From positions 1 to 64,000 of the forward strand of contig OW568864.1 in NCBI GenBank assembly GCA_938743325.2: DNA of 64,000 nt. The letters are read 5' to 3'. This DNA comes from Pycnococcus provasolii (taxonomy: Eukaryota; Chlorophyta; Pseudoscourfieldiophyceae; Pseudoscourfieldiales; Pycnococcaceae). The translations under genes were made by a program, and so were the position numbers. Positions 1 through 64,000 of the stretch are shown piece by piece. Every line of letters begins with the position of its first letter. Positions within the stretch are counted from its first letter, which is position 1. The notes below the pieces were generated by a model. That model saw only the letters and a program-made list of their open reading frames with translations. It did no database searches and was not told the DNA's origin.

Positions 1-232
1 CTAACCCTAACCCTAACCTAACCCTAACCCTAACCCTAACCCTAACCCTAACCCTAACCCTAACCCTAACCCTAACCCTAACCCTAACCCTAACCCTAAC
101 CCTAACCCTAACCCTAACCCTAACCCTAACCCTAACCCTAACCCTAACCCTAACCCTAACCCTAACCCTAACCCTAACCCTAACCCTAACCCTAACCCTA
201 ACCCTAACCCTAACCCTAACCCTAACCCTAAT
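1..232. repeat. Left telomere, CCCTAA repeat
   Basis: An almost uninterrupted array of CCCTAA begins at the first base, so the window starts inside a chromosome end. The C-rich strand reads 5' to 3' toward the chromosome interior, as expected for a left telomere. One unit near base 14 is shortened to CCTAA. The repeat is the TTAGGG type, not the TTTAGGG type of land plants or the TTTTAGGG type of Chlamydomonas. The long Leu-Gly reading frame through the array is a repeat artefact. Confidence 0.97.
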
Positions 233-292
233 TGTAACCCTAACCCTAACCCTAACCCTAATTGTAACCCTAATTGTAACCCTAATTGCCAG
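229..292. repeat. Degenerate telomere boundary
   Basis: At the inner edge of the telomere, units of CCCTAATTGTAA alternate with canonical CCCTAA. The array stops at about 290, where unique subtelomeric sequence begins. Variant units at the proximal edge are usual where telomerase-maintained repeats meet older sequence. Confidence 0.85.
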
Positions 293-531
293 GCTGGCAG
301 TTTGACGCACATGTTGAAAAAAAAATTTTGCCTCCGGCATGCGGCCGACCGTCGGCCAGCGTCGTGCAGAACGAAGCCAATAACAACAGCCATTTGTTTA
401 GCCCGCCGTTTCCGGCGATATCTTGCCATATCACCAAGTAGCGCGGTGATGTTGTGGTGTTGTGCCAATAGGCGCACCCGCCGGCTCCGCGCCGTCGTAC
501 TTGCTTCTCGAGCGAGTCCGAGAGGGTTCTG

Positions 532-1449
532 ATGACCTTGAGTGTGCGTGGATGCTTATTGCCGACGTCGGACTCAGTGGGCAAGATTGGTATTGTCAAC
601 GCTTGCGGACACGATGTTGGTGCCGTCGTGGTTGTACGACTCCCAATTGATATCTTTCTTGTGCCCTCTGAAGGTCAGTGCGGGATGCCACCTTACCCAA
701 ACGGTACCTCATATTGCCGTAGCTGCCTTGAAATGCGAAACCTTCTCACCTACCGGCAGAGGGTCGACGAGTGTGCAGTTTTTGGTTTCCACAAGTTTCC
801 ACATAGTCCGCACTCTAATGACGCGTACAAGAACAGGAAAGTCTCGAGAGCTTCCCGAGCACCCTCAACACAGGAACATATTACTTACGCCGAGACAAAG
901 GCTATCCACGACGAGCTGCTCCGCATCGCGACAACACAGAGCAACACCCGTTTAATCTTCGCACCTAAACGAGTGTATTCCATGTCGGATAATTCAGGCG
1001 CCGTCGCCGCGATCAACAAAGGATATTCCAGGAACGCGGCCACTCGCGCATTATTGCACGACATCGCCCTCATCTGTCTTGCATCGGACATCGACATCCG
1101 AGCCGAACATACGCCAGGTACGTTCATCAAGATCACGGGTGCAGACGAAGCATCGCGGGAAGTTATGCCTTCCGCAGGTCCTCTGCCTTCCAGGGAAGAC
1201 AAAGCCGCCTTACTTCAGATGCTACGCCGACGCCGCCCCGAGCTGTTTATCACCAGAGTGGCGTCGTCCTACATGAACGACATTCGTGATCGCGACGATT
1301 TCCGGAACCGCGCGCTCGACGTGCAATTTTTGCAGTCCAACGCCTTGAGAATGGCAAGAATGGCAAAAGTTATGGGAAGCCCAGCGCAGAAGCCCCGCGG
1401 CCCCGGGATGCGTCTCGAGGAGCGGATCAGCCTCTCGCTGCATTCCTAG
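532..1449 (+). pseudogene. Retrotransposon RNase H fragment (DIRS/PAT-like)
   Basis: The 305-residue frame has no convincing start and no reverse transcriptase upstream, so this is a remnant. Residues about 118-210 look like the RNase H of a reverse-transcribing element. They contain an ITYAETKAI segment (catalytic Glu), a SDNSGAVAAINKG segment (catalytic Asp) and a RAEHTPG...ITGADEASR terminus resembling the HxPG...ADxxSR end of retroelement RNase H. The SDNxxAVAxIN style is closest to tyrosine-recombinase (DIRS/PAT-like) elements, which occur in green algae. That assignment is from remembered family patterns. Its 3' end runs into the first copy of the 165-bp direct repeat. No recombinase or integrase reading frame follows. 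Confidence 0.6.
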
Positions 1450-1527
1450 GCTCGCTCCACCACTCTATTCAATCTGCTGTAACCGCGCGACGCTTTTCTC
1501 TATTCCGAATCCGACCCACGAAAGTTA
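1363..1527 (+). repeat. 165-bp subtelomeric direct repeat, copy 1
   Basis: It is identical by eye over 165 bases to 2093-2257, 730 bp downstream. It begins GCAAAAGTTATGGG and ends CCACGAAAGTTA. It overlaps the C-terminal codons of the retroelement RNase H remnant. The ends are not TG...CA and no flanking target duplication is seen, so it does not look like an LTR. A split direct repeat of a DIRS/PAT-type element is one explanation and subtelomeric duplication is another. Confidence 0.9.
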
Positions 1528-2092
1528 CTGCTTTTTGCATCGAGTTGCACCTAAAGAGGCAGCTTTCTGGGCCGGAGCTCGGAAGAAGACGAAAAGCCTT
1601 CGCAGGGACAGAGATTGAAGAGAATCGAAAAATACAAGCCACAAGGCTATCAAGAAAGATTTACCGACCCTTTGAGCGGACAATAATAACTAACAATCCC
1701 CTCAAAATCATCATCCCCTCCACCGTAGCACAGCACGGGGGAGGCACAGCACAGCACGGAGCGAAGCACAGCTTGACAAGGGAAGCACGGCACGGCACAA
1801 CCAGCCGACCAGCTCCATCATTCCCCCCATCATCGTCAAGCCACAGCTGCGCAGTGCTGCGCCATCATCATCAAGTACAAGTTTTCGCCCACCCGCCCAC
1901 ACCGTCGAAAGACAACTCAAAAACATCCTCGAACGCACGCCGCACTCAGTTCGCAGCATCCTCGGCCGTTCGAAGCTCGTTATACTGCGTTTGCCTGATA
2001 ATACCCGCAGTTGACTTGAGGAATGACAGCGGCAACTCGACCTCAAGGACGAACTTTGAATTGGAATCCGGGGACCCTTGCAGACTACAAGT

Positions 2093-2257
2093 GCAAAAGT
2101 TATGGGAAGCCCAGCGCAGAAGCCCCGCGGCCCCGGGATGCGTCTCGAGGAGCGGATCAGCCTCTCGCTGCATTCCTAGGCTCGCTCCACCACTCTATTC
2201 AATCTGCTGTAACCGCGCGACGCTTTTCTCTATTCCGAATCCGACCCACGAAAGTTA
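2093..2257 (+). repeat. 165-bp subtelomeric direct repeat, copy 2
   Basis: Second identical copy of the repeat at 1363-1527. The sequence between the copies (1528-2092) contains a GCACAGCACGG-like tandem region near 1725-1800 and no recognisable coding sequence. Between this copy and the next gene (2258-2426) I see only AT-rich sequence. Confidence 0.9.
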
Positions 2258-2426
2258 AGGTCTTGAATTGTTGTCAACAACAAACTCAAACAAAGGATAT
2301 ATTGTGATCTACTATACATTACAATTCAGCAGCTCATTTAAGCTCAATTACATATACACATTCCGATTTTTTCTTGCTTGCACAGTTGCACGTACGTGCG
2401 CAGCAGTTGATCGATCGACAGCTCGA

Positions 2427-4019
2427 TCAACCTTTCACCGTAACATTGTAAGGCAGCTTCTGCATCGCCTCGAGAGCGATGGGAAACGAGTGCACGGTCG
2501 TTTGTCCTTCAACGCTGTCAAAGTAGTGGTACGGAGGTGGAAAGTCTGGGTTAACGCCATCCCCGCGTGATGCTCCTCCAACGTACGCCTCGAAGCCGTA
2601 GAGGGAAATGGTCTGACAGAGCTGTGCGGCAACAAGCACGGCGAACCAGCCGCTGAGTGGCTTCGGAATGTCGCTGTCAATTCGTGCACCCTCCGTCTTT
2701 GCGTACTTCATGCGAGCTAGTCGACTCTTGCTCCCGTGTACCCGTTTCACCTCCTTCACCACATCTCGCCATAGCTCGATGCCACTCGCATGAAAACCGG
2801 GATGGACGATCCACATGCGATGTGGGAAAGACTTGGAAACGCGAGCGTACAGGCCGTATCGCGATGCATGCAGCGTGCTTTCAAACAGCACGAGACGCGC
2901 ATCCGCCTGATCCGCGGCGGCGATGGCCTCGATCGAAGCAGCGGTGACGGGTGAGGTCGACAGGTAAGGTCGAGCGCGCAGGAACGCGCGCGCAGCTAAA
3001 CGTCCAGGCCAAGTTGCGCCGGAATCGTGCGGGAGAGCAAAAAGATGCTGGTGATCGGTAGCCATGCGAGCCTTGATACGCTCCACGGTTTTGATAATGC
3101 GATTCGCATTCGCATGGTTGCTGATGTCATACGTCGTACGGCTACCAACGTGCTGCTCGTATCCTTTCGTAGGTGCGAGGTTCAACCTAAAAACGGCGTC
3201 GTGTGCGTCTATGGCAGTTCCGTTGTTTGCCTTGAGTAGCGCACCAGCGTTACCAACCACCGCGCACGTTGCGTGCATACCACTGCGCTCTCGCTTCACG
3301 TCATCTTTAGGCAAAACGCCACCGGCGACCACGTCAAGTGGGAAACGCAAACGCTCGACGAGTAGCCCTGCCTCGTATAAAGACGAGTTGCCCGCAGCAT
3401 ACCGTGCCGACCGCACGAGACCTTCGTTGCGCACGCAAGTGTCCAAATATGTCGAAACCCTCTCAGTGCTTGCATGCTGTTTGAACGACTTTTGGTGCAG
3501 GAGCAATTCCGTCGCCCCGTAGCAAACACCGCGGTGTACGAGCCGCGAGCTTGCTGAGAGTGACTGCGATTCCTCAAGTTTCGTGGCTATGGTGCAAGGA
3601 AGTGGCAGTGCGTCGCCGTTAGACATGCGCGGTTCAGTAGTTGGAGGTGACGGAGCGCTGGAAAGTCCAAGCGACTGGGTGAGTGAGACGGTAAGGGAGT
3701 GAGTGAGTGCTGGAACACCTGTCGTCGTCGTCGTCCTCGTCGTTGTCGTCAATGTCGAAGCTGTTGTCGCTATGACGATGTTAGTGCTGTTAGTGCTATC
3801 ATTGTCTTTGCTGTCCGCGTGACGACGTTTGCGCTGTCGACGTCTCTGAGCGGCCGAGGTTCCATGTGGTGCAACAGTGGATGCCCACGTATGATCAACG
3901 AGATCCGCCTCCTCCACGTTCGCCAGCCTTAAGTGGGTATGGTGGTTCGCACCCCTGAACAGCTGCGTGACCGCAATGCACGCGAGCACAGTGAGAAAGA
4001 TCACGCGCAACTGCTCCAT
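2427..4019 (-). CDS. GT29 sialyltransferase-like type II membrane protein
   Basis: A 530-residue protein. An N-terminal signal anchor (residues about 5-22) is followed by a Ser/Thr-rich stem and a GT29 catalytic domain. The large sialyl motif is clear ([16 protein letters not shown]... FRLNLAP ...GSRTTYDI), as is the small motif ([15 protein letters not shown]...ISLYGF). Then come motif III (YHYFDS) and the VS motif (HSFPIALE, His...Glu). The family uses CMP-activated 2-keto sugar acids in the Golgi. In plants and green flagellates the donor may be CMP-Kdo rather than CMP-sialic acid, so the substrate is not settled by sequence. The start at 4019 gives the membrane anchor directly. It lies in tandem with the channelrhodopsin gene, separated by about 530 bp. 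Confidence 0.88.
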
Positions 4020-4547
4020 AACGTTACGCGTTTACGCTCCATAACCCACCACTGCGGTCAACAAGAGCCGTGCCGGCATTCTCCACCCAAATCTGTGCAA
4101 CACCGGCCGCGAGGCTGTGCGGTCTTTAGTATTCCTAGCTTTGGGAGCAAGCTTAGGGCTACCCTAACCCTAGCCCTAACCCCAACCCTAATCCTGGGTA
4201 ATTATTATGCCCTTGGGACACGCTCTAAAAATGTTCGCTGGATGTTCGCGGGCTCGCGGCCGTTGTCCTGTACTGTAGTATCAGGCTGATTAAGGTGGTC
4301 AAGAAGCGACCGGTCGCGAGCCTGCAAGCTAACCAACCTTATAAATATATACAGGGGATATTATTTCGTCAATGAAGTCAAAAAAAGATCATTACATACC
4401 TTCTAACTAGTTCAAAAGACAGTAAACACCATCCCGCATCCCGAAAGTCTCCTTTAAAAAAGCGACAACTTCACAAGAACCACATGGTGGTGTTTCAAAG
4501 AAACCAAGATAACCCACACAAAACCTGTTTCTAAAAACACAACCATC
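4020..4547. other. Intergenic region with a short interstitial telomere-like tract
   Basis: No gene is seen. Bases 4154-4196 carry degenerate telomere-like units (CCCTAACCCTAGCCCTAACCCC). The rest is AT-rich 3' flank of the channelrhodopsin gene and the 5' flank of the sialyltransferase-like gene. Confidence 0.6.
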
Positions 4548-6361
4548 TCACCTCTTCTTGGAAGGCGTCGTGACCACCTCGCGGATCGAACGATTCAGCT
4601 CACGTAGTGTCTCCTCCAAATCACTTCTCTCCGCCTTGCTCATGTTATCGCTCTGTTTCTGTTCGTTCACCAGCTTGATGGCGTTGCGAATAATCTCAAG
4701 GCGTTCTGCAGCATCGGCATTATTCGGGTTTGTAAATGAACTTTCGCCGTTCGGCATGTGGCTGTTAGGCGTGGCACTACCAGATCTTGGCAGAGGGAAT
4801 CCTTCGGCGAGTTCGGCAAGTCCCGCGAGGTTCTGGTTTGAGCCATAAGGAGAATCGCCGTTCAGCACCTTGCGCCTTTCCGTGCTACGCCTCCTTGCCT
4901 CCGAGTCAGGATCATTTCCATTCACATTCATATCCATATTGATCTTAACGTCCGAGAGCTCCTTGTCCCGATGCTTTTCAAGCCAGAGAGAAAGCATCTG
5001 CTTCATGACAATTTGAACGTCGTCATCGTCGAAAGGCGACACCAGGTAATCGTCCAACCCGTGTGACGTCATCTCGTCGGAGAGGATCTCGTCAATCTCG
5101 CGCAGGTAAGCCACCACAGGAACGTGACGAGATTGGTCGACACCCAATCTCAGGTACGGACTCGGGTCAGCGCCGGAGATGACGCGATAGTTGTTCTTTC
5201 GAAGCGTTTCAAGGTTGATGAGCAGGAAGATGAAGCGATCGGGATTTTTGTTGATCTTCGCCTCCGCCTCCTTGTTCGTGCGAACGTGAACAGCCGTCGC
5301 GCCAGCACGGGACAGCTTGCTGCGCCAAAACTCGTAGATGGGAGTCTCCGGCTCGCAGACGAGTACTTCTGCCTTGCGCTTCATCTTCGCGAATCCACGG
5401 CGCTTGGAGTGCTGAACCAGACCTGCATCGCTCAGCGGGCGAAGAACCTTCCAGCGAAGGCTCCAGCCAATGTACCCGAAAATGTGCTTCGTGATGATGT
5501 CGCTGATGTACACGAAAACCTCGCTCCACTTGCCTGGAAGCACGGCCCAACCCTCCTTGCCAAGCGCAAAGGCAATGCCAAAGGCAGTCCAGCCGATGTA
5601 GAAGCAGATGGCCATGTACTGCACGTGGGTACGTGCCTGCTCAGGGAACATCTTGATGGCCTCTCGGAAGAGCTTGCCGACCATAACAAAGACCGCCATG
5701 CAGCACATCCAGCTCAGCAGGTAAAACACGTAGGCCCAGCTGTCGTCACGGCTCATCGCGGAAGTCGCTCCAGTGAGAATCTGTTGTTGTTCAGTTCAAG
5801 GTGGCGGTTTCGTTGATTTTACAGTTTTGTTGTTTCGGTGATGTGAGACGTTCGCCGGTGACTTGCAGTTTGGAAAGAAGACAAGGTGGGAGAAAACACG
5901 TACCATGGCGTTGAAGGCGCCAACGAGGCGAATCATGCGGAGCGTATCGTACGTCTCCTCGCCAGTGAGGTTCGAGATGAGAATGAGAAGCACTGGACAA
6001 GTGAACAGCCAACCGCAGAAACGAATCCACGGAACCTTCTTGTGCTCAGCTCCAGCCGGCTGTCGTTTACGTTTTTGGTCGTGTGGGACGGCAAGGTTGA
6101 GTTGTGTCAGTTGCAAGGTGGCGAAACGGAGACAGGCGGACAAAAAGCAGAATGGCCACATACGTAAACGACGAAAGGCTCGGTGTTGCCAAGAGTGTAA
6201 GCGAGAATGTTGAATAGCATGCCAACGGAACAAATCCATATCACCTCCCACTTGCACGTCTTCTTGACGTAGTTGTATATGTAGAACACGAGCAGGCAAA
6301 CGAAGCCAATAACGTCGATAATAGCCAGCGTGGATTCGAGTACCTCGTCGAGTTTCGCCAT
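4548..6361 (-). CDS. Channelrhodopsin-like protein with pseudo-receiver C-terminus
   Basis: Three exons (6361-6164, 6059-5904, 5780-4548) joined by phase-0 GT-AG introns of 104 and 123 bp encode 528 residues. Seven helices lie at about 8-31, 38-60, 77-96, 105-125, 134-156, 170-191 and 202-223. Channelrhodopsin hallmarks are WIRFCGWLFTCPV...LISNLTG in helix C, GATSAM after helix D, and SDIITKHIFGYIG in helix G with retinal-binding Lys216 and Asp212. Aligned to ChR2 by eye, C128 is kept (Cys87). E123 is Gly82, D156 is Phe115, H134 is Leu, and E90, E97 and E101 are Gly, Ala and Gly. The extracellular N-terminus is only about 7 residues. Residues about 254-384 resemble a response-regulator receiver, followed by a Ser/Asn-rich linker and a C-terminal coiled coil. 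It probably resides in the eyespot-overlying or plasma membrane. Loss of the glutamates suggests anion conductance or a non-canonical channel; that is inference. Confidence 0.9.
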
Positions 6362-6403
6362 GGCGTATATACGAGATCTCTGGTTGTACGGAGAGAATGA
6401 CAA

Positions 6404-6534
6404 GGCAGGCCAGCGGCGTTGGGTGAGGTGGCTTGTGTCAGAACTACCGTGTAGTGCCAAAGTGGCGGCAGGCCAGCGGCGTTGGGTGAGGTGGCTTGTG
6501 TCAGAACTACCGTGTACTGTAGTGCCAAAGTGGC
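6404..6534. repeat. Tandem duplication (63 bp) just upstream of channelrhodopsin start
   Basis: Copy 1 is 6404-6466 and copy 2 is 6467-6534. They are identical except for a 5-base insertion (ACTGT) in copy 2. The array starts about 43 bp upstream of the channelrhodopsin ATG, so it lies in the promoter or 5' UTR of that gene. Confidence 0.9.
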
Positions 6535-7418
6535 TCGAGCGGCCCCCTGGATATACTCTCAGTATCTCGGCCGAGATAAGCCAAAAGATTTCGCCCTTCC
6601 CCCTTTGCCCTCCCCCTCCCCCACCTAGGCGGCCGACCTACGATAGGAGGCCGCTTTTTGGCTTCCAGCAAGGACGAGGACACGACGAGGACGCGTTGAA
6701 ACAAGCTTTTGCACGGTTGATATCGGTTGATGAGGTACGTGCACATCGCGGCTTTCAATGCGTGAGGTCACATCACTCAAGGCCTCAAAACGACATGGCG
6801 CAAGTCGATGGGGACAGGAGATTCCCCATACAAGTTTCTCGAAGAAACACGTGCAAGTTTTCTCGATTTTTAGGAAGTGGGCGTTCGTTGGATCATTTTG
6901 AAGTTGATCGGGACATGTCGACGTCTTTCCAAACCTTACCCACAAGTCTGCCACTGCCACTCTGCCAGACCTCCTCTGCCGAAGCAAGGAGACCGCCGCG
7001 CCCAGTCCCATCCATCGCTTTCGACCGTGAAGTCTGAAGGCGAGAAAGAACTCGGGCATCGGGCGTTTTGAGGCGTGGACGCGTGGTGCGTTTGGATGGG
7101 GCTGGGGATGGGGAATGGGTAGGGTTGGGCAAGGAAAGGAAAGGGAAACGACACCGCCTTCCTGCCTTCCTTCCCTTTCCCCGGGCGGCCTAACCTGCCC
7201 CTGCCCTGCCCTAAACTGCCCTGCCCTGCCCTTTTCCCGACAAGTGGATGGGCACCCCTCTCAGGCCGGTCCTGTCATCCACTTCCCTCCCCCCCCCTGC
7301 CCCTCTTCTCGCTGAGAAAAACCTACACGGTGGACAACGCCCCACCCGCAACAAGGCGAAGAAAAACAAAACCAAGAAAAAGGCGAAACAAACAAAAACA
7401 AACAAAGAAAAAGTCGTC
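6535..7418. other. Long divergent intergenic region
   Basis: About 880 bp between the channelrhodopsin upstream repeat and the GARP gene. Pyrimidine-rich runs occur around 6590-6630 and 7160-7310, and CCCTGCC units near 7197-7230. Several open frames exist but none resembles a known protein. I see no gene here. Confidence 0.5.
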
Positions 7419-8774
7419 ATGGAGCTCGACCCGTTGTGCGCAATGGGCGCGCTGCTACCGCTCGATTCGCGGTTAGCGACACCTCTTCTCGAAGACATCT
7501 TCGACTTTGGCGAACCCTTCTCAAGTCTACCGCCCAAAATGGCGGACACGTGGGACCCGTTCTTCGCCTCTCTGCCACCGTTATCGCACACACCGCCGCA
7601 CACGAACGCCAACGCATTATCGCCATTTCGCGCGCATATGGCGAGTACGTCTTGGCCTCCCATGTACCCTGGTGGTGCAGAGCACATGCATTACGCACAT
7701 CTGCACGGACCGGAGAACTATCACCACCCGTCTGCCGCAGCAGCAGCAGCCGCTGCGGCAGCTGCACAACATCACCACCACCACCCTCACCATCCTTCCC
7801 AACAACAGCAACACAACCACCACGCACAGCAACACCACCACCACGCACAGCAGCACCAGCAGCCTTACCACGCGCACCACCACCACCACCACCCGCAGCA
7901 GCACCACCCGCAGCAGCAGCAGCAGCAGCACACGCACCATACACAGCCGCATGCACAAAGTCAACGTCACCACCACCCAGGGGCGGCGTTGTTGCCATCT
8001 TTGGGGTATCCGCCGCACGTTGGGAACCAGCCTCCACCTCCACCACCACCTCCTCCTCCTCCTCACATGGGTTCGTTGGGAGGTCAAGGATATGGTGCGG
8101 TAAGAGACGCTGGGCGAGCAGCAGGCGCGCAGGATGCCAAGGCTGGAGCTGCCACGGGTGGCACGGCTGAAAATCCACGAGCTGTCAAACGTGCACGCCT
8201 CGTCTGGACGCCTCAGTTGCACCGCTGCTTTGTCAAGGCGGTGAACGAAAGTGGCGTCGACACGGCAGCTCCCAAGCAAATCATGAAGCGCATGCAGGTG
8301 GAGGGTCTCACGCGAGAGAACGTGGCCAGTCACCTTCAGAAGTACCGGGCGTACCTAAAGCACCGCTCGACAGGACAACCGGACAAAAGCAAAATGGCCA
8401 TTGTCGACGACAAGGCTCGCGAAGGAGCGAGCGACGAGGAGGTCGACGACGAAGGCAACGCGCTGCCGCCACCGGCAAAGTCGCACAAGGAGGAGGAAGA
8501 CGAGGACGAGGAGGAGGAGGAGGAGGAGGAGGAGGAGGAGGAGGAGGAGGAGGACGACGACGACGACGTTGAAGACATCGTCGCTGGCACTGGTGCAACA
8601 AAGGCTGAGACGGGCGGTGGGGAAGGTGGCGGTACTGCAAGAATGCCGCCGGCGAAGTCGCACAAGGAGGAGGACGTTGAAGACATCGTCGCTGGCACTG
8701 GTGCAACAAAGGCTGAGACGGGCGGTGGGGAAGGTGGCGGTACTGCAAGAATTAAGCTTCCTCCGGCTGCGTGA
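7419..8774 (+). CDS. GARP (LUX/PCL1-type) MYB-like transcription factor
   Basis: A 451-residue nuclear protein. The GARP B-motif at about 257-312 is diagnostic: RLVWTPQLHRCFVKAV, a KQIMKRMQVEGLTREN segment, and VASHLQKYRAYLKHR. That is the arrangement of LUX ARRHYTHMO/PCL1 and ARR-B DNA-binding domains. The N-terminus is followed by long Ala, His/Gln and Pro tracts. After the DNA-binding domain an acidic stretch (about 20 consecutive Glu, then Asp) is flanked by two near-identical modules (PPAKSHKEE...DVEDIVAGTGATKAETGGGEGGG), an internal duplication. No phospho-receiver domain is present, which favours a LUX-like over an ARR-B-like protein. The first in-frame ATG after the A-rich leader is at 7419. 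LUX proteins act in the circadian evening complex; that role here is inference. Confidence 0.85.
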   Translation: MELDPLCAMGALLPLDSRLATPLLEDIFDFGEPFSSLPPKMADTWDPFFASLPPLSHTPPHTNANALSPFRAHMASTSWPPMYPGGAEHMHYAHLHGPENYHHPSAAAAAAAAAAAQHHHHHPHHPSQQQQHNHHAQQHHHHAQQHQQPYHAHHHHHHPQQHHPQQQQQQHTHHTQPHAQSQRHHHPGAALLPSLGYPPHVGNQPPPPPPPPPPPHMGSLGGQGYGAVRDAGRAAGAQDAKAGAATGGTAENPRAVKRARLVWTPQLHRCFVKAVNESGVDTAAPKQIMKRMQVEGLTRENVASHLQKYRAYLKHRSTGQPDKSKMAIVDDKAREGASDEEVDDEGNALPPPAKSHKEEEDEDEEEEEEEEEEEEEEEDDDDDVEDIVAGTGATKAETGGGEGGGTARMPPAKSHKEEDVEDIVAGTGATKAETGGGEGGGTARIKLPPAA

Positions 8775-8908
8775 CCCCATTTCCTTGTCTATCCATAAGT
8801 GAGTAATAACCAATTCTCGTGATTAAATACGCACGAACATATCAATTTACAATATATTTTTTGAATACTGCACACACAACTCACAAAACAAACGACGCGT
8901 CGTTTGTC

Positions 8909-10000
8909 TCAAGGAGAAGAAGAGGAAATGCCTTGCGGCGTCCAGATGTGAAGTAGGCGGTCATAGAACGAGCACGTTGCAACCATGGAACCATCCGCAC
9001 GCCAGTCCGCGCCGTAGGCGAGCGCATTTTTGCCATGCTCGCTGTAAAAGCCAGAAAGGGTCATCGTTGCCGAGGCTGTGTCAACCTGAGCGACGGAAAA
9101 GCCCTCGTACATGAGAGCGCAGAGAACGACGCGCGAGTTCTGAGGATGCCACTTCAGGCGCCAGACACCTCCACCAGTACGAAGCTCGGGTGCATCAGAG
9201 CGAAGCACAGGTCTCGACGGCTGCCTGATGTCCCAGAGGCGTATGCACTCGTCGTACGAGCCGGTTAGCACAACATTGCTGTCGTGTGGACTTGGAGAGA
9301 CGTGCGTGACACCAGCGCCGTGCGTGCGGCGGTCGCGAAGTGCCATCGGCGGCGCATCCTCTCTGCTGGATGCCGACGATCTCAAGTCCCAAACGCGCAG
9401 CTCGGCGTCGTCGGCACCCGTGTAGAGCACGTCGCCCGTCCGGTTGAAGGCGCAGCACCAAGCCTCTGCGTCGTGAGCTTGCCACTCCGAAATCACGTTC
9501 AGCGAGCCGTCAGGGGCGACACTGTACACACGAGCATAACCGGCATGGCTCGTGCTCGCAAGTCGCTCGCCCGTGACACTCCAATCGCAGAAGAGCGTCA
9601 TGCCGACATCTACGTCCTCGCTGCCGCTTGTGCACACCTGCTGAATACCATCCGAGCCGTCGTCGACGCGATACAGCGCTGTGGTTCCATCTGCAAGCGC
9701 CACAGCTAGAAGACTGTCTGAATCACTGTTCGGTCTCCACTTGGCGTCAAACACGCCGCTTGGAACGATATTTGCCGCGCTGGTCGCACATTCGGATAGA
9801 CACCCTTCGTCGTCGACGTCGAACACGTGAAGGGCGCCCTCGCGTGACGCGGGAACGCTCTCGTCTTTGCTCTCTTTGAGCTCGTAGCACGCAACGAGAA
9901 GTCTCTCTTTGCGCGTGGGATGGAACTCCGCGACGTCGCAGTTGAGTGGGAGCGTGCGGGCGTCGTGGCGCGTGTACGTGATGGTGGAGGAGGAGGACAT
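8909..10000 (-). CDS. DPH7: Diphthine methyl ester hydrolase, WD40 protein DPH7
   Basis: A 363-residue WD-repeat protein. DPH7 removes the methyl ester from diphthine on elongation factor 2, the step before DPH6 amidation. Family features are CDVAEFHP near the N-terminus, the GGGVWRLKWHP repeat, ALMYEGF, and the C-terminal YGADW...ATCSFYDRLLHIWTP block. WD repeats with VWDLR and LWDIR ends are visible. ATG at 10000 is chosen because the longer open frame to 10060 begins with GTG. It is convergent with the GARP gene and divergent from the TLC gene, 213 bp between ATGs. Confidence 0.88.
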   Translation of the reverse strand: MSSSSTITYTRHDARTLPLNCDVAEFHPTRKERLLVACYELKESKDESVPASREGALHVFDVDDEGCLSECATSAANIVPSGVFDAKWRPNSDSDSLLAVALADGTTALYRVDDGSDGIQQVCTSGSEDVDVGMTLFCDWSVTGERLASTSHAGYARVYSVAPDGSLNVISEWQAHDAEAWCCAFNRTGDVLYTGADDAELRVWDLRSSASSREDAPPMALRDRRTHGAGVTHVSPSPHDSNVVLTGSYDECIRLWDIRQPSRPVLRSDAPELRTGGGVWRLKWHPQNSRVVLCALMYEGFSVAQVDTASATMTLSGFYSEHGKNALAYGADWRADGSMVATCSFYDRLLHIWTPQGISSSSP

Positions 10001-10213
10001 CCAGTTCACGGGAATGATGAGCCCAGTGGGCGGGAGGGCGGCAGCGGAACCCCCACCCACCCCAAAAGCGTAAAGCGGACCCCTTTCCTACCCGACGGTG
10101 GACTTGGTCGAACGTTGTTGTTGGGCACTTTTCACGACGACGACGACGACGACGAAGCAGACGACGACGACGAAGATCGCGTGAGGTTTGCTTACTTGCG
10201 TACAAACCAAAAG

Positions 10214-11095
10214 ATGTTTGACAGAATGACCGCGCAGGCTACCAACCACCAGCAGGCTGCCAACACGATTGCAAGCTTCGTGAGCTTCGTCGCTCTGTAC
10301 CTGGTGTGCCGACGAGGGCCGTTCGCGAACGCGCTCATAAAGTTTGTCAGAACGTCTCCTCGCGCGTCTCCGTCGTCGTCGAAGGGCTCGAAGTGGAAGG
10401 ACACGACTGTGGAAGGTGGGCGCGAAATTGTCGGCGACGCTGAGCTGAAGTACGGCATAGCCAGCCGGATCGTGGCGGAAGTGCACAACTGGGTCGGCTT
10501 GTTTCTGGGAATCTCGGCGTTGCGTGACACGTCATCCCCGCTATGGTCAGATCCACTCTTCGCGCAAAACTCCGCCAGCCGCTTGCTCATTGCGTGGACG
10601 ACGGGATTCTTTGTGTTTGACACGCTGCTCGTCGGATACCACTCGAAAACAGAGGGTGTTGGTTTTCTCGCGCACGCGATCGGCTGCCTGTTCGTGTACG
10701 GCAATGCACTCGTCACGGGCACGCACCACCTGTTCGGCGCGCTGTTTATTACTTGGGAGCTTTCGACGTTCTTCCTGCACGTAAGGTGGCTCCTAAAGGA
10801 AATGGGCCACGACAGCGGAAAGGCGTATGCGCTCAACGGCGTGCTTCTATTCGTAGCATTCGTCGTCGTGCGAAATGTTGGTGGGACGTACGCCTCTGCG
10901 ATGTACTGGCGTGAGACCGCGCCTCTTGTCGCGAACGTTGAGGCGCGAAGAGGTGCCATAAGCCTGCCAACACTTTGGGCATTCAGAGCTGCAAATGTTC
11001 TGCTCAACACGCTGAATGCCGTCTGGGCATACAAGATGGCAAGAGGCGTGTACAGCCGGTTTTTCGGAAGGTCACGCCGTAAGGAAAAACTGTGA
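10214..11095 (+). CDS. TLC-domain membrane protein (TMEM56/TLCD4-like)
   Basis: A 293-residue multi-pass membrane protein. After a short N-terminal helix comes the TRAM/LAG1/CLN8 region: EVHNWVGLFLGISA, a FVFDTLLVGYHS segment with the conserved His, AHAIGCLFVYGNAL, and LFITWELSTFFLHVRWLLKEMG. These match the TMEM56/TLCD4 branch rather than ceramide synthases, since no Hox-like domain or Lag1 motif is present. Function in the family is poorly defined (lipid composition of membranes). ATG at 10214 is preferred over upstream in-frame sequence that overlaps the DPH7 5' end. Confidence 0.75.
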   Translation: MFDRMTAQATNHQQAANTIASFVSFVALYLVCRRGPFANALIKFVRTSPRASPSSSKGSKWKDTTVEGGREIVGDAELKYGIASRIVAEVHNWVGLFLGISALRDTSSPLWSDPLFAQNSASRLLIAWTTGFFVFDTLLVGYHSKTEGVGFLAHAIGCLFVYGNALVTGTHHLFGALFITWELSTFFLHVRWLLKEMGHDSGKAYALNGVLLFVAFVVVRNVGGTYASAMYWRETAPLVANVEARRGAISLPTLWAFRAANVLLNTLNAVWAYKMARGVYSRFFGRSRRKEKL

Positions 11096-11309
11096 TGGAT
11101 TTTGGACGCTTGGATAAAAAAAACGGGAAAGGAAAAATGTATATATATATTTTTTTTTCCAAATGATCAAGTAACATATATGCCACAATCCCACTTTCCT
11201 TCTTTATTTGAAACAAGAAGACCAATTTTTTTCGTGCATCCACATACGTCAGCAAAAAAAAAGTTTGTGGATAGAACACGATAGTACAACAAGTCGAATG
11301 GTCAGATCA

Positions 11310-12521
11310 TCATACCGAGACGGTACGCTCGTGAATCCAGCTAAACTTCAGGTCCTTCGGATTTGCCTTTGCTGCCTTCGCCTTGCGAACCGCCGTCTTC
11401 TCCGCAATCTTGCGAATGCGAGCAGGCAGCTTGCACACGTACTCCTGCGCCTCGAGTCCGTCCGCGTTCAGGCCCGTGACACTGGAGATCTTCCAGCGCT
11501 TGACGAGGTGCTCCATGATGTCCGCGTAGTCGAATGCCGTGTACGTCTCCGTTTTTTCGGCAACAATGCTGAAGTCCGCAAACAGGTTCGACCCGCCGTT
11601 CAGCTCCTCATGTTTCATGTCGTTCATGAGGTGTGCAGGCATCACAATCTGCTTGCGCATCATGTCCGCGAATGCCACCACTCCTCCGTTCGGGTCACGC
11701 TTCAGGATCTCCTCGACGATTCTGCTGTACGCATTCTCGTGACGCGCTTCGTCCGCGGCGATGATGCCGCAAATTCTCGCGAGCGTCGCGTCGCCGTGGA
11801 TCTTCGCATGGCGCGCGGTGTTTCCGTGCGAGACCCTCGTCGCACGCTCCTGGAAGCTAGTGTAAACGAAGCCCAGGTACGGGTTGTTCTCCGTCTTCGG
11901 GTCCATGCCGCTTCCAATGAGGTTCTGGATCGTCACCTCCACCTGCCTCATGTCCACGCGTCCTGTCAGCCAGAGGTATTTGTTCAGAAGGTCGCCGTGA
12001 CGGTTCTCCTCGGCCGTCCATGCTCGCGTCCACGTCGCCCACGGCGTTCCGGAGGCACCCGTCTCGTCACTCACACCATCGAGCGTGTTCAGCATCGCCA
12101 TGTACGTCGGAAGCGCCTCCTCCGTGATCATGTCGCCGACGATCGTCACAAGGTAGTCGTCGGGCAGGCACTGCGAACGCTCACGCAGCTCGCGCACTTC
12201 GTCGAGGAAGCTGTCGCTCTCCGGGTCGGGGAGGTAGTCCTGCGGCTGCCACGAGCTCTCGACGGGCTTAAGCAGTCCCGTGAGTTCGCCACTCGCAAAG
12301 TCGCCGAGGTCCCGGAACACCTCAAGGGCGAGCTCTGTCGTCGAGTGCGCCACCTGACCGTCGATGATGGTGGGTCCCTTCACGACGGGCGCGTCCGCCG
12401 TGGCTGCAGCGGACACGACGTCGCCCTTCTTGGCCGCCGTGGTGGTGGTCTGACGACGACGCGTGATGCTTTTTGTGCACCGGCGTGCGCTCACTCCTTT
12501 CACTGTGTTTGCAGCGAGCAT
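11310..12521 (-). CDS. Stearoyl-ACP (acyl-ACP) Delta9 desaturase, plastidial
   Basis: A 403-residue soluble di-iron desaturase that makes oleoyl-ACP in the plastid stroma using ferredoxin. The first about 50 residues are rich in Arg, Ser, Thr and Ala, like a plastid transit peptide (starting [14 protein letters not shown]). The di-iron ligand motifs EENRHG and DEARHE are both present, as are [21 protein letters not shown] and YEHL-like helices. Length and motif spacing fit the FAB2/SAD family. The divergent partner across 442 bp is the NDUFB11-like gene. Confidence 0.96.
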
Positions 12522-12963
12522 GTTGTTATGTAGTGTGCGTGAGCGTGTGCTTCTGATGGAGTTGTGGTTACTGTTTTGTTGTTTGGTGCAGGGGGAGGTA
12601 ATCGCGGTGGGTTTTTCGATGGGCGTGAACGGGGGAGCTGCTGCTTGAGAGGGAGTGGAAAAGGGGGAGGGGAAGGGGAAGGGGCACGAGGAAGCGCGCG
12701 GGGGCGGAGGAGCAACCACCACCTTTCATTTTTTTTCATTCCCGTGGACAACTGCAGGGAACACTCTCATAGGCCTACGGTGGGTCCCCAAACCAATCAC
12801 CCAAACCCAACCTGTTTTTTCACCCTCGATCGTACGACGAGGAATAACCGAGCAGTCTCGCCTCGCCGTCAAGGCCCAAAGCCCAAACCCTCCTTCTGCT
12901 AGAAAAACCCTACAGTTCTGCACTCCCGGTCCTCTCTCACTCGCAAGACACAAACGCGCAGAA
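12522..12963. promoter_or_regulatory. Divergent promoter with site II and telo-box-like motifs
   Basis: The gap separates two ATGs on opposite strands. A purine-rich tract spans about 12645-12690. GGCCCA at 12873-12878 and AAACCCTA at 12905-12912 resemble plant site II and telo-box elements, which often co-occur in genes for growth-related and mitochondrial proteins. Function here is inferred from motif resemblance only. Confidence 0.4.
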
Positions 12964-13374
12964 ATGGCGTCGTCGGCGTCGCACGTCAAGGCGGCTGCGA
13001 GCCGGCTTGCGAACGCCGTGTGGTCCGCAGCAGCTTCTGTCACAGCCCGAGGCGCGTCGACGTCATCGGCAAACACAGCAGTGGCGACGGCGACGACACG
13101 TCGAGGCTTGCACACGAGCGCGCGCAGGCACGGCGGTCCGGACAAGGGCTTCTGGACGGAGGGGACGAATGTGAAGGAGCCTGGCTATCTCTTTGGAGAG
13201 ACACCGCCACCACCAGGTCAGTCGCGCAAGTGGGAGTCTTGGGAACTACCGTGGTATTCGATGATGCTGCTCTCGGGTGGAATTCTTACCGTTGGGTTGA
13301 GTGTGCAGCCGGACACGAGCATTCACACGTGGGCTCACAAGGAGGCTCTCAGGAGGATGGAGGAGGGAAAGTAG
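12964..13374 (+). CDS. Mitochondrial complex I NDUFB11/ESSS-like subunit
   Basis: A 136-residue protein. The N-terminal about 45 residues are Ala/Arg/Ser/Thr-rich and look like a mitochondrial presequence (RRGLHTSARR). The remainder has NVKEPGYLFGETPPPPGQ, then WESWELPWY, one membrane helix (MMLLSGGILTVGLSV) and WAHKEALRRMEEGK. This order, a soluble segment, a single helix and a basic W..xEA.RR tail, matches the NDUFB11/ESSS subunit of the complex I membrane arm. Similarity is short, so the name is tentative. Confidence 0.55.
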   Translation: MASSASHVKAAASRLANAVWSAAASVTARGASTSSANTAVATATTRRGLHTSARRHGGPDKGFWTEGTNVKEPGYLFGETPPPPGQSRKWESWELPWYSMMLLSGGILTVGLSVQPDTSIHTWAHKEALRRMEEGK

Positions 13375-13548
13375 AGTAAGCAGAGACTGAGGAAAAAAAA
13401 ATTGGTGTGTTTGTAACGAACCCACGAACGTATTTTCAAAAGAAGAAAAAGAATACTTTCTTGGTCAATCAGGTACTTTACACAACGGAAACGAAAACAA
13501 AAAAATATATACGTCCTGTCTCTTTCCCCCCTCGGATATATGTGTACT

Positions 13549-14172
13549 TTACTTGGCTGTCTTCAGCTCCGCGAGACGTCGCGACAGGTCGTCTTTCTGT
13601 GCAACGGGTGCTTCCGTCTGAAGCGTTCCCGTCGCTGCGTTTGGCATGTTCCACGCCGTTTCCAGGCCGTGCTCCTCGGCAACCTGGCTCATCAAGTTCG
13701 TCACCTGGTCCTCCGGCGTCGACAGCGCCGCCTGGTGCGCCATGGCGTTTTCGACAAACTCCGTCTGTACGTCGAGGTCGTCGAATTGCTTTTCGAACGT
13801 CTCCATCACCTTCGAGACCTGCTCGAGGTTGTTCGCCGCAAGCGCCTTGTCCAGCGCCTTGACGATGCCCGCCATGTTTTTGTTAATCTGCTGCATCTTC
13901 TGCTGCGTGTCCAGCCTGCTAACGACGGCGTCGAGACGACTCGCGAGCTTGAGGTAGTTGAGCTGTTCGGTCTTTTTGCGTATTGCGTTCTGCGCATATA
14001 TCTTCGCACCCTCGATGTTGCCCTTCTCAATTGCTTTTTTCACCTTGTTCTTCTCCTCCTTTTCATCCTTCTCGCACTTTTTGGCTGACCGCACGAGCTG
14101 CTTGGACGTGAACTTCAGGTTAAATATCTGGTCAAGCAGCTTGTCACCCATGGAAGACCCGCCATTGCCCAT
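13549..14172 (-). CDS. CHMP1: ESCRT-III subunit CHMP1
   Basis: A 207-residue SNF7-family protein. The basic N-terminal helices (DQIFNLKFTSKQLVRSAKKCEKDEK), the GNIEGAKIYAQNAIRKK segment and the acidic C-terminal half are typical. The last residues (DDLSRRLAELK) form a MIM1 motif that binds MIT domains such as that of VPS4. CHMP1 acts in multivesicular body formation and membrane scission. ATG at 14172 gives the family-length N-terminus; the extra 31 residues possible upstream do not look conserved. Confidence 0.95.
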   Translation of the reverse strand: MGNGGSSMGDKLLDQIFNLKFTSKQLVRSAKKCEKDEKEEKNKVKKAIEKGNIEGAKIYAQNAIRKKTEQLNYLKLASRLDAVVSRLDTQQKMQQINKNMAGIVKALDKALAANNLEQVSKVMETFEKQFDDLDVQTEFVENAMAHQAALSTPEDQVTNLMSQVAEEHGLETAWNMPNAATGTLQTEAPVAQKDDLSRRLAELKTAK

Positions 14173-14754
14173 GTTTTTGGCTTTTGATGTACAGTGGTAC
14201 AGCACACTCTCCGAAACGGAATAACGCGTCTTCGCCCTTGTGGGCTCCAGGTGGGTGTGTCCCATAGGCTTCCTAGGGGTTGGGGAAAACGATGATGAGG
14301 GAACCTGCTCGTTCAGTTCTCTCTGTCGGGCTTATTCCACGCCTTCCACGGGAAAGGAAGGCAGTTGCGCAGGAGGGCGAGGCTGATACAAAACCATCAT
14401 CAGAACAGCGAGGGCACAGAACGTGTGACGACGCGAAACTCTTGAAGTTTAGGCTGATGCGGAGAGCCTGCTCGCGTCCCACTTGTCAGAGGGTTCGTGA
14501 GGGGATACCGGTTGGCGCATGGGGACATCCACACCGGGGATTTCGTCAGAGGTTAAATTATCTGGGGCAATCTAGCCTCAGTCTACAAATCCCGTTGCAG
14601 ATAGAGTATCGCCCCGAATGACGTCTCCCCCCCTCTGCGGACCACGGCAGGGCACGACTGGCCCCCCCTTCCCCTCCGTCCTCGCCCCCCCTCCCCTCAA
14701 CCTCACCGCTGCAACAACACTCTCCGCAGCTCAACAAAACACAACCCGACGTCG
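14173..14754. other. Divergent intergenic region
   Basis: About 580 bp between CHMP1 and the glutamyl-tRNA reductase gene. A pyrimidine-rich run spans 14655-14705. No recognisable gene, RNA or repeat is seen. Confidence 0.5.
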
Positions 14755-16462
14755 ATGGCGAACATGGCGCACTCGATGACCAGGCATAACGCCGCAAGGG
14801 CGGCTGTGCGCACCACGGCTCGTCGATCAACCGCACCAGCACGGCGTGCGCCGCCAGCACCTCGCGCGACGACAACGGAGCAGCAGACGTCCGCGACAGT
14901 GCTCCCTTCGACGCACACCGAGAGTAGCTCGGCGAACCTCGAGCAGCTCAAAGGCACATCTACGAACCGTACGTGTTTGCTTCCTCTCTACTTTGCTTAT
15001 TTTTTTGTTTCGTCTCCTGGAAACACAATAAGTACTCACCAAAACCATAAAACGCACACCCAAACCAATATATATATATATAACAGGCTACGCACAGGAA
15101 ACCAAGTCGTCCATAATCAGCATCGGACTGACGGTGTCAAGTGCACCCGTAGAAATCCGTGAGAAGCTCGCCGTCAAGCAGGAGGAGTGGGGAACAGCCA
15201 TCTCAGAGCTCTGCAACTACCCACACATCGAGGAGGCTGCGGTTCTCAGCACGTGCAACCGCATGGAGGTGTACGTCGTTGGCATGTCGTACCACCGCGG
15301 CGTTCGCGAGGTGGAGGAGTGGATGTCCAAGCAGAGCGGCATCCCGCTCGACGAGCTTCGCCCGTACCTCTTCCTGCTCCGCGACCGTGACGCGGTGAAC
15401 CACGTCCTGCAGGTGTCTGCAGGACTCGACAGCCTCGTTATGGGAGAGGGGCAGATTCTCGCGCAGGTGAAGTCTGTGTTCCAGGTGGGACAGGACGCTC
15501 CCGGCTTCGGCCGAACGCTCAACGGGCTTTTCAAGCAGGCGATTCAAGCCGGCAAGAGGGTCCGCGCGGAGACAGGCATCGCCAAGGGCGCCGTTTCCGT
15601 CTCCTCCGCCGCCGCGGAGCTCGCACAGATGAAGCTGCCGTCCAAACGCTTCAGCGACGCCAAGGTGTGCATTATTGGAGCGGGCACCATGTCGCGCCTC
15701 CTCGTGAAGCACCTCGTCAGCAAGGGGTGCACGGACATGACGATCGTGAACCGCAGCTACCCGCGTGTGGAGGAGCTGCAGGCAGACTTCCCCGATGCCA
15801 ACATCACCGCGAAGCTGAGCCCCGACCTCATGGAGTGTGTGGAGGCGAGTGACGTCATCTTCGCCGCATCCTCGAGCGAGGATATCCTCATCTCCAAGGC
15901 GGATGTCGAGAAGATGGCGGCGCCATCCGACGCCGTCGGTGGCGTGCGCCGGTTCTTCGACATCAGCGTGCCGCGCAATATCGCACGGGATATCACAGAG
16001 CTGGAGGCTGGACACTGCTATAACGTTGACGACCTCAAGGAGGTTGTGGATGCGAACAAGGAGGCGCGCATGGAGGCTGCGCGCGAGGCGATGGGCGTGC
16101 TCGAGGAGGAGCGCCAGGCGTTCGAGGCATGGCACGAGAGCCTTGCGAGTGTTCCCGTCATCAAACGCCTCAGGGCGAAGGCGGAGCAGATCCGCTCGTC
16201 GGAGCTCGAGAAGGCGATGAGCAAGCTCGGAGATGGCCTGACGAAAAAGCAGCGAAAGACGCTTGAGGAGATGTCTCGCGCAATCTGCAACAAGCTTACG
16301 CACGGTCCGATGCAGGCGCTTCGCGCTGACGGAACGGATTTGGAGGCAATAGAGGAGATGCTGCAGTCGATGCGCACGATTGAGAAGATCTACGGGCTTC
16401 AGCCGAATATGGAGGAGATCGCGGCGGAGAAGGCTGCGCAGAAGCGTGCGAAGCAGGCATGA
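14755..16462 (+). CDS. hemA: Glutamyl-tRNA reductase, plastidial
   Basis: Two exons (14755-14968 and 15087-16462) with a 118-bp intron ending in a TA-repeat and ACAG encode 529 residues. The enzyme reduces glutamyl-tRNA(Glu) to glutamate-1-semialdehyde, the first committed step of tetrapyrrole synthesis in the plastid. Exon 1 supplies an Ala/Arg/Thr-rich transit peptide. The mature part has the catalytic Cys in AVLSTCNRMEVYV, GEGQILAQVK, the NADPH-binding VCIIGAGTMSRLLVKHL, and a C-terminal dimerisation helix region. The intron joins AAC-C to GC-TAC, giving an uninterrupted frame. The next gene follows on the same strand, one of few tandem pairs in the window. Confidence 0.97.
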
Positions 16463-16957
16463 GAAAAAAAATTGTTACCCAAAATTACGCCTTTTACCTA
16501 AATAAGCAAAAATAAAAAAACCTGCATTATGGGGGGAAAAGGTGTCAGTTCGTAGACGCCAATAGACTATCACGACACCCCTGCTCTGTCGTCGAGTGGT
16601 CGTCGAGGTTGCAGTTTGGGGTTTGGGGTTTTCGTGTCTTATTTGGTTTTTCCGAACCCCCGATTATTTTACGCGCGCTCTTTGCTTCAGCAGTTTGATT
16701 CAAAGTCCCCCCTCCCCTTCCCCCGCCATTTCTTGCGTGAACTCCACCTTCTCCCCTTCTTAACGCTGGCTGGCCTGAACTTCACATCACTTCACTTCAC
16801 TTCACGCGGCCTTAAGCCTTAAGGTTTGGTTCGTTCACCTTAAGCACGCCTTAAGCACGCCTTAAGCCTTTAAGCCCTTAAGCCCCCCGCCCGTTTCTCT
16901 CCTCGCTCAAACCAGATATCCACATCACACCTCACTCCGCGCAAACACAACACAAAC
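16463..16957. other. Intergenic region with CTTAAG-rich cluster
   Basis: About 500 bp between two plus-strand genes. Bases 16805-16885 contain repeated CTTAAG/CTTTAAG and GCACGCCTTAAG units, preceded by TTCAC repeats (16785-16805). These lie close upstream of the CEP295-like ATG and may be promoter elements. No gene is seen. Confidence 0.5.
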
Positions 16958-18571
16958 ATGGGCGTCGACGAACGACCCGCAACGGTGGCTCAGAAGCTAA
17001 AGCACCAACAGCCGTTCCTCACGGCGTCACCGAACGAGGCTGAACAACTGCGGCAGCAGCAACTGCAGGCGTCGCGCGTCGCACGGTTGACGGCGATGCG
17101 GCAGCAGGAACGCGCGCGCGCAGCGATGCAGAACGAGAAATTTAGGGCGCACATCGCGCAGAAAGTGCGCGTGCGCGACGAGGATGCGCAGAAGACGGTG
17201 CGCGCTAGGCAGCATGCGGAGCTCGGTGCGTTGCGCACGTCGCTGTCGGCGGCGCTCGCCAACGTTGGCAGCGCGCAGCACGGCGCGGACGTCAACGCCG
17301 AGGAGCTCGCCGCGCGGCGGGCCACTTCCGCCGCGGTTGCAGGCGTGCGCCAGCGCGACGCGCAGCTGCGCTTCGACGGCGCGTACGACACTGCCGTGGT
17401 CGCGCCGCGCGCCGCGTCTGCTGCGAGGGATGCGGAGCGCGCTGGCGCGAGAGAACTTGCCAAGCGCATGGAGACGGCGCGCGCGCGCCAGGCGGCTGAC
17501 AGCGGTAGGGCGGAGCAGGCACGGCTTGCAGAAGAGGAAAGGTACGTGCGATCACGCCCGCCAGTCGAGCGCGTGTATTCGCACGGCTGCGGCGTCGACT
17601 ACTACAAGAACACGTTCGTGCACGGCATCGCACGAGCGCAGTACTCGGTGGAGCGCGAAGTGCCTAGGGACGGTGGGGCTGCTCACCCGGAGAACGGCCG
17701 CGCTGCGGCCGCGGCTGAGCTGCAGCGCCTCGCAGAGGTACGCGAGGCTGCGCAGGCTCGCGAGCGCGGGCGTCAGGCGGCAATCAGCAGGCGCACGACG
17801 GCGGCGGCCACCCGCGCGCGCACGACGCGTGTCTGCAGGGAAGTGGAGGCGGAGCTTGAGGCTGCTGCGAGGAAAGATCGGCGTGAGAAGGTGGCACGAG
17901 CGTACACCACAGTTGCGCGACACGAGACGACGGCGGTGGAGGTGCAGAAACAGAGCCAGCTCGAGAAACAATTTGAGCGAATGGCGGGCGTTCCGCCCAG
18001 GGGACGCAATGCCACCGCCGCCGAGGCTGCCGCGGCGGTGCCCGAAGCTGAGGTGGTGGGAGCACAGATGGAGGACGGCGCCGTTGTGATGTGGCAAAAT
18101 CCTGGTATACGAGGCCTGCCGCGCCGTGTTGTGGCCTTGGATACGGGCATGGCCGCCCCAGCGTCTGCGACCGTCGTGCGAAAAATTCCCACAGCACGGA
18201 CGGCTCCGCGATCTGAGACTGTCGACGCCGGAGATGGCATCGAGCAATATGCCCACCATCACCTCTCCGAACCAAGCGATGCGGGCGATGCAGTGGCTTT
18301 ATTCCGAGAGCTTGCGGAATTTGCAGGCCTCGACACTGCGGCGGCCGATGCCATTGCGGCACTCGCGGAGGCGGAGGCTGCGGTTGTGCCATCTCCTCAG
18401 CCGCCGACGCCGCTCTCGGTGGCTGTTGACGGCTACGACGACGAGCCGAGCCGCATCAGTCAGGCGCTCAGCGGAACGAGCTTGTCCAGCGAGCTAGACG
18501 GTGGAAGTCGCCCCGACTTCTCGACTCTGTCTTCCATCGAGAGCCTGACGCTGTCGAGGTCATCGACCTGA
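16958..18571 (+). CDS. Coiled-coil protein, CEP295/ANA1-like N-terminal pattern
   Basis: A 537-residue Ala/Arg/Glu-rich coiled-coil protein. The first about 130 residues follow the order of the CEP295 N-terminus: LTASPNEAEQLR, then RLTAMRQQERARAAMQ, an Arg/Gln helix, SLSAALANVGSAQHGADVN and AEELAARRATSAAVAGVRQRD. A later ENGRAAAAAELQRLAEVREAAQ block also matches in spacing. CEP295/ANA1 converts centrioles to centrosomes and stabilises microtubule triplets. The match is by remembered pattern in a low-complexity protein and the C-terminal half is unrelated, so confidence is moderate. Delta-tubulin and GCP3 occur in the same window. Another cilium- or centriole-associated coiled-coil protein is the main alternative. 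Confidence 0.5.
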   Translation: MGVDERPATVAQKLKHQQPFLTASPNEAEQLRQQQLQASRVARLTAMRQQERARAAMQNEKFRAHIAQKVRVRDEDAQKTVRARQHAELGALRTSLSAALANVGSAQHGADVNAEELAARRATSAAVAGVRQRDAQLRFDGAYDTAVVAPRAASAARDAERAGARELAKRMETARARQAADSGRAEQARLAEEERYVRSRPPVERVYSHGCGVDYYKNTFVHGIARAQYSVEREVPRDGGAAHPENGRAAAAAELQRLAEVREAAQARERGRQAAISRRTTAAATRARTTRVCREVEAELEAAARKDRREKVARAYTTVARHETTAVEVQKQSQLEKQFERMAGVPPRGRNATAAEAAAAVPEAEVVGAQMEDGAVVMWQNPGIRGLPRRVVALDTGMAAPASATVVRKIPTARTAPRSETVDAGDGIEQYAHHHLSEPSDAGDAVALFRELAEFAGLDTAAADAIAALAEAEAAVVPSPQPPTPLSVAVDGYDDEPSRISQALSGTSLSSELDGGSRPDFSTLSSIESLTLSRSST

Positions 18572-18661
18572 TCATGAATCCGTGACAGCTTCTTTCAAAA
18601 ACCAAACGTTTTCTTTGTTGTTGTTGTTACAGGATAAATAATTTAAAGATCACTCGTCGCT

Positions 18662-19732
18662 TTAGTAGTACTTATTCAGCGTACGCTCCGTGAACCCGCC
18701 AAACGTCACGCCGGGAGACCAGCGGTCAACATCCGTCTGCACAGACGACGCATCTTCCTCACGTACGGACATGACGTAGTCGAAGCTCGGCTGCATGAAC
18801 ACCGCGAATGTGCTCCGATCAACGCCCACCGTTGGTGTGGCGCCCGGGCAAACGCAGTGCGGCGTGGCACGCAGAAGACCACCCGAGGCAACCTGCGCTG
18901 ACTCGCCAATCTGAAACGCGAGGCTGGTTTTCGGGATGTTCACCTTTGTCACCTCCCCCGCTCTGTTGCGAATGAAGAGCCCTGCGTCCTTAGCTGGGTT
19001 GGGCACCTCAGACCCCGCGGCGTCCGTGAACCGCGCGGAAACAAGACCCGTCAAGGTTCCGTGATCCTTGTGCCAGCCACACCACGTGTCTTGCTTCGTG
19101 CTGCCACCCGCCGCCGACACGGGGAAGTAGTACAGTAGCCTCGCCTTGTGGCAGCGGCTGTCTGACACAGCGCGCTCGAGGCTGGAGGCGCGGTCGTCGC
19201 CCTTGCGTGAGCGCACGTATGCGTCGCAGTGCCGAAGGAGCTTCTGCCCCACATTCACGATACACGTCCCAAGATTCTTAAACGAAGGCTCGAGGGCGGG
19301 CAGCTCAACCGCCGGCCATACGTTAGGCCTTAGATAAGACGGGTGGCGCTCCATAAGCTCGTCGTCGTCGCACGGTCTGTCCTCGACCGGGTTGTTGTAG
19401 TACGATCCCTTGTGCGTGTCAAATTTTCCGTCGCTGAGCTTCTCCTTGCCGTGGCTCCACCCGAACGCGTAGAAGCTCTTTTCATCCTCGTACTTCTGCT
19501 TCGCGTCATCCGGCAGCTCTGCAAACTCTCGTGCCAGCGGCAGAAGCGCACCTCGCAACTTCTCGAAGTCAGGCACGCCGCTCACTGTGAGTATTCCGAG
19601 TCCTCCCGGTCCAAATGCCTTGGAGAGCGCGTCGTCGAGCTCTGTGACGGACGCGCCTGACGACGATGACGAGGCGTCGAGCACGCTGTACGGTATGTCC
19701 ACCACGGAGGCTGCGTCAGCCGTCAGCGCCAT
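18662..19732 (-). CDS. 2-oxoglutarate/Fe(II)-dependent dioxygenase (IPNS-like)
   Basis: A 356-residue protein of the isopenicillin-N-synthase-like superfamily. An N-terminal DIOX_N-like region (IPYSVLDA..., LPLAREFAELPDDAK) precedes a jelly-roll domain. The iron ligands are visible as WHKDHG (His-x-Asp) and the distal His in ATPHCV. The 2-oxoglutarate-binding Arg probably lies in DRSTFAVF. Homologous proteins hydroxylate small molecules and hormones in plants, but the substrate cannot be read from sequence. No transit peptide is evident. Confidence 0.82.
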   Translation of the reverse strand: MALTADAASVVDIPYSVLDASSSSSGASVTELDDALSKAFGPGGLGILTVSGVPDFEKLRGALLPLAREFAELPDDAKQKYEDEKSFYAFGWSHGKEKLSDGKFDTHKGSYYNNPVEDRPCDDDELMERHPSYLRPNVWPAVELPALEPSFKNLGTCIVNVGQKLLRHCDAYVRSRKGDDRASSLERAVSDSRCHKARLLYYFPVSAAGGSTKQDTWCGWHKDHGTLTGLVSARFTDAAGSEVPNPAKDAGLFIRNRAGEVTKVNIPKTSLAFQIGESAQVASGGLLRATPHCVCPGATPTVGVDRSTFAVFMQPSFDYVMSVREEDASSVQTDVDRWSPGVTFGGFTERTLNKYY

Positions 19733-19983
19733 GTTGGGATGGGCTGTGTGTGAAGTGCGATGTGCAAGTTTTAAAAAACTGGCTGACTGTTCTATTCCTA
19801 GGTTGGTACGGAGTAAAGCAACGGAGTAACGGTTCGAGACCTAGTTCGGGGTTCGGGTCCCCCAACCCCTAAACTCGTCAACGGGGACTATCGACCTTAG
19901 CTAGGGTTAAAGGCCCCTGGACATGAGGGTTTGTACGACGCCGACGCCACCCCTTCCCCATTTCGCTCACTCCCTTCACGAAC
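19733..19983. promoter_or_regulatory. Divergent promoter of dioxygenase and QCR6 genes
   Basis: A 251-bp gap between opposite start codons. TAGGGTTAAAGGCCC at 19902-19916 combines a telo-box-like core with a GGCCC element. A GGTTCGAGACC block at 19830 resembles a tRNA T-arm, but no cloverleaf forms. Confidence 0.35.
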
Positions 19984-20389
19984 ATGTACGTCGCAGCTCA
20001 CGGCGCTCTGCGTGCCTCCGTTTGTTTGTTTCGAGGAAGAGATCAACGCTGACTCCCACGCACGGACGCACGTCCAACTTCACACACCCAGGGACGAGGA
20101 GGACCCCGTCGACACCAAGCCTGAGCTCGAGGAGCAGTGCAAGCCCAAGTGCGCGAAGTTTCTCGTGCGTCGTCTCTCCACGCCTTTCTTTCCCATGTGG
20201 CGCTCTCGTTTGCTCCTTCGCTAACTCACAACGTTCAAAATAACTTCAATACAGGTGGACTACGAGGCGTGCGTGGATCGCATCAAGAGCGACACCACCG
20301 GAGAGGCACACTGCACAGGTCAGTACTTCGACTACTGGAGCTGTGTTGACACTTGTGTTGCGCCGAAGCTATTCGGAAAACTACAGTAG
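19984..20389 (+). CDS. QCR6: Cytochrome bc1 complex hinge protein QCR6
   Basis: Three coding pieces (19984-19985, 20092-20164, 20255-20389) separated by GT-AG introns of 106 and 90 bp give 69 residues. The protein is the acidic hinge subunit of mitochondrial complex III, which helps cytochrome c dock. Sequence landmarks are DEEDPVDTKPELEEQC, KPKCAKF, VDYEACVDRI, EAHCTGQYFDYWSCVD and CVAPKLFGKLQ, with the expected Cys pairs of a twin-Cys helical hairpin. The start codon is split: AT lies before the first donor (gtacgt) and G is the first base after the acceptor (cccag). This gives a family-like MDEEDPVD start; no ATG in exon 2 does so. Confidence 0.88.
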
Positions 20390-20625
20390 ATCTGACGTGG
20401 AAGGTGGAAAACGCAATGAGCGCTGCAGGTTGTCGAGAAGCTCAACTGCCTTGCAACAAAGCAGAGGTGTCGTTGCCGACTCTGTAACCATTGGCCTGTC
20501 CCCTTTCCCTTCTTCTCACGTGACGAAATAGTTTTGTTACAGTTTCAGCGCGCACTAAGGCAGCAACATCGTCCAGGCAGACGGAATAGAGGTCGCGTGT
20601 AAGTTGTCCAGCAAAGCATGGCGTC

Positions 20626-20916
20626 CTACTTCCCGCTCTCTCTTCCGACGAGCGGCGCGTACATGGCCTCCGTCATTTCGTATCTCTCTCGTCCAATTGA
20701 TTCGCCGCGTGCGAGTGCCAGGTAGCTGGCGAGCGGCGCGCTTCCGAGGTAGACTGCTATGCTATCTCTGTGTATATTGTTCGCCCACTGCACTTTGCTG
20801 GTATCCGCGTGTCCCGTTCCCACGAACTTCGCCTGCACCCGAGCCAGTTGCACCTGGTTCGCGCCGCTGTCTGGTGGTCCTGACCCCGCCATGGTCGGGT
20901 TAGAGGCGTCTGCCAT
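20626..20916 (-). CDS. SF3B5: Splicing factor SF3b subunit 5
   Basis: A 96-residue protein matching SF3b10/SF3B5 across its length: QVQLARVQAKFVGTGHADT, KVQWANNIHRDS, LGSAPLASYLALARGES and RYEMTEAM. It is part of the SF3b complex of U2 snRNP, which recognises the branch point. The ATG at 20916 gives the usual family length plus about 10 N-terminal residues. It faces PGS1 across 241 bp. Confidence 0.95.
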   Translation of the reverse strand: MADASNPTMAGSGPPDSGANQVQLARVQAKFVGTGHADTSKVQWANNIHRDSIAVYLGSAPLASYLALARGESIGRERYEMTEAMYAPLVGRESGK

Positions 20917-21157
20917 CTTCGCTCAGCTGCTGCAAACACGGTGCGAGTCACAAGTCGCGTGTTAACACACAGCCCGAGCAGCGAAGGGCGGGTGTCGAAG
21001 TTCTTCTGCCGCAACACAGACGGCCGCGCGCAACGAATGGACCCGCCGCCGCCACGGCAGTTCTGGGGGATGTTCGAATGGGGATGGAGAAAATTGTCCG
21101 CACGCTAATAACCCCGAACTCCGCCCTGCCTCACATCGCATGCCGGGATAACTGGAT

Positions 21158-22489
21158 ATGCGCGCCGTGCTGGCGTCGATGCGCGCGCAAGCCGGCGTTG
21201 TCGCGCCCGTTCGACCGTCGCAGATAACGTGGCTCGCGACGCCCTCGGACTTATACGACGCGATTATGCAGGGAATCACGACGGCACGACATCGCGTGTG
21301 GGTTGCCAGCCTCTACCTTGGAACGCACGGCACGCGCGAGCTCGCGCTTGCTGATGCGCTCGGTGAGGCTGCTAGCAAGCCCGGTGGACCAAGAGTCACT
21401 CTACTTCTTGACGCACTGCGGGGAGTGCGACCCACCAATGGCCGTGGCGAGGCGCCGCACAGCAGCGCGCACGTCGTCGCGCGCAGAGTGCTTCGAGGCG
21501 GCGACATCGGCACGCGCGCGCGCGCATTTCTCTACAAAGTTCCGACCGCGCGTGGGCTGGCGGCGCGCGCGCTCCCAAACCGACTCGTCGAGGTGCTCGG
21601 GGTATCCCACCTGAAGGTGTGCGTGTTCGACGACGACATTTTGGTCACGGGCGCAAACTTGAGCGAGGAGTACTTTTGGTTTCGCCAGGACCGATCAGTA
21701 TGCGTTTCTTCCGCACCGCGGTTGGCGAACGAAGTGACGCGACTCCTTGAGGCGGTCACCGCAAGAGCATACCAGCTCGTGCCATCGCTTTCGCTTGTCC
21801 CGCCAGCCACGAGTTTGCCTCTCGGCGACGATGTTGACGCACACGCTTGCGACGACTTGACGTGCGACGTCGACGTCGACGTCGACGACGACGACGTATT
21901 CATCGCGCCGACACTTCAGCTTGGTAGCGACGGCTTGAGGCAGGATGAGCGCACGCTCTCGGCGGTGCTTGACGCCGCTGCTCCGCTTGACGTCACGATC
22001 GCGAGCGCCTACCTGAACCTCGCGCCGCCGTACGCTCGCATGCTCAGCGAATGCGCGCGAGAGTTGGACGTGATTACCGCGCATCCGTCATGCAGCGGTT
22101 TTCGCGATGCGCGAGGCTTCGCGTCTTCGTATATCCCAGAAGCTTACGACGTTCTCGGTCGCGAATCTGTCGCGTCGCTCGACGCACGCCTCTTGCACTA
22201 CAATCGCCCTGGGTGGATCTTTCATGGAAAGGGAATGTGGGCACACGCCTCGGACGGCAGCGGCCTTTCGCTCACATCCGCCGGAAGCTCAAACTGGAAC
22301 CAACGAAGCTTGTCGCGTGACCTGGAGATGCAGATGCTCATGGTATCATCTTCGAGCACTTTTGCGGCATCGCTGCATGCCGAGGTTGCCCACCTGGCCA
22401 AACACGCCGCCGTTGTCGAGCCGACGAGGGGATTGAATGTACCATACGTACGCCGCATGGCATACGGCGCAATTCGCAGTTGGTTGTAA
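21158..22489 (+). CDS. PGS1: CDP-diacylglycerol-glycerol-3-phosphate phosphatidyltransferase
   Basis: A 443-residue phospholipase-D-superfamily enzyme. It makes phosphatidylglycerophosphate in mitochondria, the precursor of phosphatidylglycerol and cardiolipin. Two HKD half-sites are visible: HLKVCVFDDDILVTGANLSEEYFWFRQDR and HGKGMWAHASDG...LTSAGSSNWNQRS. WLATPSDLYDAIMQGI and VWVASLYLGTHGTRE match the N-terminal part of PGS1/PEL1 rather than plant plastid PGP1. An Asp-rich stretch near 240-250 is a simple-sequence insertion. Confidence 0.93.
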   Translation: MRAVLASMRAQAGVVAPVRPSQITWLATPSDLYDAIMQGITTARHRVWVASLYLGTHGTRELALADALGEAASKPGGPRVTLLLDALRGVRPTNGRGEAPHSSAHVVARRVLRGGDIGTRARAFLYKVPTARGLAARALPNRLVEVLGVSHLKVCVFDDDILVTGANLSEEYFWFRQDRSVCVSSAPRLANEVTRLLEAVTARAYQLVPSLSLVPPATSLPLGDDVDAHACDDLTCDVDVDVDDDDVFIAPTLQLGSDGLRQDERTLSAVLDAAAPLDVTIASAYLNLAPPYARMLSECARELDVITAHPSCSGFRDARGFASSYIPEAYDVLGRESVASLDARLLHYNRPGWIFHGKGMWAHASDGSGLSLTSAGSSNWNQRSLSRDLEMQMLMVSSSSTFAASLHAEVAHLAKHAAVVEPTRGLNVPYVRRMAYGAIRSWL

Positions 22490-22537
22490 TCAATTGTAAG
22501 AAATTGTTGTGTTTTATCATCTCTTGTTACAATAGTG

Positions 22538-23893
22538 TTACAAATAAAATGCTCTGTACGCATCGCTCGTAGTCTCGGCCACGTGGCACGCGTGCTCCCA
22601 ATCTTCCTTGTCAACGCCAAATGGCGTGTAGTGATGAACGAACGCGCCAGCGCGTAGCAACGCTCTCGTGCGCCTTGCCGATCCCTCGAGAACATCGATC
22701 GCATTCGAGCGATTGCTAATCACGGTGAGGTGCCTAGCCTCTCCCGCGAGAAGCGGGAGCGGTCGTGAGCGAGTGCGCCAAGGATCCGTTTGCCACGCCG
22801 CGTGAGTGTACGTGCGACTCGCCTGAAGCGTGGCGAGTGCCTCTCCGGCGTCCGACTCCGTCCCGTGGGCGAATGCCATGCTCGAGATGCTTTTGATTGG
22901 CGTCGTGCCATCAACATGAGTCCGGCACACGAGCGGCGCTAGGTGCGCTTTGAGCACTTCGCGCCATGGGGGCGTCGATGACAGCGATGACGAAGGCTGC
23001 GATGCTGGGCGCCAGCTCGTGTGCGCGTCGAGGAACTTCATAGCGGGGATCGGCGCGCACTCTGTGACGATGTCGCGTAGCGGCGCAACACCACGCCCGT
23101 GAGCCGCCAACGTCCTCTCAAGCAGTGCAGCGAGGTACGCGTTGGCGCCTTGCATACCAGACTCGCGCGCGCGAGTGGCGGCGCGCACAGCATCATCGTT
23201 GCGCAGCAACAAGGCTGCGTCGGCGTTCTCGGCAAGACTGGATAGACTGAGCGTGGCGTTCACCGCTTGTATGGGACTCTCGCCACAAGCAAGAGGCACC
23301 ACGGATGCCGTGACAACGAAAGCCTTGTGAAAGCCGTCGTCGCGCATCGTCTCGAGAAGCCGAGTGCCAAGTCCAGATCCAGTTCCGCCGGCGAGGGAGT
23401 GCAGCAATAGTACGTCAGGCGTCGTGGCAGACGACTCGGCCCAAGCTCGCACCGCGGCCATCGCGGCTGATAGAAGGTTGACGCCGCTCTCGCCGCCTCT
23501 TCTCGCGCTGCTCGCCTGTTGTGGCAGTCCGCGCGCCCCGCCGCCGCCATAATCGCGCGCAAAGCCATTTGCAAATACTCCTCCGCGTCCACCCTCTGTC
23601 CAGACCGCGGCTACTGGTTTCGTGTGAGCCTTGTGCGCGTCGTGCATAGCCTTTGGTTCGGCGTCGACGGAAACAGCTCGTGGCACCAGCTCGTCGGCAG
23701 CGGCACGGGAGGAGGGTGTGTCAGCTCGGCCACGGCGCACAAGCAGGCCATCGAGCGGTGCCCTCGGCCTACGACTCGCCGGCTGTGCCATGCAGGCGTC
23801 GTGTCTTGCGCATATGCGCGCAGACAGCGCCGCGCCTGCGGTGACGCCGCACTGCCCGACTTGCACGATGAGCACGTCGTCTGCCGTGCTCAT
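22538..23893 (-). CDS. TUBD1: Delta-tubulin
   Basis: A 451-residue tubulin-superfamily protein. The N-terminal IVQVGQCG motif and the GTP-binding T4 loop (LHSLAGGTGSGLG) are clear. The delta-type signatures are PRAVSVDAEPKAM, FANGFARDYGG and LLHSLAGGTGSGLGTRLLE; alpha and beta tubulins have different sequences there. Delta-tubulin is needed to form the C tubule of centriolar triplets. The sequence is diverged, with an Arg-rich insert near residues 40-60. The gene implies that the organism builds or recently built basal bodies. Confidence 0.85.
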   Translation of the reverse strand: MSTADDVLIVQVGQCGVTAGAALSARICARHDACMAQPASRRPRAPLDGLLVRRGRADTPSSRAAADELVPRAVSVDAEPKAMHDAHKAHTKPVAAVWTEGGRGGVFANGFARDYGGGGARGLPQQASSARRGGESGVNLLSAAMAAVRAWAESSATTPDVLLLHSLAGGTGSGLGTRLLETMRDDGFHKAFVVTASVVPLACGESPIQAVNATLSLSSLAENADAALLLRNDDAVRAATRARESGMQGANAYLAALLERTLAAHGRGVAPLRDIVTECAPIPAMKFLDAHTSWRPASQPSSSLSSTPPWREVLKAHLAPLVCRTHVDGTTPIKSISSMAFAHGTESDAGEALATLQASRTYTHAAWQTDPWRTRSRPLPLLAGEARHLTVISNRSNAIDVLEGSARRTRALLRAGAFVHHYTPFGVDKEDWEHACHVAETTSDAYRAFYL

Positions 23894-24226
23894 AAAAATG
23901 ACGTGTTGTGTTCAGCCCCAGGACAGCGCTAAAGGTAAGGCCTCAGGTGCTTCGGCATTGCGAGGCATTGCCCCATGTTAAGGTGGTTCCGGGCAGAGTT
24001 TTCCTTTCCGGGGGCCCGGGGCCGGGCTGCCGGGGGGGAGAGGGAGTGGGAGAGGGGGGGAGGGAGGGTGGTCTGACCATCTGATTCCATGGCGGGAAAC
24101 GTCCATCCATCCATGATCCCTCTCTGCCATGAGGCCTTCGAACTCTCCTCCTCCACCTGGCACCACAGACCTGCACGACAGTCGAGACCAGCGCCAAAAC
24201 CAGAAGAGAAACAACGCGCTCTTCGC

Positions 24227-25557
24227 ATGTCCGCCAAGCGACCGAGAAAAGTGTCCAACGCAGCGCTGCGATGGACACTCGCTGCGTCGCTCGTCATCGG
24301 CGCATTCGCGGTATTTGGCGTGCACAGTGGAGTCGAGTCCGGGTCAAGGCACTTGCGTGGGCAACAGCAACAGCAGCAGCCCGCTTCTCCGTTTCGGAGG
24401 ATGGCGGGGGCGGGCGACGCAGGCTCCGTGCTAACCGCGGTGGATGTCGCCAAGTCGTCGTCCGCAGCAGGCATGGCAGGACTGCAAGAGTCTGCTAAGG
24501 TTGTCGCCAAGTCGTCGTCCACGGAACGTGCGGTGTCGTCGGATGCAGAACTATTCGACGGCGTCACGCTTGTTCTGCCGACCCGAATCAACGCGAACGA
24601 GTTGCCTCGTGCTCTGGGGCTCGTCTCGTCTGTGCTAAAGTACGCAGAACCGGGTGCTATATCGCGACTCATAGTCATCGTGCCTGATCAGGATAAACTT
24701 CTTTTTCAGCTCGCTGCACACGCTCTCAGTGCATATGCAAACCACAAACCAACGTTTCCGATCGACATCTATGGTGATGTGGACGTTGTACCTACACCTT
24801 TGGACGAGCTCAGAAGTCACGCTCCGAGCACTTCGCAACGCGAACACGAAAATAAGGGCGGTCGGGGTGCAGGCTATCGTCTTCAGATGCTTGCCAAGCT
24901 CGGCGTCGCGCGTCTGGTAAAGACGAGACACTACGTGACACTTGACAACGACGTTCTTCTAACGCGCCCTCTAAGGCAAGGTGGCTTACTCGCCAACGGG
25001 CGCGCCCGTGCTCAGAGAGACCCTGGAAATCAGTAAGTTTATTAGAACACTCGAACGTCGCGCACAAACAAGAAAGCACTAACAATCCTTACCGTTCCAT
25101 TCAATGAAACAGGAGAAATGGGTGGTTTGCATGCGCGAAGGCTGTTCTCAATGCGCCGCAACAATGCGCAAGCACGTCGTTTGGTGGTGTGACGCCCGCA
25201 GTTCTTGATACCGAGCTTGCGCGCAACATGCTTGATGACATTGAGCAACCGAAAAACAACGAAGTGGCAAGAAGTTTCGACAAAATCCTCTTTTCTCGCC
25301 TCGATGAGAATTGCGACTGGACTGAATATGCGCTGTATTGGGTTTACGCGTGCAAGACAGGAACATTGGCGTCGAAGCACGACTTTGATCAAAGTCTGTA
25401 CGACCCAGCTGACTTCAGGTGGCTGGCGTATAAACGGTGGAACTGGGGCAGCATATTTAGTCCCTCTTCAGGTCCAATATTTAAGGTCGCCCAAGGCATT
25501 GGTGGAAGCACACCGAACGACATTCTGCTCCGCATCGCCCCTCACCTCGTCGCATGA
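24227..25557 (+). CDS. Putative Golgi glycosyltransferase-like protein (DUF6492 type)
   Basis: Two exons (24227-25032 and 25113-25557) with an 80-bp intron encode 416 residues. Residues about 13-31 form a signal anchor (LRWTLAASLVIGAFAVFGV), so it is a type II membrane protein. The lumenal domain starts with GVTLVLPTRINANELPRALG. It contains a DxD-like metal/nucleotide-sugar site in HYVTLDNDVLLTRPL, and continues with NGWFACAKAVLNAP, SFGGVTPAVLDTELA and YALYWVYA. This architecture resembles DUF6492-type putative glycosyltransferases; donor and acceptor are unknown. The ATG at 24227 is preferred because it precedes the anchor directly. The splice joins CA to G to give CAG (Gln). Confidence 0.7.
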
Positions 25558-25691
25558 TTGACACTTTCGTGTCTTGGACGAGGATGAGGTGTGTTGTGAC
25601 ATGTTTTGACATGGTATGGCGTGACTTTTTCAAATCATTCCTGTTATCCATAGTATTACTACTTCAATCACCAATTTGTGCACCAGCAAAA

Positions 25692-27465
25692 TCAGAACTT
25701 ACTATCCACCTCTCCTATGATGGTGCTCGCATGCTCAAATACACCCGTCATGTGCTCGACGGCAAAGTTCACATCGTCCACCGCACACATCTCGCGCACG
25801 CTGTGCATGGCAAATTGCGGGATTCCTGTTGAGTGTACGTTGTTTGGTTATAAAATAATTTAGAGGGGTTAGTGATTGATATCGGGTGCTTCATAGCTGG
25901 TTTGAGATAGACTTACCAACGTCGATGCCGCGAACGCCCGCCATGACGCTGAGAGCAGGCCCAATCGTGCTACCACAGGCGCAGTCGCTGCGAACGACGA
26001 ATTGCTGGAACGGCACACCCGCGCGTCGCCCGCACTCGTGGAAGACGTGCTGGCTGAACGCGTCGGTGATATAGCGCATCTCGCAGTGTGTCTTAATCAC
26101 CATGCCCTTGTGCATGTGAGGCTGATGGCCGGGCTCGTGCTTGTCCGCGAAGTTGGGGTGTATGCCGTGCGCCATGTCCGCTGACACGAGGAAGCTGTTC
26201 ACGACGCATCTCTCAAGCGCATCCGTGCCGTCATCTCCCGTAGCCTCGCACGACGCGCGCGTGACGCGACGCAGCACGTCGATAGTGATCGGGCTGCGCG
26301 CGCCGTACGCCGATCCGCTACCCACCTCCTCGTGGTCGTACAATGCCACCATGCGAATGCCAGTCTCGTCGGCGAGAGAGTGGTCCGTTTCGATCAGGCT
26401 CTCGGTGGCACAGTAGCACATGGCGAGGTTGTCAAGCCGACCGGAGTGGATGAACTCGCGGCAGGCGCCTCCGATAATCGATGGCTGCGTGTCGCAAAGC
26501 TGAAGGTCGAACGTGAGGATGTCCTCCGGCTTGCACTTGAGCTCCTCCGCAAGAAGCTTGAGCAGAAGCGGCGAGTGACGAAGAGCGCTGGCGTCGGGAG
26601 AGTCGCCGCCGCTCGCCTTCTTCTCGTCTTCGGCGGTGACAGGCATCTCAAGGCGCGATTTCAACTCCGTCGCGAGGATGGGAGGCAGGTGCGTCTGGCA
26701 GTTGATGTCAAAACCCTTGTTCACCGTCCTGTTGAGGTGGATCGCCAAGCTCGGGATGCACATGATGGGGCGGTCGATCCGAACGAGCTCGTGGCACGTC
26801 CTGTCGCCACGGCGCACGAAGACGCGTCCCGCAACACTCAGGTCGCGGTCGAACCACGTGTGCCAGATTCCGCCGCCATAAGGCTGCACGCCAAGCTGGA
26901 CGAAACCGTTCTTTCCCGACGCGGTGTGCGGCTTCATCTTGATGCAAGGGCTGTCGGTGTGCGCGCCCACGATGATGGCGCCGTTTCCAGCCTTGTACTT
27001 TCCGCCAACCGCAAATGCGACGAGGCACGACATGTTGCGCGTGAAGAAGTAACGCCCCCCTAGCTTGAGGTTCCACACGTCGTTCTCATAAAGCTCCGTG
27101 TACCCCGCAGCTAGAAGCTTCGCCCTCGCGTTCGCCGTCGCGTGGTACGGGGTCCAGCTCGCGTTCAGGTAGTCGACGAGCTTCTCCGCGTGCGTAGCAG
27201 ACTCGGACATCGCGGAAGCAGCAGCTCCAGAGCTTGCCATTGTTGGCACGAGTGACGTCGGGTTAAGCTGCCTCGAGCTCGTCCAGCCACCTCCCCAGGG
27301 TCGACTCGGAGGTTGCTGCTGCGGTGGCGTAGGCGGCGTAGGCGGCGGCGGCGGGCTGTCGCACGCGAGTGTCTTGAACGAGCCCCTGCCTGCGGTGCGT
27401 GCTTGCCGTGTTGTGTTTTTGAGTGCGTATGCGCCGTTGCCCCGCGAGCGTGCGAGTGCGCGCAT
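25692..27465 (-). CDS. Aspartyl aminopeptidase, M18 family
   Basis: Two exons (27465-25917 and 25825-25692) with a 91-bp intron. The enzyme removes N-terminal Asp or Glu from peptides and forms a dodecameric zinc peptidase. Landmarks are GAHTDSPC (zinc His and Asp), GGIWHTWFDRDLSVAGRV, LDNLAMCYCATESL, YDHEEVGSGSAYGA, SADMAHGIHPN and CACGSTIGP. The second exon completes the family C-terminus (GIPQFAMHSVREMC...), which shows the intron is real. Initiation at 27240 would give the usual 485 residues. Initiation at 27465 adds a 75-residue Arg/Ala/Pro-rich extension that could be an organelle targeting peptide, so the start is uncertain. Confidence 0.93.
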
Positions 27466-27632
27466 ATAACGGATAAGGCTTGTGAATGGCAGAGATGAAA
27501 CGCAAAGAAATGGGACAAGTGGGGGGACAATAAGGCCTGTTGCAGTTGGGGGTTAGTCGGACAACTTCGGGACCATTTCCCCGACCCGCCGCCGCCTCAC
27601 CAGAAGAAGACGCCTTTTTCCCTCTCGTTGCC

Positions 27633-28655
27633 ATGGCGAAACCGCGTAACGCGAAGAAGAACGACAGCGACAGCGCCGACGCCGACCACCAGCAGGCCAA
27701 GCAAAAGCAAGACGACATGGCGAACAACAACAAAAATTGGCCAGCTGACGTCAACGTCAACGCGACGATTAAGAAGAAGAAAAACAAGTACAAGAAAACA
27801 AAAGCAAAAAGCGATGGCGTGAAACGTGACGCTGTGCCGCTCGGCTCGAACTGGCTCGCGCTCAAGGCGAGCTTGGGCGCTTCGGAACAGGACGCCAAAG
27901 CGAAGAAGAACGCGAACGATACCGCCAAACGCGAACCTCTCAAAAGCAAGAGGAGAATTACCACGGCGACGTCCGCAGCCGTCACCGTCTCTGCTCACGT
28001 GGGGATTGGACCGACGCCGCCGTGCAGTCACCGAGGGGCGGAGCCCACGGACGTCGTCGCTGTTGACTGCGAAATGGTCGCCATAAGACCGAAGGGCATC
28101 GCGGAGAACGAGGAAGTGGACGCTCTCGCGCGCGTGTGTATCGTCAACAGCCGGGCGGAGGTTGTCATGGACACGTTCGTCGCCGTGTCTGAGCGTGTCA
28201 CCGACTTTCGCACACGCGTCAGCGGTGTACGTCCAGCTGACATTCGTGGCGCGCCGAGCTTCGACGCCGTGCGCCGAACCGTCAGCACGCTGCTCGAGGG
28301 ACGCGTCGTTGTAGGGCATGGGCTCGAGAACGACTTTGCCGCGCTGCAGGTTAGCCACCCAGCGACGAGCGTTCGAGACACCGCGCGGTATCCGCCATTC
28401 ACGCGCCGCTTTGATGGCGTGGCGTCGGCGGCACGGAGGGCTGCGGACTTAATGGCTGGCAATGCCTCCAAGACGGAATTGGCAGACTTAGGCCCGCCGG
28501 GCAAGCCGCGAAAGCTGCGTGACCTGGCGGCGGAGCAGCTTGGGATGGAAATCCAGCAAGGGGAGCATTCACCCGTGCACGACGCGCGCGCTTGCATGTA
28601 TCTCTATACGCGCCATCGCAAGAGGTGGGAGCAGTACATAACCCGAGGTTGCTGA
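27633..28655 (+). CDS. REXO4: RNA exonuclease 4-like DEDDh nuclease
   Basis: A 340-residue protein with a Lys-rich N-terminal half (nuclear/nucleolar localisation) and a C-terminal DEDDh 3'-5' exonuclease domain. Motifs: VVAVDCEMVAI (ExoI Asp and Glu), VVVGHGLENDFAAL (ExoII Asp) and EHSPVHDARACMYLY (ExoIII His and Asp). VSGVRPADIRGAP is typical of REXO4/REX4, which acts in pre-rRNA processing. ATG at 27633 is chosen over upstream in-frame sequence that would overlap the promoter. Confidence 0.92.
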   Translation: MAKPRNAKKNDSDSADADHQQAKQKQDDMANNNKNWPADVNVNATIKKKKNKYKKTKAKSDGVKRDAVPLGSNWLALKASLGASEQDAKAKKNANDTAKREPLKSKRRITTATSAAVTVSAHVGIGPTPPCSHRGAEPTDVVAVDCEMVAIRPKGIAENEEVDALARVCIVNSRAEVVMDTFVAVSERVTDFRTRVSGVRPADIRGAPSFDAVRRTVSTLLEGRVVVGHGLENDFAALQVSHPATSVRDTARYPPFTRRFDGVASAARRAADLMAGNASKTELADLGPPGKPRKLRDLAAEQLGMEIQQGEHSPVHDARACMYLYTRHRKRWEQYITRGC

Positions 28656-28759
28656 GTTCCTCCTTGCTTGAGTTTGTATCTTTGTTATCGTGTACTGTAC
28701 TTATATCAAATCTCAGATTGAACAAAAAAAAGAAGAAGTCTTACCTACATCTTATGTAA

Positions 28760-29848
28760 CTACATCGTTTTCTTCGCCGGAATCTCACGCTTCGGAACCT
28801 CCAAGCTGCCAAAGATCCGGTCGCAGTACGTCAGGTAGTGCCCGTAGTTGGTGCGGTAATTCGTGTGGTGAAGGAGGTGGTAGCCGGCGCCCATGATCGG
28901 CTCGCACGCGCCGTCGATGCAATCGTGGATATTCGTCGTCCAGATGGCCGTTCCGAAGAGGAGAAGTTCGTGCGTAAGATAGTGCGTTGGGATGAAGAAG
29001 AGACTCCACACGTATGGCACCGCTTGAAGGATGCCATCGAGCGGATTGAACGCCAGCCCGGCAAATGGACTCAACGTGTGCTCCTTGTTGTAAATGTGGT
29101 GCGTCTTGTGAAGCAGGCCGTATGCGCTCTTCACGTCGTGCAAACTTCGGTGCATCCAGTACACGCCGAACTCCACGGACGTCAAGTATACCACGAAAAA
29201 GAGCACGAAGGCGCCAACGCCAAAGTCGTCAACGCGCGGGTAAACGAGCGTGTACCCTCGCTCGACGATTGCCTCGCAGACGGCGGGCAGCGCGGTGTAC
29301 AGCGGCATTGCCTGGAGGCTCACCCAGATCTGCTTCGCCATGTCCACACCAGACGGCGTGGGCGTGTTGCCGTAGAATGCCTTCTTCAGCGGGCCGTAGC
29401 AGACGGCTGCCCACAGCCCGCCGACGATCAGGTAGAGCGACAGGCCGGCGACGAAGTTGCGCGCCCAGCTCTTCATAAAGCGTGGCCAGCTCTCGAAGTC
29501 AACCGAGGGTGGAAGGCAGAGTCCAAGTATCAAGTTGTTCTTCCAGTCGCTCTCCTCGCGCAGAAGCGCCAGCGTGCTCTGCGACGGCGGCGCGAGTGAT
29601 CGCGCCGCGAGCTCGAGCGCCTTTCCCGCGAGCGATCCAGCCGCGAATGTGTTTTGTGATGATGACGTCACCTGGGTTGCGTTGGCACCGCCCATGGTTG
29701 CCCCCGCCTCGTCTTCGAGTTGTATTCCGAGGTGTGCGCGAAGGTGTCTTCCGATGGCGTGTACGAGAAAGGGCAGGAGCAGCACCTTGATTGCGATCAT
29801 GGCAACGCGCGTGGTTGCGACGTTCTTGCTGTGTGGTTTGGTCGCCAT
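28760..29848 (-). CDS. Sterol C-5 desaturase (ERG3/STE1 family)
   Basis: A 362-residue membrane protein of the fatty acid hydroxylase superfamily. The His clusters that bind the di-iron centre are HRSLHD, HKTHH and HHTNYRTNYGHYLTYCDRIFG. The last is close to the C-5(6) sterol desaturase signature. Several membrane helices precede them. The enzyme introduces the Delta5 double bond in phytosterol synthesis in the ER. The C-terminus (REIPAKKTM) has lysines near the end that could act in ER retention. ATG at 29848 is the first in frame. Confidence 0.9.
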   Translation of the reverse strand: MATKPHSKNVATTRVAMIAIKVLLLPFLVHAIGRHLRAHLGIQLEDEAGATMGGANATQVTSSSQNTFAAGSLAGKALELAARSLAPPSQSTLALLREESDWKNNLILGLCLPPSVDFESWPRFMKSWARNFVAGLSLYLIVGGLWAAVCYGPLKKAFYGNTPTPSGVDMAKQIWVSLQAMPLYTALPAVCEAIVERGYTLVYPRVDDFGVGAFVLFFVVYLTSVEFGVYWMHRSLHDVKSAYGLLHKTHHIYNKEHTLSPFAGLAFNPLDGILQAVPYVWSLFFIPTHYLTHELLLFGTAIWTTNIHDCIDGACEPIMGAGYHLLHHTNYRTNYGHYLTYCDRIFGSLEVPKREIPAKKTM

Positions 29849-30222
29849 GGCGAGAGACTGGAGAGGTGTGGTGTGTGCTGGAGATGAGAGCGCGGGTGAG
29901 AGGGGGGGAAGATTCAGTCCAAGGGCCAAGGGGGAGACCTGAAATCCCAGAAGGCCCCCCAGGGGGGGAGAAGAAGAGGGGATACCCGTTCAAATGCATC
30001 AGGGGAGGGGAGGGGAGAGATAGGAACTGGGGATCCGTCCTAGGACCATACCCCTCGCCTGTTCCTTGTGCCCGGAATGTTAACATCGCTCCCCCCCCTC
30101 CCCTGGTTGTGTTGTCCCCTCCCGCCTTCCCCCCCTCCCCTGACAGCTCGTCATTTCGGTCCCCCTTTTCTTCTCAAATACCCTTGTCACTCAACAACAA
30201 CACGCACTCGTCCCATCACACC

Positions 30223-30780
30223 ATGTACGCGCTTAACGTGTTCAACCAATACAGCGCTAATACCATGGCACTGCCGCTCTGGACCAACACGGGAGCAGCC
30301 ACGCAGAAAAACTCCTACGGGTCGCCCAAGTTCCACCACCCATGCGACGTCGAAAGCGGACTCATCGCCGCAGGAACGCGCGTCGTGCAGAGCAGCGTCG
30401 ACAGAATCAAGGAGACGTTTCGAACGCCGCTCAACGCTATCATCAGGAGAATACTAGGAAGAACGGGAAACAAACAAGGCGCACTAGCACTGTCGGCCGA
30501 CCCGTGGGGTGCGGTACGCAACCACGCGGAACGCATCCTCTCGCGAAAGTCAACAAACAGAATCACAAACGCGTCGGCGGCGAAAAAGGCGAGCAAGACT
30601 GCGAAACCAAAGGCGAAGCTGGCTCTTAACTGCGACTGCGACGGGAAGGAGAATTCAAATGACGAGAACCAGCTCATGGCGCTCGGTGCGAAGAAATTTG
30701 CAAGCTACAACAAGTCCATCAACGGGCGTCGGAGTGCAACCGGCAGCAAGCGAGCACCACTTTCTCTACTTCCTAGGTGA
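30223..30780 (+). CDS. Hypothetical basic protein with KEN motif
   Basis: A 185-residue protein that I do not recognise. It is basic, with a Lys/Ala-rich segment (SAAKKASKTAKPKAK) followed by CDCDGKENSNDENQL, which contains a KEN-box-like motif. There is no membrane segment or signal peptide. The upstream gap carries pyrimidine-rich promoter-like sequence and the start context is clean (CACCATGTACG). KEN boxes direct APC/C-dependent destruction of cell-cycle proteins, but a three-residue motif alone is weak evidence. Confidence 0.6.
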   Translation: MYALNVFNQYSANTMALPLWTNTGAATQKNSYGSPKFHHPCDVESGLIAAGTRVVQSSVDRIKETFRTPLNAIIRRILGRTGNKQGALALSADPWGAVRNHAERILSRKSTNRITNASAAKKASKTAKPKAKLALNCDCDGKENSNDENQLMALGAKKFASYNKSINGRRSATGSKRAPLSLLPR

Positions 30781-30992
30781 CGATGTTTTTATTTGAATTT
30801 TAATTTTGTTGGCGCGGCGGCGTGACAGACAACACAGTGGAATACAAATCAGAAAACAGAGCCCAAAATAAAAAAAAGTGGTGTGTAAAATTTTTCTATT
30901 AAAAAAAAACTTTTTTCTCATGTTCAACAAACACTTCTTTCTTTTCATTTCTGTTGTTTTTTTTGTCGGGCGTGCATGCAGATGTTTTTTGC

Positions 30993-33806
30993 TCACTCCG
31001 ATGCAGAGCTTCCTCCCGCTCTCGCGTTGTTGTGCTGGCGAAAGGTGTCTAGCCGAAATACGAGAGGCCTCAAGTCAACGTGGCCTTGCGTGGGTAGGAG
31101 AGCCATGAACGTGTCCAGCCCAGCAAGCCAGTTACCACCTAGCTTCCTCAAGTCCTCGCCGAAGCGTCGTCCATGAGAGCGCGCGAGATCTTCGACGCGC
31201 TTGTCGTCTGAAGCCGCACCCGCACTGCCACCCGTCTTCCCCCACCCACCACGTTTCGTGCTGACGTCGCGCTCGAGGCGAAGGCGGCGCTCCAAGCTGG
31301 CAACCTCCTGCACACCCTCGTGCAGTCGCTCCGCAAGCGCGCAGAACTGCAGCACCATGTCAAGAAGCAGGCTCAGCTGACGTGTCAAGCTCTGGGAGCG
31401 TGCACCAAGCAAGCTCTTCTCGATGAGACTTCCAAGGTAATGCTCGTGCGCCTCGATGACACTGTCAAGGTCGCTCGCCTCACCCAATGCTGCCTGGAAC
31501 GTGTTCCACGTCTCCTCTAGAACCTCGAACATGATGTAGTGCTGGAAGTGGCTCGTGAAGTGTGCCATGTGGCTTCGCAGACGAAGGCAGCGCTTCACCG
31601 CGCCGCCGAGGCTCACCATGCCACCTAATCTTGCGCTCGTGAGACCCGTGGCACCTCCCTCAGCGTCACCTGCAGCCGCAGCCGCAGCCGCAGCCGCGGC
31701 GGCAAACTGAGCGGTGGTGCCGCTTGGCTTCAGCTGGCTCCATGCGTGGTTCAGCGCGTGCTCGACGCGCTTCATCCTCCAGAGAAAATTGAAGAGGCGA
31801 AGATAGCGATTCATGGCCGTTTCGGTGAGAATTGTGTTGATTGGAGCGGTCGTCACGTACTCCAGGCAGAAGACGTCCCATCCAACTTCGTCACTCGCGT
31901 GCGGCATCATGCGAACACGCAGGCGGCCAAGGATGTCGGGGTCGTCGTACCTCGCGCACGAAGCACGTATCGCGGAGTCGACCGTGCTCGCCAGCGCGTA
32001 GCTCGACACCGCGCTTGCCGGCTCGTCGAGGTCCGCGCGAGCCGCATCCATGAGCGCAGAGATGAAGTCGCCCTGCCCAAGCAGAAGGTAGCGCTTGATC
32101 GCAAGCACGTGCTCGTTGAACTGGAAGGTTCGCCCGAGAACCTCGATGAGCTTCGCGTCCACCTTCCGAGCCGCGCCGCTCACGACGCGCTCAAGCGCGC
32201 CGGTGCCACGGCCGAGCCCGAGAACCGACACAGGGTCATCCTCCACGACTCCCTCGACACTCAGACCGCCGTCGTCCGATCGCGTCGCGAGGTCAAAGTC
32301 CTGGGAACCAAGGAGAGCAAGGCCGCCCTTGGGACCCGCCGCCTCGAGCTCGCGCTGCAGCTGCGAAGCCTCGTCCGCGCTCCACCCGCCGCTCGAACCG
32401 CAGCACTTCTGCAAGAAGTTTATGCCCTTTCCCGTTCGCAGCGCGAGGTGTGCGACGGACGACGGGATGAACGGCGGGAGCATGGACGCATTCACGCTGT
32501 AGCCCGATGCCCAGAGCTCGTGCTCCTTCACACCCTCCTTGGCGGTGACGAAGAATTCGCCGTGCGGGTCGAACAGCTCGCCACGGTACAGCCACTTGGC
32601 GAGCATCTCGTACAGAGGTAGGCTGGCCTTGGCAAGGAGGCTGGAGGTGAACGAGTGCACGAACGGGTCTCCGTGCTGCGCATGCTTGTGCAGCGCGGCG
32701 AGAAGCTTGCCGCCTTTCTTGCCGCTGCAGGCTGCCGCAAGGTTCGCCATGACGCGCATGCGCCGTGTGGGCTCGGAGAGCCACACGCTCAGGCGGCGTA
32801 GAGTCAGGTACGGACGCTGCGTTGCCGCCTCGTCGAAAGACGTCACCGGCATCTCATTCGACTGCGCCTCGAGCACCGCGATGAGGCGGTAGTACTCGCG
32901 CAGCTCGGACGCCAGCGCGCTGCACAGAGCCTGCATGACCGCGCCACCATTTCCCTGCTCGGACGACTGCGCGTCCACAAAGTGTTTCACCTTGCCGTAA
33001 AGCCAGCCAAGCTCGCAAAGGCGGCGAAGCAGATCGCGCGCCGCGCGCGACACGCCCACGCGCGGGTTGATGATGTAGGCGTCGGCCGTCGCTTCGTAGG
33101 CTATGTACTGACCGTCTATGCCCTGGCAGCAGAACACGACGTCGCGCACGAGCGCCTGCTCCGGAACCTCGAATTCAGAACCCTGCACAACTTCCGTCCA
33201 CTCGCGGTGCGCGCTCAGTCGGCTAGGTGCCGCAGCCGGCCAGAAGCCGCCGGATGCCGTTGGCGCGCCGGCTGAGGCAAGAGGAAGGCTTCCCGCCGAC
33301 ATGTCTAGCAAGCTCTCGTCGAGCGATACCGAGGCGTTGGACGCGCCAAGTGCGAGAGATGAGCCGTCACCCGTCCAACCTTCCCAGGCGAAGGACGACG
33401 TGTTGGTGGATGCTGAGGACGGCGTTCCTCGTCGCTGCTGGCTCACGCGGTGCAGCAGGTGCAGGATTGCCCAGCGGTTCGCCAGAGCGCCTCCCGACGA
33501 GCTTCGAAGCAGCTTTTGGTGCAGCTCGGCGAACTTCAGTGCCTGCTCCGCCTTTCCGTGCGCTTGCAGGTCGCGTCGGATCGCGTCCGCCACCGCCGAC
33601 TCATCGCCCGTTGCCACGCCACCCGCCGCGGAGACGGAGGGCGACATGCCCGACGCCAAGATGCGCGCGGAGTACCGCATGGACTTCTCGACGCGCCGAG
33701 CGGCAGCTGCGGTGCCACTGCTGTCTCCGAGCAGGGACTCGCACAGCCTCCTGAGCAGCAGGGCGACAGCGTCGCCGTTGGCGTTGTTGGAGTTCGCCAT
33801 GGCCAT
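30993..33806 (-). CDS. GCP3: Gamma-tubulin complex component 3
   Basis: A 937-residue protein. The N-terminal grip domain starts near 220 with VPEQALVRDVVFCCQGIDGQYIAYE, LCELGWLYGKVKHFVD, CSALASELREYYRLIAVLEAQ, and FVHSFTSSLLAKASLPLYEMLAKWLYRGEL. These match GCP3/Spc98 rather than GCP2 or GCP4-6. The C-terminal gamma-tubulin-binding region includes NRYLRLFNFLWRMKRVEHALNHAW and the MAHFTSHFQHYIMFEVLEETW segment, with an Ala-rich insertion between them. GCP3 is a core subunit of the gamma-tubulin ring/small complex that nucleates microtubules at basal bodies and spindle poles. Confidence 0.94.
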   Translation of the reverse strand: MAMANSNNANGDAVALLLRRLCESLLGDSSGTAAAARRVEKSMRYSARILASGMSPSVSAAGGVATGDESAVADAIRRDLQAHGKAEQALKFAELHQKLLRSSSGGALANRWAILHLLHRVSQQRRGTPSSASTNTSSFAWEGWTGDGSSLALGASNASVSLDESLLDMSAGSLPLASAGAPTASGGFWPAAAPSRLSAHREWTEVVQGSEFEVPEQALVRDVVFCCQGIDGQYIAYEATADAYIINPRVGVSRAARDLLRRLCELGWLYGKVKHFVDAQSSEQGNGGAVMQALCSALASELREYYRLIAVLEAQSNEMPVTSFDEAATQRPYLTLRRLSVWLSEPTRRMRVMANLAAACSGKKGGKLLAALHKHAQHGDPFVHSFTSSLLAKASLPLYEMLAKWLYRGELFDPHGEFFVTAKEGVKEHELWASGYSVNASMLPPFIPSSVAHLALRTGKGINFLQKCCGSSGGWSADEASQLQRELEAAGPKGGLALLGSQDFDLATRSDDGGLSVEGVVEDDPVSVLGLGRGTGALERVVSGAARKVDAKLIEVLGRTFQFNEHVLAIKRYLLLGQGDFISALMDAARADLDEPASAVSSYALASTVDSAIRASCARYDDPDILGRLRVRMMPHASDEVGWDVFCLEYVTTAPINTILTETAMNRYLRLFNFLWRMKRVEHALNHAWSQLKPSGTTAQFAAAAAAAAAAAGDAEGGATGLTSARLGGMVSLGGAVKRCLRLRSHMAHFTSHFQHYIMFEVLEETWNTFQAALGEASDLDSVIEAHEHYLGSLIEKSLLGARSQSLTRQLSLLLDMVLQFCALAERLHEGVQEVASLERRLRLERDVSTKRGGWGKTGGSAGAASDDKRVEDLARSHGRRFGEDLRKLGGNWLAGLDTFMALLPTQGHVDLRPLVFRLDTFRQHNNARAGGSSASE

Positions 33807-34162
33807 GGCTGCTGGTGGTGCGAAAAACAGGGGGGGAAGGGAGGGGGGACCGAAAAAAACAGTTGGGGGGAGCCCTTCAAGGGGGCTTGAAATTGGCGCG
33901 AAGAGGAACAGGAACGGGGCGAACGCGCAGATCGCAGTCCAGAACCCCCAATCTCGTCACACGAACCCCGAAACCTTGTAGGTGCCAGGCTTTCCTCTTC
34001 TGCTCTCCTCGGCAGCCTTGCCTACCTATAGAAGCGTGGACTACACACGGCAAGTGGCGCCTATCAAGCGCTAAGGTTATGCTGTACTGGGATACGTGCA
34101 AGGTGAACACGGTTCGCCAAAGATACTAACTTAAGTTTATAAAAACCAGTAGCTTAATCTTT
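33807..34162. other. Intergenic region, no gene seen
   Basis: About 355 bp between two minus-strand genes. It holds the G-rich promoter side of GCP3 and the 3' flank of the protease gene. I see no gene, RNA or repeat. Confidence 0.5.
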
Positions 34163-35434
34163 TTACAGAAGTGCCATGGTGTCGCGCACGACGAGCACCA
34201 TACCCAGCCCGAGGAACATAAGCAAGCCGCCGCTCATCACCGATCGTTCGAGCTCCTTCGGAAGCTTCTTTCGCCTCAGAAGCTCAAGAAGATAGAGGGT
34301 AATGTAACCGCCATCCAGCGCCGGTAAGGGCATCGCATTCCAAACCGCGAGATTGATGTTTACCGCCGCGGCGAATTGGTACATCCCGCCGTTGCCGCCG
34401 CGTGCCACCTCGGAGCCGACGGCGACGACGGCGACAGGCCCGCTCAACGTATCCATCGCGACTTCAGGCGCTGTGATCAGTTTGCGCAGGCTACCTGTGA
34501 CGGAGCTGGCGAGTGAGTTGAACGAGTGCGACGCCATCGCGAGCGCCTCGACAGGGTCACTTGGCTTGTGATTGACAGCCGTGGAATTGGGCATCAGCGT
34601 GACTCCAAGCCTGGGCTTCTGCCTCATGCCCCCCTCGACGCCGACAGTGGGTGCGTACGCGTCATCCGCGACGATCGTCACCTCGACGTTCGATCCGTCG
34701 CGCAACAGCGTGAGGCGCGTGCTCTCGCCCGGCTGCAGGCTAACGCGTCGTGCGAGGTCCTTCACCGCGCTCGCGCTCGCGGCAAGGCGCTTCCCCTCGA
34801 CGGCGACGACGACATCACCTGCACGCATGCCCGCGCGATCCGCCGCGGACGCCGTCGCCACCTCGGGTACGCGAACGCCTGGGCTGTAGGAGAAGTCGAA
34901 CGTGCCGACTGTGCACACCTGTGCGAAGAGCACCGCAAAGGCGCACGCGACGTTCGCGACGATGCCCGCGGATGCGACGGCGACGCGGTCCAGCACAGGC
35001 CTATTTGTCAGCAGGTCGGGGTCGTCGTCCCTGTACGGCTTGTATGGATCGTCGTCGGGGAACCCGACGAACCCCCCGAGAGGCAGCGCACGCAAGCTGT
35101 ACTCGACGCCGTCGTGCTCCTTCTCGCACAGCTTGGGTCCGAATCCGATGCTGAACTTGTCGACGTGTATTCCCAGAAACCGTGCGGCGGCGAAGTGGCC
35201 ACCTTCGTGAACTGCAAGGATGCCCGCAAGCACACCGAGCGCCTGCGCGCTCGATCCCACCGTCTCGAGCGCCGCGAGTGTTGCCGCAGGCAGAGCCTCG
35301 CGCGTCACCACGCGCACCTCGGGATCTGCAACACCGTGACGACGTGGACGGGGAGCATGGACGGTAGAGAGCAGGCAACGTCTGACGGGGAGGTGAGGGC
35401 GGCACGACGAGCGCGGAGCGTGCATGGCGTGCAT
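34163..35434 (-). CDS. Site-2-type intramembrane metalloprotease with PDZ domain (plastid)
   Basis: A 423-residue M50-family zinc protease. The active-site motif AVHEGGHFAAARFLGI (HExxH) lies in the first membrane segment, and the second zinc ligand is in NAMPLPALDGGY near the C-terminus. Between them lies a PDZ-like domain (GVRVPEVATASAADRAGMRAGDVVVAV). This is the RseP/EcfE arrangement also found in cyanobacteria and plastids (ARASP-type). The N-terminal about 60 residues are Arg/Ser/Pro-rich and may be a transit peptide. Substrates are unknown. Confidence 0.92.
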   Translation of the reverse strand: MHAMHAPRSSCRPHLPVRRCLLSTVHAPRPRRHGVADPEVRVVTREALPAATLAALETVGSSAQALGVLAGILAVHEGGHFAAARFLGIHVDKFSIGFGPKLCEKEHDGVEYSLRALPLGGFVGFPDDDPYKPYRDDDPDLLTNRPVLDRVAVASAGIVANVACAFAVLFAQVCTVGTFDFSYSPGVRVPEVATASAADRAGMRAGDVVVAVEGKRLAASASAVKDLARRVSLQPGESTRLTLLRDGSNVEVTIVADDAYAPTVGVEGGMRQKPRLGVTLMPNSTAVNHKPSDPVEALAMASHSFNSLASSVTGSLRKLITAPEVAMDTLSGPVAVVAVGSEVARGGNGGMYQFAAAVNINLAVWNAMPLPALDGGYITLYLLELLRRKKLPKELERSVMSGGLLMFLGLGMVLVVRDTMALL

Positions 35435-35786
35435 GGCGTCGTGCGTTGCACGTTAAAGAGTGTAGTCTTGCGTGGACGCGTCCCACCTGGAAAGTTGGAG
35501 GGGGGGCGGTCCCCTTTTTTCCTTTTTCGTCTTGTTTTCGTCGCAAAGCATGAGTCCCAAAATATCGGAAGAAAATCTGAAGAGAAATCAAGACCAGAGC
35601 GAATCTGCGGTGCTTTCTTTCGGGGTTCGCCTTGGGGAAAACCTTGAGGTCAAACCCCCATTCGCTACTCATGGTGGGAAGACGTAAATGAAGTTAGCTG
35701 TGCCGATGATTCGTCACGTTGATTAAGGTGGTCAAGCTCTCAGGTGAACGGGATTTGATACAAAAGATAAAGTAATTATTATGTAT
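35435..35786. other. Intergenic region, no gene seen
   Basis: About 350 bp between minus-strand genes. It includes the promoter of the protease gene and the 3' flank of the EGF-like secreted protein gene. No gene or repeat is recognised. Confidence 0.5.
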
Positions 35787-36659
35787 TTAAGCGGCTGCCG
35801 TGGCGCAGTTCGCACCGCTCCAGCCGCTGTTGCACGCGCACACGAAGCTCGTTCCGTCGTAAATCATCGCGCGAACGTTCTCGCCCGTGCAGTCTGCAGC
35901 CAAGCCATCGCGGCTCGCCGACGTGCTCTCCGTGGCAACCGGGTAGTTCTTCTGCACCCTCATCTCGCCGCTCACGGTCGCGATCACCTCGCTGCCCGTC
36001 ACGTGCACGCGAGTGCCTTTTACGACGGCGGAGCCCGGCGCAGTCACGGAGACAGCCGCGCCGTCCGCGCTCAAGCTCACCGGCCACTCGCCCGTGGGTA
36101 AGCCTACGTACACGTAGTACACGAATTCTTTCTTTGAGGAAGCTAGTGCCCTCGTCAAGCTCGTCCACTGGTGGTCGATCTTGCCTGACGGGCCGCAGTC
36201 ACGCGGGAATCCGATTTCGTTGTCGTCGTAGTTGCAGTAAGTCCACCTCGAAAGTCCACTTTCGAATGAGTTGAGCGAGCTGTACAGCTCGAAGTCCTGG
36301 TTCAGCGTATTCTTGGCACTTCTCCACGTGATGAGAAAGTTTTGGTAGGCGTTAAAGCTGTCGGTCGTTGGCGACTTGCGCGCGTACACGATTTGCTTAT
36401 GCGTGGAAAGGCAGTCGTCGCACAAACGTACGACGATGCCGTTCAGCGCAAACGCATCGTTGAACACCTGCTCCGCGTTTTGCGGCACGTATTCACCAAA
36501 TACCGTTCCCTTCGAAAACACCTTAAGCCAGTTGTCCGTATCAGCGACGAACCTTGCGTCGAGCGACGTGACACTTTGCGTCTCGTCGTGGACGGCTAGT
36601 GTTCGTGGTAGCAGAACGAAAGCAAGGGCCAACGCAAGCCAGTGGCCGCGCACGGCCAT
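35787..36659 (-). CDS. Secreted protein with C-terminal EGF-like module
   Basis: A 290-residue protein with a clear signal peptide (MAVRGHWLALALAFVLLPRTLA) and no other membrane helix. The C-terminus contains an EGF-like pattern: DCTGENVRAMIYDGTSFVCACNSGWSGANC, with the CxC...GWxGxxC end of EGF modules. The central part (about 30-230) is not recognised. It probably acts in the cell wall, flagellar surface or extracellular space. Confidence 0.75.
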   Translation of the reverse strand: MAVRGHWLALALAFVLLPRTLAVHDETQSVTSLDARFVADTDNWLKVFSKGTVFGEYVPQNAEQVFNDAFALNGIVVRLCDDCLSTHKQIVYARKSPTTDSFNAYQNFLITWRSAKNTLNQDFELYSSLNSFESGLSRWTYCNYDDNEIGFPRDCGPSGKIDHQWTSLTRALASSKKEFVYYVYVGLPTGEWPVSLSADGAAVSVTAPGSAVVKGTRVHVTGSEVIATVSGEMRVQKNYPVATESTSASRDGLAADCTGENVRAMIYDGTSFVCACNSGWSGANCATAAA

Positions 36660-36871
36660 CGTCAGTGCTTTCGTTTGGTCCCGTCGTGGTGGTGGTGCTG
36701 TGCCCTTCAGGGGCGACCTCGTCCTGTTCGAGGGCGCTCGAGCGCTTGCCAGGTGCCGGGGCCGGGGAGACCTGAACACACCAAGCACCGCACGCAACGA
36801 AACGCATTTTTGATTTCGGGGTTTGGTTGGGGTTTTACCAACCTATCCAATACCAACCTATCCCGCCAGCC

Positions 36872-37801
36872 ATGGCGGTGACGGGCAACTTGCGCCACCA
36901 CTACCACCACCACCACCTCAGGTCAGCCTCGTCGTCACCTTCGAGAACACGACGACGAGCTTCAACAACGACGACAAAAGCAGTCGCGCTCTCGGTGTTC
37001 GCAGACGGATCGTACGCGCGAACGGCGTACTCAGTCGGCGTGTGCGTCCTTGCGAGCGTCGAGGAGCCAAGGAACGACGACGACGTGTCCAACGCAGGTT
37101 GGATGCTTGCAGAGTCACGGTGGGGGCGCAGTGTTGAGGAGGAGTCAACGTCTACGTACTGTGCGGACGAGCCTGCTTTTGCAGCCCTTGGTGAACTGAG
37201 CGCATTCCCAAGCCTCGCCGGCTTTGCACCAAGAGCACACGCCGTCGAGACCCTTGCCGTTGCACGAGGACTGGTTGTCGCGTATGATCTCTGCGATAGC
37301 TTTGTCGGACGAGGAGAGACTGTTGGTACAGTCACAATTTACACCGATGCACAGTCATTAATCAAGTCGCTGGACCGTGGCGGCGGCGGCAAAAGAGACG
37401 ACGTTGCGATTCGAACAATGCGTGACGTTGCGGCGCGACTGCGAAGAAGACATAGATGCACGCTGCGCTTGAAGTGGTGCCCTGGACATGTCGGTTTCGT
37501 TGGGAATGCACGGGCGCATGATCTTGCTGCTACTGCACGGCGCGTCGTTGAGCAAAAGCAAAAGCGTGTGCGTGGTGGTGTGGGCCGTCGGCGACGACGA
37601 CGTGCCGCAAAACGTGACGTGATTCTGAATGATGTTGACGTCGACATGAATGATTCGGATGAATTGTTTGCGCGTCGAGTCACGGAAGGAACGACCAAGT
37701 ATGTCCCATCTCGCACATTCTGGTCGTCTCAGAGGAAGCACATGCGCGCATACGAGAAAAGATGTAGACAAGAACGGAAGCAAAAAGATTTCAGCGTGTA
37801 A
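36872..37801 (+). CDS. Stand-alone ribonuclease H type 1 domain protein
   Basis: A 309-residue protein. Residues about 40-235 form an RNase H fold with the catalytic carboxylates in place: SVFADGSYA (Asp), HAVETLAVARGL (Glu), TIYTDAQSLI (Asp) and GNARAHDLAATA (Asp). The LKWCPGHVGFVGNARAHDLA stretch resembles RNase H of non-LTR retrotransposons rather than cellular RNase HI. No reverse transcriptase or other retroelement part is adjacent. The frame is intact and in a normal gene context, so a domesticated or horizontally acquired RNase H is likely. A His/Ser/Arg-rich N-terminus could be an organelle presequence. The C-terminus is basic. Confidence 0.8.
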   Translation: MAVTGNLRHHYHHHHLRSASSSPSRTRRRASTTTTKAVALSVFADGSYARTAYSVGVCVLASVEEPRNDDDVSNAGWMLAESRWGRSVEEESTSTYCADEPAFAALGELSAFPSLAGFAPRAHAVETLAVARGLVVAYDLCDSFVGRGETVGTVTIYTDAQSLIKSLDRGGGGKRDDVAIRTMRDVAARLRRRHRCTLRLKWCPGHVGFVGNARAHDLAATARRVVEQKQKRVRGGVGRRRRRRAAKRDVILNDVDVDMNDSDELFARRVTEGTTKYVPSRTFWSSQRKHMRAYEKRCRQERKQKDFSV

Positions 37802-37848
37802 CAAAAAAACAAAAAGCAGCAGCAGCACTTTGCCACTTTGGATTGGAT

Positions 37849-38298
37849 TTACGATTGGCAAAACATTTTCTTGTAGTTCGTGTACAAAGCACTGCCACAA
37901 TCGGTGACTAAAAGTCCTGCACAATTCTGGCGATACTGCGGAAGAGAGTACTCTGCATTGAAGATGTATTCATCGAATGCTCGCGCACAGATCCTCCGCG
38001 CGTTATCGTCCTTCATCGGCGTCCTCGTCGTTTCTTGCGCACATGCATTCTCCACAATCTTGGAAGGTTGTATCGATGGACTTTGGCAAGCGATATTCAT
38101 TCGCGTACACGCGACGCGTGCAGCGTCTCTTCCCACCGTAGCCGGCCCACATACAGTGCCAGCATCAGATGAATCCTGCACAGTCGTTGCCGCCTGCGAT
38201 GCACGTAGCCACTGAAGGAGGAAGGCATCAGCAGCAGGCGGCAGCATCGCCAGGAGCAGAGTGCTCAAAAAGAAAAGATGCGCCACACGCGCCATCAT
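37849..38298 (-). CDS. Small secreted Cys-rich protein
   Basis: A 149-residue protein with an N-terminal signal peptide (HLFFLSTLLLAMLPPAADAF) and about eight Cys in the remaining chain (VCGP, VACTRMNIAC, ENACAQ, RICARAF, QNCAGLLVTDCG, MFCQS). I do not recognise the family. The first in-frame ATGs are at 38298 and 38295. It ends only 47 bp from the stop of the convergent RNase H gene. Confidence 0.65.
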   Translation of the reverse strand: MMARVAHLFFLSTLLLAMLPPAADAFLLQWLRASQAATTVQDSSDAGTVCGPATVGRDAARVACTRMNIACQSPSIQPSKIVENACAQETTRTPMKDDNARRICARAFDEYIFNAEYSLPQYRQNCAGLLVTDCGSALYTNYKKMFCQS

Positions 38299-38388
38299 TT
38301 GAAATAGATCGTCGCGATCTCTTTCGGGGCCGGTCACATTTAGGGGTTCCTGTCAATTCTAGACACAGAGTTGATTGATGTTACAAAT

Positions 38389-39609
38389 TTATAGCGAGTA
38401 CAACTTTCGAGAGATTGACTTGAGGTTGAACACATCCCACAACGACAGCAGCCGAGGCGTTGAGAGACCGGATCCGCTCGCGTCATCCGTCGCTGAGTGC
38501 GAGATGGCGGACATGTTCAGCGTGTTTGGTGCGAACGAGACGCGAAGCAGCAGCGAAAATGCACCCAGTTCGAGCGCTGTGAGCCCACAGAGAAGGGCGT
38601 GGCCACGCTGTCCGGATGGTAGAAAGAAAGGCGCAAGCTGCTGCTGCAGGATGGTAACGCCGACAACCACCTTGATTGCAACAAATTTGCGCGCCGTTTG
38701 TAAGCCGTCGAGTCGCGAGCGAAGTCGCCAGTACGTGTCGAGCAGTGTATGCATCGCCACGGCTGTGACAATCATCACGGCAATGCGTGGTCGTTTTTGA
38801 ACGCCTTCGTCCTGAGCAAGAACGAGCCTCTCGACGCGTGCGGCGTGCAGCAGCGTGAGCATAGGCCTGACGAAAAGCCAAGCGACGAGAACGGAGCGCC
38901 AGTAGCGAAGGCGCTCCGAGCCCGAGTGGAATTTGAAGAGCGCCAGCGAGCGCAGCGACTGCACACCCTCGAGCGGAGGGAACACGTGGCAGTACGGTGA
39001 CGCCGCTGACGCCGCCATCGCCGCTGTCGCCGCCTCGACGTCTTCGGATGCGCTGCGGTTGCAAGGCTTGGTCGAAGACGGCGCCGTCGACGAAGACGGC
39101 GCGCTTGGCGCCAGCTTTGCATTGACAGCGCTGGCAGAGGCGGCACCGTTGGCAGATTTTGATGCAGCTGGCGCGGGCGCGCTCGCTCGCTCACTTGAGT
39201 CTGCTGCACTTGTTTTTGTTCCCGCCGCCGCCGCCGCCGTCGTCGCCGTCGTCGTCTCAAGCTGCGCGTCGAGTAAGTCGGTCGCTCTTCGCTCACCCCC
39301 TACCCACACAATCATCAGCACCCAAAAACAAAATACACAGTAGCACTCGACGAAGTCTCTGAGAGCCTCCATCGTCGCGACGAGCATGGGCGCCCCTCCT
39401 TCAGCGTTGTTGATGCATACCATCTGCGTCCATACGAGCGCCGCGGCGACGGGCGCGAGTGCTGTGATTCTGACGCAGCAGACCTGCGCGGGTGCGTATA
39501 TGTTCGCCTTTCTGTGTTCGTAGACGGCGCCTGCGAAGATCCACGCGCCTGCGACGAAGTTGAGGAGGATCGCGAGCTCGAGCGTGAGCATGCCGTTAGG
39601 AGTGAGCAT
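38389..39609 (-). CDS. TMEM184/organic solute transporter alpha-like protein
   Basis: A 406-residue multi-pass membrane protein of the DUF300 (Ost-alpha/TMEM184) family. Recognisable segments are ALRDFVECYCVFCFWVLMI in the first half and, after a long Ala/Ser-rich loop, LALFKFHSGSERLRYWRSVLVAWLFVRPML and RKFVAIKVVVGVTILQQQLAPFF. Family members sit in plasma, vacuolar or endosomal membranes. Transport substrates of the algal proteins are unknown. The long loop may hide or replace an intron; the frame is open throughout. Confidence 0.78.
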   Translation of the reverse strand: MLTPNGMLTLELAILLNFVAGAWIFAGAVYEHRKANIYAPAQVCCVRITALAPVAAALVWTQMVCINNAEGGAPMLVATMEALRDFVECYCVFCFWVLMIVWVGGERRATDLLDAQLETTTATTAAAAAGTKTSAADSSERASAPAPAASKSANGAASASAVNAKLAPSAPSSSTAPSSTKPCNRSASEDVEAATAAMAASAASPYCHVFPPLEGVQSLRSLALFKFHSGSERLRYWRSVLVAWLFVRPMLTLLHAARVERLVLAQDEGVQKRPRIAVMIVTAVAMHTLLDTYWRLRSRLDGLQTARKFVAIKVVVGVTILQQQLAPFFLPSGQRGHALLCGLTALELGAFSLLLRVSFAPNTLNMSAISHSATDDASGSGLSTPRLLSLWDVFNLKSISRKLYSL

Positions 39610-40157
39610 ATGCGGGGAAACCAAGACGAAGCGAGAGACGTGGCACAGGCACCACAAGGACGCGGACGCCAAGGAGAGGAAGAAGAAGGGAAGGGAGGAG
39701 GAGGAGGAGTGCTCTTACTTACCACCCCACCCCGGACAGCCGGAGCTTTTCCCTCCCTCTTCTAAAGTAAGATTAAAATACCACCCTCTCTCTCCTTCAG
39801 ACTGTCAGAGGGGCGTCTGATTGGTCGAGGGGCAGAAGAGGAACTGCTCAGGATCCACGAACTGCGTTAGATCGCTCCCAGGACCACCACCAGAACCACC
39901 CCAGGGGGGCCTGGGGCCTGGGGGCTGCATTTGTGATCCCGACTCCCCCGACTCCCCGGGGGTGCCCTTTTTTTCTGCTGAAGTCCTCTTGTTCTTTCCA
40001 CCGCCCCTCCTCCCTTCTCTTCTCTTTCTCATCTTTTCTCTTAGACAACTCGGGCTCTCACTCACACAATAAGTTTACCCGTGGCAGTGGTGGACTGGTG
40101 GGGCAAACGAACAGAGACTACGATAACAAACGCACGCACGTTGGCTCCTGGCAAGAC

Positions 40158-42206
40158 ATGGAGAAGCAGCAGCTCCTGCACCAGGGTGGTGGTGGTGTTG
40201 TTGTTGTTGATTGTGACCAGCGTGTTACCCCCGATAATGGTGCTGATAAGGCTGTGCCCGCGCGTCTTCTTGCGCGCGACGCGTTCCACGCGCGGGAATT
40301 TGAAGCTTGTAGAGAAGCGCTTGCCAACATCCACGCAATCAGGCCGAACGACGCGCGGCTCAAACACAACCTAGCCTTGGCCAAATTCTACGCGAGAGAT
40401 AGGCACGCACACGACGAACACGCGAACGACGTGCGCGAACTCAGAGACGAAGTCACGGACGCGAGAGACGAACTCGTCAGGGCGGCGGCGCTCACAGACA
40501 GGGCGGTCAACGCCGCTATCGAAGACGCCGCGACCACCACCACCACCACCACCACCACCACGCCGGGGAGCCCGGGAGGAACGCCGACGGCGCCGTCGTC
40601 GCCAGCAGGACCGCCGTCGTCGCCGTCCACGGGAAACCCGTGGGTCGGTGAGCACGACGCGCACGTCGCGGCGGTGAACACCGCGCTCGCGTCCATGGCG
40701 GCGGGAGACGGAAGCTCGAACGCCGACACGCCAGCCACGACGCTCGCGCACCTCTTCCGCAGCGCGGATGCGATGCCGGAGGCGGCTGCGAGGAGACTCT
40801 ACACGACGCTCGTCGAGGTGGCGCTGCGCTGCGGACGACTGGGCGAGGCGCGCGAGGCGCTGCGAGCGTGCGAGGCGAGAACACGGAAGGGCGACGGCGA
40901 CCGGTTCGTCAGCCTCGCGCGCGCGCGCCTCGAGCTGCTCGCCGCCGCCGCTTCCGGCGCCGACGTCGTCGCGCAGCAGGGAGGCGACGACGTAGGCGAC
41001 GATATTCCACACATAAGGGCTCACGCCGGCTGGCTCGCGGGTGACACCGCCGCCGCGGGTGAGGCACTGCTCGCGGCGCCAGCGCCACTTGGCGCGGCGG
41101 ACGATGCGGCGGCGCGAGCTTGCCTTCCCGCAAACGCCGCCCTGCTCGAGGCGAGGAGGGGAAATCACAACACTGCCAGCCTACTTCTCGCGCGCGCGAT
41201 GCGCGAGCTAGCCGTGAGCCCCACCCCAGATCCGTTGACGGGTGACATGGGAACGCGACTGATGTACGCGCTTGGTGTGCAGAAGCTGAGACTTGGCGAC
41301 TACGTCGGCGCATTCGCCTGCCTGACGGAAGCTGCGCCGGCGTGCGCCGATAGCGCGCTCTACTGGATGCGCCTGGCAGAGTGCTGCATTGCACATCACG
41401 CCGCTTCGCCAGCTCCAGCGCCAGCACCCGCGTCCTCGTCGTCGCCTTCTTCATCTTCTTCTTCACAATCGCCACCGCCGCAGACGACGACGACGACGAC
41501 GACGACTGCGGCAACGTCGTTGCCACCGTCGCCCACGGCGACGAATCTTAGCATCGAATTCGCGACTCATGCATTAGCAACTTGCCTTCGTTTGATTGCC
41601 GAGGAGAGTGAGGCTGACATCGGCGAGGAGGAGGCGGAGGCTGCGACGGTCGCCGCCGCCGCCGCCGTGCCGCCTCGACCGGCTCTCGCGTCGTGGCGTC
41701 GACGAAGACGCGCGGAGCGTGCAAGGCTTCGGACCGCCGCACTTCTTGCGACGGCGCATGTGGCTCTCGAAAGGCGGAAGCCAGCGGATGCGGCGAAGGC
41801 TGCGACGCGCGTGCTCACCGAGGCGGCGGCTGACCTGGCCACGGAACGTGCGAGGGCACGCCTTCTGCTCGCCGAGGCACTTTGCATGGACGGACCAATG
41901 CCAGCAGGTGCGCGACTATCGCCAATGGAACTGCTGCAGGCGAGCCTCGCCGAAGGTGGTGGCGCTGCGCATGCCACGGAGGATGCACCTGCGATGCTTG
42001 CCAATCTGGTGGGAGCGCTCGTCGCGCGTGGAAACGTTGTCGCTGCCCGACGTGCCGCGGCACGCGCCGCGGCACTCGTATCGGCAGAATCAGCGTATTG
42101 GCGTGCCGACATTGTAGCGGCAACAGCCATTCTGGCACTTGCTGAGCGCAATTCGCGAAAGGCGGCTGAAATTCTGCGGCATCGGCGCAGAATTCTTGTT
42201 TTGTAG
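40158..42206 (+). CDS. CNOT10: CCR4-NOT complex subunit 10-like TPR protein
   Basis: A 682-residue helical repeat protein. It starts with AFHAREFEACREALANI...KHNLALAKFYAR, a TPR-like segment near the CNOT10 N-terminus. It continues with RLYTTLVEVALRCGRLGEAREALRACE, TRLMYALGVQKLRLGDYVGAFACLTEAAP and SALYWMRLAECCIAHH, the last closely resembling CNOT10. CNOT10 binds CNOT11 and the NOT1 N-terminus in the deadenylase complex. Thr, Pro and Ser/Thr tracts are simple-sequence insertions. ATG at 40158 is favoured; sequence upstream in frame is promoter-like. Confidence 0.75.
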   Translation: MEKQQLLHQGGGGVVVVDCDQRVTPDNGADKAVPARLLARDAFHAREFEACREALANIHAIRPNDARLKHNLALAKFYARDRHAHDEHANDVRELRDEVTDARDELVRAAALTDRAVNAAIEDAATTTTTTTTTTPGSPGGTPTAPSSPAGPPSSPSTGNPWVGEHDAHVAAVNTALASMAAGDGSSNADTPATTLAHLFRSADAMPEAAARRLYTTLVEVALRCGRLGEAREALRACEARTRKGDGDRFVSLARARLELLAAAASGADVVAQQGGDDVGDDIPHIRAHAGWLAGDTAAAGEALLAAPAPLGAADDAAARACLPANAALLEARRGNHNTASLLLARAMRELAVSPTPDPLTGDMGTRLMYALGVQKLRLGDYVGAFACLTEAAPACADSALYWMRLAECCIAHHAASPAPAPAPASSSSPSSSSSSQSPPPQTTTTTTTTAATSLPPSPTATNLSIEFATHALATCLRLIAEESEADIGEEEAEAATVAAAAAVPPRPALASWRRRRRAERARLRTAALLATAHVALERRKPADAAKAATRVLTEAAADLATERARARLLLAEALCMDGPMPAGARLSPMELLQASLAEGGGAAHATEDAPAMLANLVGALVARGNVVAARRAAARAAALVSAESAYWRADIVAATAILALAERNSRKAAEILRHRRRILVL

Positions 42207-42284
42207 TACACGTATTTGTAATTGTACAGTTCAACATATTCATTTTACACAGGGTTTACTTTGAGCTTTGCCTTTGAGCATCCC

Positions 42285-44015
42285 TTAGAACTTGTCGGCA
42301 TTCACGACCGCTATGTGGATTCCGTACGTGTTGAAGTCAGTCTGAGCGCGTTCCTCGCCGGTCATCATCGCCATGGAAGACGCGGTGTAAGCCACCACCA
42401 GCTTGCACGGCGTCACCTCCAGAAGACTTGGGTAGTGAAACATGCGACCCTCCTGTCGCGACGACTCAAGGCGGTGCACGATTCCCCACGATCGGCCGTC
42501 GTCGGACGACGCGATCAAGTCAAGATCCGTGCGGCTGTGCTGCAATGGGTACGGAAGCCGCTTGTGGTTGTTGAACACTAGGGCGTGCGCATTATCCGCG
42601 ACGGATGTCAAAACCAACTTGGCGCCAGGGTTGGCTAGCTTTGTCGAAGCGGGCTGCGACCAAGTCCTTCCATTGTCGTCGGATTTTGAAAAGTACAGCT
42701 CCCCGGTACCCGCCGATGTGCGAAACACCATGATGAGGTGATCTGATTTCGCCATCTGCGCGAGCGCACCCTCGATGAGCCACGTACCAGGATGTATGAT
42801 GCGTCCGTAGGGACGCCAGCTCTCACCACGATCCTGCGACACGAGCACACCGGCGGATCCCTCCTGATCGCTTTCGCACACGCCAAGGATGGTGTGCTTC
42901 TCGCGCCAGAAGGGCAGAATCCAGTCGCCGTTGCGCAGCACCACGAGCTTTCCTGCCAACACCTTGGGAATTCCGCCATCCGCCGTCTCGGAGTACAGCA
43001 TCCTGGGAGGGGCGAAGCTGTCTGGTTTGAAAGGCACTTTCGGATTGCCTAGCGATACATGCGTTGCAAAGATGTCCCCGCCGGGCAGCCACTTCTCGCG
43101 CAGGCGGTTTCCACCGGCTGAGACCGCGGCTGGGCGCAGGCAGCTCTTCGACTCTGTGTAGAAGAGCCAAAGCAAGCTCTTTCTCGCGTCGTAGTGCAAC
43201 ACAGGACCCCATTGTGCGCCAACGCGCAGCGTGGGAACCTCGAATGAAGGGTACCAACTGGCGCCATGGTCGTCAGACGAAATTGCAATGCGCAGGTGCT
43301 GGTCCTTGGCACCCTCGTGGTGCGCGCTCGCCTGGAATGCCATAGCGAGGCTTCGGTTGGGCAGGCGTGCGAGAAACGGCATGTGCATATACATCATTCC
43401 GTCGTCGCCCGTCTTTGCGGCCCAGTATGTCTGCAAGTTCGAGTGCGTTCGCCCGCGAGCCTTTCGCACCGAGCACGACCACGACGCTTTCGACAACTTC
43501 GGTTCGCCGCCACCTTTCAAGAAGTCGCGATCCGACAGCTTCTTGGGCGGATGGCACGTGCACGCTCGCTCCGCGACGTTCTTATCCGCGTCGATGAAGA
43601 GGCTGAACGTGCTCGAGTTCAGGTCTCCCCCCCCGCCCGTCTTTCTGAACTTCCCGCGAAAGTTCTCGAGGAGGTCCGCCGGCAGCTCGCTCTCCACCCT
43701 GCCTCTGTCGCCGCCGCCGCGCTTTGCTCGCTTCGCTGGCGTTGGCGTTAACGTTGGCGTTGACTTTATCTGTGCTGTCCCTGACACTGACGACGACGAC
43801 GACGACGACGCCCGTTCTCTCTCCACCTGCTGCGCAGCTGTCGCGAGAGCCTCCCCAAAGTTCTCGAGGTCTCTGTCCGACCTTGCGTCCGGTAGCTTGG
43901 CGCGCCCCCCCGAGCTCATGAGCTGCAGCGTGTGCAAGGCGAGCAGTATGACCATGAGCACGGAAGCGGTGAGCTTGAAGTAGCTGTGAGAGGCTGGCAA
44001 GCTCGGCGCGGACAT
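42285..44015 (-). CDS. Sialidase-like (BNR-repeat) type II membrane protein
   Basis: A 576-residue protein with a signal anchor at residues about 12-34 (FKLTASVLMVILLALHTLQL), an Asp/Ser-rich stem and a beta-propeller domain. Four Asp-box motifs are visible: SSDDHGASW, SQDRGESW, SDDNGRTW and SSDDGRSW. Other conserved blocks are YMHMPFLARLPN, GAQWGPVLHYD, VLRNGDWILPFW and EGRMFHYPSLLE. This is the organisation of bacterial-type exo-alpha-sialidases and related 2-keto-sugar hydrolases. Candidate catalytic acids are not assigned with certainty. ATG at 44015 gives the anchor at the right place. Confidence 0.82.
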   Translation of the reverse strand: MSAPSLPASHSYFKLTASVLMVILLALHTLQLMSSGGRAKLPDARSDRDLENFGEALATAAQQVERERASSSSSSSVSGTAQIKSTPTLTPTPAKRAKRGGGDRGRVESELPADLLENFRGKFRKTGGGGDLNSSTFSLFIDADKNVAERACTCHPPKKLSDRDFLKGGGEPKLSKASWSCSVRKARGRTHSNLQTYWAAKTGDDGMMYMHMPFLARLPNRSLAMAFQASAHHEGAKDQHLRIAISSDDHGASWYPSFEVPTLRVGAQWGPVLHYDARKSLLWLFYTESKSCLRPAAVSAGGNRLREKWLPGGDIFATHVSLGNPKVPFKPDSFAPPRMLYSETADGGIPKVLAGKLVVLRNGDWILPFWREKHTILGVCESDQEGSAGVLVSQDRGESWRPYGRIIHPGTWLIEGALAQMAKSDHLIMVFRTSAGTGELYFSKSDDNGRTWSQPASTKLANPGAKLVLTSVADNAHALVFNNHKRLPYPLQHSRTDLDLIASSDDGRSWGIVHRLESSRQEGRMFHYPSLLEVTPCKLVVAYTASSMAMMTGEERAQTDFNTYGIHIAVVNADKF

Positions 44016-44311
44016 GGCCAGCACAAGGAGCACGAGCAAGGACGATCGCGATCGTCCTCACCGAACTCCACTGCCCTCAAGCGATACCTGCTTGCAAGCT
44101 CGCGGGCCTTGCACAAACCCCGAAATGGAAATGGAATGGGGTTTGGCCACATCTCCCCTCCGAACCGGTATCCCCCCCAGGCCCCTCCTCGCTCGTAAGG
44201 TTTAGGGTGCATGGGTCAGAGAGGTGTTGTCCCGAGTGGTCTCATGATCCCCCCCCTTGAGCCCCCCCCTCAACGCCCCTCTCGCCTCTCCGAGCTCAGA
44301 AGAAGAGCGCC

Positions 44312-45028
44312 ATGACGGACGCCTTCCTACGCGCGCCTCGTGGACTCAGGGTACGTAGTCTGCGTATTGTAGTGGGTGTCGTCTGCGCTCTCCTTTCTCG
44401 TCACCTCATATGCTGGTGGATGTTGTTTGTCGCGTGCATCTTTGCCGTGCCTTGCTCTCACTCACTTTGTTGTCCTAGATTATTGTGGATGGGGGGAGTA
44501 CTAGCTAGGGCTTTTTTCACGCGGTCTTCGAGTTTGCTTGGTGTTCTGGATTCGTCTTGGCTCTGGCTTCGTTCTTTCGTTGTAAGCTGAAACTCACACG
44601 CACACACGCACACACGCACACACACACAGTCCGTCACGGACCTGCCCGTGTCGCAGGACGGACCACCGCCGGGAGGATTCCCCAGCGTGCGCTACGCGCG
44701 ACGCATCCCCAACACCGGACCAAGCGGTGCCGTCGTTTTTGGCTTAGTGCTGCTCGGCATGGGATACGGCTTCCACAAAACTGCTCAGTACAACAAAAGG
44801 GGAAATAAGCTCAAGGAGGAAATTTACAACACGCGCATGGCGCTCGCGCCATACCTGCAGGCGGAAGCGGACCGCGTCTTCGTGCAGCGGCAAGCCAAGT
44901 TTCACGCGTGGGAGGCTGAGGTTATGAAAGACGTGCCTGGTTGGGAGGTTGGAAAGAGCGTCTACAACACGCGCTGGATGCCGCCCGCGGACCCCACGGG
45001 ACACAGGCGAAACTTCCTGAAGTACTAA
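44312..45028 (+). CDS. NDUFA13: Complex I subunit NDUFA13/GRIM-19 (B16.6)
   Basis: Two exons (44312-44350 and 44630-45028) with a 279-bp phase-0 intron ending in a CA repeat encode 145 residues. The sequence follows plant GRIM-19: MTDAFLRAPRGLR, SVTDLPVSQDGPPPGGF, VRYARRIPNTGPSG, one membrane helix, LKEEIYNTRMALAPYLQAE and EVMKDVPGWEVGKSVYNTRWMPP. It is a supernumerary subunit at the junction of the matrix and membrane arms of complex I. The 13-residue first exon matches the plant N-terminus and confirms the splice. Confidence 0.96.
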
Positions 45029-45122
45029 GCCTATAGGAACGCAAAATATTGTAAGCAAAATAATTGACAAAACTCGTTTTTATTACATACAAATGGCAAC
45101 TTTCGGTGTTTGTCAAGAGCCA

Positions 45123-45674
45123 TCACCGTGTCGTCGAGCTTGACTGAGCACGCAGAACCTGTCTCACAAACGCGAGCAGTTCCTTCTTCTCCGTCAGGCC
45201 GTTGGGTGCGGAGACGCCGCGTTCGCGCAACAAACGCAAAAGCGCACCGGCTCCCATTCCGTCCAGCTCTTCGTCCGTTGGTGCGGGTGGGGGTGGCGGA
45301 GGCGCGCTGCGCTGTCTATCCTCCTCGAGTCCCAGTTCCTCGTGCAAGGCAGCCTTGCACCCGCACTTGACGCAGATGTCGCGCAGGTTGTCGTACACCC
45401 CTGCGCCCGGGAGCGCTGCGCGCCAGTAGCCGAGGCAGTTCGTGTTCGCGACCGTGCACTTGCCCCTGCGCATGCCAGTCGCATCCACGCAGCTCCGAAG
45501 CTTTGCAGGAGGTGGCGTCGCGCCGTTCGCGCGCTCCGCGGTGCGCACCCTGGCTGCCATGGCTTTGCACTTTTCGAGCGCGTCATCTTTGGCTTTCGAT
45601 TTCGCACCCGCCTCTGCGAAGAAATCTGTCCAACCATTCGACCACTTCGGACCTTCCTCCTCCGTCGTGGACAT
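45123..45674 (-). CDS. Hypothetical Cys-rich protein with SAP-like C-terminus
   Basis: A 183-residue protein that I do not recognise. Residues about 60-115 contain Cys pairs and a His (RSCVDATGMRRGKC, NTNCLGYW, RDICVKCGCKAALHEEL), which could bind zinc. After a Pro-rich linker, the C-terminal part (LDGMGAGALLRLLRERGVS...LTEKKELLAFVRQVL) resembles a SAP or LEM-like helix-extended-loop-helix domain. There is no signal peptide. It shares a 194-bp divergent gap with the next gene. Confidence 0.6.
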   Translation of the reverse strand: MSTTEEEGPKWSNGWTDFFAEAGAKSKAKDDALEKCKAMAARVRTAERANGATPPPAKLRSCVDATGMRRGKCTVANTNCLGYWRAALPGAGVYDNLRDICVKCGCKAALHEELGLEEDRQRSAPPPPPPAPTDEELDGMGAGALLRLLRERGVSAPNGLTEKKELLAFVRQVLRAQSSSTTR

Positions 45675-45868
45675 GGTTGGTAACGTGCGTTCGAAGCGTT
45701 TTGCGCGACGACGCCGGACAGCGCAACCAAAAATGGGCGGTTCGCGAAGCATTCCCGGTTGGGGTTTCGAAGAAGAAGAAGTTGTAGACGAAACCCCAGT
45801 AGTCCGACCCTCTTTTTCTTGTCTCCTTCGGTCCCGTCATTTTCACCTCGCGTGCTGTGGCGGCGGCG

Positions 45869-46594
45869 ATGGCGACCGACGACGACGACGAGCTCACGGA
45901 CTGGACGCTCTCCTTCTATGCCAACCCGTCGTCGGACGCACCGCCGGAGGAGAAGGGTGCCATCTTCATTGCTCCCAACGCCACGCTCGCGGAGCTGAGG
46001 CAGGAAATCGTCGACAACAACGACGACATGGCGGACGACTTCGTCTTCCTCACGCAGAAGAAGACCCGCATTAGCAGGAAGCAGGAAAACAAGCTGCGAC
46101 TCAAGCACACGATTGGTGTTGCGCCCGCGTCTGACACGCCAAGTCCGTCACCTTCGCCGCCACCTCCACCTTTGAGCCAGCCACTTGCGTCTGGTGTCAA
46201 TAATGCGGCGCAGCCGTCTGCCCCACCTGCCGTCAAATTTGAGATGGACGTCGTCGAGACGTTCGACTCCATCAGCGAACGTATCGCGCAGCAGCGGGCG
46301 ATGGTGCAGCATGCGGCGCAGAACGCGAATGGCGTCGCACGTCATCAGCGCACCACCATGCCGTATGAATCGATGCAGCGCTATGAAAGCAGCGTCCCAT
46401 CCGTTCAGGAGTACGCCAACGCCATCGAGAGGCTGATAAAGACGTGCCAGCACGCCAGTGAGCGCTTCGCGAGCGACCCGCGCACCGCGCCGCTGAAGGA
46501 GGAAATTGCGGAGCTAGCTTCTAAGCACGAGGCGTTAACAACTGCAATAACTTTGCTACAGGAGACCACCGCGCTTCTGGAGCAAAACGTGTGA
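45869..46594 (+). CDS. Hypothetical protein with ubiquitin-like N-terminus and coiled coil
   Basis: A 241-residue protein of unknown role. The first about 85 residues (WTLSFYANP..., GAIFIAPNATLAELRQEI, DDFVFLTQKKTRI) have the strand and helix pattern of a ubiquitin-like or similar beta-grasp domain. A Pro/Ser linker follows, then an alpha-helical C-terminal half with heptad-like Leu/Ile/Ala spacing (ISERIAQQRAM, YANAIERLIKTC, EEIAELASKHEALTTAITLLQ). This suggests a coiled coil. No catalytic motif is seen. Confidence 0.6.
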   Translation: MATDDDDELTDWTLSFYANPSSDAPPEEKGAIFIAPNATLAELRQEIVDNNDDMADDFVFLTQKKTRISRKQENKLRLKHTIGVAPASDTPSPSPSPPPPPLSQPLASGVNNAAQPSAPPAVKFEMDVVETFDSISERIAQQRAMVQHAAQNANGVARHQRTTMPYESMQRYESSVPSVQEYANAIERLIKTCQHASERFASDPRTAPLKEEIAELASKHEALTTAITLLQETTALLEQNV

Positions 46595-46742
46595 TGGTGG
46601 AAGATGCGTGTTGTTTTTCTTTAGCCTGAGGCGCGACGGAAGGATTCTTTTGTTGTGTTGCCCCCGCACGCCCTAGCCTCGATGTAACTTCAACTTGTTT
46701 TAAGTTTGGAAACTGTGTTTACTTTTTAGTACAATGAATGAA

Positions 46743-47825
46743 TCACTCGTCCGATTCGAAACGATCTTGATCCCAACGGCTAGTGCGCACACGTGCAGGT
46801 TTTGGAATTCCGCCGCAGGCTTTGAGGAATCCCACCTTCTTCCTCTCCTTGTTGAATTCGACGAGGTTCTCGGGCTTCCACAGCTCGCGTTGAACGAGGC
46901 TCGCCTGCTGTGTCTCCGACAGTTCATCTTTCCAAATGTGCTCAGGAAACTTGAGCGCCTTCCGCGTCAGCAGTGCGCGATCGGCATACGGACCTGACTC
47001 GTACGACTTGCCCAGAATGCGATACTTGTACGTCCAGCTCGCGTGGAAGGAGGCGAAACGGTACAGAATCACGGGGAGCATGATGATGTATCCACCGAGC
47101 GTCTTCCACCAGTCGGGTGGCTCGCAGCCGACGTCGAGCTTGATGGACTCCATGAGCTGTCTTCGCACGTCCTGTGGTATATCCTTCGTCGGCTTTCCCG
47201 TTCGTTTGGCCACCTTGCCGTACTTGGTGGCGAGCGCCTTGGCGCGCGCCTCCGCTTCTCTATTCGCGAGCCACTCGTGCTCGAGGTTGGAAAGACGCTG
47301 CTTAAATGTTGTCGTTCGCTTCGCCTGCGTCATCGCGCGTTCGTACCTAGCCTTGCTTCCGTAGAACTGCAAAGCGGACAGCACGGCGACGGTGAAAAGC
47401 AAGACGAGCCTGAAGTCTGTTTTTGGCGAGTACCTGAATCTGTAGTACTGCATGCTGTTCCACATGAACTCTTCCGGGTGCTTGAGTGCGTAGTCGTACC
47501 GTTTGCGCGACTCCTTGTCGCTGACGATTTCGTACGCGTTGGCAACTTTCTGGAACATGTCTTTCGCCTTCTCGTCGCCGGGGTTTTTGTCTGGGTGGTA
47601 CGTGAGCGACAGGTTGAAGTACGCCTTTTTGATGTCTCTGAGCTTCGCATCTTGCTCGACGCCGAGCAAATCGTAGCAGTTATCATTGTCGCAGTAGATG
47701 GCGGACACGGTGGAGAGCGAGCACGTTGTTATCGCCAGAGCGAGTGCCTGGATGAGGAGGATCCGGCTGCTGCTGCTGCTGCTGCTGCATCGACGATGGG
47801 TCGGTGATCGCTGCTTCGCCATCAT
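46743..47825 (-). CDS. DNAJC25: ER membrane J-protein, DNAJC25 family
   Basis: A 360-residue protein. A signal peptide (LLIQALALAITTCSLSTVSA) precedes a lumenal J domain with the essential HPD (YFNLSLTYHPDKNPG) and KRYDYALKHPEEF. Two membrane segments follow (DFRLVLLFTVAVLSALQFY and YIIMLPVILYRFASFHASW). The C-terminal FPEHIWKDELSETQQASLVQRELWKPEN block is specific to DNAJC25 and its plant and algal homologues. It recruits BiP-type Hsp70 in the ER. ATG at 47825 is the first in frame. Confidence 0.92.
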   Translation of the reverse strand: MMAKQRSPTHRRCSSSSSSSRILLIQALALAITTCSLSTVSAIYCDNDNCYDLLGVEQDAKLRDIKKAYFNLSLTYHPDKNPGDEKAKDMFQKVANAYEIVSDKESRKRYDYALKHPEEFMWNSMQYYRFRYSPKTDFRLVLLFTVAVLSALQFYGSKARYERAMTQAKRTTTFKQRLSNLEHEWLANREAEARAKALATKYGKVAKRTGKPTKDIPQDVRRQLMESIKLDVGCEPPDWWKTLGGYIIMLPVILYRFASFHASWTYKYRILGKSYESGPYADRALLTRKALKFPEHIWKDELSETQQASLVQRELWKPENLVEFNKERKKVGFLKACGGIPKPARVRTSRWDQDRFESDE

Positions 47826-47849
47826 CGTCGTCTTCGTGTTGATCGTCAA

Positions 47850-48564
47850 TCAACGTTTCCAATCAATGAGTGTATGATGACTACAGTAACCAGCAAAGCT
47901 GAGTACAAACAACAAGCACCACACCCAGAAGACGGAATGAACCAAGCAGGATAGGATGAAGAGAATGGTACGGATGATGAGCACAACTACGAAAAGGAGG
48001 CCGGACGGAGGACGGAGAGGAGAGGAGACAGGCAGGCAGGCAGACGTACGTTAGGGGAAGGGGAAGGGGAGAAAAGGAAAGGCGGGGGAAAGAGCGGGGA
48101 GGGGAGGGGAGGGGAAGGGGAGGGGAGAAAGGCGCCGCCGGACACAGCCGGGATGCCGCCCCCTTCCTTCCTTCCCTTCCTTCCCCCCTCTGCCCCTCAA
48201 GAGAAAGAGAAGCCCGATCATAGACTAGTTAACTACGGGATGCCCGAGACTCCCGAGAGAGAGTCCCCTCGTCCTCCATTGCGAGTGCACGGAAAACAAA
48301 CCCCCATCTACCATCTGTGTTCTCTACCTTAAAGTATTGGATGCCTCCTCCCCCCGCCTGCCCGCTTCGACGAGGTAGGAGTGGTTTGGTCAAACGGATG
48401 GATTACAGTTGGGTTACAGTTGGGGCTTTGTTAAAAAACACCCATGTGCCCTTTCCTTTTGTCCCTTTCCTCCCCTCCCCCTTTCCTCCCCTCCCCCTCC
48501 GCTCCTGCCCAACCGAAGCAGACAACACACTTGCTTTCACTGTAGTGGAGTTGGGGACGGCCTT
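47850..48564. promoter_or_regulatory. Long divergent gap with G-rich tract
   Basis: A 740-bp ATG-to-ATG gap. Bases 48052-48130 are almost pure purine with many runs of GGGG, able in principle to form G-quadruplex. They are followed by a pyrimidine-rich stretch (48160-48200). CCTTTCC/CCCCTCC repeats lie just upstream of the IQM gene. No gene is seen. Confidence 0.45.
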
Positions 48565-50079
48565 ATGGACATGGACGAACCACGCCACACGTTCAAGGAG
48601 GAGGGTGCTCACACAGCCTCCACCTCCTCTCACGGCGACGCGGGGATGGGTGCCATGGACTTGCGGGGGTGGGCGGCGGCGCTACTCGAACAGCCTGAAC
48701 GACCGTCGCTCGACGGAAACTTATCCGACGAGGAGGAGGAACTCAACGAAGATAGGGCGGCGAGAAGACTGCAGAACGGATACAGAACATACCAGGCGAA
48801 AAGGGCCGCGGGAGGCATGTCGCTCAGACACCCGTCGACGTTCACACTGAAGGAGTGGCGAGACATCGCGACGGAAGCGGCACTGGCGGCAGGGAAGCCG
48901 ACGACGAGCGATCCTGTCGCAACCGCGACTCACATGGAAGAGAGTGAAAGGGAACACGAAGACGACGAAGATGAGGAGGAGGAGGAAGAAGAAGAAGAAG
49001 AACACCGCCACCGCCAACACCGCTACCACTACCACGACGAAGACAATTCAAACAGAGCAGCTTCCTCGTCGCTGGAAGCAGAAAATCAGGAGGCTGCACC
49101 AGCAGCCGCCGCAGCCGCACCAACAACAACAACAACAACAACAACTGCAGCAGCAGCAGCAGCAACGGCAATAACAACGCCGACGCATTCGCCTTCAAAA
49201 ACCACCTCCACCAGCGACGGTCCAGCAGCACCAAGAAGCCCGTGTCCTTTCTTTGACTTTCGAAGTCCCGCGTGGAGAAGAAGCGTCGTGCGACGAGCTG
49301 CGAAGGTGGGACGAGGCTTGGCGGGGAAGAAGTACAGCGACAAGGCTGGACTTCTCGTCGTCAAGCACTGGCTCGAAGCTGTCGACAGCAAGCACCGCCA
49401 TGGCGGGAACCTCGCACCGTACTACTGCTACTGGCGCGACCAGTCGGGCACGCGAGCACCCTTCTTCCAGTGGCTCGACGAAGGTGGAGGAAAGAGTCTC
49501 GACCTTGGTTCGACGACGATGGATGGCAAATTGGTGGTGCCGCGAGAGGAGCTGGAGCGCGAGGTGATTCGCTACCTGACGCCAGAGCAGCGCAAGCACT
49601 ACGAAGTGGTTGTGCGTCCCGACGACGGCCTGCTGATCTACGTCGAGGGTGGCAAGCTCGTTCACACCGAAAGTTCGACGTCCGCGGAAAAGAGGTCGGG
49701 TTATGTCGTCGCGTCGTCGGAGGAGGACGAGTCGTCCCCCGAGCGTGCACCCGCACCCGCACCTGAGACGCTAGAGATTGACCCGCGATGGATCTTCGTC
49801 CTGTCCGCCGACGGCAAGCTGTACGTGGGACTGAAGCGCAGCCGTCATCCTCCACGCTTCCAGCACTCGAGTTTCTTGAGCGGCGGTGCGGCGATTGCCG
49901 CCGGTCGCCTCGAGGTGAAGGATGGCAAGGTGCTTGTCGTGCAGGCGCACAGTGGTCACTACCGCTTCTCCGGCGAAAGGACGGACGACTTCGTGGCGTG
50001 GCTGCGTCGCCGTGGTGCGGACCTGAGCGCGGTGCGCGTCGAGTACCACAAGAAGAAGGCTTCAACCAAAGCTGTTTGA
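48565..50079 (+). CDS. IQM-family (IQ-motif, calmodulin-binding) protein
   Basis: A 504-residue protein. The IQ-like segment RAARRLQNGYRTYQAKRAA is near residue 62. The conserved C-terminal domain of plant IQM proteins runs from LVVKHWLEAVDSKHRHGGNLAPYYCYWRD through FFQWLDEGGGKSLDL, REVIRYLTPEQRKHYEVVV, RWIFVLSADGKLYVGLK and FQHSSFLSGGAAIAAGRLEVKDG. IQM1-type proteins bind calmodulin independently of Ca2+. Between the IQ and the core lie Glu, His/Arg/Asp, Ala/Thr and Ser/Pro simple-sequence tracts. The upstream part of the frame is leader sequence; ATG at 48565 is chosen. Confidence 0.88.
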   Translation: MDMDEPRHTFKEEGAHTASTSSHGDAGMGAMDLRGWAAALLEQPERPSLDGNLSDEEEELNEDRAARRLQNGYRTYQAKRAAGGMSLRHPSTFTLKEWRDIATEAALAAGKPTTSDPVATATHMEESEREHEDDEDEEEEEEEEEEHRHRQHRYHYHDEDNSNRAASSSLEAENQEAAPAAAAAAPTTTTTTTTAAAAAATAITTPTHSPSKTTSTSDGPAAPRSPCPFFDFRSPAWRRSVVRRAAKVGRGLAGKKYSDKAGLLVVKHWLEAVDSKHRHGGNLAPYYCYWRDQSGTRAPFFQWLDEGGGKSLDLGSTTMDGKLVVPREELEREVIRYLTPEQRKHYEVVVRPDDGLLIYVEGGKLVHTESSTSAEKRSGYVVASSEEDESSPERAPAPAPETLEIDPRWIFVLSADGKLYVGLKRSRHPPRFQHSSFLSGGAAIAAGRLEVKDGKVLVVQAHSGHYRFSGERTDDFVAWLRRRGADLSAVRVEYHKKKASTKAV

Positions 50080-50701
50080 ATGCGTGTCTCCTTTGTCTTT
50101 TGTTTACTTTTTTTTTTTCATCCATGATGACATCCTTTGAAACCACAACAACCTTGTAATAAAAAAACCAAACACTTCTTTGAATGCAGAACGTTCGTTC
50201 CCTGGTCCTTTTTACCCTGCTGTGGCATACATAGGACATACTGTTGACAACAGTACGGTGTGACGCGCCACAACCTCGCGCCACAGCACGTGTGCCAATC
50301 CCCGACTTGCGACTTCCTTGAACCATAACCCCTACTTAAGAGGTGCGGGGCCGGAAGGTCAGGCCAGAAGGCTCAGCAACCCCCACCCTCCTCCTCCTCC
50401 TCCTCCTCCTCGAGTGTCGACGCGGAAAAATCAAGCTGGTTTCGAAATCCGCCTCCGGCCCCTCCGGACTCCTCCGGACCGCGAACATCGAACCCCTTAT
50501 CTCCATCTCCGCGACGCCACGCCAAGCCTGGTGGCAGTGCGTTGCCCTCCCCCCCCCCGCTCCCCCGGGCCACGCCACTCGGACTCGTCCGACCCAAGCT
50601 CCTGTTCTCTCCTCGCACCGACCAGCCCAATCGTAGCTCCGACAACGCCAACCTCCGCATACGTGCCGTGCTCCCGCTGCCGGTGCTGTGCTTGCCTCGT
50701 C
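50080..50701. other. Intergenic region, no gene seen
   Basis: About 620 bp between two plus-strand genes. It contains a (CTC)n run at 50390-50412 and C-rich promoter-like sequence. Open frames here are compositional. No gene or RNA is recognised. Confidence 0.45.
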
Positions 50702-51937
50702 ATGCTCAGTCACCAAGCACGCTTTGTGCACTCGTCGTCGTCCGCCATAAAACCTTCCCTACACAACAAAACGGGATGCAGAAGAACGTCGACGACGTCG
50801 TCTGGGTACGCGATCCCTGCGAAGATCGACTATGCGGCTGCCCCGCCAAGAGTCGTCGTGCAAGCGCTGCCATCCTTGCTGCCGTCGAGACGTCCGAAAA
50901 ACGCGAGAAGCAGCAGGCTGCAGGCTGCGACGAACCCGCCACAGGATAACCCAGCCAGTCAGAACACGGTTACAGCAAACTCACCCCCCTCGTCCGGAGA
51001 CTCCGCGATTTCCGGATGGCGCGAAGACTGGCTCTTTGGCTCGGAGTGGGACGGCTCGAAAACGCAAACGAAGCCAGGTGAAAGCAACAACGCAACGCCG
51101 TTCAGGGGGAAGAGGACGGTGCGCGACGACTGGGAGCCAAAGAACAGGGACGTCTTTCTCAAGTTCAGCGAACTGTCGCTGTTCGAGAAGCTCAACGTGA
51201 ATGTGCAGGAGGAGGAGGAGCAGCTGCGTGCCGAGGCGAGACGAAACAGCCGCGAGTCCAAAGACGCGCTCACCTTCCTGGGCACGCTCGCCGCCGTGCC
51301 TCTCAGCGTGTCCTTCGTCACGGGCGAGTTCATCTACGATCCCATGGTGGCGTCGTTTGCCGCCGTTCACCCCGAAACGTTCGAGGTGCGCGACTACCAG
51401 AAGAGGGAGGGGTCGAAGGAGTTGCACGGCGAGGAGACTAAGCTGCGCCTGCTCGCAAATGTTGGTGAGGCTCCGGAGCTGTCGGAAAAAGAGCTGAGTC
51501 AGAAGCTGCACGAGAAAGCTGAGCACATTGCACACGAGTTCATCGAGGAGAACGAGAAGGCACTGAGCAACGGTCTTGCGGACTCTACCGCCATATTCGT
51601 GCTCGTTGCCATGATCCTCGTGCAGAGAGAGAAGTGGGACATCCTCGTCGAGACGTGGAAGCGGCTGTTCGACGGATTCAGCGACACGGGCAAGGCTTTT
51701 CTGCTCATCCTCGTGACGGACATTCTGCTGGGATACCACAGCGAGGCTGGATGGACTGGCATGATTGAAATTATCTGCGCGCACTACGGCGTTGAGGTGG
51801 AAGAGGAGGCTCTGTTCACCTTCATTGCTATCGTTCCCGTGTGCATCGACTCTTACTTCAAGTTCTGGGTATTCCAGTATTTGACGGGATTGTCGCCCAC
51901 GGCACGCGTCACCTTCCAGACTATGGATCGGCACTAG
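50702..51937 (+). CDS. Plastid envelope CemA/PxcA-family protein (DLDG1-like)
   Basis: A 411-residue protein. The first about 80 residues are Ser/Arg/Pro-rich, fitting a transit peptide. The C-terminal CemA/PxcA domain has several membrane helices: STAIFVLVAMILVQRE, FLLILVTDILLGYHSEAGWTGMIE, ALFTFIAIVPVCIDSYFKFWVFQYLTGLSP. The last has the family's D...KFW.F.YL...SP end. PxcA and CemA influence light-dependent proton exchange and inorganic carbon uptake, and plant nuclear homologues (DLDG1) act with CemA at the envelope. Here the gene is nuclear, as in land plants. An acidic helix precedes the domain. Confidence 0.85.
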   Translation: MLSHQARFVHSSSSAIKPSLHNKTGCRRTSTTSSGYAIPAKIDYAAAPPRVVVQALPSLLPSRRPKNARSSRLQAATNPPQDNPASQNTVTANSPPSSGDSAISGWREDWLFGSEWDGSKTQTKPGESNNATPFRGKRTVRDDWEPKNRDVFLKFSELSLFEKLNVNVQEEEEQLRAEARRNSRESKDALTFLGTLAAVPLSVSFVTGEFIYDPMVASFAAVHPETFEVRDYQKREGSKELHGEETKLRLLANVGEAPELSEKELSQKLHEKAEHIAHEFIEENEKALSNGLADSTAIFVLVAMILVQREKWDILVETWKRLFDGFSDTGKAFLLILVTDILLGYHSEAGWTGMIEIICAHYGVEVEEEALFTFIAIVPVCIDSYFKFWVFQYLTGLSPTARVTFQTMDRH

Positions 51938-52156
51938 ACAACAAAACGATGTGAGCAGTGCCAACAACGTGTTTTTCCTACGAATCTGTCAAAACAAAAC
52001 AAAACAAAAATAGAGAGAGAAACTGCTTAGTTGATTTTCAAAAGTTTACATTCGTTTTTCCATAATTCTCTCTCTCTCTTATCTTTCTCTCTCTCTCAAC
52101 TTTTCCTCCTTGTTCGTTTTCCATTTAGCTCCTGTTTTTGCTTGTTTGTTTTGATT

Positions 52157-54121
52157 TCAGAAAAATGGCAAGTTTGATGCCATTTGTTGAGCAGCGGGGA
52201 AGAGACCGCCGCCACGCGAGTTGCGAGATGGCGTGTCGCTCTCATCATCACGGCGGATCGCATCGGCGTTCGATCGCCCAGCCTCGAACAGAAACGTGCG
52301 ACCTCTAGTACGTCCTTTTGTCACCGTCGGTCCTTCCAAGCTCTTGTCCATCCACGACGCACGGCGCACGAGATACTGCTCGATGCGTGCGAGCTCCGCG
52401 TCGTATGCAGACTTCGCCTGTACGCGCGCTCCTGTGCTGAGCGTCGACGGAGGCGAGCACATGCGGACGATGCGGCGAATCCCATCTTCATTCAGCACGT
52501 TCTCGCGCGCACCTTCCCAGGCTTTGCGCACATTCTTGAGGTAGTACGAATCGCCGAACATGCGCGCGAACCAACGGGGAACACGGCTCGTCGTACGCCC
52601 ACCAGCCCAGCTCGAATCCTCGATGTGCACGCGGTACATCCACCGATCCGAGTTGCGTTCCTGCAGTGCGTCGTGGTGGTAGAAGCTTGGCGAGATGCGA
52701 AGTGCCCATCTCTCCGTGTTGGCTTCGGCGGCAGCCTCGCCAGGCTTCGGCGGTCCGCCGCGGTCGCGCCGCTTTTTCGTTGTCGCGTCGGCGGCAGCAT
52801 CGGCATCCACGCGGAACTCCATCATGCGGTCGTAGCTGCGCATCGCCCCAAGCAACTCGTTCGCGAGGAACCAAGTAACCCATTGCTTGGGTGTGTACGC
52901 GTAGTAGCCTGTCTGCTTATTCGTGCTCTGCCAGAACGTGCTGAACAACGCCCTCTCGAAGTTGTAGAGATGATCACGAAGCAGGCTCACGGTGTTGCTT
53001 GTCACGTCTTTCGGCTCGTACACGTGCACGGGATTGTCGCCTCCCATGTAGTCCGTGTACTCGTTCTTGTTGAGGTGAACAGTTACCGTGTCCATCTTGA
53101 ACGTGATGTCGTTGACGCTGCTGGATGGGCATGGATCGCCCTCGGCGATGTAGCCACATGAGCTGGGGTAATTGAGGGAAAATCGAAGTGGTGAGTGCGC
53201 CTTCGGCGTCGTCATGCCGGGCGGCAGAGGTCGGGTGCGAAGGCGACGAGGGGAGAGCTCGGACTCCGCGGTGAGAACGTAGAGCTCATCCTTCACCGTC
53301 CCACTACTTCCTTGCATTGTTGTATTTGGAGAGCCCATTGGACTTTCCCGTATTGATAGAGTCACGTAAACAGGCTTTGGCGCGTATCCCACGCGCAGGC
53401 GGCTCTGCACGGCGGCGCCAATGCAGTCTCTCACCGGCGCGAGGTTGTCAGGTCGAACCTGGCGAAGTCGATACGATCTTCCAGGTGGCAGCTGTCGATG
53501 AATGCCAACGCTCGGGTCCTCCACCTCGAACGTGAACGTGCGTCCGACGGTGTCTGCCTCCGAGCGATCGTGTCCTAGTCGCCACCACGCCTCGTTTGTG
53601 GGAATTTCCACGAACGACGATGTCGTGGTTGCGGTCTGCATTACAGGCATCGATACACGACGACGACGTGAAGTACCTCCTCCTTCCATGCTCTCTATGA
53701 GAAGCGCGGGTGCGATCGTAGTAGTGGTAGTAGTGGGAACTTGCCGCCCACCATTATTGCTGTTCGTGTTCGCCTTTTCTTCTTCTTCTTCTTCAGCTGC
53801 AATCTCTTCATCAGCTGGCCGAACAACGGCAGAAGTAAGGTTAGTCGTCGACAACATCGTTGCCTGTACGGGCACGGCGGCAGATGCTGCTGTTGTTGTG
53901 GTGGTGGTCGTCAGCAGAGTCACATTGTTGTTATTGTTGTGATGACTCACCACTGATGCTGCATCCGAATAGTTATGTGATGCGGTCAACGAGGAGTTAC
54001 CCCTGGCACCCCCACCACCCCCCTCAGAGCCCTGGTCAACAGCACTGGCAAACAAGAAATTAAATGACAGCAGCACCGTCACCGCGAACATCATCGTCGT
54101 CATCATCCTATTCACCGCCAT
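52157..54121 (-). CDS. Secreted CotH-like protein (spore-coat kinase family)
   Basis: A 654-residue protein with a signal peptide (MMFAVTVLLSFNFLFASA), a Ser/Thr/Asn-rich mucin-like region to about 150, and a domain resembling CotH. The diagnostic order is KMDTVTVHLNKNEY..., VHVYEPKDVTSN, LLRDHLYNFERALFST, the GYYAYTPKQWVTWFLANELLGAM block, PRWFARMFGD, and ARIEQYLVRRASWMDKSLEG. CotH proteins are secreted or cell-surface atypical kinases in bacteria and some fungi. The region that usually carries the metal-binding WDxD motif reads SPSFYHHDALQE, so catalysis is doubtful. A Lys/Arg-rich insert lies near 440. The match is from remembered family patterns. Confidence 0.65.
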   Translation of the reverse strand: MAVNRMMTTMMFAVTVLLSFNFLFASAVDQGSEGGGGGARGNSSLTASHNYSDAASVVSHHNNNNNVTLLTTTTTTTAASAAVPVQATMLSTTNLTSAVVRPADEEIAAEEEEEEKANTNSNNGGRQVPTTTTTTIAPALLIESMEGGGTSRRRRVSMPVMQTATTTSSFVEIPTNEAWWRLGHDRSEADTVGRTFTFEVEDPSVGIHRQLPPGRSYRLRQVRPDNLAPVRDCIGAAVQSRLRVGYAPKPVYVTLSIRESPMGSPNTTMQGSSGTVKDELYVLTAESELSPRRLRTRPLPPGMTTPKAHSPLRFSLNYPSSCGYIAEGDPCPSSSVNDITFKMDTVTVHLNKNEYTDYMGGDNPVHVYEPKDVTSNTVSLLRDHLYNFERALFSTFWQSTNKQTGYYAYTPKQWVTWFLANELLGAMRSYDRMMEFRVDADAAADATTKKRRDRGGPPKPGEAAAEANTERWALRISPSFYHHDALQERNSDRWMYRVHIEDSSWAGGRTTSRVPRWFARMFGDSYYLKNVRKAWEGARENVLNEDGIRRIVRMCSPPSTLSTGARVQAKSAYDAELARIEQYLVRRASWMDKSLEGPTVTKGRTRGRTFLFEAGRSNADAIRRDDESDTPSRNSRGGGLFPAAQQMASNLPFF

Positions 54122-54436
54122 CCTCCTCAATTGAAGAGGAACTTACTTGTGAACGAACTGAGGAAGGAAGGTGCTCGAACTACTACTACGGGGCCGGTCC
54201 CCAGAAGACAGGTAGGCAGGTAGTGGGAATCTCAGAACAATGCATGTGAATTTGTGTAGTGGTTCCATCCGATGGATTCTCCGACAAACTTTCGGTCGGT
54301 TTTGATTCGGGGTTTCGGGGAAATCTTGTAAATCTTTTTGATTTTGATTCTCTGTGACGCGTCTGACTGCTTTGTCTTTACGACAATCATCGTCATCAAG
54401 TAGTTCGCGCAGACAGATCATACAGTTGTAGTAAGT

Positions 54437-55945
54437 ATGGTCCAGCTGTCGTGGGTCACGTCCGTCGCGGGTCTGCTCGTATTCGGCACCGCCACGTCCG
54501 TCATCAGCAAGGCGGTGTACGGGCTGCACGGCGAGGGACTGCACGGCGATGTGCATCCATTCGTCAAGCCGTGGTTCATGGTCTTCCTGATGTTCGTCGC
54601 AATGAGCGTCTGCCTTCCGACGTACTTTGTGGCGCACTGGCTCGCAACGAAAATCGCGCGTCGCCGTCATCGCACACTTCTTGAACACCAAAAACGGCAC
54701 TACGAATGGTCTGTGGCATTCTGGATTGGTGCACCGGCAGCTTTCGACTTGATTGCCACCATCCTGATGAATTTGGGCCTCATTTTCGTCTCTGCTAGCG
54801 TGTATCAGATGATGCGTGGAGCCGAAATGCTGTTTGCCGCGCTGTTTGGCGTCACGTTCCTGCGCCGTCGTCTCGCACTGGAAAATTACCTTGGAATCCT
54901 CTTAGCAATCATCGGCATCTTTATTGTTGGGCTCGCTTCCGTGCTCGGCAACGAAGAGGATAAGAAGGGGGGCACCCCCCACAACGGCAACAACCACCAC
55001 CACCATCATCACGACGATGACAATGCTACTGTCATCATGCGGCACGGAGGAGGAGGAGGAGGAGGAGGTGTTTCCGTCGAGCAGCAACTTCTCGGTATGG
55101 GGCTGATTGTGCTCAGCCAAATGGTACAGGCTGCGCAGCTAACATTCGAGGAACACTTTCTCGACCACTTTCAGGTGAACGCACTTCTGGTTGTTGGCTT
55201 TGAGGGCGTGTGGGGCATCGTGATTATGACACTTCTTCTCGTGTGCATGCAGTACACACCCGCAGCAGACCTCGGGGGTCTGATTCCGGCGGACGTCGGC
55301 GGAGTCGTTGAGAATACGCAAGACACTCTTCGCATGCTGTCCACAACGCCACTCATCGCGATTGTAGTGGTGGTGCAGGCTGTGAGCCTCTATGCATACA
55401 ACTTCACCGGCATGTCAGTCACCGGCCACTTCAGCGCAATCTTTCGGACCGTCTTGGAGACGCTGCGCACGCTCTTCGTTTGGATGGTCGACCTCGTGCT
55501 CTTCTACGCGCACGTCCAGAGCGGCGGAAAGCCCTTGGGCGAGTCATGGAACTCGTACTCTGTCCTCCAGCTCGTCGGCTTCTTTTGCTTGGTCGCTGCA
55601 ACGCTTGTGTACGCGCGTGGCGACGTGAAAACGGTTGAGATTGCAGCCGTGAATGAGCGCCGACGGCGTTCATTAGACTCAGGATTGGCGCCGGTGAAAG
55701 AAGAAGAGTCCGACGAAGAAGGTGGCGGCGACGATGAGTCATCCCCCTTCATCCCTCGCCTGGTGAGCGCTCCTCGTTCTCTCGTGAACGACGACGACGA
55801 CGACGAGCATGACATGATATACAGTCTGAGCGCGAGTGACTTGGTGTATTCGACGAGTGCGGGTAAGTCAAGCTACGGTTTAAGTGCCGCGAGTCCGAGT
55901 GGCGGTCGCGCTCGTTTGAGCCTCGATGAGCCAGCAGTGCGCTGA
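54437..55945 (+). CDS. SLC35F6-like drug/metabolite transporter
   Basis: A 502-residue protein with about ten membrane helices. Family landmarks are LVFGTATSVISKAVYG near the N-terminus, ASVYQMMRGAEMLFAALFGVTFLRRRL, ENYLGILLAIIGIFIVG and LSQMVQAAQLTFEEHFL. NFTGMSVTGHFSAIFRTVLETLRTLFVW and QLVGFFCLVAATLVY close the membrane core. These match SLC35F6 of the nucleotide-sugar/triose-phosphate transporter superfamily. A His/Asn/Gly-rich loop near 190-215 and a long acidic cytosolic tail are lineage insertions. Substrate is unknown; lysosomal or vacuolar membranes are the known site in animals. Confidence 0.85.
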   Translation: MVQLSWVTSVAGLLVFGTATSVISKAVYGLHGEGLHGDVHPFVKPWFMVFLMFVAMSVCLPTYFVAHWLATKIARRRHRTLLEHQKRHYEWSVAFWIGAPAAFDLIATILMNLGLIFVSASVYQMMRGAEMLFAALFGVTFLRRRLALENYLGILLAIIGIFIVGLASVLGNEEDKKGGTPHNGNNHHHHHHDDDNATVIMRHGGGGGGGGVSVEQQLLGMGLIVLSQMVQAAQLTFEEHFLDHFQVNALLVVGFEGVWGIVIMTLLLVCMQYTPAADLGGLIPADVGGVVENTQDTLRMLSTTPLIAIVVVVQAVSLYAYNFTGMSVTGHFSAIFRTVLETLRTLFVWMVDLVLFYAHVQSGGKPLGESWNSYSVLQLVGFFCLVAATLVYARGDVKTVEIAAVNERRRRSLDSGLAPVKEEESDEEGGGDDESSPFIPRLVSAPRSLVNDDDDDEHDMIYSLSASDLVYSTSAGKSSYGLSAASPSGGRARLSLDEPAVR

Positions 55946-56246
55946 GGGATGACGAGAATTCATAATTTGAAGTAAAATTGATAGGGAGATGGTCATGATA
56001 TTTTTGTTATAAGTCCTACTTATGAAAGCAATGCAGTAATGTATGAATCAATAAAAGGTACCTAGTAATGAACCATTAGAGTTTGTCTTTGACCCTAATG
56101 ACCCAAATGTGGTTGATAAAGTACAGCAACAAGTTCATGCGGTCAATTGGCGGACGACGCGTCGTGGCCAACGAGCGCGACGGCGACGCGTCCGCAACCG
56201 CAGCGACTGCCACCGACGCACGCGGGAGGATCAGCTCGTCCAAGTT

Positions 56247-56472
56247 TGTGGTGCAAACCCCCAGTTGGGGACTTGGGGCGTGGCGCCAAGGCGGTGCAAA
56301 CCCCTACTGGGGCCATGACGTGGAAGGGCATGACGTGGAGGGAGATTTAGTTAGATCCCCTAGTCCTTGTCACCCCCCTTTTTCCCCTTCCCCGGGACCG
56401 GGACCTTTTCCCCTTAACTGTAACCGCCATTCCAACCGTTCACTACACCTTAAGGTCAACTTTGCCGTCACA
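56247..56472. repeat. Left LTR of TRIM-like element
   Basis: 226 bp, TGTGGTGC to GTCACA, preceded by AAGTT. It contains a GGCCATGACGTGGAAGGG box followed by a second GCATGACGTGG, a short direct repeat inside the LTR. Confidence 0.88.
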
Positions 56473-56654
56473 CCGATCGGGTCGGAGCTGCTGTTTTATC
56501 TTTCTGGCCATGGCAGTCGGAGCTGCCGTGCCTTTCTTTTGAATAGTCAGACGGTCGGAGCCGTTCTGTACTTCTCGCAGTTGGTACTGCAATGTGGAAC
56601 GAAATTTTGTTGGCAGTTTACAGTGCATGCACGCCTTAGCACCACGGGGTGGTG

Positions 56655-56880
56655 TGTGGTGCAAACCCCCAGTTGGGGACTTGGGGCGTGGCGCCAAGGC
56701 GGTGCAAACCCCTACTGGGGCCATGACGTGGAAGGGCATGACGTGGAGGGAGATTTAGTTAGATCCCCTAGTCCTTGTCACCCCCCTTTTTCCCCTTCCC
56801 CGGGACCGGGACCTTTTCCCCTTAACTGTAACCGCCATTCCAACCGTTCACTACACCTTAAGGTCAACTTTGCCGTCACA
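56655..56880. repeat. Right LTR of TRIM-like element
   Basis: 226 bp, identical to the left LTR by eye, and followed by AAGTT. Confidence 0.88.
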
Positions 56881-57076
56881 AAGTTGCCGTCGGTGCGCAT
56901 CCAGCATTCGTACGCGCCCTCCACCAATATTTGCGCGAACGAGCGCACTCCGGAGTTGTTGACGCCATTGAATAGTATTGATTCACCACGGACACCTGGC
57001 ACGCCCAGATCAAAACCCAAACCCGGATGATTGAAGTATTGAACCATGAAACACAACCAACGAAACCAAGCTACAG

Positions 57077-57127
57077 TAACCCTAACCCTAACCCTAACCT
57101 AACCCTAACCCTAACCCTAACCCTAAC
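57077..57127. repeat. Interstitial telomere tract
   Basis: About eight CCCTAA units in the same orientation as the left telomere, including one shortened CCTAA unit as seen near base 14 of the telomere. It lies 57 kb inside the chromosome, between the split reading frame and the PH/WW gene. It could reflect double-strand-break repair, or an amplified telo-box promoter element. Confidence 0.9.
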
Positions 57128-57504
57128 GATAAAGGGGAAGAAGGTGCCCCCCAAACCAAACCAGGTGGCCCAAAACCAAGCCAAAACCCAAAAGGAGGAA
57201 CGAGCTGACGAGCACCCCGAAGCCGAAGAAGGAAGAAGTCTCGCCGCATTGAACCCGGGAGTCCCTCCCCTGAGCTCAGCTCAGCTCAGCCTGGAAATCC
57301 CTCCAGCGAAGCGAAGCGACGCGCCTCTCCTTCCTCCCCCCTCCCCCCTCCCCCGGCCACGCCACATTACGCCACGCCCCAGCGAACCCGTCCACGTGCA
57401 TCTGCATCTGCATCTGCATCTGCATCGCGCACGCAACATCGGGCAGGCTGGTGACCGGTGTGCTTTCTCGTACTACTTATTAGTGCCAGACCTTGTTGGT
57501 TCTA
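57128..57504. promoter_or_regulatory. 5' flank of PH/WW gene with CATCTG microsatellite
   Basis: The region holds A- and C-rich sequence and a (CATCTG)n run at 57398-57424. An AGCTCAGCTCAGCTCAGC run at 57278-57292 is also present. No gene is seen. Confidence 0.4.
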
Positions 57505-59061
57505 ATGGCGTCGTACCCAGACTACTACACGCCCCTTCCCGCATCCGCACCCGCGGTTCCGCACAACAACGCATCCGCCTCTGCCTCCTCGTCCCCGTAC
57601 AGTGACGGCTCTAGCTACGCGCAGCAGCACGCGTACGCGCAAACGCAGGTTCCCGGGCCACAGCAGGCGCAGCAGCAGCAGCAGTACGCGTACGCCGCAC
57701 CGCCACCGCAGGCGCAGCAGCACCATGCTGCAGCACCGCAACCACCGCCGCAGCAACAACAAAGGCTACCTAGTGGCATGTACACAGACGACGAGGGCCA
57801 CACGCGATTCCGAGTGAACCTCTCCGAACGAAACGGGGACGTCGTCGTCGTCAAAATTACACTCGACGGGCTTAAGATATACGACGCCTCGGGAGCGAGA
57901 CAGCTCAGGCAGTACGCACTCAATATGATCACCAGGTGGACGCAGTACGGAGACAAACTCACGATTCTCACCAGATGCTCGCCAAACGCGGACGAACACC
58001 CAATCGCCTTCGTCGCGGACACCATCACGATACGCGAGCTCATAGACACGCTCACTTCCACGTGCCTGCAGCTCGTCGAGATACGCGACGCGGAGGAGGA
58101 GGACGAACGAATCGCCGCGGATGCGAGGCTGGCGGCGTACACCGCGGAGAAGGAAGACGACGAGGAACTGGAGAAGAAGGAGGCGGAGGCGGAGGCGGCG
58201 AAGGCGGAGGCTGCCACAAGGGCAATCAGGAGGGAGGCTGGCGTCGACGCGTCTTCGGTCGACTTCTGGGCACGTGCGGAGAAGGCTGGGTGGCTTTGGA
58301 GCAAGGGTGCGCACATCAAGACATGGCGAAAGAGGTGGCACATTCTCAAGGCTGGGTACATCTTCCGCTTCTTGGACGACAACATCGACCCGCACTGCAA
58401 GCCGCGCGGCGTGTCTGATCTTAAGGACCTCGACTACGTCGCGGAGTGTGGCACGACAACCACCAACCCAGGAATGCGTGGCTTGCTTTCGACGTCGTCG
58501 TCCGGGGGACAAACTCTGTACCTCTTCGAGGTTGTGTTCGTCGAGTGGAGCAAGACGGGTGGTGATAACAGCGCGAAGAAGCTCACACTCGGCGCGGATA
58601 GCGCGGAGGAACGCGAGTCGTGGATTCGCGCCGTCAACCAGTCTGGCCTGAAGATCAGCTCTCCTCCTAAAGATCCGGAAAAGAGGGACATGGTCCCTCA
58701 GAGACAGCTGGGCACCGCCCTGCACGAAAATGGCGTGCCGCTGCCTCCGATGCGGCCAATTGATGACGTGCTGCCAAAGAAAGCTTCGACGCACGATCAG
58801 CTGCTCTCAACGCTGAAAAAAAGCTACGATAATACGGCGGAGAAGGAGCAGGAGCGACGCGCATCGTTCGGCTCCGTGACGTATGCAACCGGTCCCAATG
58901 TCGCTAGCTACGGCAGTGGTGGTGGTGGTGGCGCACCTCCGCCGCAGCATCAGCAGCACGCCGCAGCAGACGCGGGGCAATGGGAGATGGCATATGCTCC
59001 AGATGGCCGCGCGTACTGGTTCAATCGCGCGACGAATGAGACGCGCTGGAATCTCATTTAG
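57505..59061 (+). CDS. PH-domain and WW-domain protein
   Basis: A 518-residue protein. After a Gln/Ala/Pro-rich N-terminus, residues about 95-195 form a PH/PTB-like fold (RFRVNLSERNGDVVVVKITLDGLKIYD... ending in LQLVEIRD). A Glu/Ala coiled segment follows. A canonical PH domain spans about 250-395 (KAGWLWSKGAHIKTWRKRWHILKAGYIFRF..., ESWIRAVNQSG). The C-terminus is a WW domain (WEMAYAPDGRAYWFNRATNETRW). PH domains bind phosphoinositides and WW domains bind Pro-rich peptides, so a membrane-linked adaptor role is likely. The exact orthologue is not recognised. Confidence 0.82.
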   Translation: MASYPDYYTPLPASAPAVPHNNASASASSSPYSDGSSYAQQHAYAQTQVPGPQQAQQQQQYAYAAPPPQAQQHHAAAPQPPPQQQQRLPSGMYTDDEGHTRFRVNLSERNGDVVVVKITLDGLKIYDASGARQLRQYALNMITRWTQYGDKLTILTRCSPNADEHPIAFVADTITIRELIDTLTSTCLQLVEIRDAEEEDERIAADARLAAYTAEKEDDEELEKKEAEAEAAKAEAATRAIRREAGVDASSVDFWARAEKAGWLWSKGAHIKTWRKRWHILKAGYIFRFLDDNIDPHCKPRGVSDLKDLDYVAECGTTTTNPGMRGLLSTSSSGGQTLYLFEVVFVEWSKTGGDNSAKKLTLGADSAEERESWIRAVNQSGLKISSPPKDPEKRDMVPQRQLGTALHENGVPLPPMRPIDDVLPKKASTHDQLLSTLKKSYDNTAEKEQERRASFGSVTYATGPNVASYGSGGGGGAPPPQHQQHAAADAGQWEMAYAPDGRAYWFNRATNETRWNLI

Positions 59062-59371
59062 ACACACGCCGGGGATTGCTCATTCAGTAATGGAACGGTT
59101 TTTTCTTCAAAAGTCCCACGGGGGCTTCTGCTTTTCGTTGGCGTCGTAAGAAGCCTCCGCTTGCAACATGTTTGTCGTTGTTGTTGTCGCTAACTTACCA
59201 TGCCTCAACTTACGAAATAAAAGAAAAGAATGAAATTTTTTACTGTTTTTGTTTTTTCGAAGAATTTGTGGTCCTTCATCATCAAAACGCGCGCCCCACT
59301 ACGTTGCCACTGTTTAGTTCTGATTTGTTTTGCTAAGTACTACTGATGCAGCAGTGCTTCTAGTATGGAGC

Positions 59372-61522
59372 CTAGTAGACGCGCTTCTTCGGCGGCACCG
59401 TGTACGTACCAAGCTTCAGCTCGGTTTTGTCCTCCGGGAACACCTCCGCCATTTTCTTGAACGGCACCTCGCCACCCTTGACATTCTCGAAAAGATCCTT
59501 GTCATTGAGCGTGTAGCTGTGCACCGGACGGTAGTCCACCGTCGTGGCGTTCAATTTCGGCTCCGGGTCCACCCACGCGAGCGAGTGCTTCATCCAGTTC
59601 ACATCGTCGCGATCCGGGAAGTTTTCGTGAGCGTGAGCGCCGCGCGACTCCTTGCGCGCTTCCGCGGAGTGCATGATTGGCAGAGCATTCTGCAGAAGGT
59701 TCTCAAGCTCGAGCGTCTCGACGAGATCCGTGTTCCACGCCATGCCGCCTTGGTCGGACACCTTCACATCGGCAAACTTTGCGTAGATCTCGTCCATCTC
59801 CTTCTTGCCCTCCGCGAGCGTCTCAGACGTGCGGTACACCGCCGCGTTTGCCTGCATCGCCTTCTGCATTTCCCTCCGAATTTCCGCGGTGGGAATCGCG
59901 CCGTTGGCGTAGCGCAGCTTGTGCAGGCGCTCGATCGAAGCCTCGCCGGCATTCGCGGGAAGCGGCGGCTGCGCGGCGCCGGGCTTCATCAGCTCGCCGA
60001 CGCGGTTCGCGCACGCGCGGCCGAAAACGACGATGTCGAGCAGGCTGTTGGCGCCGAGTCGGTTCGCGCCGTGCACCGACGCGCACGCAGCCTCTCCCGC
60101 AGCCATGAGGCCTGGAACCACGTGGTCGGGGTTGCCGTCCTTCACCGTCACCACCTCGCCGAGATGGTTCGTGGGGATGCCACCCATGTTGTAGTGCACC
60201 GTCGGCAGCACCGGGATGGGTTCCTTGGTGACGTCCACGCCGGCGAAGATCGCCGCCGTCTCGGAGATGCCGGGAAGACGCTCGGCAAGCAGCTCCGGCG
60301 GCAAGTGGTTCAGGTGAAGGTAGATGTGGTCCTTCTCCGGACCCACGCCGCGCCCCTCGCGGATCTCCATCGTCATCGCTCGCGAGACGACGTCGCGCGA
60401 CGCGAGATCCTTCGCCGTGGGCGCGTACCGCTCCATGAATCGCTCACCCTCGCTGTTGCGTAGGATGCCTCCCTCTCCGCGGCTTCCCTCGGTGATCAGG
60501 CAGCCGGCGCCGTAGATGCCCGTGGGGTGGAACTGCACAAACTCCATGTCCTCGAGCGGCAGGCCGGCGCGGATCGCCATACCGCCTCCGTCTCCCGTGC
60601 ACGTGTGCGCGGACGTGCAGCTGAAGTACGCGCGCCCGGCACCGCCGGTGGCGAGAATGGTCTGCGCGGAGCGGAAGCGGTGCAGCGTTCCATCCTCCAT
60701 GCAAAGTGCGAGCACACCGCGGCACGCGCCGTCGTCGTCCATGATGAGGTCGAGAGCGAAGTACTCGACGAAGAACTGTGTGTCGTGCTTGAGCGACTGC
60801 CCGTACAGCGTGTGGAGCATGGCGTGCCCCGTTCGGTCCGCGGCTGCGCAGCAGCGGTACGCCTGTCCGCCACGCCCAAAGTCAAGGCTCTGCCCTCCAA
60901 ACGCACGTTGGTACACGCGCCCATCGTCCGTTCGGCTGAATGGCATGCCGGCATTCTCGAGCTCGATAACAGCCTTGGGTGCCTCTCTGCACATGTAGTG
61001 GATCGCATCCTGGTCACCCAACCAGTCGCTTCCCTTGATGGTGTCGTACATGTGCCAGCGCCAGTCGTCCTCCGTCTACAATTTCGTTGCAATTTATACA
61101 TGTTGTGTGTGTGTGTGTGTGTGTATTGTGAGAAAGGGCTTTTTTTTTATAATATTTCCAACGCAGAAAAGAAAGCGACGTACCATGTTAGCGAGCGCGG
61201 CATTGATTCCTCCCTGCGCAGCGACTGTGTGCGAGCGCGTCGGGAATAGCTTGGTGATACACGCGGTTTTGAATCCCGACGACGCAAGTCCGAATGCGGC
61301 GCGCAGACCCGCGCCACCGGCGCCGACGACCACGGCGTCGAAGGTGTGGTCGACGATGGGGTACTCGGACGAGGCGGCGGCGGCTGCTGCTGGTGCCTGC
61401 GACGACGCGAAATTTCTCTTCGAAAAGAGCTGCAGTCCGGGTAGAGCAGAGAGAGGTGCAGCAGGCACGAGCGAGGCCGCAGACCCTAGTGCAGGGGCGA
61501 GGCGGCGCATGAGCGCGGACAT
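59372..61522 (-). CDS. SDH1: Succinate dehydrogenase flavoprotein subunit, mitochondrial
   Basis: Two exons (61522-61184 and 61075-59372) with a 108-bp phase-0 intron encode 680 residues. It is the FAD-binding catalytic subunit of complex II. Exon 1 has a mitochondrial presequence, the Rossmann motif [16 protein letters not shown], and [10 protein letters not shown] with the His that binds FAD covalently. Exon 2 begins [24 protein letters not shown]. It includes [23 protein letters not shown] and [17 protein letters not shown], and ends with the family C-terminal domain. The join NM|TEDDW matches mitochondrial SDHA. Confidence 0.97.
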
Positions 61523-61747
61523 GTCAGACTAAGGGAGGGGAAGGGGAGGGACCGCGTCAGGGAACCCAGTTTGTTGTCGACGTCGACAACAACCCCAGGG
61601 CGTTAGGGTTTGGGGCCTCGAGGGGAAGATGCGCTAACCCTAAGTGCTTTGCTGGAAACCCTAACGCCGCTTTATTCTCTGGTTCCCAGTTCAAACGGTT
61701 TTGACCTCCTGAGTCACCTTCCCTCCCCAAGCCAAGTTGGGGTCGCC
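61523..61747. promoter_or_regulatory. Divergent SDH1/lipase promoter with perfect 22-bp palindrome
   Basis: A 225-bp gap. A 22-bp perfect palindrome at 61571-61592 has the half-site TTGTTGTCGAC and an ACGT core. Telo-box-like sequences follow on both strands: TTAGGGTTT at 61603-61611, CTAACCCTAA at 61634-61643 and AAACCCTAA at 61656-61664. A bZIP-type or similar dimeric factor could bind the palindrome; this is inference. Confidence 0.5.
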
Positions 61748-63448
61748 ATGGCCACGTCGCCGCGTGCGCAAGCGAACGCGCCGCAGTCTCGTGGTGGTGG
61801 TGGGGATGGTGGTGGGGGCGAGCGCCGACTTCTGTGCAGAACCATCGCACCGCCGGCTCTCGCGGGCGCCGCGGCGTTCGCCATCTCAAGCGGAATCACC
61901 TTCAAACTCACCTCAGGACACTGGGGAATCACGGCCGCGGTGTCCATACCCACGGCTCTGGGAGCGGCGTTTCTCGTGCGGACGTCCATATCCGCACGAA
62001 CCGCGAGGATCTTTGCGCGATGGAGAGAGTCCACGGACGTCGTCGCCAAACTCGCTGACCGCCTCTCCACCGAAACAAACTTAAGGAACCTCAGAAGACC
62101 ACTTCCAGTCAACCTCGCGCTGCTCGGAGCCGTGCAGCGGAAACTCGCAAAGGAAGACTTGGTTGAGTCCCAAGACGCCGGGTCGTCGCTGCTCAGCGCA
62201 GTCTTCGCGCCGTCGCCACCGACGACTTCGGAACTGCACGAAGCAAACAGATTCATGAAGTTTGCCACAGCAGCGTACGGACACGCGCTCATGATGGCGT
62301 TTGGAACGGCTTCCGTCAACCCGAGCATGCTGCGAAAGTTTGGTGGCGTTGCATTGGACAGGCACGCCATATGCAACCACACGGGCGTTGGCGAAAAGGA
62401 CGTCGCGCTGACGAACCTTGGCTTGGACGAGGACCCGAACTGCCCACGCCACTTCGTTGCTGTGGACCGCTCGACGCGAAGCGTGGTACTTGCGATACGC
62501 GGGACGGCGTCTATCTCAGACGCTCTGTGCCACGACCTCGTCGCCGTTGCCGAGCCCTTCTGTGGCGGGAGGGCGCACCACGGAATGGCGCTCGCCGCGC
62601 GCGAGCTGCACAGACAGGCGATGCCTGCCGTCGTCGATGCTCTCGAGGCACACCCAGGCTACGGGCTGGTCGTCACTGGCCATAGCATGGGCGGTGGAGC
62701 GGCGGCACTCTTGACGACGCTCATCCTTCACGACGCGCGTGCGACGAAACGTGGCTTTGGCTGGCCATTTGGCCTAGGCGCGAAATCCAAGCCATCTGCC
62801 GAGGATGGTGACGCGAAGGCGTCGTCGTCGTCGTCGATGACGACGACGACGATGACGAACGCGGATCCGCCGCCGTGTGTGCCGCAAGGTACATCCGTGC
62901 GCTGCTTCGCATTTGCTCCACCTCCTGTCTTTGCAGGCGACGCGTTGGGTGCGTCGGTGACGCAGGCATACTGCTGCGGCGACGACGTCGTCCCACACCT
63001 CAGCGTGAATGCCGTCCGCGACGTGCTCGAGGCGCTGTCTCGCGTGGATGCGTTTGAAATGCCCGTTCGCACGACGCTCGCCGTCGCCGTGGGGGCGAAG
63101 CCACCCCCACAGGGTCTGGTTGACGTGGTGACGGACCGTTCCAACGCACCGCGTCGCACGCGAAGCAGCGTGGCTGTGGCACCCAAGCTACGCATACCCG
63201 CGTCGCGTGTCGTGCTGTTGCATCGCGCGGACAACAGATCCGCCGCGGCGCGCATGCGCCGGCGTCGTCTGAGCGCGCGCCATGACGCGTCGTATGCGGA
63301 GACGAGCGGCGTGACGGCTTGTAGTCCCGAGGCACTTGCTGACGTGCTGACTTATTTCTCACCGGACATGGTGAGCGACCACTTTTTCAGCTCGTACGAA
63401 AGGGCACTCGCGCAAGCTGCTGGCAGCAGTTCGGCTGAGAATGTGTAA
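61748..63448 (+). CDS. Class 3 lipase, sn1-DAG-lipase-like
   Basis: A 566-residue protein. Two N-terminal membrane segments (APPALAGAAAFAISSGI and ITAAVSIPTALGAAFLV) precede an alpha/beta-hydrolase domain. VLAIRGTASISDALCHDL starts the lipase core. The nucleophile is in VVTGHSMGGGAAALL, and CFAFAPPPVF and GDDVVPHLSVNAVRDVL carry the region of the catalytic Asp. The His is probably in RVVLLHRADN. A disordered Ser/Thr/Asp loop at 355-380 interrupts the domain. The architecture (membrane helices then lipase_3) resembles diacylglycerol lipases. ATG at 61748 is the first with a good context. Confidence 0.88.
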   Translation: MATSPRAQANAPQSRGGGGDGGGGERRLLCRTIAPPALAGAAAFAISSGITFKLTSGHWGITAAVSIPTALGAAFLVRTSISARTARIFARWRESTDVVAKLADRLSTETNLRNLRRPLPVNLALLGAVQRKLAKEDLVESQDAGSSLLSAVFAPSPPTTSELHEANRFMKFATAAYGHALMMAFGTASVNPSMLRKFGGVALDRHAICNHTGVGEKDVALTNLGLDEDPNCPRHFVAVDRSTRSVVLAIRGTASISDALCHDLVAVAEPFCGGRAHHGMALAARELHRQAMPAVVDALEAHPGYGLVVTGHSMGGGAAALLTTLILHDARATKRGFGWPFGLGAKSKPSAEDGDAKASSSSSMTTTTMTNADPPPCVPQGTSVRCFAFAPPPVFAGDALGASVTQAYCCGDDVVPHLSVNAVRDVLEALSRVDAFEMPVRTTLAVAVGAKPPPQGLVDVVTDRSNAPRRTRSSVAVAPKLRIPASRVVLLHRADNRSAAARMRRRRLSARHDASYAETSGVTACSPEALADVLTYFSPDMVSDHFFSSYERALAQAAGSSSAENV

Positions 63449-63494
63449 AGAAGTTTTTTTTGTTGTTGTTGTACGAGAGAAATGTTTTTTTTAC

Positions 63495-64000
63495 TTAACG
63501 CAACATGCGCGCGGAGACGACAGGTTTGTACTTCGACGCGATTCTCTTCGCCGCTGCCGCTCCCGCGGCGTGCGCTTGTTTTTTCGTCGCCGCAGCGACG
63601 GGCGTATCGTCGAAGACGTCAATGCCGTGCTTTCGTTCGTCGTCGTCGTCGTCGTCGTCGTCGTGGTGCTCCGGCGTTGCTGTGGGTCGGTCTGGGATGT
63701 GCCTCCTGTATGCCTCCGGCGTGATATCTTTGAGCGGTTTCCTCGCCGCCGCCGCCGCCGCGGCCGCTGTGTTCGCTTGACTTTTGTACAGAGACGCGCC
63801 GAGTGCCGTGGCCGTCGCCCCGTTAAGGTTCACCCTCCGCGTACTCGCCGCGTGCGTGGGCGTGACGAATGCTGAGGCGGCTGCTGAAGACGGTGAATGA
63901 GCACACTGCACCACCCCACTATTCTGACTTCGAGCCCGCCCACGCACGTTCGGGTCTCTGTTTTCCTTGTCGTCGAGCACGTGAAAGGAAGGAGGAAGTC
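63495..64000 (-). CDS. Hypothetical Ala/basic-rich protein, 5' end outside window
   Basis: About 161 residues are visible and the frame remains open to the window end. No ATG is present in frame near the right edge. A pyrimidine-rich stretch followed by CGACAAG, or an exon beyond 64000, may provide the true start. Recognisable features are KENRDPN at the visible N-terminus, KPLKDITPEAYRRHIPD in the middle, an Asp tract and a basic C-terminal tail (AKRIASKYKPVVSARMLR). KEN and KPLKDIT-like stretches occur in APC/C substrates and mitotic regulators. Identity is unknown. Confidence 0.5.
   Translation of the reverse strand, partial: LPPSFHVLDDKENRDPNVRGRARSQNSGVVQCAHSPSSAAASAFVTPTHAASTRRVNLNGATATALGASLYKSQANTAAAAAAAARKPLKDITPEAYRRHIPDRPTATPEHHDDDDDDDDERKHGIDVFDDTPVAAATKKQAHAAGAAAAKRIASKYKPVVSARMLR

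Follow-up and report, generated by a model that had tools for sequence, protein, structure and literature searches.

Gene model and splice junctions

What kind of protein is made by a channelrhodopsin gene in which the helix-C counterion and most of the pore glutamates have been replaced? The question is raised by a gene in the window (the 64,000-nucleotide stretch of Pycnococcus provasolii DNA analysed here, which is the first 64 kb of its contig, C4). The gene lies on the minus strand at 6361–4548 and has three exons and a 528-amino acid product, which we call the query. A telomere-type array of CTAACC (TTAGGG) repeats occupies positions 1–285, and the channelrhodopsin gene is subtelomeric.

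Both exon joins are in phase 0 and both introns run from GT to AG. An open frame is not sufficient for choosing the junctions, because 151 GT/AG combinations in the stretches that we scanned around the gene give frames longer than 480 amino acids. The NCBI protein 'rhodopsin channel [Pseudoscourfieldia marina]' (P0001) is identical to the query at 523 of 528 residues in a gap-free match, and therefore has the same junctions; a second protein, P0002 (53% identity over the whole protein), aligns across both of them without a gap. The junctions are fixed by homology to these two sequences, of which P0001 is possibly also a predicted gene product. The parts of the gene are:

6164–6361, minus strand: exon 1, residues 1–66, with helices A and B and residues E39 (=Glu82), V40, G47, A54 and G58
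6060–6163, minus strand: intron 1, GTATGT...ACAG, 104 bases; junction the same in P0001 and bridged gap-free by P0002
5904–6059, minus strand: exon 2, residues 67–118, with helix C, the start of helix D, R79, G82, TCPV with C87, L93 and F115
5781–5903, minus strand: intron 2, GTACGT...ACAG, 123 bases; junction the same in P0001 and bridged gap-free by P0002
4548–5780, minus strand: exon 3 including the stop codon, residues 119–528, with the remaining rhodopsin domain, the receiver-like domain and the tail
5427–6361, minus strand: seven-helix rhodopsin domain, residues 1–236, both introns being within this span
6012–6014, minus strand: codon of G82, at the helix-C counterion position (ChR2 E123, bacteriorhodopsin Asp85)
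5913–5915, minus strand: codon of F115, at the DC-gate Asp156 position
5487–5501, minus strand: D212-I-I-T-K216, the remaining counterion and the retinal lysine, with normal four-residue spacing
4971–5372, minus strand: candidate receiver-like domain without phosphorylation residues, residues 255–388, recognised by a profile match to PhoP (1mvo), shuffle controls and (beta-alpha)5 order in the AF2 model of P0001
4551–4970, minus strand: C-terminal tail, residues 389–528; the AF2 model of P0001 has low confidence at 390–472 and predicted helices at 409–425, 470–493 and 500–522

The query is a channelrhodopsin nearest to the green ones, with paralogs

The query matches the Pfam family Bac_rhodopsin (PF01036) with an E-value of 5.9e-31. 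Its nearest relatives of solved structure by sequence are KnChR (3.6e-30), iC++ (8.1e-29) and ChR2 (3e-28), with bacteriorhodopsin at 1.8e-13. The AF2 model of P0001 has the microbial rhodopsin fold, and the 11 best of the 50 structural matches listed for it are green channelrhodopsins or engineered forms of them. The query also has the retinal lysine (K216) and the TCP motif of helix C (T86-C87-P88), and its SNLTG and GATSAM motifs are the same as those of ChR2. With CrChR2, C1C2 and KnChR (33–35% identity) it shares the seven-helix fold, TCPV, and the residues equivalent to R120, C128, D253 and K257. Judged by sequence and by predicted fold, the query is a channelrhodopsin whose nearest relatives are the green channelrhodopsins. 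A preliminary description of the locus had proposed both this identity and the splicing of three exons into a seven-helix rhodopsin, and both proposals hold.

By Pfam and protein searches we found five channelrhodopsin-like loci in the 32.3 Mb, 46-contig genome: the query gene, C37:274830, C18:445765, C9:852797 and C39:357511, the last four of which we refer to by contig. The C37 and C18 proteins are 42% and 41% identical to the query in the rhodopsin domain, and each of their genes is one open frame. All four tree builds recover a clade of the query, P0002, C37 and C18 (ultrafast support 97, 95, 97 and 99). C9 groups with ChR2, C1C2 and Chrimson in three of the four (support 86–89) and is unplaced in the build without GtACR1 and HcKCR1. 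The query falls on the channelrhodopsin side of the tree, but the branch splitting 11 sequences from bacteriorhodopsin and HcKCR1 has weak support (76/92), and GtACR1 and C39 have no settled place.

In a set of 5.8 billion proteins, only P0001 and P0002 matched the query among the 8000 scored candidates that had most words in common with it, and also among 259 candidates at E ≤ 10. MsACR1, PymeACR1 and Py2087ACR1 were not recovered from this set; known channelrhodopsins such as ChR2 were not recovered from it either, so this absence says little. Scans of viral contigs and a search of phage records found no channelrhodopsin relative. We also considered and rejected two other placements. HcKCR1, which stands for the KCR reading, is 18% identical to the query and groups with bacteriorhodopsin in the tree, on long branches. 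As for MerMAIDs, most sequences of that group retain Glu90, according to passages of PMC8406140, and the query does not.

The telomere repeat array, less than 7 kb away, could suggest a gene in decay, but the 528-amino acid frame is open and is conserved in both P. marina and P0002, and the functional residues are invariant across the clade. We regard decay as extremely improbable.

Pore and retinal-site residues

We mapped residues with a MAFFT alignment of the query and its relatives to ChR2, C1C2, KnChR, Chrimson, GtACR1, HcKCR1 and bacteriorhodopsin. At the carboxylate positions, ChR2 E82 corresponds to E39 of the query, E83 to V40, E90 to G47, E97 to A54 and E101 to G58; in helix C, R120 corresponds to R79, E123 to G82, C128 to C87 and H134 to L93; and in the later helices D156 corresponds to F115, D253 to D212 and K257 to K216. 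In contrast to ChR2, then, Glu83, 90, 97, 101 and 123, His134 and Asp156 have all been replaced, and Glu82, as E39, is the one pore glutamate of five (82, 83, 90, 97, 101) that is retained. Every replacement named in the preliminary description (at E90, E97, E101, E123, H134 and D156) reappears in this alignment, as do the residues it gave as conserved (C128, R120, D253 and the retinal lysine), but it had omitted the retained Glu82.

Alignment to ChR2 further places H217 at N258 and F20 at Ser63, and the helix-F proline (bacteriorhodopsin Pro186) is replaced by G186. D212 stands four residues ahead of K216, which is the normal spacing. Two carboxylates occur elsewhere: E61, three residues past the E101 position, and E205, at the T246 position. 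Their places in the ChR2 alignment suggest that both are near the outer mouth of the pore.

The residue pattern of the query extends to its clade. C37 and C18 have the equivalents of G82, F115, H217 and G186 and the Glu82-only pattern; they retain the histidine at H134, and in helix G the residue aligned with ChR2 T250, three residues ahead of the Asp212 counterion, is an arginine. P0002 departs from this pattern only at E101, where it has an Asp. The other two loci are of different kinds. C9 has a CCR-like set (E82, E90, E97, E101, E123, C128, H134 and D156). C39, assembled from parts 1087–1333 and 1457–2706 of the extracted locus L008 by a putative splice, has TTP instead of TCP (C128T), Asn at D156, Gly at E123, Asp at E90 and Glu at E97. 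In ChR2, DC-gate changes of the C128 and D156 type slow channel closing, and by analogy the channel made from C39 may by nature be slow or bistable.

The residue pattern is that of prasinophyte anion channelrhodopsins

Several published descriptions bear on selectivity. Passages of PMC8406140 state that the Glu82 homolog is the only one of these glutamates present in prasinophyte anion channelrhodopsins (ACRs), and that Glu90 is present in most ACRs, those of prasinophytes and Labyrinthulea excepted. The carboxylate at the Asp85 position is absent from all known ACRs, and glutamates 82, 83, 90, 97 and 101 are conserved in most chlorophyte CCRs, in the parts of PMC8818676 that deal with them. 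Further passages, in PMC12448745, are consistent with the prasinophyte ACR pattern of Glu82 alone, a neutral Asp85 position and an Asp212 counterion. The query retains E39 and has non-carboxylate residues at V40, G47, A54, G58 and G82; it has one of the five chlorophyte CCR glutamates. In both respects–Glu82 alone of six glutamates, and a neutral Asp85 position with Asp212 as the putative lone counterion–it resembles MsACR1 of Mantoniella squamata, PymeACR1 and Py2087ACR1 of Pyramimonas, and the viral members of this group. The ACR-like loss of carboxylates seen in the preliminary description thus agrees with a published pattern, and its remaining counterion, Asp212, fits as well, but its picture of an unusual channel with a single counterion overstated the strangeness, since in ACRs this counterion position is neutral as a rule.

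MsACR1 is a Cl- conductor with a putative counterion D215 and a peak at 555 nm (PMC11473104, in part). Seven of the nine retinal-pocket residues named in the sections of that paper on the pocket appear to be the same in the query, including W142 and G186, with correspondence taken from the description; matched in the same way, F138 and S218 of MsACR1 differ from Y138 and T215 of the query. GtACR1 is like the query in its neutral helix-C counterion, its Asp212 and its neutral residues at 97 and 101, but it is only 22% identical and retains Glu90, which the query does not. From published residue descriptions we infer that the query is of the prasinophyte-ACR type.

The residue pattern does not by itself settle selectivity, because there are published counter-examples. 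Chronos and DsChR1 are CCRs despite missing the counterion carboxylate (PMC8818676, in part), and NlCCR, with a neutral counterion and no carboxylate in TM2, nevertheless carries Na+ (in passages of PMC12448745). The query might therefore be a cation or proton channel despite its stripped pore, like NlCCR, MsCCR or CsCCR; prasinophyte homologs with few glutamates are described as H+-selective in PMC8406140, and the carboxylates E61 and E205 are still present. But in the same passages the H+-selective MsCCR and CsCCR retain Glu82 and Glu90, and the Cymbomonas protein Glu90 and Glu97, whereas the query lacks both 90 and 97, and a separate CCR-like gene, C9, exists in the same genome. We consider a cation or proton channel quite improbable, and the residues of the query argue that it probably conducts anions.

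A receiver-like domain in the tail

Residues 255–388 have (beta-alpha)5 order in the AF2 model of P0001. A profile of the tails of the query, P0002, C37 and C18 (A3), searched against solved structures, matches PhoP (1mvo) over its whole length with an E-value of 2.3e-4. The score of 23.2 bits exceeds that of all 40 column-shuffled profiles (maximum 2.0), in a comparison scored on the two best matches only. There are 23 sequences at E ≤ 10 in this search, 17 of them named as response regulators or as AdeR, KdpE or PhoB, and only PhoP is below 0.001. The query and P0002 also have the DDYLxxPF motif.

Unlike a receiver domain of family PF00072, the query has Leu at the aligned phospho-acceptor Asp and Ser at the conserved beta-5 lysine. 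The lysine is absent from all four tails, and no tail has an Asp in the Asp column, C37 and C18 having one two columns later. On these letters the domain is a pseudo-receiver at most. Pfam PF00072 scores 13.3 bits for P0002, below the cut-off of 30.2, and has no match in the query, C37 or C18. With a receiver profile for which PhoP and 1nxo were the only sources, the tail of the query scores 13.3 bits (0 of 500 shuffles as high), that of C18 3.4 (4/500) and that of C37 1.6 (11/500), and the receiver likeness of the two paralog tails, taken alone, is weak. The 50 structural matches listed for the whole P0001 model include no receiver chain; the rhodopsin domain takes up that list.

By profile comparison the tails of C9 and C39 have no similarity to this domain. 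We also rejected a shared domain in the CrChR2 tail, which has no detectable similarity to that of the query: hhalign gave an E-value of 0.0023 at 12.6% probability, and shuffles of this target scored as high in 31 of 500 cases with A3 and 104 of 500 with the receiver profile. Parts of PMC7902849 state that the long cytoplasmic extensions of characterised channelrhodopsins have no significant mutual homology, and that the tail of KnChR modulates channel closure; in PMC10637977 the relevant passage describes the cytoplasmic domain of GtACR1 as disordered, in contrast to the receiver-like tail of the query. A role in docking or regulation seems plausible for the latter.

Could the query instead be a non-conducting photosensor that signals through this tail? 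Receiver-family matches in the genome number at least 32, counted as stretches of which some belong to a single domain, and none is at the channelrhodopsin loci; two-component parts thus exist, and the sequence of the predicted (beta-alpha)5 domain is common to all four clade members. No channel current is reported, in the passages of PMC8406140, for three tested Chlorophyceae proteins with Glu82 only or for glutamate-free Chlorodendrophyceae homologs. The tail, however, is missing the aligned phospho-acceptor and beta-5 lysine, the rhodopsin domain retains the channel signatures TCP, R120, C128 and Glu82, and the Asp-Lys spacing is normal, unlike that of the inactive Chlorodendrophyceae group in those passages. 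We therefore judge a pure photosensor unlikely.

Proposed mode of action

The best explanation as a whole, to which we give a probability of about 65%, is that the query is a channelrhodopsin of a green alga and belongs to the prasinophyte-ACR type: an anion channel with a receiver-like tail. It joins parts that we computed (gene structure, residue pattern, the clade with P0002 and two paralogs, the channelrhodopsin fold and the receiver-like similarity) to a channel activity, an anion selectivity, a role for the tail and a physiology that we infer. Retinal would be bound to K216, with its protonated Schiff base held by D212 alone because the helix-C partner is G82. Light would isomerise the retinal and open a pore among helices A, B, C and G. 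Because the carboxylates at 83, 90, 97, 101 and 123 are gone and R79 and R227 are still present, anions (Cl-) are most likely what flows through this pore, down the anion gradient, with a resulting shift in membrane potential. P. marina is a flagellate, and the shift in potential probably serves photobehaviour of the flagellate stage. The cytoplasmic receiver-like domain, its phosphorylation residues lost, is probably a docking or regulatory module.

A more elaborate version, which we think doubtful, is that the pseudo-receiver gates or positions the anion channel through two-component-type partners. One protein would then combine a light current with phosphorelay-type signalling, and the genome would hold three such paralogs, together with a CCR and with a homolog whose DC gate is naturally altered at two positions (equivalents of C128T and D156N).

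Novelty and significance

A near-identical counterpart of the query is already known, as the NCBI 'rhodopsin channel', and so is the Glu82-only residue pattern. The receiver-like (beta-alpha)5 domain is the new finding here, as a feature that sequence and model indicate to be common to the query, two paralogs and one outside relative. Judged by title or the start of the abstract, the open-access papers listed on channelrhodopsin tails include none that mentions a receiver domain there, and those listed for Pseudoscourfieldia or Pycnococcus include none about their channelrhodopsins; in PMC12558739 the one mention concerns dualchrome. Passages of PMC7693036 discuss a histidine kinase plus a response regulator in sensory-type rhodopsins. 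The 2022 review PMC8818676 names, in its passages on prasinophyte channelrhodopsins, the classes Mamiellophyceae, Nephroselmidophyceae and Pyramimonadophyceae. The host class of the query, Pseudoscourfieldiophyceae, is outside these three and appears to be an addition to them.

MsACR1, as wild type and mutant, has been used for light silencing of neurons (PMC11473104, in part), and further prasinophyte ACR members would add to the tools of optogenetics. If the clade does conduct anions, a single 32 Mb genome would have both ACR-type and CCR-type channelrhodopsins, and could be used to ask how algae combine them in phototaxis. The receiver-like tail would give a tangible starting point for studying the cytoplasmic domains of channelrhodopsins, which are poorly understood.

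Surroundings of the locus

The channelrhodopsin gene is adjoined by an open frame of glycosyltransferase family 29 (sialyltransferase-like) at 2427–4031 on the minus strand. Upstream of its start codon, by eye, about 60 bases are duplicated in tandem (window positions about 6407–6533), a repeat that is absent from the Tandem Repeats Finder list. A Myb-like transcription factor gene, identified by a Myb-like domain match and containing long His/Gln/Ala runs, follows at 7215–8774 on the plus strand; it is a putative GARP factor. Elsewhere in the genome, ten stretches on up to seven contigs match the RPE65/carotenoid oxygenase family, some of them being exons of one gene, and a supply of retinal is therefore plausible. 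Paired receiver-family matches occur in large open frames near the starts of three contigs (C1:3346–4092, C41:4691–5437 and C37:8792–9535), and the C1 and C41 pairs, which have equal spacing, may derive from one subtelomeric two-component gene that was copied.
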